DNA of 64,000 nt. It comes from Hydractinia symbiolongicarpus. Its lineage: Eukaryota; Cnidaria; Hydrozoa; Anthoathecata; Hydractiniidae. Shown here piece by piece: positions 1-64,000 of this stretch. The stretch lies in contig NC_079879.1 in assembly GCF_029227915.1 (NCBI RefSeq), positions 20,850,501 through 20,914,500 of the forward strand, written 5' to 3'. The notes under the pieces are model-generated. The model saw only the letters and a list, made by a program, of their open reading frames with translations, did not search any database and had not been told where the DNA came from. The position numbers were made by a program, and so were the translations under genes. Every line of letters starts with the position of its first letter. The stretch's first letter is position 1.

Positions 1-71
1 TAATCTTATTGAGTTTCATTTAAAGCCAATACCAGGATAGAGAATAAAGAAATTATACTATAAAACAATAC

Positions 72-3000
72 CTTGACAGCATTTTCAGAATCGAAGACAG
101 GCTCTAAATTTGTCCATATTTTCTCAACATTCAACCACTAAAAAACAAGGGTGATGATGTACAGGATTTTTTTGGTATTAATTATGTCGCAACACTACTA
201 TACACTTAAATTCATTTAAATTGGTTGTTGTTCCTCATTCGATCTATAACTCATTTGTAATATTCATGTTTTTCCAACAAATAAATTTGGAACTAACAAA
301 ACAACTTCCCAAAGAAGAAGGTTTAAAACAACATATTAATAAATTTATGTTTTACTCTACCGTACCTGCCCTAGCATTTCACCGACTTCGTTTAGTTTAA
401 TTGACCATGCAGCTGTTTCCTCCTTTAACGGTTTGATATACTTTGATGCTAACATCGTAATCAGTGATGACTTCCCCTCTTCCAGAGTGTCTAACAAATG
501 ATCCATGTGATCCTTATTAAAGATCATCAGTCCACGACTTTTGTAACGTTCAAATTGAAACACCTAAGATGCAAGTAATTTATATGCATACATTACACAT
601 AAAAAAATATTTGGCAAGTGGATGATTTTACCTAATAACCCAAAAATCAATAATGAAGCTACATTTTTATTGCTTCTGAAGAACACAAATATATACCACA
701 CAAGATACGTTCGTAAGCACAGTGCCGGCTAATTATTTTAAGGTATCAAAATGCAAACTAAATATTTAATGTTGCAGCACCATATAACTACAACAGAACC
801 TACGGTGTAAGCAACCTTCAGGATAACTTGTCTACATAAAAATCCAATATATGCAAAAATCTGTTATTTTCTTAATCATGTTGACTAAAGTGTGTAACCT
901 TATACAGGGGTTTTAACAAAAATAGAAATAAAGTTTCTTGACATTATAAAAATTTTATGCCAAAAAGAGTTCCATGTTACGTGTGTGTAACCATACTCTT
1001 AAGATAGTCTTGGTAAAAATAAGCAAAAGAATGTAATCGAACCTGATCAGCCCATGTTTCTTCAATCCGTCTCAAACAACTCTCTAAATCCAATTCAACC
1101 TGACTGCCTTTTACAATTTGCTCAATTTCACTTTTGTGCCTACATGAAAGTTTTCACATTATTATCATTAAGAAAAATATTTGGCAGGGCAGATAGATTT
1201 GTATGTCCTGATATGCTTTATACACAATATTATTTATAATAAACCATTTTCCCAATAGTCTTTTTAATGCTTAAGAGAGCATTTCCCTGGGGGAAACCTT
1301 TCAAAGAAAAGGCAGTGTTCTGTTTTAAATGTGCGTTTTAAAGTAACCTATGGAAAAAAATATGTACATTGAAATCAATCATGACAAGACCAGGGCGAGA
1401 AATCATGTAATTAGCTATCAAATTTTGTTATTCCAAGGAGTGTAGCAGAAGGAGGTGCTTCACTGTCTTTTCTATCAGAAAAGCGTGATTTTCAATTTTC
1501 TGATCTGGTGACCTGACCTGAAGACACATCTAAAATGCAGTTTCTATTTTACAATTCTTTTGTCAACAAACACTTCTGTCATTATATAAAAGTCCTACAT
1601 ACTCTATTAACCCAATATCCATAATATGATTCAATTTAAAAATATTGGCTTCCAATTGAAATGACTTCTTCGTCACATGCATCACTTGAAGCCAATGACG
1701 ATTACGTATTTCCTAATATAATAGAAAATATACATAATAAAAATTGCAATGCATGAATACAATACTTAAAATACAACTAATCTAAAGAATTTATGCTCTT
1801 GACTGATAGCTCTGAATTTTTTATATTCCAGATATAGTCTAGACAAAAACCGGTCAGTGTTTGTTTTATTACTTCATTGCATTTAATCCAAAAAGTAAAT
1901 TTCCCTTATAAAAAAACAAAGATGTATTTTAAATTGTCATTCCTAGGTCACAAATACTAGTGTTTTTTAATTTTAACATACAATTTAAACTTACATCACA
2001 AAACAAAGTGGAAGTATTTTGTACGTGCATTAAAACAATGTTTTTAGATAAACCTATAAAAAAAGCTACAAAACCTGTTTTTTTATTTCTTTTAATAATG
2101 GCTTAGCAAACCAGTTTTTATGACTCCATAGAATCCCTGTTAAACAAGTCTTAAACTAATCAAATCATTCAACTATTTTTTTTATGTATCATTCAAGTTA
2201 AAATATGTCATACTAATACAGAAAGATAAATTGTCAAACGAAAGTACAAACTAACAAGCAAATGCATTTTTATAAAACTCTTTACCTTTGAGGCAAGTTT
2301 ATGTAGCAGCGGAAATATTTCTAAATAACCATTTAAAGCATCTTGTAATTCAATGAACGCAAACCAGTTATGAATCTTTGCAGGTAAAGACATGAAGCAA
2401 TTCCATAAAGTTTTTATCTAAAATGACAAATACATATAAGAGTTAAGAAAATCTTTATAACAATGTTTCACAGAAATATAAATCATACTTACATCATTAG
2501 AACTGTCTTCCAAAAATACATCAGCCCATAATGTGTCCCGAAACCTCAAAACAATAAATTAAAAAACTTATACGACACTACTTTTTTTTCTTACGGGTGG
2601 TTTTCAATTCGTTATATTCTGAAAAGTTAATAAGTCCTTCTGAACTAAGCACACGAGTTAAAGTTATACAAGTTAAAGTTATATATATAATGCAAAAAGA
2701 CTTACTTCATATCAAATGAGATATATCTCTGAAACAGTTCATATAACATCCCCAGTAATTCTAACTCCTACAACGAGGTTAAAAAGCTTTAGTACAAATT
2801 CAAAATGCACACGTTAGGATATAATGAAATACCTAATTATAGAACAAATGAGGGGTATTATTTTTTCCAACAAATTCTGCTTCAGAATTAATTAGGAAAC
2901 TAGTTGAATGGCCCATGGAAAAATCCACTGCCGCAAGAGAGCATTGGAAAAGTTTAATCATTTTAAAATTTTCATGACATTAGTAAGTCTATGACTGTAC

Positions 3001-6000
3001 TACCCTCAAACCATAATTTGCGACACAGCCTGGGGGAAACCAGTTATTACTGTAATAAAAGCTAAGTAAAGCTTAAGCAAAATTAGGCAAAATGGAATTG
3101 ATGCAATTAACAATCAAATTTGTTTAAACTTTGTTCCATTTAAAATCAACGTAACAGAGTTCTTATGATTTAAAAAATGAATTTAATGAGAACTTGACAA
3201 TATTTCTGGTTCTTAATTTTGCGAGTTGTTAACACAGTGATTCATTATTATTCTGCAGTAAGGTACTATTTAAAAATGCGATGGTTTGTGGCATGGGGTA
3301 TTGCGTGAAAAAAAGGAAAACAGCAAAAAGAATATCAATATACTTCTCCTGTTTTCTTTAATTCATCAAACGGTGTAGGTGTTATACCAAACCATTGCTG
3401 CACTGCATGCAATGTTTCGCTCCTTTTATTAAACACAGCATAATCTTTTTGAAATTCCTTTAATTTTGCGACGGCATCTGCAGGAACAATACCTGGCATT
3501 GCCAGTCCTTGTGAATCAAACCTATTTCGAAACTGAATGACTTCGAGCACAAATGCCTGTAAAAAGGTGTTTAGATAACTTTGCATCCAAAATTAATGTT
3601 TAATAACTTTAGAAATATCTAGTTACAACTTCCAGTAGAATAGAATAGAAATAAAAAAAAAAATAGAAAATTACAACACATAGCTGAAGGTAGCTATTTT
3701 TTTCATTCAATCTACAGCAGAAAATTGAGATAAAGCGGTGTTTACAGCCTTTCTAATTCAATTTATTTCTTATGACAAAAAATTGTCCACATGAAATACA
3801 ATTTGCCTGCTTCATGTCAGCGAACTTGTCATTCACGTTACCACACTTGTCACTCGTGTTATTCACATTGGCAATTTTTTTTTCATTACAAAGTGTGTTT
3901 TGCAAATCGCGCTTCCATACAGGAACAATAGTTAAATTAAAAAAGAGATGAAAGCAAAAGTCTTGTAAGCTCAAATTACATCAAACGTAAAAAAAAACAT
4001 GTTGACAAAAATTTGCGGGCATGAATCAAGAATTTTTGTTGACACATCGGCAGTAGCCTTGGCAATTTCCAAGTGCTTATATGAAATAGAAAATCTGTGT
4101 TTTAGCGCATTAAAATTCTTTTTACATACTTTTATGTCTCTGTCCAATTCTTCCTCAAAAAGTGTTCGTTGCTCCTTCATAAGTTTCTCTCTAAGCTGAA
4201 AATGTAAGAACAAGAACAGTAATGATATAATTCTGTTGTTTTCATTTTTTATAACAAAAAAAACAACAAACCGTTTCAGCAAGCACAACAAGATTACTCC
4301 AACATTTGCGTAAACATTTAACAGCTTCAATTTCTTCTCTTGCTATTGGAACACCGTACTCACTGATAATAAAAAAATAGTTATCATGAACCAAGATAAA
4401 GATATCCAAAAACATTTTGCTTCTGATATACATACCTAGTCAAAACATCATACAAGGACTCCACTGGAGCATAAAGGTTATCAATACGTATTTCCATATC
4501 TGTAATCCTCTGGATCTCGTTTAACACATTGTTTAGGTCGCCTAATGAGTTTATCTCACTTGTTAAATGTGAATTTAAGTCTTCACGTTGTGCTACAAGC
4601 ATATCAAGATTATCCTACAACAACAAAAAACAAATGTTTAGCAGCAGAAAAGAGAAATTTTAAGCAGCACATAGTCACTGATGCAAATAATGCTAATGAA
4701 GCAGAAAAGAAAAAAATACTTAAATGAGATAAAAAAAAAACTTAAACTAAAAATTCAATTTGCAAACTGACCTTTGCCATGTGATGCAGTTTTTGAACAT
4801 AACACATTTTCCAAGCCAAACAAAATCCACTTAATGATTCTTTAATGGCTGTTGTCTCCAGAACAATAGACCCAATATTAACTTGATTAGCTGTATTCTG
4901 TATATTTCTTTCAATTTTGACTAGTCGTTGAACCTCAACATGGTGCGATTCCAGATCAGGTTTTTCTTCTTCTAACAAGTTATATAGGGTATTCATGTCG
5001 TCAAGCCAAAGAAAGTTAAAGTTTTCAAATACAAGCAAAAAACTTGTGACATCTCTTTCAAGATCTAAAAGCAATATACTAAAAAACTTGAGATCAAAGA
5101 GAGGAAAAATGATGTAGTAATTGGTATCATATAAAAATAGCTAAGCTACAGGTATTTATTTTAGTGCAATCCACTACAGGTGGTAAAATCTCCAAGGATA
5201 AATACAAACCAGACGTAAAATGCCTAATGTGATCTAAATTCGATTAAATTTAGTTTGGCAAATTGTTAAATACTATAAAATCGTGGATTTACTTTTACAC
5301 TTTAGAATAAATATTATTTCATGTAAAAATACAACCCATGGTGAATTATGTCCCAATCAAACGTTGTGTTGCACTTTAACAAGACATTAAAATGCAAATA
5401 GGATAAAAACAATAATAAGCATTGGTAAGATAGTCATATGTAGCAACGCTTTCAAGTCTAGGACAGATTTTACAATTTTCCAAATTCCTTAAAGATATTA
5501 CGAAAAATACACAAAAAATCACAACATCAACATACTGTTTAGTGCATTGTCAATCTTTTCTTTCAACAGCACAACAGATGAATTATTCGTGATCGTGTCA
5601 TGAAATGACTTTTTTAAGTCAGCATCCCACCAATATATATTCAAACTGACATCAATAATTTTTTGAGCTACTTGTGATACCACACTTTGTACAGTATATA
5701 TTGTTGGTACCAATACAATGTTCGGAAGATCAAATAAGACATTGACTTTAAATTTAAGAGATTGTCTCGTATCATTCCTGTAAAAGAAATTTAAATGATA
5801 ATTGCAGTTCTAGAAGATAATAAGATCGTTTCTGGTGTGTGTAAACTTAACACAGTGTTAACATATTTAAGAAAGTTGATAGCAGTAAAAAGAATTCTGG
5901 ATATGTGACTACAAAGCATACTTTTCAGATTCAGAGTAATCCCAGTTAATACAAACACAAATAACAATTGTAACTCAAATTAACAAAAAATTTAAAAATT

Positions 6001-9000
6001 AGAAAAAAAAAACTAAAAAATAGAATGATTATAAATAACCAAGGTAAAAGACAACAATGTATACAGTGATATTATACACAATTTACTGATTTGTTATTCT
6101 ACAAACCTTTCACGTCCAACTAATTTATAATATTCTTCCAATGATTGTAAAGTACTTTTCAACATAGCTTTAAAAATATCTGATGAGTAATGTGCAAACA
6201 AATCTGAGATGACCTTTTTATCATTCAAAAAGGAGATGGGTGATGTTGGTTCTTGTTGATCTGCAGCAAGTAATGACACTGCATACCCTTCAGCAGATTT
6301 GGAAGGTATATTCGTAGCATGAGAAGGTGGCAACGAGTCTGGCTTCATTGTAAGAGTAATTGCTATCTCCTAAAAAATATTTTTAGGAGGCACTTAAGGT
6401 TGCACATTATCTTCCCATTGGGTCATTCCACAAAGGTAATGCCTACAACAGAAATTTTTCACAAGGTTTCCACAATTTAATTCTTTCTTTATCTTTAAGA
6501 CTTCTCTGACAGGGTGCTTAATCAACATTAAGTACTTAACAAAAGGGAACCTTGATGAAATTCATTTCACTGAAGCAGGTGCCTAATCTAGCAGGTACTT
6601 TATCAATGCATTAGACTTAAATCTTATAGAATTGATTTTCCATACAGTAAGAAAGTAACATACGGAAAAAACTGAAACTAAACACCTACCTGCAATGACC
6701 TTTCAATCAAGTGAATCAACTGGCTTAATGACAACCCAATCTCATCAATGGAACAATTGTGCATTTGAAGAAAATCCATAGGACTCCAAAGTTTTGAACA
6801 CGCAGCAGATTTGTTAAATAAAATAAATTTTTTGATATTTTCAACGGCTGTGTCTACTTCATTGTAACAGATCTTTGTGACTTTATTAATCAAAGTTTTT
6901 GAATGATTGATAGCACTCTGAACCTGAGGATAAAAGATATTATCTTATTCATTCTAGTATTAATATTTCTGAAGGTTAAAATTTTTACCCACACAAATAA
7001 AAGCAAATAATAATTAACTGATACATTTATCACTCTCAAAAACTTATTTTTACCTCGTATATATAGAATAGCCTGACTGTACATTTTCATATGGCTTAGT
7101 GTTGCAGTCAATGATGTACAAAGTACCTCAGCATCAATTTTAAATTAAATAAAAGATGGTATAATCAAACAAATTTATTCTAGCAACTACAATTACCTTG
7201 TGAAGAAATGCATCAACATTTACACTGTTCCAAAACAATACAGACAGCCCTGGTTGAAAATACGATAAAGTAGATTCGAGTAACGGACTACAAATTGCCT
7301 TTAAATGATCTGGAATAGCATCACTTATGTCATAAAACTGTGATAACAGGTGTTCCAACGTTTCTTTGTAAAACTTGTATCTGTTCTCCTAAAATCACAT
7401 CAATGAAAAATATTTACAATTACTTTAATGATTCGTGCCTATAAAAACAAACACTATTTGTGATGCTCTCTTGGAAGAATACGAAACATGGAAATTTTGT
7501 ATTTTTTTATAAAAAGAAATACAAGTTTCTTATTTTTTAAAATATGCATATTTTTAAAAATACGCGAATAAATTCGAAATTCGTATTTCCTATTTGTAGA
7601 AAGACGAATTTCATATTTCATATTTTTAAAAATAGAAATGCAAATTTCGTAAACAACAAGTTCCTGTGCTTATTTCTTTGTGATAACTTCTGTTTTAATA
7701 ACTTCGAATTATAATTGTCTTGCAAAATTTATCTCATTTATTAAAGGAGCTAATTATATTCACTACAAAAAACGGGACTTCTAGCCCATTTTATGCAAGT
7801 TGTCAAGAAACAAGATTTCAATAATACTTAAGACCACCTATTCAGAAGCCCTTATTTTAAATTTCTGGATAACACAATGTTTCATCTCACTTTACTGTCA
7901 CACTCTACTGACACACTTTACTGCCTTTTTTTCAAAAGTGAGAAACAACCAATTAGAGAACAAAATAAATGGTTATAGTTGGTGACTGCTATTAACTTAT
8001 GTAAAAATCTTATTTGTTGTGTGGAAATCGCCCTTAAATTTCTAACATTCTTTCAAGAAATCCAATGATCTGCTATATAAAAACAAAATGTTTAAAAAAA
8101 CATGTCAAAAATGAAATTCAGGATAGTTCTAAAAAAATTTGTGGTTAAATTTTTGTATCAAAAACAAAAAATAATAAACACCTTGCTGTAGATTTCCAAG
8201 ATACTTTCAGGGATCACAAAATCAAAACGTTTAAGCCTTTTAACATCAGCAAAGATTTCCAGGATCCTAAAAAGAGAACAAAATATCACAACAAAATTAC
8301 TTACATGAGCATATTAAAATATACACGGAAATGTCACCTTTCTGTACAGACATAAGATTATTTATTTAGTGACATTTCTAATAGCATTTAGCCTTTCTTT
8401 TCAACATAAAAATCTGGTGCATCAAAGAAAGCATTTGATTCATCACACATCTCACCTTGGATCTGAATATACAATAATTTTTTTGCTTTCCACTTCATGC
8501 GCTAATAAAGTTGTGTTCATAGATTTGAAGCATAGCTCAGCCTGTGTAGTCCATACTGATAACCAACTATCTTCAAATTGAATCAAAACGGTTGCAAGTC
8601 TGTTATAGTACTTCACTGCATTCTTGTATTCCTTAAAAAAAGCAAAAGTGCAATAAGAAACATGAAAATTGACATGTACTATAGATTTTAAAAAAATATT
8701 TTCGCAGTTCATTAGTTTTCCCAATTCCATCAATAATTTTTTTATAATTTCATGGCAGTGAACTCAGACCTTTCTCAAAGCATAAATAAACAGTACCTTA
8801 AGATTTGTAACAAATTTAACATCTTTTAGTATTTTCATTGGTGTTTCAATGTTCTGAAACAACTTTTTTACCCAAATAATTGCAGAAGACACAATTGGAA
8901 CATTTCGTAGGCTAGGTGGGCAGTCCTAAAACAAAACAAAACAATAAAAATGAAAAATCATACTGAAGCTTTTAGTTTAGCGCAATATCGAAAAATGAAT

Positions 9001-12000
9001 TTCTTACCTTGTTAAGCTCATATTGTTTTTCAATGTTTTCCAAGTCTTGTTCATATGATTGCAGTACTAATGCATATGCATTTTGGAACGTGGCTGACAA
9101 AGCAGTTCGTGAAAATATTGGAGTAAAGCTAAAAAAGTCAATCCATTATTAAATGCGTAAAATGCAGAAAAAAATTATTTTCTTAACTCTTTACAAGCCA
9201 CAACGAAAAAATATATAAAAATATAAGCTAAGGTATTTCTTTGCTAGCGGACAAACATGTTAATATGCAACAAGGCACTGTCGTTCAAGATCATTTAAAA
9301 ATAGTGTGATTGCTTTGATAATTTTAATTACTTTTTCATAATTACTAAAAAAAGCATGCAATATATTCTTGAAATTAAGAAGAGTCTTGTTACTCAAAGG
9401 GAGAAACTATTTAATTATCTTTTTACATGTTTACGTTTATAGTTTATCTTTTCTCTTAAAAACAACCTGGGCATCAACAATGTTATGATGTCTATAAATA
9501 GAAACAAACCATCAAAAACAACCATTATATTAATTTAAGTCACGCATTCCAAACGCACAGCATATCATCTTGACTTTTCTTGAAACAGATAAAACTTATA
9601 ATTTGTCAAAACATTTCTTGTGTGTTTAAATTTGTAGTAAGCGCTGTGGCGTAAAAAAAACTGGTAGCAGCGTAAAAAAAACACTAGACAAGTTATTTAA
9701 ACCTTTTCAAATATTTCAGCAATAAAAATGCACCCATCAGTATCGATGTATTCTATCACACTACTATCCTTTCTTACAACAAACACTAACTATCCCTATT
9801 TATACTGTTTCTTTCCAGCATTGGTGAACAATCAAAGGGGGGTTATGCTTGGGATTGTATTCTAGTGTGAAATGACAGAAAAATTTAACTAGAAAAGAGC
9901 AAACAAAGTTAAAGATACAGATAAATTTAAACTAAAAAAGGAAAATAACTTACTATTAAAATAATTTACTATAAAGAGAAAGATAAAAATCATTAACTTA
10001 CGAAGACAGAATATTTAATGAATGTTCAGTACTGCTGTTCAACTTGTTAAAAGCCTATAATGAGAATACTACGATATAAATATACATATTCTGATGAATT
10101 TGAAAGAAATGCATCATTTTACTTTGCTTCTCTTTACTGAAGTTTGTGCCGTAGAAAGCAGGAAAGCAATCTCTTTAGCAAGCATAACTTCCCAAATTTT
10201 ACTTATCACACTGACCATAAAATGAACCTTAAAATATTATTTGCTTTACTTATAACTTCTTGAACTATTCTTCATGTATACTTAGGATCATAAAATTGTA
10301 GTAAACACTGTGGCATATTAAAAAAGCCTGGTAGCAGCGTAATCAGCGTAATCAGTTTGTTACTATAATACTTCTAAATTTTAAGTACAAACACTTTTTA
10401 AATGAAGTAAGAGTTGCAAATTTAACAACCCTGCATTACAAAATTACATTTCCCAAACCAACACTCCAGTCATATGGTGCGAGTAATCACTCACGCCTGT
10501 TCATGAATAGACAAAAGACTGACATATTTTTTTCTTGTCCAATTAATATGTTTCTTGTAAAACTTTGAAAAGATAAACAAAAGATGAATGCCAATAAATA
10601 ATCTTAAAAAATACATAGTTGTCATCGTTCTTTTCCTGTAACTTACATTTTTAATTTCATTTTAAAACATTTTTAGTCACACAAATTTAGGAAATAAATT
10701 AGGAAAAGAATTCGAGTTATAGAAAAAATGAAATTGTGGGATTTCTAAAGCAAAGCCAGAATAAACTGTTGTTTAATGCAGACACTCTTTAAAACTTGCC
10801 TTTATATATTGTTCGATTAGAGATTCGATTTTTTGAATGGATCGAACAAAATCTGCATAAACATTGTCAAAATCCCCTTCTCCAAAAGTCTGGACATCCA
10901 AGATGATATTTAATTTTAAGTTGCTTTGCAAATATTGCTTTATATTCTGAAACACTTCACCAATGCTCTTTGACAGGTTGACAGATATAACATCTTCAAC
11001 TTCTGACAAATCTATAATAAAGCAGTTAAAATGATATAACAATAACAATACAAAGATGCACATGAAATAAATTTTTACTTTTGATAAAAAATGTACTTTT
11101 TAGTTTAACTTAATGAAGGAATTCTCTTTTTGTTGACTGTGAGAGAACTAGTTCCACAAAAATTATTGGGAATCATCGTATTCTCGAAATTTGCGAAAAT
11201 TAATTCTTGCCAAATTTGATCTCCTTTTTGAAAAATGACAACACCAATTTTTTTTCTGATTTACCAAGAACAACATAATATAATTATAGATTTTAACTTA
11301 TGCACTCATTTTAAGCTGAAAAAAAACAGTAAAAACTGAGAAAAAAAATGTTATAAATTCGCAAACTTTAATCATCACAAAATATTTGTGAACTTTGTGA
11401 ACTTTGTGAAAACTAGTTCTGATAAATAATTTATTTTTTTAACATTTCTTGCAAAAAAAATTAACTCCCTTAAAGGTAGTTTTACTTTGTAGAAAATAAT
11501 TTTTTCAGAATTGACCATTGGCAAAGTTTAAAAGTTGTAATAAGAACAATGCTGTTATGGTTGGATTATGAAAAAATTATAGCTTCTTTGATTATTTTAA
11601 TTAACTAGATTGTCTTGATTTAAATTTGTTAATAAAAATCCCGGGCTTTCAGGACATCTTTTTTATTCCAGAACTGCCAGGGGCCTGCGACAATCCTGTC
11701 TAGCCTAAGAAAGGAACACAGTATCAACTGCAAACAGTATAAGAAATATACACACCAGAACTTCTATTTGTTATCATTGTGTCATTAAAACTTTCATCTA
11801 TTCTGTTATTTCCGTCCTTGTTGTTCACATCATCAGATGCTTTATTCAATTGAGCTTCAGAGAGTTGTGGTGCTGTCTTAGTTGACATCACCAATGCATG
11901 CACTTGCTTCAGAGTTTCAATAACATCAACAAGTTGGTGCAAGTGTTGTATAAAGACACTGAGTGGATTCAAAATTGTTTTTTCATCTGAAAGTGGAACA

Positions 12001-15000
12001 CCATAAACAAATCCAGATGCAGAAGCGTTTGAAGTGTTGCCACTAAGTTTATCAGTGCCTACCAACAAAAAAGCTATTACATAAGCACGATACCACAATG
12101 GCCTAAAATCAGACCTAAATCCCATCAGACTCCTGCTGATTACTTTAGGTATATAACTTTGTATGTCTTAGCATGAGTCAGAACAGCAAACTTGGGTCAG
12201 AAATTTAATCTCAATCACAGCCTTGACATAAGTAAGTCTGAGTTTTCTTATGTAGTAACCCAATACTAGGGTGACATTGATACTTATATATGTTTATTTT
12301 TTTATACATTCTCACAAACAATGATAAATCTTAAAAAAAAAATGGATTGGTATCTATGATGAAATTACATGAAGTAAACTAATTTAATGATATGTAATTT
12401 TGACATCAAAAAAATATACAATATCTTACTTAAAACATCTTCAGCTGTTTTTTTACTGGTTTCACTACCAGCTGTACCACCGCTTGAGGTACTGCTTTCA
12501 TGTTTCAATTTCTTCGACAACATACTTGCACTTGTTAATGTCGGAGTGTATTGCGATCCACCCATAGCATTTTGAAGTGAATAATAAAGTTCTTTATACT
12601 GGTGACAAACTGATAAAGTACTGTACAGAGCAGACAACAGGCTATTCAATTGATCATTGGTTATTTTTCTTTTTAGGCGATTCTTTTCTGTTCTAACTTT
12701 TCCATGAATAATTTCCTTAGTAATACAATCCCAGAAATTCTCATCGATGTTTTTCTTCTTGTTTTCTTGGCTAGATATAAACTTTACGATGTTATGTTTA
12801 CATGAAACTATCAGTTGGTGGCAGACCTAAATGTTAAACAGATTAAATGTTAAAAAATAATGAATTACTCTATTATTTTCATATCCCATAAAGATCTTTT
12901 AGATACTTTAAAAGCTATGACAAAGTGATAGTTAATTTGGTAATATTTGGTTGAAAAACTGCTACATTTAAAGTAGGCTGGCAATTGACACATCATAGCT
13001 AAGAGAAACAAATCGGTTCACAACATCAGAAAATCATTAGGCTATTTGTTTTAATAACTATTCAATTTTTTAAGGGGATAAGGATTTATAAATATTTACA
13101 GACAGAATAATTAAAAAAATGCAATGCCTTACTTTAGCCAACAGGGAGCCTAAAAAGCCATTCTTTGCAAAAAATCTGGACACAGAATCCAATTGTCTAA
13201 TCCCAGAAAGAAGATCTGGAAGAACATTACAAGATAGTTGAAATAAACTCGATTCGTGTTGAAGTTGTTCAAAGCTGCTTCTTAGTGACTCAAGGTATTT
13301 GTTTCTGTCTTTCACATCATTAAATGCATCTGTCAATCTGTAACAGTTAAAAGACAGTTATAGATATAATCAAATATATAATGTTTTTACCCTTTGTTTT
13401 ATATGTTTGAGAGTACAAAAAAGTAACCTGTCTTGACACACCGACTGTTTCTAAAAAAAGACTGCTAGGGATCAAATTTAGACCCAAAAAAGCAAATAAA
13501 AACAAATCTCCCAAGCTTGTTTTATTACAAAAGAAACACCACTATAATAATAGCAGATTCTGCATTATGATGGTTGTTAAAATCACATCTGGCTAATGAT
13601 ACAACATAGATGTAACATCAGGCACGCCAAAGTGGGTCATTTATATTCTAATATTGCTAATCTGTGGTCCAAAATGCTAGCACAGTTTAACATTGGGAAC
13701 AGGGTATTTTTAAATAAAAATATGGGTTGTAATCAAAATTTGTAGCAAGAACCCCGTTTCTCAAAGGTAACACTACATTTCATAATTTAAACAGCATCAC
13801 TTGGCCAGTGCTCTGCATCAGGTAGACTGCAATATTTTATGTTGGCAAGGCATAGGCTGAATAACCACTCAAAAATGCACTTTTTGGACTTTCCACAATG
13901 TCCACAAAATGAAAAAATCAACCCTATCACCTGGAAAAGTCTGAAATATGGTGGAATTGGGGCATGCTAATGTCAAATATAAACATTGAGAAGTATAAAC
14001 TTTAATAAAATCAGAGTGTGTGTTATGTAAAACGAAGTGGCATTATAAATTGTTTGCAGTTGCGATTCTCGAAATTCCACCTTCTTATAATAGAACAATA
14101 TATTAAGTCCTCCATTGCAGAGGCAGATTCAGTGTACGTCAGCGCCGTCACGCAACTGACATGAGCATTATTTTACAGGCCTTCCTCTTCTATGACTGAG
14201 TTGATAAATACAGCAAAAAGCAACTGACATCTGGAGGACATTCCTGCAAATTGATTGGGTTGCCGGCCGAAACAACGTACTTTGATTAATTTACAAAAAC
14301 CTGACTGCTTTTACCCACATTTACGGTATTTGAGGTGTGATTCAGCATGCATTTTTCAATAATCATTGAATTTTTGTGTAATCCATGCCGTGTAAATTGA
14401 ATTTTGGACCAAACGAAAGCAATTAGGAGGGTTTTATCAGACCAAACGAAAGCAATCAATGACTTTTCGGACCAAGTGAAAGCAATCAAGACCTTTTCAG
14501 AGCAAATGAAAGCATGCAAGACTAATAAGCAGCCAGGCATGGTGAATCACAACATGTGTGCTGCCATGAGATGCAATAATTTTTTTTAATGTGCAAGAAA
14601 TATACTTAAAGTTATTACATTAAATTAAGTCTTTATGTCAAAAATATAATTACAGCTGCTTTTAGATATTGGAACATATGTAGCTAGCTAGCTAGCTAGA
14701 AATTTTAATGCAGAGTGGGTTACTTTTTAAAGTTGTTGTTGTTCACCAAAAACTTAGAGAGTTCTGCAATTGCTTTATCGTAAGAAGATAATGCTTTATT
14801 ATTCCTGTTATCTTAAACACTTGTAATAGCTAATAAAAGCCACCTAGCTAACTTTCATATGAAAAATCCTTTTTATACTTAATTTTAATTTTTCACAAAT
14901 AGGCCCAGAGCACACATAGACTGATAATAACTTCCATCCTGCAGATGTTAATAGCTCACTTTTGGGATATATCATCTTATAAATTTTGATATTAGTACAA

Positions 15001-18000
15001 GTCTGTGGATTTTTAAAAATATATATAATTCCTAACCGATTATTCAAGGTGTCAATTTTATGAAGGTGGTACAAAAAAGCATACTTTTCGCTAATGGTAA
15101 GAGTCCAATAACTTGTGCAAAAAATAAAACAGTGGCCTAAAACTTGATATGGTATAGTTTAAGACCAGATTTATGAAAGTAAGTCCAATGTACATTGTAG
15201 TTCTTAAGTTTTTTAATTTAGGCATTTTCTGGGACGCAGATAAGGCATTTTTTACAGTATATCTGTTTTAACACAGATTAAATCCAAAAACCATTAAAAG
15301 CAATTTTCGTGGTTAAAATAAGTCAAATAGGAATTGATAAAACTAGTTTAAGCCTAAATTTTTTAACCAGTCCAAAGAAATTGCAAAGTACCGGAATGTT
15401 CAACTTAAATTATGTTGGTACAAAGGCTTAATCATGATTACGACTACGGTTTAAGTGACAAAATTTTTGTTTGTCTTTTATTTATTATGTTATCAATTGA
15501 ATAATATTGGAGCAAACACATTTTGCAGAGTAGACAGTGACCAACCAAAAAGGTGCATATATGTTTTATTCTGTAGTGCTACATCCAACATGTTGTATAG
15601 TACAGAAGTTTGTTTTGACAATTTACTTATTTCCTGGGAAAATTTTTTTAGCTCTTAAAGTCACTGGAAATTTATTTGTACAGCTACATGTCCTGGCTAC
15701 AGTTGGTGACAATACATGTGCTGCAACATTTCATCATAACGGTTTTTCCTTTACCCTGAGGTATATTATATAGTAAGAATTCTGTTTGACTTTCTTGCTA
15801 AGAATATCAAAATAAGTCATTTATTTATTCCATCTTACATATTTATTCCATCTTACATACACCTTTTTTTTACAATTTAACTGGTGTAACACAATAGAAT
15901 TTGTGGGAAATAAAGCTGTTTTTACTTGTACTTGGTTTAGTTTGTTTTAATAGACTAGCTGCGGTAGAATGGTTACTACTGTGAACACAGACAAATTTTT
16001 CCACCTTTCGCCAAATACTTTAATTTCCCAGTGGTAAGAAAAATTGTGCTGTGTCTGCAATAGCTAATAATACGATATTAGGCATTTCCTAGACATGCTG
16101 ACAAGCCCTGATATTGGGTGAAACAGTCTTAAAATATATAAATTTAAACCATTGTTTTTATTTTTCCTAAACTTTTTTGGAACCATTCACAAAATGGTTT
16201 GTTATTTTGCTGTCCATTCAGAAAGATTAAAAATGTCTCTAACAAAGGTAATAATTTGGACATTATTTCGGCCGTTTATAGTGCACAGAGGCTCAAAATA
16301 GCGAAAGTTTTTACAGCGCCCCCATGACCCCCAGCTGTTCTGGCCAAAGCAAATTGCTGCGTTTTTTTTTCTTAGCAAAAAATGTGACTGACATGTTAAA
16401 AATACTGGATCCGCCCCTGGGTTGTAGGTACTTATATCCCGTATTTTAAATGTTTTTGTGACTTCAGTGCTTGAGTGTATTATTCTTTGCAAATACAGTT
16501 TAAAAGCGTTGCTGAATAGTTTTACTAATAAAAGGGTATTGTTGTCAAATATCCAAATCTCATGGCTTGTGTTTTTAATGCAAAATTAGCATTAGTTTTA
16601 GATAAAAAAAAAACAACCTATGTATACAAAATTTCATATAAATAACCTAATTCTTATTAATTTACTGAGCTTTTGATTTTTATTAAAATATTAACTGCTT
16701 AACTTAAATCATTTAGTATTAAAATGCTAAAAAGATGCCTTTAGACAAAAACATTTTGGAACTTATTTTGTCAAAAAGAAGAGGATATATAAGAAAAGCT
16801 CAACACAATCCACCCATAGCAACAATTTACCATGCACAAACTTACCTTAACTGTGCTTGTGCAGTATAATAATTTGTTTAATATTTCCTTTCTAACTTTG
16901 TGCCACAAATTTGACGTTTAGTTTTTTTTTGTTCCTGGTTAAATTGCTGATTGTATTTTTTATTTCAGAGAAATTAATATAGGCTCTTTAAATACATTCT
17001 ACATCCTCATGAAAGTACTCATATTTTTTTACAAATTAAACATTTTACAGCAACTTACCCAGCATCAATTGTTTTCCAATGTTTTAAAACTTTTGACTTT
17101 GATGAAATTAGTGCAGCTATTACAGACTTTATTTCTTTTGACTTCAGTTGATCTATTATGCTTTGTATATTTTTTTGTCGCCGTCTCCACTCAAAAAGAA
17201 TTGCCATTGGAGAAGTGTATAAGTCATATCTGTGAAAAAAAACACTTATAGTTAAATAAAATTAATGACAGAATTTAAAATGCAACAATTAATTCTTCAC
17301 TTCTTTTGTCAAAAATGATGGTTTATGTGTGAAGCTGAAATTTAAAGACCTCTTTGAATAATTAAGTGTTATGAATACACAACCACTTAAACATAAAATT
17401 AGTAATAAATGTCATTTACCCTCCCTTGAAACAACACAATACTGAAAAGAAACTTATGGATCTAGACCTTGAAAGGAAAACAAACAAAAAATCTTTAGCA
17501 AACCATTGCCCAGTATTTCATGTCAATGTAGATGCACAAAATTATACCCCGATTACATATACGTTATTGTACTAATTTTCGTAAATACAAAAAATTGCAG
17601 CAGCCACGGTCCCTTGTTGGGGTTGTAGGTCTCTGTTTCATCTAGAGATAAATCAACACACACATGTAAGAAATTATATGACCTACCTCTCATCAAGACT
17701 ATCCACTAAAACATCTTCAATTACTCGAACCCAATTCATGACCATTTCTTCATATTCAATTACAACTTGAGCACTTAAAGCAATCTGCCTGTTCTTTTGG
17801 AAACTATTGACAACAAGACCATTTGGCACTTTTAAGATCTCTTCAGGAGTTGAGTTTGCATTTGAATATTCTTCTAAGGTTTGAGAAAACTTTTCCAGCT
17901 CAGAGTAAAAATAAGTACATTCAAAATTTTCAGCTGCGCTCCAATTTTTCTTATTTTTTATCAAAGGCAAAAAAATGTATTTGAAAATTTTATTATACAA

Positions 18001-18366
18001 TGTGAGTCCATTTTGTTTAATTTCTCCAGACATTACTTCATTCTCAATGTTCTGGGCATCTATTTCTTGCTCAATATTTTCATGTATAAAGTAAACGCAA
18101 ATATGAATATCATTTAACAGTTTATGGATGTTTACACTTGATGATGTTCCAGTTTGTATGATTTTCCTTGCTTTCTCACCCAATCCATTATTTTTGGACA
18201 GATAAAAGAATACAATTTTGTCCCCATTCGGTTTAAAGAAATCGTTTATTAATTCCAACGTCTCATCACTGGACATAAAATCTTCCAACAATGTTGCATC
18301 ATCATGGATTCCTATATTAAGTGTCTGTAAAATCTTTGAGGAAAACCACCAGTGGCGCTCATCCAT
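72..18366 (-). CDS. Axonemal dynein heavy chain, N-terminal tail and start of linker (partial, 27 exons)
   Basis: Motor heavy chain of ciliary/flagellar dynein; this part forms the tail that binds intermediate chains and the start of the linker. Exons in transcript order: 18366-17687, 17229-17059, 13337-13133, 12826-12430, 12058-11756, 11011-10800, 10054-10002, 9128-9008, 8925-8797, 8631-8456, 8266-8182, 7388-7197, 6923-6690, 6369-6107, 5777-5536, 5064-4772, 4614-4436, 4362-4272, 4195-4130, 3556-3344, 2767-2706, 2544-2493, 2417-2286, 1712-1603, 1139-1043, 563-366, 137-72. All junctions keep frame (5022 nt, 1674 codons). The ATG at 18366 has an in-frame TAA 30 nt upstream and opens with MDERHWW, like other axonemal chains. 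DHC_N1 signatures include LTDAFNDVKDRNKYLESL, PPSLRNVPIVSSAIIWVKKL and KYYNRLATVLIQFEDSW. The DHC_N2 linker begins near residue 1365 (GLAMPGIVPADAVAKLKEFQ) and includes EIRNRHWLQV and FERYKSRG. The AAA motor lies beyond the left edge. Subtype (DNAH5/8-like or other) is unresolved. One intron, after 10800, has a GC donor. Confidence 0.93.
9629..9675 (+). repeat. Dispersed repeat copy A (dynein intron 7)
   Basis: A stretch of about 45 bp starting GTAGTAAGCGCTGTGGCGTA and ending CTGGTAGCAGCGTAA is closely repeated in the same orientation near 10299-10345 (GTAGTAAACACTGTGGCATA ... CCTGGTAGCAGCGTAA). Both copies lie in the same dynein intron, about 670 bp apart. They look like two ends or two copies of an unclassified short element. 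Confidence 0.6.
10299..10345 (+). repeat. Dispersed repeat copy B (dynein intron 7)
   Basis: This is the partner of the 9629-9675 repeat, in direct orientation. It is followed by a short local duplication (GCGTAATCA twice near 10337-10354). Class unknown. Confidence 0.55.
13338..17058 (-). other. Large dynein intron 2 (3.7 kb), no coding exon seen
   Basis: The exon ending at 17059 (codon GG|) joins in frame to the exon starting at 13337 (A), giving a normal dynein tail sequence (TIDAG-LTDAFNDV), so nothing coding is missing between them. The interval is AT-rich and holds a degenerate 30-bp minisatellite (14404-14523), an AGCT run near 14683-14700, an imperfect 18-bp tandem duplication near 15821-15858, and a patch near 16260-16430 with the look of an old dispersed repeat. 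No conserved ORF was recognised. Confidence 0.8.
14404..14523 (+). repeat. Degenerate ~30-bp minisatellite, four units
   Basis: Four successive units share the core GACCAA-x-GAAAGCAATCAA with spacers ending in TTTTC; unit starts are near 14407, 14440, 14470 and 14500. The plus frame reads D-Q-T-K-A-I-like repeats, but the run is not bounded by splice sites or conserved sequence, so I treat it as intronic satellite rather than coding. Confidence 0.75.
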
Positions 18367-20552
18367 GATAAATTGTGTTAAAAAGCAGATTACTTATATA
18401 TATTCCCAGTTTATTTAAAGTCTGCTGGAAAACACGTGGAAGATAAAATTGCCATAAAGCAGGAGTTTTTAGATTAGATTGTAATTCCTATAAGGAAACA
18501 AACGTATAAAGAGTTTATTATATACATATTTTAAAATTATGTGTTATCTACCTGATTCTGTTTGGCATTATATGCAAATGTATACATACAAATATAGTTG
18601 GGATCTATTTTGTATAAAAATAATATATACATTCATATAATGCCAATCAAAGATCTCACACAAATTTTATATGATTTTCAAGTAAAAGTACAGTTACCAT
18701 TATGTAACAATTATTAAGACAACCTAAAGAATTTATTCACAGATCATTTGGAAATACCTCAGCATTAGACACTACAAACAAAGGACCCTCTCTAGCATCA
18801 TCAAACAGTAAGCATTGTCTAACTGTATTAACCGAAAATAAATCTCCTCTTAGCCAATTGGGTTTTAATCCTTTGGCTGAATGGATCTGTTTTGGATGTT
18901 TTAATAAACAAAAAGTAATTTTCCCAGAGAAAGAAAAGCTGAAGTCAGAATTCAAGATGCATTGCTGGAATAAAAAAGAAGTTGAATAGACATTCAGAGA
19001 CCAAAAACACAGCAAAAACCAAAAACACAACAAGAATATTACACTTCCACAAGCCTAAAAACTAGGACCAACATTTCACATTAGATTTGAAAAAATGATT
19101 GGCATGGAAGCCTACAGTTTGACTAAATTGAGAGTGATAGCAACAAATATCAATATTGCATAGAGTTAGTATAGTATATTTAGTGTAAGATTTTACCCAT
19201 CTACGAAACAAACTAACAAAACAAACTTTATGGTCATGTTCTGCCCAATCTTAGGACACTACCCGATCTTTGGACATAAAAATGTCCAGTCTTAAGACTG
19301 GTCAGCCAGTGTTAAGACTGGGCAGGGCGTCACAAGATTGGTCAGGAGACCATGTTGGGCCCATCTTTAGACGCTTTTTAGATTTTAAAGAAGGGATGTG
19401 CCACACAAGCTCTGTTGTTTGCAAGACCCAACAAACATTCTCAGGCACATTAAAAAATCATATTCGGGGTACCTACACAAAAAACGAATTTGAAGGTACT
19501 GTTAAAATGACCAGGTCAGTTTTTTTAACACAGTAAAAATCGTAGCTAAGCTGTAGCTGGCACATATATTATACATTTAGCATTTATATATATACAGTCT
19601 GAAATTTTAAAAATAAAATGTTTATATATGAAGAGTCAGATAAATCGTATTCAACCATATTGTAAGTTAGCTAGGTAGCTAGCTAGCTGGTAACTTTATA
19701 ACTTCATTGGATGAGAAGTTCAGCTACCTAGCATAGTCAGTCAATATGCTTAAATAGTTTACATGGTATAATTTTTTAGCCTTCTGATTTGCCAAGAAAA
19801 GTTTCAATTTAAAGTTCAAGAGGTATATAGCTACAATCTAAAATTTTCATTGTTCTTCTTTGTCTTTCACAATTGTTCTAAGATTGGACATGTACGTCCA
19901 TAGATTGGGCAGTCCAGTCTTAAGACTGGCCACCTATTTGTCACTGTCAGAAGATTGGCCTGTCCAGTCTTAAGACGGGACACGTTCCAAGATTGGGCAG
20001 AACAGTCACGTGCAAATACCAACCATGAGCACCAACAATGAAACAATGAAATTATAAGACCAACAGGAAAACCTTATTATTAGAGGTAATTTGGGGTAGG
20101 AAAGACCTGATGCCATGTGGCATAATTTTCTAAAACACAAGCAACTGAAATTGATAATCATCTGTTCTCTAAAAATCTAAAATCATCACTTTCTAGCATA
20201 TATTGATATGGAGCTAAAAACATGGTTTAGCTCATGTTAATTACAGTTCCCAGTTAGGTTGCTAGCTGGTTGAGTGAACTTAAATATAAAAACACTATCT
20301 AGCTATATTTAGCTTCAAAATTGGTGCATGATGTTTTGTTTACCCACATTGGGTATATTGGTGTGTACAAGCCAGGTCACTGAGTCTAGCCTCTGTCACT
20401 AATGGCATATAAATTAAGAGTTTCACATTAAATAGGCCTCTGACCTGAGCTGACAAGATTGTCTTGGTAAAAAACCAAAAATGTCTTTTTTAAAAAAAAT
20501 AACAAGAAAACATACAACTTACCATAAATGCCATGTGCAGCAACTCTACCAT
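18359..20552 (-). CDS. Unrecognised small protein, three predicted exons, just upstream of the dynein gene
   Basis: Predicted exons 20552-20523 (ATG GTA GAG ... ATG|gtaagt), 18964-18758 (tattccag|CAATGC ... GAG|gtattt) and 18487-18359 give 121 residues in a single frame. All acceptors have pyrimidine tracts and the first donor is consensus. The middle exon has a compositionally normal coding sequence with segments such as KPNWLRGDLFSVNTVRQCLL and DDAREGPLFVVSNAE, then TPALWQFYLPRVFQQTLNK. I do not recognise the family. The predicted stop (18361-18359) overlaps the dynein ATG (18366-18364) in another frame. Alternatively the third exon uses the weak donor after 18394 (A|GTAATC) and continues elsewhere. 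The first 10-codon exon is the least certain part. Confidence 0.4.
19238..20003. mobile_element. Non-autonomous TIR DNA element (766 bp) with palindromic subterminal repeats
   Basis: The left end GTTCTGCCCAATCTTA (19238-19253) is matched in inverse at the right end (TCCAAGATTGGGCAGAAC, ending 20003). The 16-bp perfect palindrome CCAGTCTTAAGACTGG occurs near 19285 and 19912, with partial copies near 19311 and 19958, so repeats are concentrated in both subterminal regions. It lies in the first intron of the small upstream gene. There is no transposase ORF. The superfamily is not determined; a possible degenerate duplication is GTCA(T/C)G on both flanks. Confidence 0.75.
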
Positions 20553-20787
20553 TTTGTGCTGCGAATGTTCATTTGTTTACGTAGCCTCGTTTACGCGTAA
20601 CCTTGGGCTACATGCATTCGGGGGGGGGGAGAAATTTCTGAAACACCCTGGGCACAAGATTATCGTCCACCACAGGATGTTTCATCATTTAAAATTTTTA
20701 TTTTCTTTCGCTGAAAACGAATATTATTTCAACATCTTTTAAGTGTTTAGCATAACACGAAAAAGGCAACCGCTTTTCAACCCCGTT

Positions 20788-20872
20788 CAGGGCATCTTGC
20801 AACTTTTTTTTTCGTATCTATCATCTCTCCTTCCAGTTGTCAGGAAAGATAAGATATAGATAAGATGCCCTG
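20788..20872. mobile_element. Short foldback MITE, CAGGGCATCTT ends
   Basis: CAGGGCATCTT at 20788-20798 is inverted at 20862-20872 (AAGATGCCCTG), and the inner arms (TATCTATC / GATATAGATA) can also pair. At 85 bp it is a hairpin-like MITE with no coding capacity. Confidence 0.6.
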
Positions 20873-21124
20873 GGACAAGATTGACCGCTTTATTGGACGC
20901 ACATGAACTACTGCTAATAAAATCCGACGAAAATATTTTTTGTTCGTTCTGTGTTGTTGCGAAAATTATGCCATGTCTAAAAAAAATTATACAAAAGCTT
21001 TTTAAGCTGTTGCGTTTCATCATCAGTGCTATAATTCTTAATATAATTTAATTTTACAAAACATTAATTTTTAATGTCTAATTCACTAAAATCACTTCTC
21101 ATTTTCTTGAGCGTGATCAATACT

Positions 21125-21946
21125 TTAAAAAGGGGGATTAATTTCGCGTGCATTAAATTTCGTGAATTTTGGGCAAATTCGCAAAATTAAATCCTAACGA
21201 AAAATAACGATTTTGTTCATTCGCGTAAATAGTAAAATAAGTTCTAAAAAATTACATGAGATACCAACCTCGATCCCAGTGATCTTTGTTTTTTTACAAC
21301 AGACGACGAGATTTCGACTCGCCGTGTCCCGTGTCGTTATACAAAACAGAGAAAAAGCCCTGGGATCGAGGTTGATAAGATATATCTTGCAATTGATATC
21401 GATGACGATTGTTCTTGTAGCAAATAGATGTATTGAAAATCCAAAAAATCATCTATTTTTCTTTACACGAGTTTGTTTGTTTTTAGCAATAAAATTCCTA
21501 ATAATGTGGAGGTTTCGATATTTGAGAAACATTATGCAACTTTTTTATCCGTCATAACACTTTTTCTAAAAATATCACATGTCCTCCCTTCGCTTCAACG
21601 TGCTTTAACATTTTGTTGTTCTGTTGTGTAAGGCCCAACCTCGTCCCCAGGGTTTTGTGGGCCCTGAGCCGTTATTTCAGAGTGGCCAAGTCAAAATGCC
21701 CTGTGAACGAGTGTGGTGTGTAACTAGTATGGTGTGTAACGTCTCAGCGGAGAGCAAAAAGAAGACACTGCATTGTTTTGTTTACAAATTTTACCTGCTT
21801 GCTAGGAATGCTTGTTTCTCTGTGTTAATGAAAATCAACCTTGAAATTTATATGAACAATTTGTCTTGTGAAAATATATCCTCATGAAAAATTGAGAAAA
21901 TGTTAATTCGCGAAATCAAATCCTCGCAAAAAATTGTCCTCTTTTA
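21125..21946. mobile_element. Probable composite MITE region with imperfect TTAAAA-GGGG ends
   Basis: The left end (TTTAAAAAGGGGGATTAATT, then TTCGCG) resembles the inverse of the right end (AATTCGCGAAATCAAATCCT ... GTCCTCTTTTAA). The interior contains the 110-bp MITE at 21265-21374 and a CCTCGTCCCCAGGG fragment near 21640. The ends are diverged, so the element limits are tentative. Confidence 0.4.
21265..21374. mobile_element. 110-bp MITE with perfect 15-bp inverted repeats
   Basis: CAACCTCGATCCCAG (21265-21279) is exactly inverted at 21360-21374 (CTGGGATCGAGGTTG). Similar CCTCGTCCCCAG ends are common in marine invertebrate genomes (general knowledge), and a diverged end is present near 21640. 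Confidence 0.8.
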
Positions 21947-21968
21947 AGGTAAGTACATCTAGCAATTG

Positions 21969-22440
21969 CTAGAAAATCACAGTATTAGTAAATGTTTCAT
22001 AGACGATTAGTATCTTTTGCAACTGCATTAAAAAATCCGTTTTTACTAAAAAAAATAATTCAGTACTAAATATGGGATCTAGAGTGTTCAGTAGCTTTCC
22101 GGCAGATGTAGTTTCAGGAAATCTAGATCGTTGATCAATCGCAACAAATATGTACTGTCCATTTGGAAATAGGCCTGAATAATCTACATTTGCTTTGCAT
22201 AATACGTCTTTGGGTATATGCATGATGCGTAATGGTTATTGTTTCTTTTGTTTGGTTGTTCCTTGACATTACAAGCACTCCGATTTTCTTATTAACTATT
22301 CGTCTAATCTGATAAAGAATAGCATTGTAGTCAGTTTAGCTTTGTTTTCTCCAAAATGTCCTACACATGCTAGCTTGACTGATGTGTTTTGATAAGTTTT
22401 GGGCAGAACTGTCCTCAGTCAAAATAGGATTGTTTCATCC
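21969..22440 (-). pseudogene. Decayed Ty3/gypsy-type retrotransposon integrase
   Basis: Minus-strand translation gives, across frameshifts, a relic of the integrase zinc-binding region (GHFGENKAKL, about 22330-22370). An integrase core start follows (NVDYSGLFPNGQYIFVAID, then RSRFPE, about 22110-22190), matching the usual DxxGPFP...Y.LVV.D.YSRFPE pattern with the catalytic Asp context. Stops and frameshifts interrupt it and no LTRs were identified nearby. This is an old, inactive fragment. Confidence 0.75.
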
Positions 22441-23464
22441 TTTTGCGCTGCTGTTAACTCTTTTATGCTAATTAATAAGTAATTTATGTAATTTAAAAAA
22501 GTTTGTTACAGGTATGTAACTATAATAGTTAAGATTTTAATTTTGAAATTTAAGGATATTCAATAAAATATTGGTTTACTGGTGGCGTAAATCTTTAAGC
22601 GGCAAGGCTTTTTGTTTCCTCTTCAATCCCTTGTTTCCAGCCTTTTTAATATCGACCCAAACCTTTAAATCATTCCATTCCAGTTTTGTCTGGCGCGTTG
22701 CGTTTCATTTTAGGTTGACATTACACTATTTCACATTTATTATTTTAAAAGACCTTCATAAAAATTACAAGCCTCTGTGTTTCACATTTTAGAAATATAA
22801 ACAATCGTAAATTACGTCTCTCTGGCTCTATACACGGAAGTGTCTGATAAAAGACAAGCAGGTTAATAAAAGGTCTCTTTCTTTACAAATGTTGTTTTAA
22901 CAATCCTCTGTTGTTACTGCAATCATGATGAACGGATACAGTAGAAAAAGAAAAACTCGTTGGAACTCAGTCATACCAAATTTTCAGGAAGTAAAATGAA
23001 TCATTGAGGCTCAGATAAAAAATGTAATTATTATAAAGAAGTATGTGTGATATTTTATCAAGTTTTTTAGAATTTTAATAATGTAAATAAATAAAATAAA
23101 ATAACATTTGGACATTTGTTATGACGCGTTTGATAAAACAATACAGTCATAGTTTCGCAAGCTGGTATTGTTATTTATTAAATAATTCAACGTCAAAACA
23201 TTCCTATGAGTAACCTCGAACTCAGGACTTTTAGCGTGTTTTATTTAGATAATATCAGCAAAACCTCATAGTTCCTGGGTACAATGTAGTTAAGGCTTAG
23301 GTAATCGAAACATTTTCAAGCTTTTCCTTATTTGGGTTAGATGTTGACGGGAATCTTCCTCATTCGACAAAGACCTATTTGTTTTAAGTTGATACCTATT
23401 CATGACAAATTGCTTTGATAGTTTGTTACTTGCAATTGCTTGTATCTAGCTTAAAACCATCGAC

Positions 23465-24603
23465 ATGTTAAAATGGTGAGTGTTCGAATTTTATTATTAT
23501 TATTTTTAATAATTTCATGTTTTTTATTAAGTAAGTTCATACTACTTGACAGCTTGGGAAATTTCTGATCATATATTTCATGTCCATCTCTTTCTTACTA
23601 TATTATTATGCATTAAATCTTTATGTATTAAATGTTTCTCTTACCCTTATTTTTTAGGCAAAAGTTGAACTCTCCCTTGCAGAGTGATCAGGCTGAATAT
23701 CATTCTTTAAAAGACATTATCAAACGAGAAGAACTCCCTATCTTGGTTCAAATAGTCCTGCCATGTTTCTTGAAAACTAAAGAAGTCCTAAAAAGCGAGC
23801 AAGATGTCACGATTTTGAAGAAAAAAAAAGTCACGTTGGTGATGGGGAAGGATGTGAATGGGATGGAATTTAGATTTAATGCTTGTGAAGCAAATACGGT
23901 TTTGATAGACAGATTGGTTATTTTTTCGCCAGACAGTGTCGAAATGTTAGCTATGCTATATCCTAGATTACTTTTCGTACCGAAGAAAGATTTCACTTTT
24001 AGTAATTATCATTTTTATATTGGAAAAGAAGTTGTAATTGCTGATTTCCACAATGGACTGAAGCCTTCAGTACTAATACATGAGACAAAAAATCCTAATT
24101 GTAGTACGTGGGTGCCATGCGAAATATTATTACACCCAAACTTATTTTCACCATATTTAGTGAAAGAAACCCTTGCATTTGAAGAAGTTCTAAAGCCTTT
24201 CGAGCCGCAAAGCATTCGTTTTCATAACGCAGAGAACAAGAAGCATTTGCCAAATGGTATAGTAACATTAAAAAGTGTAAAGGTTTGCGATTTGGTTGTT
24301 ACAGCTACGACGAAATGTTCTGGAACATACGTTCGTTACGAGATTTATCCATTAAACTCTAAAATAATGGCAAAAAGATCACAAAATGATTTGCCAGAGC
24401 ACATGAAAGTACTTGGGAAAGAACATTCTAATGAGTATCAAAGTTACCTAAATCACATTGAGAACCTCTTTCATTACGATTTGTATGGACCTCGTTTTTA
24501 TGGATTTTTGGATGTAAATAATCAAAAGACAGACGTTGAATCGGAACCAATTGCAACTAGTTCAATTCTTCAAGTTATTAATCATTTAAGAATAAAAAGA
24601 TGA
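23465..24603 (+). CDS. CABIT-domain-like protein (two exons, 318 aa)
   Basis: Exon 1 is 23465-23475 (ATG TTA AAA TG|gtgagt) and exon 2 is 23658-24603 (tttttag|GCAAAAG ...), giving M-L-K-W-Q-K-L-N at the start. The longer ORF starting at 23632 is intronic up to the acceptor. The protein has the look of a CABIT domain, as in THEMIS and GAREM, which are adaptors that couple receptor tyrosine kinase or antigen-receptor signals to GRB2. The segments are LKDIIKREELPILVQIVLP, LKSEQDVTILKKKKVTLVMG and KDVNGMEF, followed by a long beta-rich region. No transmembrane segment or GRB2-type proline motif is evident. An AATAAA lies at 24755-24760. The CABIT call is from pattern only; the ORF integrity and splice sites are strong. 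Confidence 0.7.
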
Positions 24604-24754
24604 TGATCTGTTATAAATGTTTTGGTAAACAATAAGCTGTTACTTGTATTATAAATGTAAATATTTGTGCGCGAATGAATACCTATTGTAAACCTGTACG
24701 AAAGTCTGAGTACTTATACATAAAATTGTCCCTGGCCCGTTCATATAAAAACAA

Positions 24755-24760
24755 AATAAA
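24755..24760 (+). promoter_or_regulatory. Poly(A) signal AATAAA for the CABIT-like gene
   Basis: A canonical AATAAA lies about 150 nt after the stop codon at 24601-24603, a plausible 3' UTR length. Confidence 0.5.
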
Positions 24761-27303
24761 TCTAGCAAGTAGACCATAACTTCTCTGACAAATTCACTAT
24801 CACATGCCTACTACGAAATACTAAACGAACAATGTTTGATGTCCGGGAATGTAAAAATTCAGCAAAAGGACTCTTTGCTTTTCTTTCTTTCTCGGTAAAT
24901 TTTATTTTTAATTTATAGTAAATTCGTGAAAACAACTCTTAGCAAAAAAGTGTTAAAAGGGTTCATTTACCATAACAAATCTTCGCGACGTATCTCGAGA
25001 TGACTAATTCTTAAAAATTAATCTTTGGGAAATTTATTTTTTGGAGCTCTCCAAAAAAACTTTTCGTGAAAAGCAATCAACTAAAGGTATAACTAACTCC
25101 TAAGCTAACTTAGGAGGGTAAGTTGTGACCTAGTTCGCACTAAATGGTACTGTAATATACTGTTCTCTCTTAGTGAAACTGCTGACATCCATGAAACTTA
25201 GCATTACGTGTTCACATCGTGCGTTATGTGCATACTAAAGCAGAAGAAAATTCTAGCATAGGTAAATAAAAACTGTGAAAAGAGGTGCAGCTGCTTATCG
25301 ACATTCCTTCGTTTAAACCTAAATACCAGCATTAATAACCTTAACAATTAGCGTGGGAGTTAGTTGTGCATTAGCTAACCCAACCACCAACCCAAATTGG
25401 GGATGTGGTTGGGCTAGCTAATTTTGATATTTAAAGCGTATATTCTTCAAGGTTACTGGTCCTTAAGGAATTTTATTTAAGATTTTCACTTAGTGAAACG
25501 GATTGTGAATTCGCCAGAAAAATGTATTTGAGCATACGCAGTTTTGTTTGTTTTTATTTCATTTCAAAAAATTCACCTCGCCGAAAAGTAGAAACAGTTC
25601 CAATTTTTTAACAGCAAAATAGCTCGGTGCTAGCTTTTTAACCAATCAAAATGCAATTCACTGTTTATCCTTGGAAAAACTCATTGCTAGAAAGAATCAA
25701 AAAAATATTTATTTTTAATACTCAAAAAAGTCCTTACATTTAGCATTTTATACTTGTCACACGTTTTTTGCTTCTCGTAGAAATCAAAAAGATATTTGGT
25801 AGCCAATTTGCCGCCAAATTCGCTTTGTCAAAATCCCCCTTTATAAAAACCAAACGGCTGTGCGAAATCAATCACTTCGTATTAAAATTGGCATTGTTGT
25901 GCGGTTCTCTCATAGGATAGTTTCCACAGGCCTCCAAAAGCGTGATAGGTGAAATATAGTGTTCAAGAAAGTAAAATTTCGAACTGTTATCAACAAATTT
26001 AGACATTAGGGTTACTATAATACTACTGTTACATACAGAAAAGCGTTACCTAATCCTAATTCAGGTAAGTCTTGCTTATCTTATGCACGTTTTCTCGTTT
26101 GTGTGCACAAACTTTGTTTAGCAATCTTGAAATCAAACACCCCAGTTGTGGATAGAAAACAGACACCTCCGTTGCGGAGGCACAGATATTTAAAATTTAT
26201 TTATAACGAAATAGACATCTTTATATGTGGAGAAATAATAACAAAAAACAAACAAACACAACAGTAACGTTGTTTGTTATGGCAATATCACGTTATTTAC
26301 CTTATTTCTTCAACTCATCAGGATTTTTAACAGGGAAATGTTCCTACAAACTGTACTGATTTTTGGAATTTTGGCTTCAAAGCATTTGAAATATCATTCC
26401 CCGAAACACAAAAAATCAGATTTTGGGTTTGGTAAAATACAGTTGGTAAAATACAATTCTCCTATGTGTAAATTACGCTGACTAAATATCGTAGGTTACG
26501 AGATCCTGTGTGAGAATATTTGCGATCTTATAGTTTGTCTTTTTTTGTGAAATGAATTGCAATGGTGAATTCAATAAAGGATGGGATTAAAAAAAACAGA
26601 ATGTTTATTCTTCTTATATACCTGTCAAGTGTTTGTCACAATTGTTCACTTTTTGAGAAAGTAATAGTCCGTTATGTGTTACTTGAGGAAATAATTTCCA
26701 AAAATTTAACATCAGATCTATGGCCTTACTTGCTAGAAAAGTTTAGTGCTACCACTGAATGTCTACAGTGGAACAGGGTTTGTACAATGAATTTATAATT
26801 ATCCACAATTAAGCTTTGCGTTGTTTGTAGAAATAAGACCAAGTGTGATCAGTGTAGTAAATTCTCTGCAACACATAACTGGAGCAGGTTTTAAAAACAC
26901 TTTAATTTCCCTTGTACGCCACATTGAAAACCATACCTTTGTGCTATCAATCTCAGCGAATTGTGACTTGAGTGATGTTTCTACATCGTTTGAAAACTTA
27001 AATAAACTGTGTTTCCATTATTGAAATGGTAAGTTTTTGGTGTTTATAAAAAATCATATGAAATTTCAAAACAATCGAATCAGAATAGTTTTCGAGAATA
27101 TGAGTAGGAAAAGACATAAAACATGGAGACTTTTAACATAGTCACAGTTCTGTGACTATGCTTTTAACAACGAAAAACCAAAAAAAGCAGAATTTAAAAT
27201 TATCGGATAAAATAAGAAAACATGGAATGGATGGCTTTTCAACACCTCCTGTGGAAGAAAGTAGGGTTAATAAAGAAATGACGGGTTTAACAATTTTTTA
27301 AAA
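24761..27303. other. Gene-poor interval with hairpins and a dispersed repeat
   Basis: No supported coding exon was found. Contents include a small perfect stem CTCCTAAG/CTTAGGAG (25098-25117), an 18-bp stem with one mismatch (25370-25422), a repeat copy shared with 30880-31085, and an 11-bp stem CATAGTCACAG/CTGTGACTATG (27136-27159). Short plus-strand ORFs at 26562-27024 showed no recognisable similarity. Confidence 0.6.
25625..25835 (+). repeat. Dispersed repeat, copy 1 (partner at 30880-31085)
   Basis: The order of landmarks is shared with the second copy: TTTTAACCAATCA, GAAAAAACTCATTGCTAGA, TTTTTAATACTCAAAA, AGCATTTTATACTTGTCACA, then GTTTTTTGCTT and AATCAAAAAGATATTT. The copies are diverged but collinear over about 200 bp and in the same orientation. 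The class is unknown. Confidence 0.65.
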
Positions 27304-28565
27304 ATGAATATGAGACAATTTGAAATATGCTATAAGGCGTGGTCACTCAGGGATACTTCATTTAAGATTATTGATTCATATAATTGCTGTTATATAGGAT
27401 GCAAAGAGTCGACAAAAATTGGTTTGGAGAATGACACAATATCCCTTTTTGTTCCACATAAATTGCATGTTTCGACTCAGTGTGGAAAAATGCCCATTGA
27501 AAGGACCTTCCCTATAATGCAAGTTTCATTTAACCAAATTATGGAACTTACGCATATAAAGCTCATTGTGTTACATTACTCCACATTGTGCAGTCAATAG
27601 CCAATATCTTACCATGTCATCCTTATGATATATCCATTATGGTGCTCAGACTGAAAGGTTGCAATGGTTTAAATAATGATAGCAAATTTAAAGTAAGGAG
27701 TAATCGTGTTCTAGAAGCACTTATTTGGATGAAGAACAATAATCCCTGTTACAAAGACTCTACCTTGCGATTATGTAATATCACTCAAGAAAAACAAATA
27801 CCCGAAAGTGATATGGAAGGATCATGTTTTACACTACATATGAGTGAATAGTCCCTTGAATATGGCAGGTTAAATAATTCGTTGAATTAAAATTAAAATG
27901 AACTATTTAGACATATCTTCGAGTTTGTTTAATGAATTCAATACCAATAATCTAGCTGCATTAGCACTTCCTACCTTATTTCCTGATCGCAACAAACAAA
28001 TCGTTGAATCAAAAATCAGTTCAAAGGACAAAGAATAATCCAATTTGTGCTTAAAAAATCTAATGAAATTTGCTGAATATATAGACGGAACTTTGGGAAT
28101 ACAGGTTTGATTCTCATCCAAGTTTTGGGTATTGGGCCTACAATATGTTATATAGAAATCACACCTTAACACAAAGAAATTGTTGAATAATGATACTCAT
28201 TCGAACGTCATGATTAAAATTCAATATTATGCAAAGAATATTTCTGGTACTAATTTATACCGGTATAAGGTTAAACAACAACTAAAATCTATACTTAAAC
28301 AAGTTTTCACTCTCTCGTGTGGAGAACTTCATTGTCTGAATTCAATGCTGTCTTTGGTGACATAGAAAATAATTCTATAGATCGTTTCAACGAGTCGCAT
28401 CATTTGGTAAACATTGGCTCCATAATACATTAGGTGCAATATGGCACTGGTAAAGGTTTGAATTTGCCCTACTCAGAGGTGCAGAACACTGACATAGTCT
28501 TGCAAAATTACAATTAGATTTCCATATATGTGATCACACTTCAAAAGCAAGTATTTGAATGTCTC
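27304..28565 (+). pseudogene. Decayed Helitron Rep/helicase N-terminal region
   Basis: Conceptual fragments in shifting plus frames match the N-terminal half of animal Helitron (Rep-Hel) proteins in the expected order. They are VQSIANILPCHPYDISIMVL and VLEALIWMKNNNPCYKD (27585-27760, DUF6570-like), LAALALPTLFPDRN then NLMKFAEYIDG (27940-28090), MIKIQYYAKNISGTN then KSILKQVFTLSCGELHC (28190-28335), and WLHNTLGAIWHW then LLRGAEH (28405-28490). Several in-frame stops and frameshifts separate them. The HUH catalytic region and helicase are not present, because the sequence is interrupted by, or ends near, the Tigger-like element at 28809. It is inactive. Confidence 0.8.
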
Positions 28566-29072
28566 GAGAAAAAATTGACCTCGGTTTTGCAGACATCGAC
28601 CCAGAGGTTTTCGTTCATTACCTATGAACGATATTTTTAGAAATACTATGAGATATTTTGAAGATAAGAAAAATTTGTTTCACAAAACAAATACATACTG
28701 GCTGTGAGAATCCGCCTTGCATGCCCAAATAAGATTAAAATTTGCGATTTGACGAACACACCTCTCTCTTTACAAAGTTCTCTTTACATACCGTCAGTTT
28801 ACTAACTACAGTATTCTCTCGCATTAACGGACACTCTAAAAGGCGGACACCTCTGATTAGCGGACACTTTAGTCATACACCGGCCGTTTTCCAGTCAAAG
28901 TATCATAAAAACATTCACATTCTAATTAACAGGCAATATTTTTTGCACCAAGGAGCAAATATGGTTTTTTTTTCTCTCGAATTAGCGGACAGTCCAAAAA
29001 AATGAATAGTTCAAATGAAGTAGATTGGAAAGTAAGCTCCTTAGAAAAATGTGTAGATAAATATATTCGAAA

Positions 29073-29198
29073 CTAGTCGTTAACCCGTGGAAAAATCCAC
29101 GGGGTCGCCCGTCGTGCACATTTTAAAAATTTCGTGTTTCCGTTACGGGACGCGGCTTTCGCCGACACACAGACAGACGACGGCTATTATTAGAGAGA
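29073..29198 (-). mobile_element. Mini-Helitron, copy 1 (126 bp)
   Basis: On the minus strand it starts TCTCTCTAATAATAGCCG and ends with a hairpin (CCCGTGGA TTTT TCCACGGG, 29084-29103), 7 nt, then CTAG (29076-29073). This is the standard Helitron layout of 5'-TC, a terminal hairpin and CTRR-3'. It contains GTCTGTCTGTG and a GC-rich body unlike its AT-rich surroundings and has no coding capacity. Confidence 0.72.
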
Positions 29199-29375
29199 CT
29201 AGTTGTTGCCCGTGAAAAAATCCACGGGTTCGCCCGTCCTTCATATTTACTCGTGGCGGCAAAGTGAATAAAAATATATCGCATTTGATATTCGTGTTTC
29301 CTTAACATCATTTCCTAACTCAGCGGGGGGTCCGCGCAGAGACAGACAGACGGAATACGGCTATTATAATAGAGA
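29199..29375 (-). mobile_element. Mini-Helitron, copy 2 (177 bp), abutting copy 1
   Basis: On the minus strand it runs from TCTCTATTATAATAGCCG (29375) to a hairpin (CCCGTG/CACGGG, 29209-29228), CAACAA, then CTAG at 29202-29199. The next base starts copy 1, so the two copies are head to tail without spacer, as described for tandem Helitron insertions. Confidence 0.72.
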
Positions 29376-29870
29376 AGAGTCTGGAAATATAGATGAGATT
29401 TCATCTGATGACGATGACGAAGATGGTGATCATTCTGTGATTGAAAAAAACGAAGTTTCTATCGCTACAACGCTAACAATGCTTGACGAGCTTATAGAAC
29501 TAAACGATCTCAATAGAGAGGTGAAAGAAAAACTTTCCTCCATTGAGGAGAGACTAGAGATCGTCCAGATAAATGACAGAAAACAAAAATTAATTAAAGA
29601 CTTTTAAAAATAACATCTTTAATTATTTATCCATCATTTGTTAGAATTTGTTCGAAAGACTTTAAAGATCTGTAAAGATTAAAAGTTTGTTTCGTTATCA
29701 TTGTGTTAATATTATATTATCCTTTGTTATTTCTCCTTTGTAATACAAAAATCAGCTTTGTTTTCTAATTTGCGGCTTAAAAATGTTAAACTTTCCAAAA
29801 GCGGGACACTTCCAACTAGTGGACACTTTGGTCATAGACCGATGGTGTCCGCTAATTGGAGAGTATACTG

Positions 29871-31715
29871 TATAACAGATGAATTCCCGATTCTCGCGTA
29901 AGCCATCCTAAATAAATTTTGTTCGCGTCCTTTTCTCAACTTCTTAAATAGAACGACCTAAAGCTGTATGAAATATTGATCTACCTTGCATAAGCAACAT
30001 TTGGGTTCAGGTGTGATTAATTTTTGAAAATACATTGAATGACTATAATGGACTTGCAGTAGCCGGCCATGGAAAATGTTTTTACTATAACCCTCAACAA
30101 AAGGTGCGGCCTCCGAGAGTCTTGTCTTTACATTCTTATTTTTGATATGCCTGATGTGGAAACTTTATTGATATGCTCAAAAAGTCAGTTTAGGTTTAGA
30201 TTTAGTGCTACACTTTCTTATACGTAGACCTGACTAGCATATCAAATGAGTTCATCATGCTTATATACCTAATTTGTTACCAAATATAGTTTAATTTCCA
30301 TGCTCTCTCGTCAAAACAAACTTTCGATTTAGTGATATTTAATATATTTTCAGACCGTAGCTCATATTAGCGCTAAAAGAAATACTAAAAGGAAATAATC
30401 CTATTTTAATAAATAGGAATAAAAAAGTAGCAAATTCATCATAACAAAAGTAATTGTCCATGAACAAGTTGTCAATATAGTTATGAAGTGCGTATAATTT
30501 TTTTGTACTTGACTTGTTGAGCGGAGCGCGAGGAGTGAGAGTAGTATCCATGTCGGAGATTTTACTTAAACCGATTTGTAGCTCCCTTTACTCTATTTGT
30601 ACTAACCCGCCTCCTCTCATCCCCTTTCTCCCTTGCTAGTTTTTTCTTGTGTAACTTTTGAATGGGTCATTCTTTTGACTTCGTTTCTGTTGTCACCATT
30701 TTGCTTTAGCACCACAAGGTTATAACAGTTCGCCGAAAAATGCTTAAAGCAAGCGTCAAATACATACAAACACTGGGTTGCACCCAGGTAGGGCTCCACG
30801 TCGTATTTGGGTCAAAATCGCAATTGGGTTACAACAATTACACCTTAATTCAAGATAATTCTTCATTTTAGCAGCGAATATTTCGCTGTAAACTTTTAAC
30901 CAGTCAGAAGGAAATATTTAAGTGCTTTTGAAAAAACTCATCACTGGAGAGATTTCAAAATAACTGTCTTGTTTTTAATACCCCAAAAGTGCTTAGATTC
31001 AGTATTTTATATTCGCCACATGTTTTTTGTTTTTAGTGAAAATCAAAAAGATATTTCCCAGCCAATTCGTCGCCAACTACTTCGCCCATAAAACTAACTT
31101 TTTACAGCCTACATTGTTCAACCTACTTTGCACGGCAACCTTCTTTAAACAGTCCGTGTTTATTTCAAACCAAAACTGTAAGAATCAATCTACATCGTAA
31201 AAGGAGTCAATTTTGCGTAAATTGTAAGTTGGACTACTTTGTTAGGAAACACGCCCCATTATTAAAAGAAGCTTTCTTTTGGCGTCGCGTAGCAAACGTG
31301 CTCCACAATTACGCTCAATCGCTACGCAATAAATGAAAAATACAAAAAAGCTTGATGCACAAATGCCCAAGTTCCAGCCTACAGTTAAGTAAATATCTAC
31401 TTTGCGCTGTGTATGAATGTGAAAGAAATGAAAACCGGGAGTAAGTATGTTTAGACTGCGAAAAATACATGTGCAGTAATTGAATGATTTTCCCTACATT
31501 TTTAGCTGATGATGCTAACTATCCAAGAGGGTAAACCATGTTTTGTCAAGTCATAGCTAGCTGGCTAGCTACCTTAAGTTAGATGCTAGTGCTAGCTACT
31601 TAGCTAGTGCTATGTAGTTTTAAATATTGCTAGCATAGGAAAACTAAAGTAATATTTACTTTCCCTACTTTGCCGTCCCACAGGTAAATAAATTTGGGAA
31701 CTTATTTCGTAACTA
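29871..31715. other. Interval without a recognised gene
   Basis: AT-rich sequence. Short ORFs on both strands (for example minus 30551-30339 and 30799-30617) have no recognisable similarity. It holds the second copy of a dispersed repeat (30880-31085) and a TAGC-rich patch (about 31552-31615). Confidence 0.55.
30880..31085 (+). repeat. Dispersed repeat, copy 2 (partner at 25625-25835)
   Basis: This is collinear with copy 1: TTTTAACCAGTCA, GAAAAAACTCATCACTGGA, TTTTTAATACCCCAAAA, AGTATTTTATATTCGCCACA, then AATCAAAAAGATATTT and GCCAATTCGTCGCCAA. It marks a medium-copy family of unknown class. Confidence 0.65.
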
Positions 31716-31742
31716 CAGTGGAATCCCCCTAAAGCGGACACC
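31716..31742 (+). repeat. Left terminal inverted repeat of the HIRAN-Tigger transposon
   Basis: 27 bp starting CAGTGGAATCCCCCTAAAGC. It matches the right end with one mismatch (C/T at position 13) and is preceded by TA. Confidence 0.93.
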
Positions 31743-31974
31743 CTATAAAGCGGACAGCCCTCTAAAGCGGACAAAAATTTTTGCACCGGCAGAATTTAGG
31801 TCAAACTCTCATAAAAAAATCTCTATAAAGCGGACGATTATAAAGCGGACACTCTATAAAGCGGACAAAAATCTTTGCACCAAATGACAGTTTCCCTTAT
31901 AAACACTCCCTATAAAGCGGACAATGGAAAAATAACGAGATGAAATGTCACTTTTTCTTAAAATTTAAACCATT

Positions 31975-32553
31975 TTACTTAGTACATCTTTGAGTTTTGT
32001 TATTTACCGAGTCCAACACTTTCCTTATATTTTTCTCGGCCCACTCAACTGCCTTTTCAACACCAATTAATTGGTACTGGGCAGGAATTTCTAGTCCGTA
32101 GCCAGCACCACGGTTCACTCGCTTCCCAGTCACTTTACATCCGATGGTACAGTTAGGAAGCGACATGAATTTGTTGAATAGTTTGCTAAGGTTTTTAGGG
32201 ACGTGCCCAACTACTTTATCGTCATCTGTAACAGCTACAGCAAACTTGTCATGTTCGTTATCTTCTTCCGCTTTTAAACAAAAATTCTCTTCTCCGACTT
32301 TTGGGCTCCATTTGTCCATGTAAGCATGGTATCCACGGATAAACGAGTCGAAGCGATATTCTTTCTGTTTTATAAGGATAATCTCAATCTGTTGGTCAAT
32401 GTTTTTGAGAAGCATCTCATTTAGTTGAACGTTCGACATATCTGTGTTCTCTTCAGCTTCTTTAACTTTAAAATAGCATTCGAATCGTGAAGACATTGCA
32501 GCGTAAAATTTTAAACTGGAAAGAATTTCGAATTTTGAATTTCTAATGCACAT
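31975..32553 (-). CDS. HIRAN-domain protein carried by the Tigger-like transposon
   Basis: 192 aa. The HIRAN domain occupies roughly residues 68-170: FDSFIRGYHAYMDKWSPKVG, then E-E-D-N-E-H-D-K-F-A-V-A-V, VVGHVPKNLSKLF and CKVTGKRVNRGAGYGLEIPA. This matches the family pattern G-x-YY/H, E-x-x-N-x-x-D-x-x-A-V, VGHVP and VTG...GLE.P. HIRAN domains, named for HIP116 (HLTF) and Rad5, bind free 3' ends of single-stranded DNA in HLTF (established). Here there is no helicase, ATPase or nuclease fused. The first ATG (32553) is only 5 bp from the transposase ATG on the other strand. Met20 (MSSRFECYF, 32496) may be the true start, which would leave about 60 bp for a shared promoter. A role in transposition is inference. 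Confidence 0.88.
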   Translation of the reverse strand: MCIRNSKFEILSSLKFYAAMSSRFECYFKVKEAEENTDMSNVQLNEMLLKNIDQQIEIILIKQKEYRFDSFIRGYHAYMDKWSPKVGEENFCLKAEEDNEHDKFAVAVTDDDKVVGHVPKNLSKLFNKFMSLPNCTIGCKVTGKRVNRGAGYGLEIPAQYQLIGVEKAVEWAEKNIRKVLDSVNNKTQRCTK

Positions 32554-32558
32554 TCAAC

Positions 32559-34184
32559 ATGGCAATGTCGAAGCAGCAGCTTGCTGGTAAACTAGCGAAG
32601 AAAACTTTATCATTAGATGATAAGATCAAGTTTTTGGATTTCGCCAAAAAAAATCCAGAACTTGGATGTAGAAAACTAGCAGACATTTACAAGATTGGAA
32701 AGACAGCCGCAGCAAATATTTTAAGAGACGAAAAGAAAATTCGTGAACAACATGAAATTTTTCGTGAGAAAACAAAAAAACGTAACCGCCATGGCAAGTA
32801 TCACAAGATAAATGAGATCTTATTCGAATGGTACAAAAGATGTTGCGCTTCTAACATCTACCCTAATGGTGTAATGCTTAAAGAGGAGGCGTTGGAAATT
32901 AAGGAAAAACTTCAGAACAGCGATTTTGATAATTTCTCCGCCTCTGACGGTTGGTTGGATCGTTGGAAAACAACATATTCCGTCAAAGAACGTCGTATTG
33001 TTGGTGAAGCTGGTGACGTTTCTACAGAAACGGTTACTTCCTGGATGGAGAGGATCAAAGAATTGGTTGAAGGTTATTCACTAGAAAATATTTGGAACAT
33101 GGACGAGTCTGGCTGTTTTTTTAAAGCTCTACCGGCCAAAGGGTTAGTGGAAAAAGGAAAACAAGCAAAAGGTGGGAAAAAGTCAAAGCTTAGATTAACT
33201 GTCGCTTTTTTTGTAAATGCAGCTGGGGAAAAGATCGACCAGCCTGTTGTTATCTGGAAGAGTAAAGTCCCGCGTTGTTTTAAAAAATTGAAAGATCCAT
33301 CGCGTCCAGCTAACGTTCACTACTTTTCAAATCCTAAATCTTGGATGACATCTCAAGTAATGGAAACTGTACTGGCACGTTTTAACAGAAAACTTTTATT
33401 TGAGGACAGAAAAGTTATTCTTTTTCTGGACAACGCCACCTGTCATCCGGAGTCAATGATAGGCCAGTTTTCACAAATCAAAATCATTTTCTTACCGAAG
33501 AACACAACTTCAAGGCTTCAACCACTCGATGCGGGGATCATCAAAAACTTCAAGGTGAAGTACAGAAAAAGACTGGTCAAATACGTGCTTGCAAGGATCC
33601 AGGAGAATAAATCTGCAACTGAAATTATCAAGAGCGTAGACATACTTATGGCTATTCAATGGGTTCAAGATGCGTGGAAAGAAGTAACCAACTTGACCAT
33701 CAAAAATTGTTTCGAGAAATGTGGCGTAGTTCAAGGAGAAAGTGAATTGATGGAAGATAAAGAAGATGACTTGGAATTTGAAGCTCTGGTGAAGGAATTA
33801 ACTGAAGATATGTCTGCTGCAGAATACATCGATTTTGACGCCGATGTTCCAGCTTCGGAGCCAAGAATTAACGAATTAGAAATAAATTGGCGACATCAAA
33901 TCCGAGAAGCTAGCATTAACGCAATTGAAAATCCAGAGATGGCATGTCAGGTCGAAGAGATTTCCGAGGATGATGATGAGAGTGAAGACGTGGTTGAAGA
34001 AGAAATGCTTGGTTTCACCGAGCTAATCACTATGCTTGATAAATTAAGCGATCTACTATTTTTGATGATACATGCCAAGAAATGTTGTCAACCATTACGA
34101 AAAAGATTGAGGAACTTCAGCTTCAAAATAGAAAACAATCCTCAATCAAAGATTATTTCAAATAGGGAGAAAAACGTGTATTGA
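32559..34184 (+). CDS. Tigger/pogo-like transposase (CENP-B HTH + DDE)
   Basis: 541 aa, uninterrupted. It has an N-terminal psq/CENP-B-type helix-turn-helix (about residues 10-60, with CRKLADIYKIGKTAAANIL) and a second Tc5/CENP-B-type helix-turn-helix (about 75-145, with SDGWLDRWK). A DDE_1 catalytic core follows with D182 (NMDESGCFF), D291 (FLDNATCHP) and D324 (QPLDAGIIKNFK), that is DD32D spacing, and then an acidic C-terminal tail. It would bind the inverted repeats and subterminal GCGGAC motifs and catalyse cut-and-paste transposition into TA. It starts 5 bp from the divergent HIRAN ORF. All three catalytic aspartates are present, so the enzyme could be active. Confidence 0.95.
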   Translation: MAMSKQQLAGKLAKKTLSLDDKIKFLDFAKKNPELGCRKLADIYKIGKTAAANILRDEKKIREQHEIFREKTKKRNRHGKYHKINEILFEWYKRCCASNIYPNGVMLKEEALEIKEKLQNSDFDNFSASDGWLDRWKTTYSVKERRIVGEAGDVSTETVTSWMERIKELVEGYSLENIWNMDESGCFFKALPAKGLVEKGKQAKGGKKSKLRLTVAFFVNAAGEKIDQPVVIWKSKVPRCFKKLKDPSRPANVHYFSNPKSWMTSQVMETVLARFNRKLLFEDRKVILFLDNATCHPESMIGQFSQIKIIFLPKNTTSRLQPLDAGIIKNFKVKYRKRLVKYVLARIQENKSATEIIKSVDILMAIQWVQDAWKEVTNLTIKNCFEKCGVVQGESELMEDKEDDLEFEALVKELTEDMSAAEYIDFDADVPASEPRINELEINWRHQIREASINAIENPEMACQVEEISEDDDESEDVVEEEMLGFTELITMLDKLSDLLFLMIHAKKCCQPLRKRLRNFSFKIENNPQSKIISNREKNVY

Positions 34185-34507
34185 AAGACCTATAAGATAA
34201 ATGAAATATATCTTCGTAATATAACTTGGTTTCTTAGTTTATAACCTTAGCAACACTTAAAGGTTGGTTGCAACACCGACAAATTTGAGCTGCTAAACTT
34301 ACTTTACACAGCCAACTTGGGTTCTTTGCTCGATAAGCTAAATCTATTGATGTTGCCGTCTACCCTAGTGTTGCAAGTCACCCCATGATACCCGCCAGTA
34401 CTACAAAAAAAGCTTTTTTGGTCAAAATTAGGTCTAAAACTAATTTTTTGGTCAACTTCCTATAAAGCGGACATCCCTCTAAAGCTGACACTTTTTTTTG
34501 CACCAAT

Positions 34508-34534
34508 GGTGTCCGCTTTAGAGGGATTCCACTG
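34508..34534 (-). repeat. Right terminal inverted repeat of the HIRAN-Tigger transposon
   Basis: Inverse of the left end; it ends GGGATTCCACTG and is followed by TA. Confidence 0.93.
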
Positions 34535-36312
34535 TATCTATAGCTGAATAAATAGTATTCTCTCATTCTTTCCACAGGTGACTTGCAATGTTTATATACA
34601 AAAGTTAAAAAGTTTGCGTTTTTTGCGCATGGACAAGCATTTCTGTAGGTAGAAAATATAAACAACAGACCGCTAATAAAAAAGAAATATTCCCTTCAAA
34701 TTAGTCTTCTTGGACCTTAGCTACTCAAAAATTATAATTCTTCATTAATAGCCATTTGACCCTCCGGAGTACTGCTTTCTACCTAGCTACACAAAAGTGC
34801 GTGCATGCCCATTGTTCTTAAAGCTATGTCACACGTTGAATTAGCCTAAAGGAATCACAACTATTGCATTCTTAAATGTTATATATATGCAGTTTTTAAA
34901 GAAATAAACTCAGTACTATTTGTTTAAGCTTACCTCAATGTATTCAATATTTGTTCCAATTTAACAATGTAGCTAACTGGTAGCTAATATTCCTTTCATA
35001 GAATTTGTACTAATACTTTAGATATATACAATCCAAAGTTTGTCTATATTCTGTATTAACCTTTTCGGAGTTTTCAATGGAACTTCAGGGATATTTTATT
35101 GCAACAAAATTACATTGGCAGCACAACAAAAAAAGTTTGTCTTGTAGCAAACATGCTTTTTAGATTGGCGTACATAAATAGATGTTTTAAAACAATCTAG
35201 GTAATAAACGATGTATTTATATCATGTATTAAAAATTAAAAATATTTTTATTCAAGAACAAATATCCTTTAACATAAAAATTAAGCATTTTTTAATTATA
35301 TACATCATCTGTATTGTCTACAATGAACTTTATTTTTATATCTTTAATTACTGTTGTTTCTGAACTTAATAGCCTTTTCGCTGAAAGTAAGGTCTCATGC
35401 AGATGATTGTTGTTGGAACAATAAGTTTCCCTGATCTGTTTAGCTTCTAGTAATGTAATTATTTTCTCTAAAAAACAATGGTCTATTGTAAAAGTATATA
35501 ATTGTTCATGCAAGTTGTGCGTATACAGAAGACTACATTCAGACTCTACTGTATGGTATATATATCACAATTTGTGCTGGTGGAAGCATTTTTGAGAATA
35601 GGGCTTCTGATTTATAGTACTGAATCTATGACAGAGGCTATAATAAAGAATTGTAGAGTAATTGGAATAGTAAAAGGGTTTTTTGTCAGTCAAACACAAC
35701 CCTGCACTTAGTAGCCTCAACGAGTCTTTAAATAGCACTTTTTATAGTTTCTTTTAACCATGGAAAAATATTGCGAGACATTTTACGGCTACTTTGTCAG
35801 TAAATATTACTCTAAATTGTTTTGTGAGGTGCATAATAAAACAGATACCCACTAGCTTTTGCAGAACAAACAGTGCCCCTGGTATTACTTGGTACAGTAC
35901 AATTTTGTGGCTAACACAAGCTTACTATGTTTCCATGATATTTGTTTAAGATAAATATAATACTTAAATATGAACATAAACATATACCACATAAATATGA
36001 GAATAAATTTGAACAAGTACAGTATTTAATAAACTTGTTTATAAATGTTATAAAAGTTTAATGGCAGTACCTAAAAGTGGCTGCCATAAGGTACATACAA
36101 AATTTAGTAGAAACCTATATGGAACTCCCTTAAATATTTGGAAGGTAAAATTTTGTTTGTATATAAACCTGTATTCATTTTCCACATAAAATACCTAAAA
36201 AAATGAATTTTATAATATTTTTGTTTGGCAACAAAAATTATTTTGTTTAATAAAATGTTATTGCCACTTGGATTAAATTCTTTGTTCATGGTAATTTGTC
36301 CCCATGAAACTA

Positions 36313-37117
36313 CAGGCCATTTCGTAAGATTTTAGGCAGGCGTGCGGTAGATCACACGTCTCAAAAATTCTGCGCGTGCGATCAAAAAATTTTTTTACAA
36401 AAACATTTCCTTTACCCCTGTACACTGCACAGGGGCTGCTGTTTTTGCGTAAGGAACATACAAAGTGCAAGTTCCAACAATGTACGGCAAGGAATTTCAA
36501 CCCAAATACGAAGAAGTCGTAAGCAGACTTGTTAATTAAACTTTGTTATTACTTGTGGGGCAAACAGATATTTAAATTAAATTAAATTACGGAAAGTCGA
36601 ACGGCCGCTAATAATAATATTTAATAAACCTTATGTTCGATGAATCATAAAAATTATTATCTACAAGAATATTTCGTTATTAAAGAAGTTTTTTTCTTAT
36701 TAATTATATTATCTTTTAGTTATTTCAACTTAAATAATGCTGAATTTCTTTTAAATTCTCCAAAAGGCGACCTTACAAAGATTAAAATATTGTTTCATTT
36801 TTTTATAAAATCATTAAAATGAAACTCGCAAAGCCTTAATATAGCCTGGTAGCTGGTAAATGGTAGCAATTAAATTCACATTATCTCACTTGCGATCTAT
36901 TGTGAGTTCAGTAAAAGAATGATCGTTTATTTTTAGAGTTCAGTAAAAGAATGATCGTTTATTTTTAAGGTTTATTTAATAAATTTTCTTTGTTATAAAT
37001 ACAATAATTTTTAATTACAGCAACGTTTTGCGCGTGCGATGAATCGCACGCTTAAACAAATCTGCACGTGTGTGGGGGCGTGCGCGTGCGATCGCACGCC
37101 TCTCACGAAATGGCCTG
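36313..37117. mobile_element. Non-autonomous TIR element (805 bp), CAGGCCATTTCGT ends
   Basis: CAGGCCATTTCGTAAGA at 36313-36329 is inverted at 37101-37117 (TCTCACGAAATGGCCTG), one mismatch in 17. GCGTGCGATC-type motifs are clustered next to both ends (36332-36382, 37029-37100) in otherwise AT-rich DNA. The CAG-type start suggests hAT, but no clean 8-bp duplication is visible. There is no transposase. Confidence 0.75.
36905..36968 (+). repeat. 32-bp perfect tandem duplication
   Basis: The unit AGTTCAGTAAAAGAATGATC and following GTTTATTTTTA(G/A) occurs twice head to tail, identical except at the last base. Near identity implies a recent event. Confidence 0.9.
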
Positions 37118-38072
37118 AATCTAGAATGCATGAAGCACTCATTACTCAGGCGAATTATGGGACTTTCATAAAGGGAATGAGCCCCTTTAAAGTCATAATT
37201 TGAGACAGCTTTCAGCATTTGCCAACGTATAAAACAACGTATTTTTAAAGCATATTACTGTTGGTAATTATTTGCTGTAGTTAAATCGCAAATGAAAAGT
37301 ATCTAAGAATTTGTGCATCACACATGCGTAAAAAAAGTCAAAGATATTACAATGAAAAAAAGCAATTTTTGCCCGAGTATATATAGTTTGGTTGACTCCT
37401 ACGACAGTGCACAAACAAATTATTAGCGACAAATAAATTACCATTTTTTTGCATTGCAACTACATCATTAAAAACAGTGTGTAACCACTTGTGGATAACT
37501 AAATCATTGCAGAAAACACTTTTGAGCATGAATTTCACCTTCAGAAATGTATTTAAATAATTCAAAACAAGAGAACAAACTTATCCAATCCATTTTTTTT
37601 AGTGAGAGAAATTTTTTTTTTCCCTTTGCAACAAAGAAATATTTACAGTGTGTGTGATGCAAAAATACAAGGAAAATATACTTGTGGTAACATTTTCTTT
37701 CGTTGTAGACGTAGTAATTAAAAAATTAAAAATCACACATTTTGCACCATAGAAAAAGGCTAGGCTGAAAACAACAAAGGAAGCAGCAATCCTCTCTTAG
37801 TGAGTAGAGTAAATGGTTTTGTAATCATAAGAAATACTTTTCTGCTCAAACTTTCACTGTTTTTATTTTTTATTTTTTTGTAATATAAATCAAAATGCAC
37901 CATTAATTCTGGCCATGATACAAATGCGGTAATTTACCATGATCGAAGAATGGACTGCAAATGGTCTATTCTACATTGTATCGCTCTGGAGATAACGAAA
38001 CATTTTTAAGAACTTGCTATATGTTATTTTTTCTGTATTTTCATATTTTATTCATTGAAAAGTGAATTAACA

Positions 38073-41000
38073 ATGCAGAGAACACCAACTTGTGAGAATT
38101 GTCAGAAGAACTATGAGCTTAGAGGTATGATAGTATATTTTGTTTTTTTTCCATTGTCATCATTTAATATATTTTACAGTGTTTTTTTCATCCCTTTTTA
38201 CTTTACTGAATAATTGTTCATGATATATTTCAATAGACTTTCGTCCCATTGGTCCAAGAATACCACTAATGCTACCTTGTGGGCATACCTTTTGTGAAGG
38301 ATGTATAGTAAAAGCTGTGAAGATAAACGAAATTTACTGTTTTACTTGTAAGGTATGGATACTTTTGTAATTACTGAGCAATTTCACAAGTCATCTGTTT
38401 AAATGTTGGATTTTTTACGTATTGCTAAAATTGGCACTTTAAACGTTTTAAATTTTTTTGAGAAATTTATCGCTGCATTTTCCCTTTTAATCGATGTAGC
38501 ATTTACTTAAAGTATTACATATTCTCTTCTGCTCAAAATAGTCATTTACAACCAGATTGGTCTATTGTCCCTAACTTTACTGTTTGTGATTGTGCTTTTA
38601 GCACTGCCTGTTATGTATATCTGTATACCCATACTAGCTTAAACCAACATATAAAAATTAAGACTATGCAGTGAAATTCCTCGTACTTTTTGTGCTTTTT
38701 AATCTCAAGAGATGACAGCTAAATTATAGGTTTTGAATACTTCATTTTTTCCTGGTCTTGTAGTATCTTTTTGAAATGCAATTTTTGTAGTTATCTTTTT
38801 TTGTAATTTTTTTAACTAAAATATGTTACTTTCTAAGGAATGATGCTCATTTTACTTAAAAATAATTAAAAAAATGCAAAAAACCTGTTACATTGGATTG
38901 TCTATCAATTGTCTATCTGTTTACCGTATTTTCCGGTATATAACCTGCGGATTATAAGTTGATTTTTACGACTTCCACCGTTGGTGCGGGTTATGATGTG
39001 GTGCGGGTTATGTGATAAGTTTTAGTCTGTTTTGTAAAATTTAAAGTTTATACGTTCAATAAAGAAAATAGTACCAATGGGATAAAATGCGTACATTAAT
39101 ATATATCTACATAATCTTACTACTAATTTTTTTCACACAGTGAAATTGCTTTAACTTTGTATTGCTTGCCAGTGCTAATATTACAAGCTCTCTCTGAAAC
39201 ACAATTCTTGAGATCATTTTTCTTTTGTGTTGAATATAATTCTAATCCATTTTTATCTTTGCAATCACATTGAGCTCATTGAAATGATTTGATTCTGGAA
39301 ATAGAGCAATATAGCAGGTATTATTTTTAGGTTTAATTGACAGGTATTTCACAACCTAATGCCCAGGACTTAATTATTAATTCCTGTTAAAAATATTGAA
39401 AAATGTTAAAATTAAAGTATAGATAATAATTTTCTTTTTTATCTTTGCTACCTTCAAGCAACAGGTGGCTACTAATAATATCAAAAATAAATATAAAATA
39501 CAATTATTACGACACGCAACTATCTCCTCTTCATTGCCGCCATTCATTTTATCATGCACACTGAGATATAAATAGATAAAACAAAATTCTATGAAGATTA
39601 AAAAAGAATGTTCCGTACATCGCTGTTACAGACAATCTGTGACAATTATTATGTTGTTTATTTTTATGCCATAAAAACTTTAATATGCATAAAAAACAGA
39701 GATTTTACTTTAGGTTTATAACCTGATAGAATGGGTTTTTTTTGTTTGTTTAATCACAGGAAGCATGAGTTATTATTGGCTGAAACTAATGTCTACAAAT
39801 AAAAAGAAAACAGTGTTGTCTGATTTAGTAGTGTCGGCATTAGCAGAAGATCGACTTGTCAAATTAATTTTAATTCATTATTTCGGCAATCGGAGACAAG
39901 GAAGTTAAGACTGAGAGAGTCGCTAGTTCAGACACTTGTTTCTTGTGTTTGCTGTTTACGAGTTTAAACGTTCCCCACTTGTTTCCAGCATGAAAAAAAA
40001 CAGAACACACACATGTTTATAAAATGATTAGGGTATGTAAAAATACGCTAAGTTTTTTTCTTAACACAATGCGAGTTAAGCAAAGGTGTGGGTAAGTAAA
40101 ATACATTGATTGAAATTTTATGCGGGTTATACGAAGGTGCGGGCTATCTTATAGCATCTAGTTTATAATTCCCTAAAAAAGCTTAACTGCGGGTTATACA
40201 ATGTGCGGGTTATATACCGGATTAACCCATTATACAAAGTTGGTCATTATAATTGCTTTGCATAAAATTATGGAACAATTTTCAAATTACAAATTATAAA
40301 TTATGCAAAAACTATTTTATTCACAACGATTTTGACATACCAATATTAAATATGGAGTGCCAAAATTTAGTTAGTGCCTAGAGAATATTTTCTCTCTTTT
40401 GCTTATTTTGCAAAAAATAAAAGTCTCATATTTACTTAGATTTTCAGTATTTTAAATATTTCATGTGGAAAACCAGTGTGTATTATAGTGTTTTGTATGC
40501 CATTGTTTTCCTAGTCAACAAAATGCTGTTTCCACACTGATATTGTACAAAACAAATAATTCCAATCTGAACAACCAAGTGGCTAAATTTTGCATTTGCT
40601 TTTAGGATCCTATTTTGTTGGAGCCTAATGGAGAAAGTGGTGTTAAAAATCTGCTGCCAAATATTTATTTGCTTGGAATTTTGTTATACAATCGCAGGAT
40701 GGCTCTTGGAAGGTATGCAAACTTGCTAAAGTATTGTAAGTTGTTTTTGCAATGCTTAAAATAATGGGCCATGACCAGGCCATCAATTATCAGCAAAAAA
40801 AAAAGATGATGATCACTGGGATTTCCTGTCTATTCTGTCCTTTTGGTTAGATAGGTGGTGTTTGTGTTCTTTCAATTGCTGGATTTAAAAAAGTATTAAT
40901 TTGTAAAAATTTAATAACAATTGGAGTATTTTCTGAGATTATCAATCTCGGAAAATACTCCAATGAAAATAAAATCTAATTTGAGGTTATAACTAGTAGA

Positions 41001-44000
41001 AACAAATATTTGACCTGGAAACTAATTTGCTTTGTAAGAATGAATGGAAAAGGTAAATTGTCAGCATATAGCAGGGTCAGTGAGTAAGTAACATAACACA
41101 GACCAAAGTCTAATTAAGCGCAAATACTTCCCGGCCCACAGAAAAAGATGATTTCTGCTTCTATGTACTTTAATTAAAAAAATAAAGAGTGTTTACATAA
41201 TATTGCGTGTGTTTCTTTAAGCTAACTTTGCATTGTAAATTGATTAAAAAACAATATATAAGAGTATTTGATAAGATTTTAATATTTTTCCATGTCAATA
41301 TATCACACTTTAGGACATGTTGCATCGTGTCTTTTCACATCGTGTCCCATTAAGGCATGATATTGCACTATATTTACAGTGTTGCAGTTTTCTTTTAGCA
41401 AGTTGTGTCAATGTATTATATTTTTAGACATAAGTAATATTTTTTGAATTTTGGAAAGTGCTATTATACATGTGAGAATATTGTAGGATGCTTTATTTGC
41501 TCTATAATGATTCATTTCATGTATGTTTTACACCAGGTGTTTAGGAAAGTGTTGTTAAAAGAGATATATGCGTAGCAAAATTGTACAGATCAGAAGCAAA
41601 TACTATTCCCACAATATGATGTAATTTTTTATTTCAATGACATCATTATTGTTTTTTTATTCAATCATCTTTAGATGTAATAGTGGTAAGTTTTGTGACA
41701 TGAGCATCAATATTTCATCAATATTATAGGATCATGCGCTTTTGATGAACAGTAAGGTAGATATAAAGGTTTTTAAACTTTGCTAATAAAATGCCATTTA
41801 TGCTCTGATAACCCCTGATTTTAAAATGAAATAAGAAATGGGTCACTATATATCTTTAAAAAAGTGCTGCTTAATTGATCCTGAATAAAGTTTTTGCCAG
41901 CATCTAACTTTATTAAATAATTAAGTTGTTTGCCCTTTCAATATGTAATAGACATAATGTTCATATGTTTATATGTGATTTATTTTACTTTCTTTTTTGC
42001 TTATATATATTGCTTCTAAATTATAGGATGCATTGTTTAGGATAAGGTTAAGATTGTGTAACAGTGTGGACACACTGTTGCAATGGATTTAGGGGTTAAT
42101 AATTATGTAACACTAAATTTGCCTTATTAGAACCACGCATCCCTCTTAACATGTTCTGTCTTGTCTTTATTTGAGGGTCTTAATAATTACCAACCGCTAG
42201 AAGAAAACATCTATCCCTTCTTACCACTTTTTATTGAAGATGCCCTTTTTTTTGTTAATACTTAGTTGAATGTTTACATAATTCTAAACATTCGTAAATA
42301 TATATATATCTAGTGCGTGTAGTAAATTTTTTTAATGTGACATTAAAGTACGATCTACATTAGGAAAAAATAGGGAGAAAATGAAAAATTAAGTAATACC
42401 TGTAAGTATTACTCAATTTTTCCTTTTTCCAGTAAGGGGCTAGTCAAGATTATGCAATCTTTTTTATGTTTTTTTTCTTTCTTTTTTTAGCTTTTTACTC
42501 AGTGTAATTTTCTGCCACTTCCATCCTTTCAATATTTTTGTTTCATTGAAACTTTTATTTTTAATCTTTAACCCTCTTTAGCTATCATTTATTTTCATAC
42601 TTTTGCTCATTTGTTTATAGCTCTGAACGTAAGCCTGGAGGACCTGTTAGTACTTTCAATGGTATTGGAAATGTATTACGCCGAAAGAAGCTTGATCAAG
42701 TTTCTTTTTCGGACGGTGTTCAATCAGCTGGCATAGCTGATGAAGAAGCACAACAAGATAAAGGTAATTTGTAGTGCATCTAACACCTTGGTGATTTATT
42801 AAAAATCCTATACCTGGAATTGACCATGTACTAAGTAGTATACACACTTATTTATTCATACAACAATTTAAGAGAAAGTTCAATTATGACGCAAAAACAA
42901 GTGCTACGAAATGCCAAATGTGATGTACTTTTACTAACCTTGTAATCCCTACAAAATAAGTCACTATTTTATACCACAGATATTCAAAATGCTTTGCTAT
43001 TATGTAGAAAATAATGTGCAACCATCGAATTTCTCCAGGCTAGTGACTAGTACTTTAAGAAATCCCAAGCCTTTAGCCTGTAAACACTCTAGCAAGTAGT
43101 TTCCAACAGTTGTACATATTTCAGGCATCTCAATTTTTGTGCATTTTTATCCATGACAAACAGACAACAACTTTTATTATAAAGATAAGTTTTCACAATA
43201 TGTGAAGAGGCTGCAGCGATTCTTCATTAAACATAAACCCTTTTAATATATAAATTAAAAAAAGTTTAAAATAATAAAGCAAATATAACAATGTTAACAA
43301 TCCTCTCATTTTTGCATTAGGCAACCATGAATATATAAATTCTACTGTAGGGGTGTGCACTCTATTTTTTATGGATTTATACTTTTAAGAAAAGTATATA
43401 ATAATATTTTCTATATATTTTTGTTTTATGCACTTTTCTCATTACTCTTTTTTGTGGATCAATTCTCTGCATTACTCAAATAATGTTGTAATCCTTATCA
43501 TGTGTATGTTTTGCTTTGTGTTCTATTTTGCATTTTTTCTAAAATTATGTTTATTTAAAAATGATGTATTTCTGGCTGATGTTCTGGATTGTACAAAAAC
43601 AAATCTTTTTTAGAGCAACCTATGTGCGATGAATGTTCTGTCAAATATGCAACATGTCAGTGCAAAAACTGTGATAACAAATTTTGTGATGCATGCTTTT
43701 TACAAGTATGTTGTTTTCTCTAAATTTTTGTTTTATAATTTTACGTTAGTAACTAAATGGTGACAAGACATTAGTTTTGTTTTTATTTATGTTTTAGGTC
43801 CACAAGTCTTCCAAAATGTTAAACAAGCATTCTCCTCTTCCACTGGAATATCCAAGGTTAACCCTTTTGTAAAGACTATTACGTTGATTGCATTGAGTTA
43901 TATAAATAAGAATGCACAAACTCCATGTACATGTATTTTTGTCAATCTGTGACATTTGCAAAGAGGATGTTTCATGTGTTGTTTGTTGACAAATATTTGT

Positions 44001-47000
44001 TGATGTTAATAGTTTGACATCAATAGCATAATTATCATCAGTTAAGCTATTCTAAGACCAAAATAACTCACACCTTCTTCCACGTGGGTAACTAGGGGTC
44101 AACTGGGAAATAGTTGGGCAGGTTTTTTAAAGCTGACTATCCTGTTTGGAACAAATAGGTTGATGACATCATTAAAAAAAACTTGAACATCTGGACTGTT
44201 TGTCAAAAACACATGATTCTATACATTGTTCTGACCAGAGGTTCAAGATGTACACAATGAAAGTAATGGCTATACAAATTTAAGAAAGAATTCTTTCAGG
44301 TATTTGGACAGTTTGCCAAAACATTTTAACCGTAATATCTCTGTGCAATTTTTAAATTCTTTTGATCAGCATTTTAGCTGTAGTGGCAATGACTTCCTTT
44401 GTATAAGGACAGGATTATTGCTTCTTTCATTTAAAATTTTATGCTGCAAACATTATTTTTTCTAAATTAATTTAACTTTGCATAGGCTAATCTACTAGTC
44501 TATAATATGCCGTCTTTGTAACTGTAAGTAAAGAACCAGTCCAGAATATTGTCTTTACGAAGGCCTTGTTTATCAATCAGCTCCTTAGACATCATATCGT
44601 AGATTCACGTCAATAGTATAATTTAAAATAGTAAAGCCATGGTTTTGCAATTAAAAGTTTGAGGCTAAGTTATTTATGGGTTGTGACATCAGTTTTTTCA
44701 TCCCTACATAGGCATTTATGGGTCATCTTGGTCTAAAGTGGGCACATTTGCCATAGCTGCATCAGAAGTTTTGAAAATAACAGATTGATGACAACATATA
44801 ACAAATTTAGAACTTCATATCTGCTTAACTATTTGTTGAAAACACCTAATCTTTAAATCTGTAAATTATTCACCTTTTTGTTTTTTCCTATAAGGCTTTC
44901 CCTGGCCCTGCTACTATAATAATGCACTAGCTGTGTGTCTATTGTAACTTGCAAGAATCATCTATAAAACTGTTGTCATTTGCATATGTTTTATTAATAT
45001 TAGCATCTCAAAAACATAAACATAAACAAATCATACTTTTCTTTTGAAAAAAACTTCACAGACAACAAACAGCCTAGAATACCTTGTGGTAAGAAACCCG
45101 AATCTTTTTTTACCTAAATTGCCATTTTGTATTTTTTAATGCACTGGTTGGGAAATCTCATTTTTTGCTCCAATATAAATGCAGAAAAAGTTCAAAGGAT
45201 TCAGCATGGAAGCACCCATCTCTTACTCCCCATTTCAGAGTTTCCATGTTCTCATATAAGCCAGATGCGAATTGTATAGTGAAAGAAAGTAGCACTGAAA
45301 TAGGTAGACTGTTTTGTTTTTTTAACAAAGAAATTAAGTAAACTTTTGGATATAATAATATGCTACTTAATCGTAAGCATTTTGGAATACTACAAACCAG
45401 ATGCATTGTCCAAGGGTGAGATTTATTGTTAGCATAAATTTACATGGTTTGGTTTGCCAAATAGTATTTTTATTATTTAATTATTACCAAATACACTTTG
45501 GCTAGCGAGATAATTTTTATTACAGGTATTCATCAGGAATATGTGTTTTTAGTTGAATTAAACCTTAACCTAATTGTGCATCGGTGGAGGCAAAATGTTT
45601 TGTGTGAAATAGCATTTTAAAAAGAATTGTGATGTGTTTTCTTACTATTTTGTAACAGGCTTTTTAAACATGATTTTCTTTTGCTTTAATTTGTTTGTTT
45701 TGTTGAGGAGCATGTAAATATGTTGTTTTTTTTATCAAACTGTGTTTTTGTTGTATAGGGAGACATACTACAAACTCCCTTATATTCAACGTTTTAAAAG
45801 GTAGCAATACATGACTTTCATTCTTTGTGACGCTTTAACACAAAAGAAGGTCTACACTGTATCAGAAATTGTAAAAATATAGGCAACATGTCAGAAAAAT
45901 GTCGGGGAAAAAAATTTAAACTGTTTTCTAAGTCCATGAAATGGATATGCTTTTCATTTCCAATTCTAGTTTTTCTCTTTGGATTTTTTTTATTTCTTTT
46001 TATCTTATATATAATTGCTTTTTTTTTGCAGAAGTAGGGAAAAATTTAAAAATGTCAGGATTTTAAGCTAAAAAATGTAATGTAAGGCAAATGCTCAGAA
46101 TGTCAGGAAAATTTTAAGTGACACTCTACAAAAGTAAGAGAATAGTGAAAACCAGGATTTTGTGTGCATTTTTTATAGTGAAGAAGAACTATCCTGCGTT
46201 ACTCATGGGAGAAATCTTGAATTCTTTGATAAAGATATCAATGAGCTTTTGTGTGCAATGTGCATCATATCAGATAGATGTAAGGGGCATGAAATAATTC
46301 CTGTATCTGAAATGGTAAGGATTGTAATGAGTAATTGGCTGATTGATTGTGTGATTGATTCATTGACTGATTGGTTGAAACAACTTTCTTTGAATTGATT
46401 ATGCAGATGATCACTTGATTCATTCTTTAACATTGAAATTTAGGTGAAGGATTTCTTTCTGACGTATTGGAGACTCAAGTTAGGTTTTGGTCTTTAAAGG
46501 GGAACTCCAGTAAAAATCGATTTTTTCTTTTTTGTTTTATACGTACTCAGAAAAGCTTAAGAAATCAAAAAAACTTGTTGAAAAAATTGTTGTACTAGCC
46601 TTTGCATATTTAATTTTTTTCTCATAAAAAAACATACAGGCGCGATTTCATTTAGGACTGGACCCGATTATACATCACATAGCACAGAAAGTTTAAGCGA
46701 GTGCAAAAAACGTTGATGTTAAGACCTATAGCGTACATTTAAATCGCTTTTTTGTCTGTGATTTACATTTAAATCTTTAAAAAATGGTAAATTGCTTTGC
46801 GTTTCGATGTACCAAACGATCAGAGAAGTGTAAAAAAGTCGGTTTTCACAGAATCCCCTCTGTTAAATTAAAAAGAAAGAACTCAGACAAAAATGGCTAA
46901 ACAAAATATGTCGTGCAGGTGATCTACCAAGCAATCAAAGTTTTATATTTGTTTGTCGCACTTCATAGATAGATCTTTTAAATAAGATCTCCAGGAAATA

Positions 47001-50000
47001 AACTTCCATATTAAAATATTGCCACTTCGTAAAAATGCCATTTTACCTAGTGAACGCGATCAAAGTTTCTCATTTCATTATTAGTACTTGTATTCACAGA
47101 ATACAACCAAATAACGTTTTGTACATTTTTATATTAAATAAAACACATTATACCAATTTCCAATACAAACACAGATAAAAAAGGTTTCTAGTTGCACATG
47201 TATCTTTCGTAGCGCTCAAGTTTTCTTTGTTATTCAAAAAAGAAGCTTTTTTTAGCAAAAGGGGGTAAATGTGCCCATTTTCTTCAATCTTTGTTACTGT
47301 TTAAGGCTGCATGTAATGTTGATAATGCAGTTTCTAAAACAGCTTTGTCAAAACAACCACTTATGATTCAGTAGCTTCTGCAACCATTTATGACCTAGCA
47401 TAATCATAAGAATGATTTTTATTTATACAATATTAATACCCCCGTTTTACCAACTTATCACAACACGAACATTACTTGATCTTTCCATCACACATTTCAA
47501 TGGTCCTCCATCACGAAGAAAGTTTCAACGTTACATAAAATTTGTGCGCAAAAAAGCACGTGCGGAGAAATGATATTGCTGAACTGTGAAATAATTTTTT
47601 ACTAAAGCAAATGATTAATTTTCTTGACGAAAAGAATCTGAAAAAAAAAACGATTAAATATATTTTTTATTTCTTTAAAAGAAAATATTTTGCTAAGAAC
47701 GTTGCTTTGAGTCAGTAAAAGACACCTCGTCACTTTGCATCATTATTAATTTCTTCCTTGTGAGACACAAGAGATTCGAAGTCATATGGCTGTAGCTTTG
47801 TAAAGTCTTTTTCATGAAAAGAATTATCCGATTCTAAGTTTTCTGAGTTATAATCTTTGTCATTATTACAAGACGTCTTATCAAAGAACAAGGTAAACAG
47901 TAAATAAACAAACTTTTAGAAGGTGTGCTGCTGAGCCCACAGACTTTCTGCACGATGTGACGTATGCTTATCTATTCGGACCTAGTCCTCCCGACTTTAC
48001 GCGACCTTGCAAATGTATTTAAAATTAAAGATTTTTACAGACCCGATTAAGGTATAAATAAAGATTTTTAACAATTGTAAAAGGTTCATTTTGACATATT
48101 AATGTTTTGGTTAAATAAAATAACCTTTTTTTCGAATATTTTTTTTCACTGGAGTGCCCTTTTAAATTACACAATCCTAAGTATAGGTCAAAAGTGCACA
48201 TGTTGTTAAATGTTAGGGATTATTGGGTTGGTCAATATTTTTAATTGGTAAAAAAAGTTATTTTTCGGAGCTACTAGCCAAAAACTTTATAATTGATTTA
48301 TAGAACTAATTTTTTGTTTATGTTGTGTGGCAATTGCATGCCTGAGGTAATTTGTGTATGTTTTTGGTGTGTAAATTATCTCATGCAAAAACAAAATATG
48401 GCATATATGGCCAAGCGTGTGTGTGATGTACAATGTAAGTGTTACCAGTTGTAACTGTTTTCAGCAACACCATAACAAGTATGATAATAAAAATGTTATG
48501 TGACCAGACTCTCCCCCTCTTTTTTCTGCAGCTTTACCAAAATGTTACTAATTACCAATACCAATACTATTGTTATCTCTTTTGCTTTATTAACAATTCT
48601 ACTGATAAAATAAGTTGTATTAGTGTGGAAATTTTCTTTATTTTTAAAGGAGGAAAAGGCTTCTGATGAGCTTGTGGTAGCTGCCAGTAAAGTAAAAGAT
48701 GTTTTCACATGGCTGTCACATTCAAGCAAGGTATCAATAAATATTTTTTTAAAAAAATTAGCAAATTTTGTTGCAGGCTGACAGTTGACTATATTTCCAT
48801 AGGTCCTTACTTGTGCATTACCTGGAGAAGTAATGGAAGCAAATTATTTATTTTCGGAAATACATGAAAAATTTACTGCATGTCATACACTCCTGTTGAA
48901 ACGGTATGTTTATATGACTGTATGCATTGCAGTAACATAGAATCTAATAATATAGTTTTCAAATCTAAATCGATATTAATTTTTTTATATTTTTTTTAAT
49001 TTTTATCACAGACAAATTGAGTTAATGAACGAAGCATCTGACTGTCTAGTGAAGCATGGAGGCATTAACCACACAGTAGGTGATTAAATAGCTAGCTTGC
49101 TCTGTAGATAAATTGGGAAGGCTATTTTTGACAAGACAATTTTTGTAATGTTTTAGCAAAGGCGTTTTATTGAATGTATTATTTTCTGTTCTTCTGCAAC
49201 TCTAATTAAAAATGTTATTAATGTAAAGAAGGAAAGATTTTGTTTAAAATCAAACAGAATTAATTTGTAGCTTGTATCTGAACAGCTATGTGGAAAAAAA
49301 ATGTTTATTTTATTTTATACTTTTTCATGAAACAGAAATACTCTTGAAATAAAGATATTTCGTTTCATTCTGTGTCCTTTACGACTAAACCTTAAAAAAT
49401 GAAAGTACCATCATATTCACCATATGTAAACAACAAACTTTCTAATTCCCATCAAAGATGATACATTCACTGTAAGGCATTCTTAATTGCGAAAGTAGTT
49501 AAAAAGCTATCTCCTAACAGTACAAATATTTACATAGTCCTTAATTTTAATTTGTAGCTGCAAGAAGTCTCTAAACAAGCAAAAGCTGTATCCGCAGCAT
49601 TAAAAGGTAACTCTATAACACTCGCGAATTATTAAGTTAAAATTTCAGTATATTGTTACTAGTAATGTCCCATCTCACTGAACTCCATTGTTTTCTTGTG
49701 TATGCCACTTGTAGTAATTGGATAAGTATATTCGTAATGCCTACAAAGAGAATAATGTGTTTAAAATTTCTCTTAATGACTTCTATAAAACATCTCTTAT
49801 AAAACAGTTCTGTTAAATGAAGCCATTACATTACGGCTATAACTTTAAAGATAAATTACTTGGAAACAGATAGGAATAACTGATACCTTCTTCTGCGTGG
49901 GATACTAGAGATCACCTGAGACCAAATTTGTTCCATCTCCCCAATACTGGGTCTTCTAAACTTTTATGGAATGGAGGGGTGATGTCATCTCTGTAACATT

Positions 50001-53000
50001 CTTCGAACACAAATGATCTTCTACATTTTCTTGTCAACATTATCTCACAATACATGCAACATGTACACAAATGTTCAAGTATTTTTTTCTGTATATGTTG
50101 GATCTTTGCTGACATCAATAAAATATTGGTGGGTTAACAAATTTTTAAAAAATATTTATGTATATGGATGGGTCAGGGATGACTTCATCAAAAAAAGTCA
50201 TGATATCTCCTTAACTGCTCAACAAAACCACATGATTTTATACATCAGTATTTCAATCAGTACATGGTAATTATTGAGTTATTGGTAACATCATCAAAAT
50301 GTTCCTTTTTTAATCTTAATTAAATTTTTCTACAAACCAATCTATATTAGTTAAAAGTGATAAATTATTTTTTTAGAGTATGAGATGTCTAAAGAAGATA
50401 CAAGAGTCATGAAACTTAAATCTAACAAGGTAATTAACATAATATTTCTGTCTAAAATCTATTATGAAAAACGAAAAAATCAGTTGCATTTGGTAAATTT
50501 AAGAAATTTAATGTCATAATATAAAGTTAGTGCAAAGAGATTGGAGGTCATAAGGCAAAACAAACGAGATGTTTGTTCTATAAGGTGCCAATCAAACTTT
50601 CTGTAGTTTTCATGGAACGAACAAAAAATCTATATTAAACAATATATATTTTCATGTTCTAGTTTTTAGAGACATTTAAAGAATATGCTAGCATACCATG
50701 CATTATACAAGAAGAGGGCTGTCACAATTCTGCAAATGTCAGGTATACATATCTATTTAGTTGTCATACAGACATAACATTTATTAAGTTTCCCTAAAAT
50801 CAGCTGCAAAAGTGATTCGGTTTAACAAGAAATCCAGAACATTGCTTATAGAAGTATTATTATAAACCAAGCTTGTAGGAAAATCATAATTTGTATAACA
50901 TAATTTGTATAACATCAAATGGGCTAATCCACTGACTTCTGACCCACATAAAGAGTTGCGTAGACTAAAGTATCAACACAACATCTTTGTAGTTGGTAAC
51001 CACAGTTTACAGTTGATACCTAGCCCTATGATACTTTCTGGTGCATAGGTAAATCGGATGAGTCTGTATAATTGAACTTACAAGTGAAACTGGGAATATA
51101 TCTTTGGCATTATTCTAAAGAAATCCTGGGGATCGTGTCTCGATTTTGGTTATAATTGTGAAGCACACAAGATTTATACCAATAGTAGTTTAATAGATAC
51201 TTAAAACTTTTAAACTCCACTACAGCGGTTTGCATCAATCCAAGCGGTTTGCATCAATCCAATCTAACAACAGTCATCAATAGTTTTGGGGTTAGGGTTA
51301 AATATTCTGACAGAAAAGGTCAACTGGCCTGCTATGGAATTTTAGCTTCACAGGAAAAGATTTAAAGTATTCCAAAACTTTAAATTACAGAAGCCTAATA
51401 AGTTTTATATTGAATTAACGCTGCATATCATCCTATTATCAGTACGTTAAACCATACTGCAGTTTTCATATTTCATTGATTTTGCAACATCTTGGGTTTG
51501 CTCGCAGTAGGAGAACGACTTAAATTAGGCTTTACAAGCTTTGTTTCAAATACCTACACTGTCCAGAATTTCCTGGATATTTAAGTTTAAATGCATCTTG
51601 GCTCAAAATTATTTGCAGTGTTGCGGAGATAATGATTTCATAGACGTATGTGATTAGAAACAAGAAATCGTACTCAATCAGAGTAGCTACTATTCTTAAA
51701 ATTTGAGAGGCTATACTATCAAGGAAAGCTTTTGTAACACTGCTAAAAGACCTTTCACGTTACCAAATTTTCCACCTGATTCCTGTTTTCTCGATTTTAC
51801 TAAACATTTAATTTTGTTAGTCTTTTTGTTTCCTTAAGCTTTGGTAGCTTGAACAGCTGTTATGTGTTAACTGAAATCCCTGTATATTATGTTTGTTTGT
51901 TTTTATAAAAAAAAATGCATCACGCTATTGTTTTATTGTATATTATATTTTTGTTAATAATATGGCTGTTTTATATGGTCATGTAATTTTTCTAAATTCT
52001 AAATCTATCTTTCCATCTGCGGGAATTAAAGGTGCTTTGAAATACTCTCAGTTTGGTTATGGCTTCATTTATGCCGCGGCTGAACTTACCATGTTACAAT
52101 TCATTCAGTCATTCAAGTCATATTACAACTGATTTGGTCTTAAACTAAATCACAGCATTTTGTTCAAACTACTTTCTTGTCCGCCTAATTTTCCCTGTGC
52201 AGGACAATAACATGTCGGGTTTGAACATTCCACAACTAGATCTTTATATGCCATTGAAATGTTCAAAGTAGCCTCAAAGTGTGGTAGAAGGAGAAGGTTA
52301 AGGCTAACATTGCCTGTTATTATTCGAAGCTTAGCAAGGCATTTGTTAGGGTATTATTTTTTGTTCAGAATAATACACCTTAGTACACACCTCACCTTTT
52401 TTTAACTAGATACATAGCTATCTATAGCTAGCTAAGTAGTGTAGTGATAAGTAGCTAGCGAGCTATGGATACCTAGTTATATTTCAATCAATCAAGGGGC
52501 AGTGTCCATCCTCAAGTTGCTACAAGAAACGTCAGTTTAAAGTTTTTTTCTCAAACCCACCCATGCCGGAAACGTCAATGAGTGCCAACTTCAAAACACA
52601 AAAGTATATACAATACCTGTTACCTCCACCTTGTTGCCATCTCCTATTTACATTTTTTGCTCGCCTCTGTGTCTAATTTATTAAAATAATAGAGATAATA
52701 GAAGTACTAAAAATCTTAAGAAATAATAGATTATATTGTAATATTGTTTTTATTGAAAAAATACACACTGATTTTTATTGTATATTGTTATAAATATGTA
52801 TCTAGATTTGAAATATCTGACGAGACCATTACAGCACTTGAAACATTTGCTAATATCGAAGGCCAAGTATTGGAAAGGTTAAAGTTTTTAAACTTTAAAT
52901 TCTTTTTTACTTTTTAAAAAAGTTACTATTACTATTTTACACTTTTGACTCAAACTTTTGTTCAAACATTCAAGCCTTTCTTGAAGGTATCATTTAAAAT

Positions 53001-56000
53001 CGATTGATGAAATTTCGGAGGAGGTAAAGGATCAAATAAAATCTAGTTACTCAATGTCTTCATCAGAAGGAAGGTATGAAGTTAAAGAGAATGAGATATT
53101 AAATGAACAAACCCTGCTTGATACAAGCAAGATCTCTAAATTTTCTATTATGTCAGGTATTTCAGTGCACTTTTTTACCCTCTTTTAGTTTTTAAAAGTT
53201 AGCAGTGTAGAATACTGTGTCTCAATTAGAATGTATTTTTATATCTAGGTTATCATGAACTTGTGTATGTCACACACATTAAAGATCCATCGGAATTTCA
53301 AGTACAAAGAGCATCAGACAAAGATAGATTAAATGTGCTGATGACAGCATTAAATAAATATTGCAGACATTCTAACTCTCCTAAAGATCTTGTCTACAAA
53401 ACAGAGGAAGGTATTGTATTAGACCTTTTCTTCTCTTAAGATATGCTGTTTATTTTGTGAAATTTAGTCATTCATAACGTGAAAAGAACAACACAATATA
53501 GTTATCGTTTTTGATGAATTGGCATTTAAAATGCTGTGAAAACCATTTAATTTCAACAATAAGTCATTGTATTTTAAAACACATCCCAAATAGTGAACTT
53601 TTTTACTTTCTTGCCTAATAAACAAGTCAAGATAAACTTGTGACTTTTGTTGTCATAGCTTTAGTAGTTTGAAAGAAAAAGTGAAACAACTTGAAAATAG
53701 CAAAAATGCAAAACGTTAAGACAACCTGTTACGTGTATGATTGTTTAAGAGCCACAACAGATAGTTTTTTAAGTTACAACCAGGTTAAGGTGACGGTATA
53801 CCTTTTGAGCATGATTTTTTAAAATAAATTTTTAAATTTTTTCAGCTATAGTTAATCAAAGTTATTCATTCATAAATCACTAAAAAGCATTTTTAAACAC
53901 CTATCAAATGGTATAAAAATAATTTAAAACTTTTTAACTTGTAAAATGTATGGAGACATTTTTGAAACACACCCTGCCTTCAAAAAAGTGACTTCATTTA
54001 CAAAACTACTTCGTTTCCATTTCTCATTCGATGTTCTTTAGAATCATAATAGATGTATGTAAAAACGATTTTTTGATTATTTTCCACAAAGTCCCTGTTT
54101 TTGATTTATTTTACTTTTTTCTAAAAAAGCCATTTTTTAACTGAAACTTTTGTCTTTAAGATGTAATATCTAGAGAATTGTTGATTTTTTAGGGATAAAA
54201 AAAAATCTTTAAAAAAAACCTTTCAAGCATACTCATAATGATGTTGATACTTTCACACTTCCGAGGCGATGAATATTCAGAAGGTTGTCCTTTTAAATTT
54301 TATTATTCACAAAGATGCAGCAAAAAAAATGTTGCAAGTCATGTGAAACAAAGCAACAACCTGAAACTTTGCTGCATGTTATCTGCAACATTCAAAAAAA
54401 TGTTGCAAGAAATCAAATTGATTTGATTTCGTGCAACAATTTTTTGACGAATTAAGTCGCCTTTAAAAAATCCCTTTATTTTACCCAGCTCCACGATGCA
54501 ATTTTTTCATCAGCATGCAATGCAACAAAATCGCATTGCATGCGGATGAAAAAATCGCATCGTCTCCCCGCTTTAGTATATCATAGAAATTCAAACAATA
54601 ACAAAAAAACTTAAAAAATAATATAGATGTATCTGTTTCAAAAATGTATAATACAAAAAGTTAAAAAAAATGTCAACGTGCTGCGTTTGTGTGGAATCCC
54701 TGAGGTCCCAAACCACTGAATATTTTTAAAAGCCCTTTACGTCCCTTTCCGGCAAAGCGAGCTGCAAGTACGCTTTGACGGTTGATATTGTAAGTTTTGT
54801 CGGACTTTTCAGTTGTCAAAAAACTCTTGTTAAGTGAGCATTCGCTATTTGTGCAAGTCAGTTCAAACTTTGCCCCCAATCCAGCACGAAAGCTACAGAT
54901 TTCTTTTATAGTTATGACATTGTGACAAAGTTTGAATACACACGATTTTCTCAAGCATTCTGGAATGAAATCCATGTTCGTGATCCAGTAGCACGACGTC
55001 AAAGGTTTATCGCATTCTTTGTTCGACGAATCTTTGCTTTCACTGGAACTTTCTAAGTCATTTAACATTTTTCTTTGACTTGCAGAAACAGAACAGGATG
55101 GCACAGAAGAGGATCGGAGTTTACTTTGATTTTTAATCAATCTCCTTTTTGCTGGAGAATTATTTTTTTTATATTTTTCTTTTTTTGTTTTTTTGAAGAC
55201 AAGAACAGCGTATTACGATAACTTGACATTTTTAGAAATGAAAGGTTTGAGGTGTTTTTTTTCCAGATGGTCATTTCTTTTTGGAAAGGACATATAAAAG
55301 ATTTTTTTTATTTTGAAAAATTATACTCAAGAGCATGAAAATGTAACTCCTATTCAATTTGAGGTGTGAAAATCTGAAAAAAAGTTACTTATTCGGATAA
55401 AATCAATATTTCATTTCGAAAAATAAATAAATAGTTTCACCATTGGAAAGATCGTCGTTTTTTTAGTATAAATGGCTAATAAAAAAAATTCGATTTTTTT
55501 GATACAATAAAGGTATACCGTCACCTTAACTATAATACGAAAAGGGAAGTCGATTTTCCTAGAGTGCATTACATAGAAAAAGGTCTGCCATCATAAACAC
55601 AATGAAACAAAGGTAGTATTTTTTTCGTTTTTTCAACACAGACAAAAGCCTAAAGTAGTCACTACTGGTGCTGGACTCTAATATAGAAACAACAAATGTG
55701 ATCACTTGTAGCAGCTAAATTCAATAGTAGCAGTGCTCTGTCTTCATATTTAGTCCATGTTGTGTGTTTTTTGTTGTGGTTCGTTGTGTGACAAAAATCA
55801 AATGAAAACAATTTTTAAAACGAAAATAATTGTTTTGCAAATGTATTTTTTTTTTAATCGGGAAGAGCTCAAATCTGAAATAATCATTTTAGGGAGGATA
55901 TTTTAAAATAGTTTTAGTGGTAGTGGACAAAAGTAAACAATAAAATAAGTGAACAACGTCATGTTAGTGTCTACCTTCTAACACATACTGCGCGATTATG

Positions 56001-59000
56001 CATCCAAGCGACACAATGTACACTGAAACAGAAATGCACACACACAAACCTAGTGTCAAGCAAATTTTTATTGGTTGAAATCATAAAATTACGTCATTAA
56101 ACACTGCAGCACTTACAGCGCCCTCCAAAAAATCAAAATGGTTTTGACTTTTAAAACGATCAGCTCGTGCAAAAGCGCTCTTGAATATTGCACAATATTG
56201 AGCATTTTAATGAGTGCGCCTTAAACCAACATGTTAAAGAATTGAAGTGGAATTTGACCTTAAGATATCAATTAAAATTTGTTTCAAAAGGTGTCCTGAT
56301 GCTCAAATTCGACAGGTGATAATTAACATTTATAACTTTAAAGCCAAAAACATGGTAACGGCTGGTGACATCAGGCTAATACACTCTTGTGTAAACAGAG
56401 GAGTGTTATGAAATATCCAAAACTTGTTAATAAAAAAATTGCCATCAAGTTAACAGAAATACATGCGGAATTAGATGTACAGTTTCAGTTTATTAGCTAG
56501 CCATAGCAGATAATAAATTAAATGAATCAGCTAAAAATGATGAATTGTATAAGTTTGATAAAAAATGTTCCTTAACTATTTAATAATGGTTTGCTTTCAT
56601 TCTTGTCTTCATTTTAAGCTGCCATTTTCTTATGGTACATGCAACTAAGATGGCTAAACTAATTACAATGTGTCAACAATAAGGCGTGTACCTACTTTCA
56701 TAGTTCAAACAACCAAGGCTGTGTGGAGAAGCACAGGATTAAATTCTGTTCAATTCTAATACATTTTAGGTCAACTTCTTTGTGCACAATTTCTTGCTGA
56801 CAACAACTGGTACAGGGCAAGAGTCATCAATGTCACATCGAATGTATGTCCAGATATTATCCCCACTTGGCAGAATGGTTTATGCATTAAAGTACTTTAT
56901 ATTGATTATGGCAATACAGAGTGGTTACCATTAAATAGGTATTTGTTACGTAACCGTTTGTAATGCTAGTGGCAATATTTTTTTGTATCTCATGCAATGA
57001 AATTAAAACACTTTTTTATCTGTTCCTTATGGTAGAATAAGTGGTTGGTAAAAACTTGTTTCCATATTAACTGCATTTCCACGCAAGACATCACAAAGCA
57101 ACCCGTTCTAATTTTAATATTAAGTATTCCTGCTGTTGGAACAATATCAGACACTTTCATAAAAGTTAACAGCCACTTTTAATTGTCTATCTTGAAACAA
57201 ATTTTAAATTATATATACAATTTTCTTTCTTTTTTCTTTTCAATTTGCATTTTGTGAATTTCATTTTGCAAATTTCAAATTACAGCACAATGGAAGTTGA
57301 GCTTTTTGCACCATAGCGAAAATGCAGTCAAATGGAAACGATCCTTAAGTCTCACAGTCTAACCTTGACCTACCTGTAATTTCCAAAAGAATTGCTACAA
57401 TATCTCACAATTATAATTTCAAGCAAGTTATTAACTAAAAAAATGTTAAAAAATTTTTTTACATTGCAATGTCAGCTTTAATTCTTTTTATTTGCAAATT
57501 GTTTTGTTTTTAGATTAAGGCAAATAAAAAATCAGTTCTTGGAAATACCTGAAATGGCAGTGTCATGTTCATTGACAGATATTGTGCCACCATTTAAGGT
57601 TTGTTTTGTTTTTCTTATTTACTTCATAATGATTGGGTAGTTTTTTATTTTTTTTTATTTTGAATTTTAATACATAGGAAGTAGCGTGGCCTGAAAGGTC
57701 CATTAAAGCATTCACTTCAATAACCGGAAATCAACCTTTATTGATGAATGTAAGTATGTTGACTTTGGCTTTCATTTTATACAAGCTATCATTATTTTCT
57801 CACAATCTCCTTTATTTCAATACAGGTCAGAGGTAGAAGTTCTGGCAAATTGTATGTCGACCTAAGAAAACCGGAAGGCGACGAGGAGGCAGCTTTAGAA
57901 GATGATCGTCCCATCTCTGTGCGAGATGCGCTTGTATTTCTTGAAGTTGCAGTTTTCTTTTCACCAGCTTCACAGCCAAATGCAGGTGTGTATGTACTTG
58001 ATATAACCGTTTTTACGTTATCCACATTTGTTTCTTATCCTCCATAGATTTAAACTGATCTGTTTTTGTCGTTTATTCTCAGTTTTTTATCATTTAGTAT
58101 AAATTTCGTGTTAATGGTTTTTAGATGTACACCGCACGTCAAGACATTACATAGATCCGAACCCTCTTGAAAAAGATGCATTTGTAGATGTCACTGTAAC
58201 CCATGTCGAAAACCCTCACCATTTATTTATTCAAAGGGTAAAACATTTGTGGGTTTTTAAAAATCTCTATAGTTTTGAGCATAGCTTTGTTAAAAATAAT
58301 TACATTTGAAGACGATTTGTGCATGAAATAACACCATTCACTCGAAAAGCTGCATAAAAATAAATATTTTACATTTCTTGTATCTAAATTATGCACTTTT
58401 TAAATCCTGTTGTATTGTTTTATTATTAAGCTTGATTCGAGTATTTTGGATGAGCAAAAACATCTCTGCAAACTTTACACTGGTAGGAACAAAAAGGTCT
58501 GGCAAATCGACTGGCCATACAAAGGTGAGTTATATATGTACATGCCTTTAACGAAGTGCTTGTTTTAGTGTCATCGAAGTATATTTTTCTTAATGCAATA
58601 TTTTAGATCTTGTCTGTGCAGCCAAATTCTCTGTTGATCAATCTTGGTATCGAGCTGTTGTTCGAAGTAGGTTTTCGGTCTTAAATTTTGTTTAAAAGAC
58701 TACAGCTATGTTCTTTCTACCGCCTTGATGACTAGTAAAAAAACAAACAAATGTAGCGCTATAGATTTTATGTCTTTTTTACTTACTTAGATGTATATGC
58801 TATAAAATAATAAAAGTTGACAAAAATATGTTATCAGCGAAATTTGTAAAACTGGCTACTTGCTAACGGTAGGAATATATGCAAAATAATGTTAATGATC
58901 TGTACTGTCATTTTTTTGATTCAACACTAGATGGAAGAATAGATAAAATGTCGAGCCATTTTAAATGCTTTTTGATTTTGTTTTAGAGGTTCACTTGGAT

Positions 59001-62000
59001 GATTCTGTAGATGTCCAGTTTGTTGATTATGGCAACATAGAGAACTTAAAGTTTGATGACGTGAAGAAGATTCCACAAATGTATCTGGCATTGCCAAAGC
59101 AGGTAGTTTCATTAATGTATTTGCAAAAAAATAATTGATTTCCTGTGTTGATTTTCTGTGCAGCATAGATGCATGTGGCCAGTCTGTTTACTTGATGTTT
59201 TAGTGCTGGCCTGTAAAGCTACATAATGTCGATATGTTGGACGCTGAAGATGAATGGAACACAGGTGTAAGTCAAATCTATCACATCGGCTCTAACCTAA
59301 GGGTTTTTCATGCAGAAGCTTAATTGATATTTTCTTGTTTTTAGGCAAAGTTATTATTGGAGGAATTTCTGAACAAACCATTTGTGACAGTTGTTAAAGG
59401 TTAGACTATAATTATGTTCTGTTAATTACAATTTTTATATTTTTGTGATCCAACGGTACAGCATTTAAGACTCCCTGTGAGCTTTCACTATAAAATTCCT
59501 TCTAGACATAGACGTGAATGGAATAGCTAGTATTGAGCTGTTCGACACGTCCACCAATGAAGATGTTAACATAAATCATTTGCTTATCAGAAAAGGTCTT
59601 GTAAAAGGATTGGGCGAAAGGTATCCGTTTCATTGTTTGCAATTCATGAATTCATTTCACAACAAGAAAATTGTTTATCTGGACTTTTTTGAACTAACAT
59701 AGTGAAAATATAAAATCAGACCCAGCGGCAGTTTTGTCGTTGTTCGTGGTTCGGTTCAATCATTAAAACCTGTGGTTATGAAACTTTTTGGAGATCAAGC
59801 AATTTTTCAATTTGTTTTTTCAAGTTTTAATAATTACTAACCCGAAATAATATTTAATTCTTATAACACACCCACTCATCCTGATTCGAGTCATCTGTGT
59901 TTTTCTTCTGTGCTTTTTTTTAAATTTATTTAAAGTAACATTCTTTACAGTATGTGCAGTTTCTCTTTTTGCTTTCAGTGCTGAACTGGCATACAATGTA
60001 GAAGAAAAGAATATACAGATGGTTTCGCCGACTGATACTGCTGTACCTTCAAATCAAATGACTACAAGCGAAAACAGTGTTTCGCCATTGCTTTCACCTT
60101 CAAAGTGTAATGATAAACAGAAAGCGAGGTCGTCGAATAGAGTTGACGTTGTTAGACATTATTTACCAGCAGTCTTACCAAGAAAGAATGAATTTTCAGC
60201 GACTGGTGTATATGTTGATGATGACGGCCTTATTTACATGCATACTTTTGGAAGTGGTAAGGTTTTCATTCAATTCTTCGCTTTCTGTATGAACTTATAA
60301 TTGTTAGATTCAGAATGTTACCTATCGAGAGAAAGATATTTTTCCCCTAGTAAATTTACTTTACTATAGTGACACTCCAACAATATGGGAATATATTAAC
60401 AAAAATTATAACAGCTTTATGATTTGTAAAATCTATTTTTATTCTATAGAAGTCATAGCAGCCATACTTACGGAAAGTGGAGTATTATTTTTCACAACTT
60501 CAACGTTCATCTTTATTATTAGCTTCTTTTCAAAATTCAATGCAATGGTTACACCTTTTATAATTCTACTCTTAACTCCATCTCAAACGAAACACTCACT
60601 TTTGTTAACCTCTTAACGTTCTTTATCACTTCAATTAGTGATAAATTTCTCCATCTTTACCAGACCAGAAACTGTCTCTCATTCCTTATTCCAGAGTCTC
60701 TAACAGCATGTAGTGTGAGTCAGGTTTCCAAGTCATGAAAGTTATATGTAAAGTTTATACCTTATATTCTTCTATTTTTTCTTGGTGAGGGCATTCCATT
60801 GCATAATGTTTTGTTGAACTGCAACTCATTACTCGACGATCACTGTTTTTTTGAATTGCTACTTCTCTTGTTTTTCTATATTTGAAAGATACCTTTCCAT
60901 TTCAAAAACCGCCTGTTCTTTTTCTTCTTTTCCGAAGAATAACACTTCCTTGTTTCGCAAGATTTTCGATAGAATCTACTAACATATTTTGCAATTTTGT
61001 CTTCATATATATGCATATTCTAACTTTTATGTAGCTCGAGCTACTTTTTGTACGAGAAAGAAAGCTTGGGCGAAATAATGGCACTTGCTAAATACTTGTA
61101 CTGTGGAATGAAGTACTATCTATTGATTACAACTTGTCATTAAGTACCACATCCTGTTTACATATTCTGATAAAGTTTTTAAAGTATTCTTCATCTTTAT
61201 CTACGAAAAGTAATACCCACAAAAAATCATAAAACCCAAAACTCCGCAAAATTTAAACCCTGAAGGAAAGAAAGGAAGATTTTAACCACTTGTAGAATTA
61301 TTGAAATGTGTGGTCAAAGCCTCGTCATTATTGGGTATATTCCTGTAATGAATATACCCAATAATTTTGAGGAAAGGCTCTTTTTAAAAAAAAATGTTTC
61401 ATAACAATTTATGTCATTCCTTCAATTTATTTGCATACAATCAGCTGCAAAAATTAAGTACCTGCGAGAATTAGTACCGCTAAAATATATAGGAAATAGA
61501 AAAACAAGCAATCATTATTTTGTCCCAGATTTAACTAAAAATTACTTCCTTTTTTTTTACTAGCTAACTGTTTAATTTTCTTAAGCCTTTTTAAAATGTA
61601 ATATTTTTTTCCAGATGAGTTGCTAAATGGAATAATGGCAGATTTAAATAATTCAAAATTCAAAGTACATCCGAAATCCACCGCAGAACTATCAATAGGC
61701 CAAGCATGTGTAGGGAAGTATTCATTAGATGGTTGGTGGTATCGCGTTGAAATACTTGCTATCATAGACGAATTCAGGGTAAAGGTGAGTACATACATTT
61801 TGGTTCTGGTCTACAAATTATTTTTCAGATTTATCAGTCATGTAACGTTTGTTTTCAAAGTAGTATTTTTTATTTTATAAGTCACTGTCTAAAAAATAAA
61901 TAGTTGACGCTCGATATTTTAAATATCAGGGGACCGACGAAAAAATTCAGAGTATCGAAAGTTTGAGATTTCCCAGTTAACGTTTTTACCACGAGCTTCT

Positions 62001-64000
62001 GCTTGGTAGCCATTTTTGAAATAAGGAGGATTTCGAAAATTCCAAATTGTAAAAATTCGAAAGTCTCTTTTGTATCAATAGAATTTTTTATAAAATGCAA
62101 TTTTTTTGTTCAAAAATAAAGAAAAATGTCGAGATAACGTGATAAAATGAGCTGAAGAGACCGGAAGAAAGTTTAAGGCAGCGAAAGTTCGAGATATCCA
62201 TTATTAAAATTACGTATTAATCAGAAAAGACTTTTGGTAAAATCTTCATTATCAAAGAAAGTATAGGTGGCTTACTCATGAATAATATTTGAAACGTGTT
62301 TTTATTTATCCCAAGAACTGTGTATTTAAAATCCGAAAACATTAGGAAATCGGGTCAATCATTTCTTAATAAAGTTATGTTGCAAAAGCTAGAACCGTAA
62401 TCTTAAGGGAAAGTATTATAATACTCAATTTCTGAGTTCTTCTAAAAAGGCCTGTGCAGTTGAAAAATCGATAAATCTAATACCAGACAGTTTCTAGCAA
62501 AAATAGTACGTAAAGTTTTTTGTATAAGCAATACGAAGCTGAAATCCTTTAAAAATAAAACGCCTTGTGAGAAGAAAACAACAATTATCGGGATTATAAA
62601 TATAATATTTTATTTTTATTTTTTTATATTGTAATATTAAAATACTTTTTTTTTACCAGTCGGTATAAACTCAAAAGTAGCATTCAAACAAAATAATGCA
62701 ATACGCAGAGTTTGTGTTGAAAATTTTGAAGCAACAAAATTTAAATATTTCGATGGAATAATGACGTGTTTATGTGCATGTTTATGTATGCCAAAGAAAG
62801 TTACCAGTAGATTATGTCATGCTACCAAAGCAGTCAAAAATTCACCACTTTCAGAAACGTCTTTCATGAAATGTTTAGTGTATACAAAATAAAAAGAATT
62901 CTTAGGATTCTGTCCCGAAAAATCATCATGTTCCGATAAGAATGTGGTAACAGATACAATATTGAAGTCAAATATACTTCCTGATATGCTGTTTTTATTT
63001 CATAGGTTGCGTTTGTTGATTTTGGAAACAGTGAAGAAACAACAGTTAACAATTTGTGTGATGAAGGGAAACACATGGATGCACCTGCGCAGTGTATCTG
63101 CGTCAAGTTAGCTAACATAACTCCTGTATGCTGTTCTGCTTGCTTGAAGATGAATTGCTGCTTTTAAAAGCACAATGAGGATTGCTGGTAAAAATAATTT
63201 AATCCTTTGTTTTCTTGTTTAGAACTCAGAGGATGGACGTTGGTCTAAGCAAGCTATCGCCTTTTTAAGACGAAAGCTTGATGGCCACAACTTTTTTGTT
63301 AAAATGCAGGTCAGTGTTTTTGTTTTCTCTTACTTTTTTTTCATGCTGGACGTTACTAAGTTATTAAAAAAGATTGCGTGTATTTAATTTTGTGAATTAA
63401 AATTAATAATGTTTTTTAGTATATTTTTCGTTTTAATTTATTTTCTTGTCCGGATAGAGTGAATTTTAAATTTAGAGAAGCTGGTAAGCAAAAAAGGTGA
63501 AAAAATGCCATGAATAAAAGATAATTATTGACGTGCTAAAAAACAGACAAATAGAACCACGGAAGTTTGTAGCTTGTGAAATTTTGTGCTAATTAAATAA
63601 TTTAGCCATTTGCTTTTTGCTCTTTCCAACCTTTATTTTTGTCATCTTGGCTTGTTAGGATGTTGATAATAAAATCTCTCCTTACGAAGTGCAAATCAAA
63701 CTGCAAGACAAAACGGACATTGGAAAAGAATTGTTATCCTTATCCCATGCCATCCAATCAACTGGAGAAATGGATAATATAAACAGTTTCGTTAAAATTC
63801 TACAAGCAGCTGACGATTCAGAACTTAACGGGGACGTTGCGAAGTCGGGGACTGAAAGCTCCGAAGAAACGTTATTGGATGACTTACCAAATCTTCAACA
63901 AGTTTTACCTGTGCTCTCACCAACAGTTCAAGCCATTCACCATTCTGCTTATTTATGGTACACAGAGCAGCAGTTACCTAAACAAGGAGTCCTCTTCGAC
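38073..64000 (+). CDS. RNF17: RNF17/TDRD4 (Qin/Kumo-like) RING and multi-Tudor germline protein, partial
   Basis: piRNA-pathway scaffold of germ granules; Tudor domains bind methyl-arginine of PIWI proteins (family knowledge). Exons: 38073-38124, 38237-38352, 40606-40712, 42621-42763, 43614-43705, 43798-43856, 45759-45800, 46179-46314, 48650-48730, 48803-48903, 49012-49075, 49558-49606, 50377-50429, 50663-50742, 52806-52877, 52987-53156, 53249-53410, 56770-56938, 57514-57598, 57678-57749, 57826-57985, 58125-58237, 58431-58524, 58607-58666, 58987-59102, 59204-59266, 59345-59399, 59506-59620, 59979-60256, 61615-61784, 63006-63125, 63223-63309, 63659-64000. One frame throughout, 1226 codons. C3HC4 RING at residues 7-55 (C7, C10, C32, H34, C37, C40, C52, C55); B-box-like fingers about 144-181 and 204-249; helical region; Tudor 1 about 475-620 (VLYIDYGNTEWLPL), Tudor 2 about 690-816 (VQFVDYGNIENLKF), Tudor 3 about 975-1110 (VAFVDFGNSEETTV). 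The segment DDRPISVRDALVFLEVAVFF closely resembles vertebrate RNF17. The 3' end lies beyond the window. Confidence 0.93.
38922..40233. mobile_element. TIR element in RNF17 intron 2, CCGGTATATAACC ends
   Basis: CCGGTATATAACCTGCGG at 38933 is inverted near 40205-40220 (GCGGGTTATATACCGG). The motif GTGCGGGTTAT recurs near both ends (about 38986, 39000, 40136, 40191, 40203), the subterminal arrangement expected for transposase binding. TA-rich flanks make a TA duplication possible, but the exact borders are uncertain. No transposase ORF remains. Confidence 0.7.
40920..40964. repeat. Near-perfect 21-bp stem-loop in RNF17 intron 3
   Basis: ATTGGAGTATTTTCTGAGAT pairs with ATCTCGGAAAATACTCCAAT. The 21-bp stem has one G-U wobble and a 3-nt loop, too short a loop for a typical miRNA precursor. 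Confidence 0.8.
42383..42422. repeat. 17-bp stem-loop in RNF17 intron 3
   Basis: GAAAAATTAAGTAATAC pairs with GTATTACTCAATTTTTC with one mismatch and a 6-nt loop (CTGTAA). Confidence 0.7.
44050..44290 (+). repeat. Diverged intronic repeat, copy 1 (partner at 49880-50280)
   Basis: Shared landmarks with the second copy include CTTCTTCCACGTGGGTAACT versus CTTCTTCTGCGTGGGATACT, the GATGACATCATTAAAAAAA / GATGACTTCATCAAAAAAA pair, and CACATGATTCTATACATTGT versus CACATGATTTTATACATCAG. A third weaker match is near 44640-44840. This is an old family of unknown class within RNF17 introns. Confidence 0.55.
46498..48161. mobile_element. Kolobok-type element relic (1664 bp) with TTAA duplications
   Basis: The left end AGGGGAACTCCAGTAAAAA and inverse right end AAGGGCACTCCAGTGAAAA form about 19-bp inverted repeats. 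They are flanked by TTAA at 46494-46497 and 48162-48165. TTAA duplications plus an internal THAP-domain relic are diagnostic of the Kolobok superfamily. It is located in RNF17 intron 8 and is inactive. Confidence 0.85.
46784..46992 (+). pseudogene. Frame-shifted THAP-domain relic of the Kolobok transposase
   Basis: MVNCFAFRCTKRSEKC then VGFHRIPSV (C-x4-C start of a THAP zinc finger) is followed after a stop and frameshift by WLNKICRAGDLPSNQ and FIFVC. After a second shift comes HFIDRSF. The order matches a C2CH THAP finger with the central Trp. At least two frame breaks make it non-functional, and no transposase core is left. Confidence 0.8.
49880..50280 (+). repeat. Diverged intronic repeat, copy 2 (partner at 44050-44290)
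   Basis: Collinear with copy 1 but with an internal extra segment; it lies in RNF17 intron 12. Confidence 0.5.
51224..51261 (+). repeat. 19-bp tandem duplication in RNF17 intron 14
   Basis: AGCGGTTTGCATCAATCCA occurs twice in tandem. Confidence 0.85.
54328..54562. repeat. Three consecutive foldback hairpins inside the TTAA element
   Basis: Paired arms are AATGTTGCA.../TGCAACATT (54328-54393), GTTGCAAGAAATCAAAT / ATTTGATTTCGTGCAAC (about 54401-54439) and GATGCAATTTTTTCATC plus GCATGCAATGC with their inverse (about 54494-54562). The last stem is about 30 bp. Confidence 0.75.
54673..55140 (-). pseudogene. Truncated Mutator-like transposase N-terminal ORF
   Basis: 155 codons open without a convincing ATG (upstream in-frame lysine-rich codons, then a stop). 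The ORF has a cysteine cluster (CVFKLCHNVITIKEICSF, then CTNSEC) followed by INRQSVLAARFAGKGRKGLL and KIFSGL. This resembles the Mutator-like transposase domain of animal elements (conserved G-x-G and F-C/S-G). The DDE core expected downstream is missing. It is probably a non-autonomous derivative. Confidence 0.65.
61327..61365. repeat. 16-bp perfect stem-loop in RNF17 intron 29
   Basis: ATTATTGGGTATATTC pairs exactly with GAATATACCCAATAAT around a 7-nt loop. Confidence 0.8.
61903..62205. mobile_element. Possible Tigger-type MITE in RNF17 intron 30
   Basis: The left part GTTGACGCTCGATATTTTAA and the downstream CAGAGTATCGAAAGTTTGAG resemble, in inverse, the right part (GCGAAAGTTCGAGATATCC). 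CTCGATAT...TCGAA motifs are typical of pogo/Tigger ends. The ends are diverged and borders approximate. Confidence 0.4.

Follow-up and report, generated by a model that had tools for sequence, protein, structure and literature searches.

We analysed a 64-kb window of Hydractinia symbiolongicarpus contig NC_079879.1, in which positions 31716-34534 hold a Tigger element of 2,819 bp. A transposase and a divergently transcribed, stand-alone HIRAN protein are the only genes that we credit to it (Table 1). Three ATG-initiated open reading frames (ORFs) of at least 60 aa overlap 31000-35500; the third, 62 aa long and crossing the right end (34378-34566, minus strand), we take for chance. A preliminary description of this DNA had placed both genes between intact 27-bp inverted repeats (TIRs) with TA duplications. 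Both ORFs do lie between these borders and match the corresponding Pfam domains, and the TIRs and TA duplications are present, but the two TIRs agree at 26 of 27 bp and are therefore near-perfect, not identical. Allowing up to two mismatches, the 13-bp sequence TATAAAGCGGACA has 12 sites in the window, where 1.4 are expected by chance over its whole length; ten are inside the element, seven at the left end and three at the right, with one at each end falling within the TIR. These subterminal repeats are probable transposase-binding sites. Elsewhere in the window, 54676-55212 (minus strand) matches part of a Mutator-like transposase (PF20700, E = 1.5e-6).

Table 1. Features of the HIRAN-carrying Tigger element, in window coordinates.
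Feature	Position	Strand	Remarks
TA target-site duplication, left	31714..31715		TA flanks likewise in 20/20 near-identical copies fetched
Left TIR, 27 bp	31716..31742	+	26 of 27 bp shared with the right TIR
Left subterminal TATAAAGCGGACA repeats	31744..31923	+	6 besides the TIR copy; probable transposase-binding sites
HIRAN ORF, 192 aa	31975..32553	-	Functional start likely near 32439, judged from relatives
Possible shared bidirectional promoter	32440..32558		Suggested by spacing only
Tigger transposase ORF, 541 aa	32559..34184	+	HTH_Tnp_Tc5 + DDE_1, DD32D; frame leaves that of relatives near 34044
Remnant of C-terminal PIP-like motif QxxIxxYF	34136..34159	+	Out of frame
Right subterminal TATAAAGCGGACA repeats	34461..34490	+	2 besides the TIR copy
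Right TIR, 27 bp	34508..34534	-	1 mismatch to the left TIR
TA target-site duplication, right	34535..34536		

The transposase matches the Pfam profiles DDE_1 (E = 1.8e-38) and HTH_Tnp_Tc5 (E = 2.2e-12). We read its catalytic triad (D182, D291 and D324) on P0122, a protein named by its source as an H. symbiolongicarpus transposase and 99% identical to the window transposase over 92% of its length. The resulting DD32D spacing fits the DD29-36D reported for Tigger elements (PMC7386202), and the ends are within Tigger ranges (TIRs of 8-33 bp with TA duplication; PMC9219625). The domains, the ends and the source name of P0122 thus point to Tigger, in the pogo superfamily. The transposase had been described as full, which does not hold for this copy: its last 45 or so residues are read in a frame other than that of its relatives, so that the C-terminal PIP motif retained in sister copies is lost. 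Among the 21 near-identical copies (window included), 7 have the whole frame together with the motif according to one or both of two checks (five in one check, six in the other, four common to both). The pattern Qxx[ILM]xx[FY][FY] is found at the C terminus of 52 of 75 transposase relatives of at least 480 aa, is absent from the other 23, and is a putative PCNA-interacting PIP motif. Binding of PCNA by pogo has been published, with unclear relevance (PMC5371812).

A profile check of the HIRAN ORF, proposed in the preliminary description along with that for DDE_1, was likewise positive: HIRAN is the sole Pfam match of the 192 residues (E = 1.8e-8; 34.5 bits against a cut-off of 24.7), and all 45 aligned HIRAN proteins match this profile at E ≤ 0.01. 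The model of the protein has the HIRAN fold and matches the HIRAN domain of HLTF, with that of Rad5 ranking lower. HLTF was found neither by a single-sequence search nor with a larger profile. Three HLTF-aligned positions are conserved in HIRAN relatives, in an alignment drawn from a weak profile match (E = 0.13); where HLTF has Y93, near relatives have His and distant ones vary. HLTF/Rad5 remodellers have an SNF2 motor and a RING in one protein, whereas the HIRAN of the element stands alone on a transposon without either.

Published work on these remodellers points in two directions. The HIRAN domain of HLTF binds 3'-OH single-stranded DNA (ssDNA) and, when isolated, inhibits the HLTF-driven removal of Cas9 from cut ends (PMC11237066). 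The HIRAN domain of Rad5 binds ssDNA without 3'-OH specificity and contacts PCNA (PMC7804152), so the domain name alone does not settle whether the element's HIRAN binds 3'-OH ends. A Rad5-like HIRAN might contact PCNA as well as ssDNA, irrespective of ends, and together with the transposase PIP motif tie transposition to replication forks. We consider this reading unlikely.

The preliminary description had named two findings that would speak against a two-gene system: other copies of this TIR family lacking HIRAN, and a HIRAN ORF that was a host fragment captured once and drifting. A HIRAN search of the H. symbiolongicarpus genome (480.9 Mb, 76 contigs) listed 150 places (150 scored out of 773 candidates), among which at least 25, the window included, are full-length, open and 98-100% identical. 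We fetched 20 of the 24 other near-identical copies; each contains the two TIRs, HIRAN and some or all of the transposase. Flanking sequences differ among these copies except in L009 and L011, which share identical 22-bp flanks on contig C1 and probably represent one insertion duplicated together with its surroundings. A recognisable window-type TIR pair encloses 10 of the 20 more diverged HIRAN places that were fetched.

Sampling by transposase removes the bias of these searches towards HIRAN. The 85 transposase stretches listed (80 scored out of 899 candidates) merged into 76 loci, and in 60 of these a HIRAN match is listed at most 3 kb away: 25 of 26 of the window type, 6 of 11 of a related type (50-80% identity), 29 of 38 of a CENP-B_N type (30-38% identity) and 0 of 1 at 42%. 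Displacing the HIRAN positions as a control left one such locus at 500 kb and none at 200 kb, -300 kb or 1 Mb. We examined 1.5-1.9 kb at the 5' side of 8 of the 16 remaining loci; six have a deleted or frame-broken HIRAN, and no HIRAN was found in this flank at L054 and L057. Copies of the family thus regularly carry HIRAN, contrary to the first of the two adverse findings. In the opposite direction, of the 150 HIRAN places, 60 lie within 3.5 kb of a transposase and 90 do not, among the matches listed; the 90 may be truncated elements, neighbours of unlisted transposases or other carriers, and HIRAN thus probably also persists in deleted or other elements. Five loci sampled through HIRAN, and hence by a biased route (L029, L030, L035, L036 and L038), are short elements (0.9-1.6 kb) that have kept the two TIRs and some or most of HIRAN but little or no transposase. 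Four further HIRAN-bearing sequences (L040, L043, L045 and L051) have no transposase match; the first three are repeats of one another and contain no window-type TIRs.

HIRAN is also carried by further Tigger types, whose transposases are 30-34% identical to that of the window and in which HIRAN is either head to head with the transposase or nested between its parts. L049 is a complete 2.8-kb element with perfect 23-bp TIRs and TA, in which HIRAN is divergent from a transposase with CENP-B_N, HTH_Tnp_Tc5 and DDE_1 domains. Within the inverted repeats of L050 (2368-5306) and L052 (1284-4176), HIRAN lies on the opposite strand between two transposase stretches, which are probably exons. In the pogo-type L046 (1148-3186), HIRAN is on the same strand as the transposase, between its DNA-binding and C-terminal parts; for most of the catalytic domain of this transposase no match was found. 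The HIRANs of these four loci match the profile just below the Pfam cut-off (E = 3.5e-5 to 3.1e-4), and those of L049, L050 and L052 are 33-38% identical to the window HIRAN.

Among 5.8 billion proteins, a HIRAN search found 335 relatives, of which the best 120 were listed, and a query with a distant member found 124, with 120 listed. Among the listed HIRAN proteins, 199 in all, P0010 alone reaches 80% identity with a genome stretch fetched here, so most of them probably come from other genomes, the comparison being with fetched stretches only. Two lines of evidence link such proteins to transposons. First, the N-terminal extensions of HIRAN P0087 and transposase P0134, which are 57% and 68% identical to fetched stretches, are reverse-complement compatible over 25 consecutive residues, against a maximum of 10 in 2,400 shuffled comparisons (score 50.5, null top 16.4). 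This implies that these genes oppose each other over one shared stretch of DNA. Second, 13 of the 199 HIRAN proteins have a tail beyond the domain, and 9 of the 13 tails carry translated Tigger repeat motifs: with a motif set widened after inspection there are 19 matches, against a mean of 0.85 and a maximum of 5 in 2,000 shuffles. The tail of P0011 resembles a translation of the window element's own left end. These protein-level tests indicate that the HIRAN-transposase pairing extends beyond this genome.

In the window, the outer ATGs of HIRAN and transposase stand head to head, 5 nt apart, a spacing from which we infer possible co-expression of both genes from one shared promoter in the head-to-head types. 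HIRAN could be a regulator that binds the element ends or this promoter and tunes the expression or activity of the transposase; the head-to-head genes of the window type and L049, the antisense overlap of P0087 and P0134 and the dense subterminal repeats at the left end would all suit such a role. The shared promoter is not constant, however, given the nested HIRANs of L050, L052 and L046 on either strand, and HIRAN is no known sequence-specific binder. We regard regulation as distinctly improbable.

Codon positions tell whether HIRAN is maintained as a protein. Compared with L029-L034, six mutually non-independent copies that belong to an older subfamily of this genome, the window HIRAN shows differences of 0.20-0.23 at the first codon position, 0.16-0.20 at the second and 0.59-0.62 at the third. 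Three more distant copies show this contrast less strongly (0.31/0.24/0.64 in L042, 0.39/0.42/0.64 in L045 and 0.48/0.41/0.57 in L047). Synonymous sites are mostly saturated, and for this reason no omega was calculated. The differences indicate purifying selection on HIRAN, as the preliminary description had thought to look for, by codon positions in place of dN/dS. HIRAN and transposase have also diverged together: their identity matrices agree (n = 9 pairs; Mantel r = 0.967; 4 of 20,000 permutations), and their trees have an identical deep split with support of 1.0. Within groups the topologies differ in places, where HIRAN support is low (0.41-0.56 at three nodes).

Accidental gene capture by transposons is common, and HIRAN might be a mere passenger, a host fragment captured once and drifting neutrally. 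We rejected this second adverse finding, which has almost no chance of being right in view of the codon constraint, the co-divergence with the transposase (r = 0.97), the association with deeply different transposases and the presence of HIRAN at most sampled transposase loci. Together these results show that the window element belongs to an old two-gene Tigger lineage, in which the stand-alone HIRAN is a regular, selected accessory.

Retention of HIRAN beside the transposase through long evolution suggests that it helps the element to move or survive. Accessory genes kept across deep divergence often serve conflict with the host, and HIRAN might oppose some host pathway distinct from end repair, for example silencing or immunity; no specific evidence favours this, and we think it highly improbable. 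A pogo-superfamily element leaves footprints of 0-4 bp, like Tc1/mariner (PMC9976928). Such footprints fit short staggered cuts. In Tc1/mariner elements, cuts of this kind leave 3' overhangs. Given short staggered cuts and the 3'-OH ssDNA binding of HLTF HIRAN, a stand-alone HIRAN could shield the 3' ends made by the transposase. Most likely, the HIRAN protein would bind the free 3'-OH single-stranded ends produced at excision; lacking a motor, it would deny host remodellers and resection access to the post-cleavage complex, and the shielded ends would more readily be re-inserted or repaired in an orderly way. In intact transposases the PIP motif, together with the published pogo-PCNA binding, suggests coupling to PCNA, and would place the same complex at sites of replication or repair.

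As a whole, this explanation (an old HIRAN-Tigger lineage, HIRAN on transposase-made 3'-OH ends and a PIP motif leading to PCNA) is the best that we can offer, and we judge the case for it evenly balanced. By analogy, Rad5 HIRAN, with its PCNA binding and lack of 3'-OH specificity, is the main caution on end-capping. Also counting against the explanation are the weak profile match behind the HLTF alignment, the variable Y93 position, the 90 HIRAN places with no transposase listed nearby, the two transposase loci whose 5' flank showed no HIRAN, the weaker codon contrast of distant copies and the 23 transposases without the PIP pattern. A bolder form, possible if on the unlikely side, would have an ancient Tigger branch in which a motorless HIRAN caps 3' ends and decoys HLTF-like remodellers while the transposase docks on PCNA, the functions of HLTF/Rad5 being split between two proteins.

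The preliminary description knew of no HIRAN-Tigger system, and a full-text literature search, judged by titles and the beginnings of abstracts and with subscription papers and repeat databases outside it, found none. Tigger/pogo elements gave rise to host genes such as CENPB, JRK and the TIGDs (PMC7386202). They are widespread and have been described as encoding a transposase alone (PMC9219625). A conserved repair-type accessory gene would mean that some lineages bring their own end handling; it would also provide a context for the PIP motif of pogo transposases, so far unexplained. Many of the stand-alone HIRAN ORFs known from animal genome data would then be accounted for as genes of transposons, and HIRAN-Tigger is a small defined system in which the encounter of cut-and-paste ends with fork and repair proteins can be tested.

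PIF/Harbinger and other two-gene DNA transposons likewise pair a transposase with an accessory protein gene; PIF/Harbinger is a different superfamily, and its accessory is a Myb-like DNA-binding protein. The ciliate Tec/TBE elements, of the Tc1/mariner group, also have extra ORFs, the one named being a site-specific recombinase, and the word HIRAN is absent from the text of that article (PMC7325037). With the Tigger family the window element has in common its 27-bp TIRs, TA duplication, length of about 2.8 kb, HTH_Tnp_Tc5 and DDE_1 domains and DD32D triad. In a survey of 383 Tigger elements from 325 species, most complete ones have a single ORF (PMC9219625). A single ORF is usual for the family, not defining, and the window element differs by its second conserved ORF, HIRAN.
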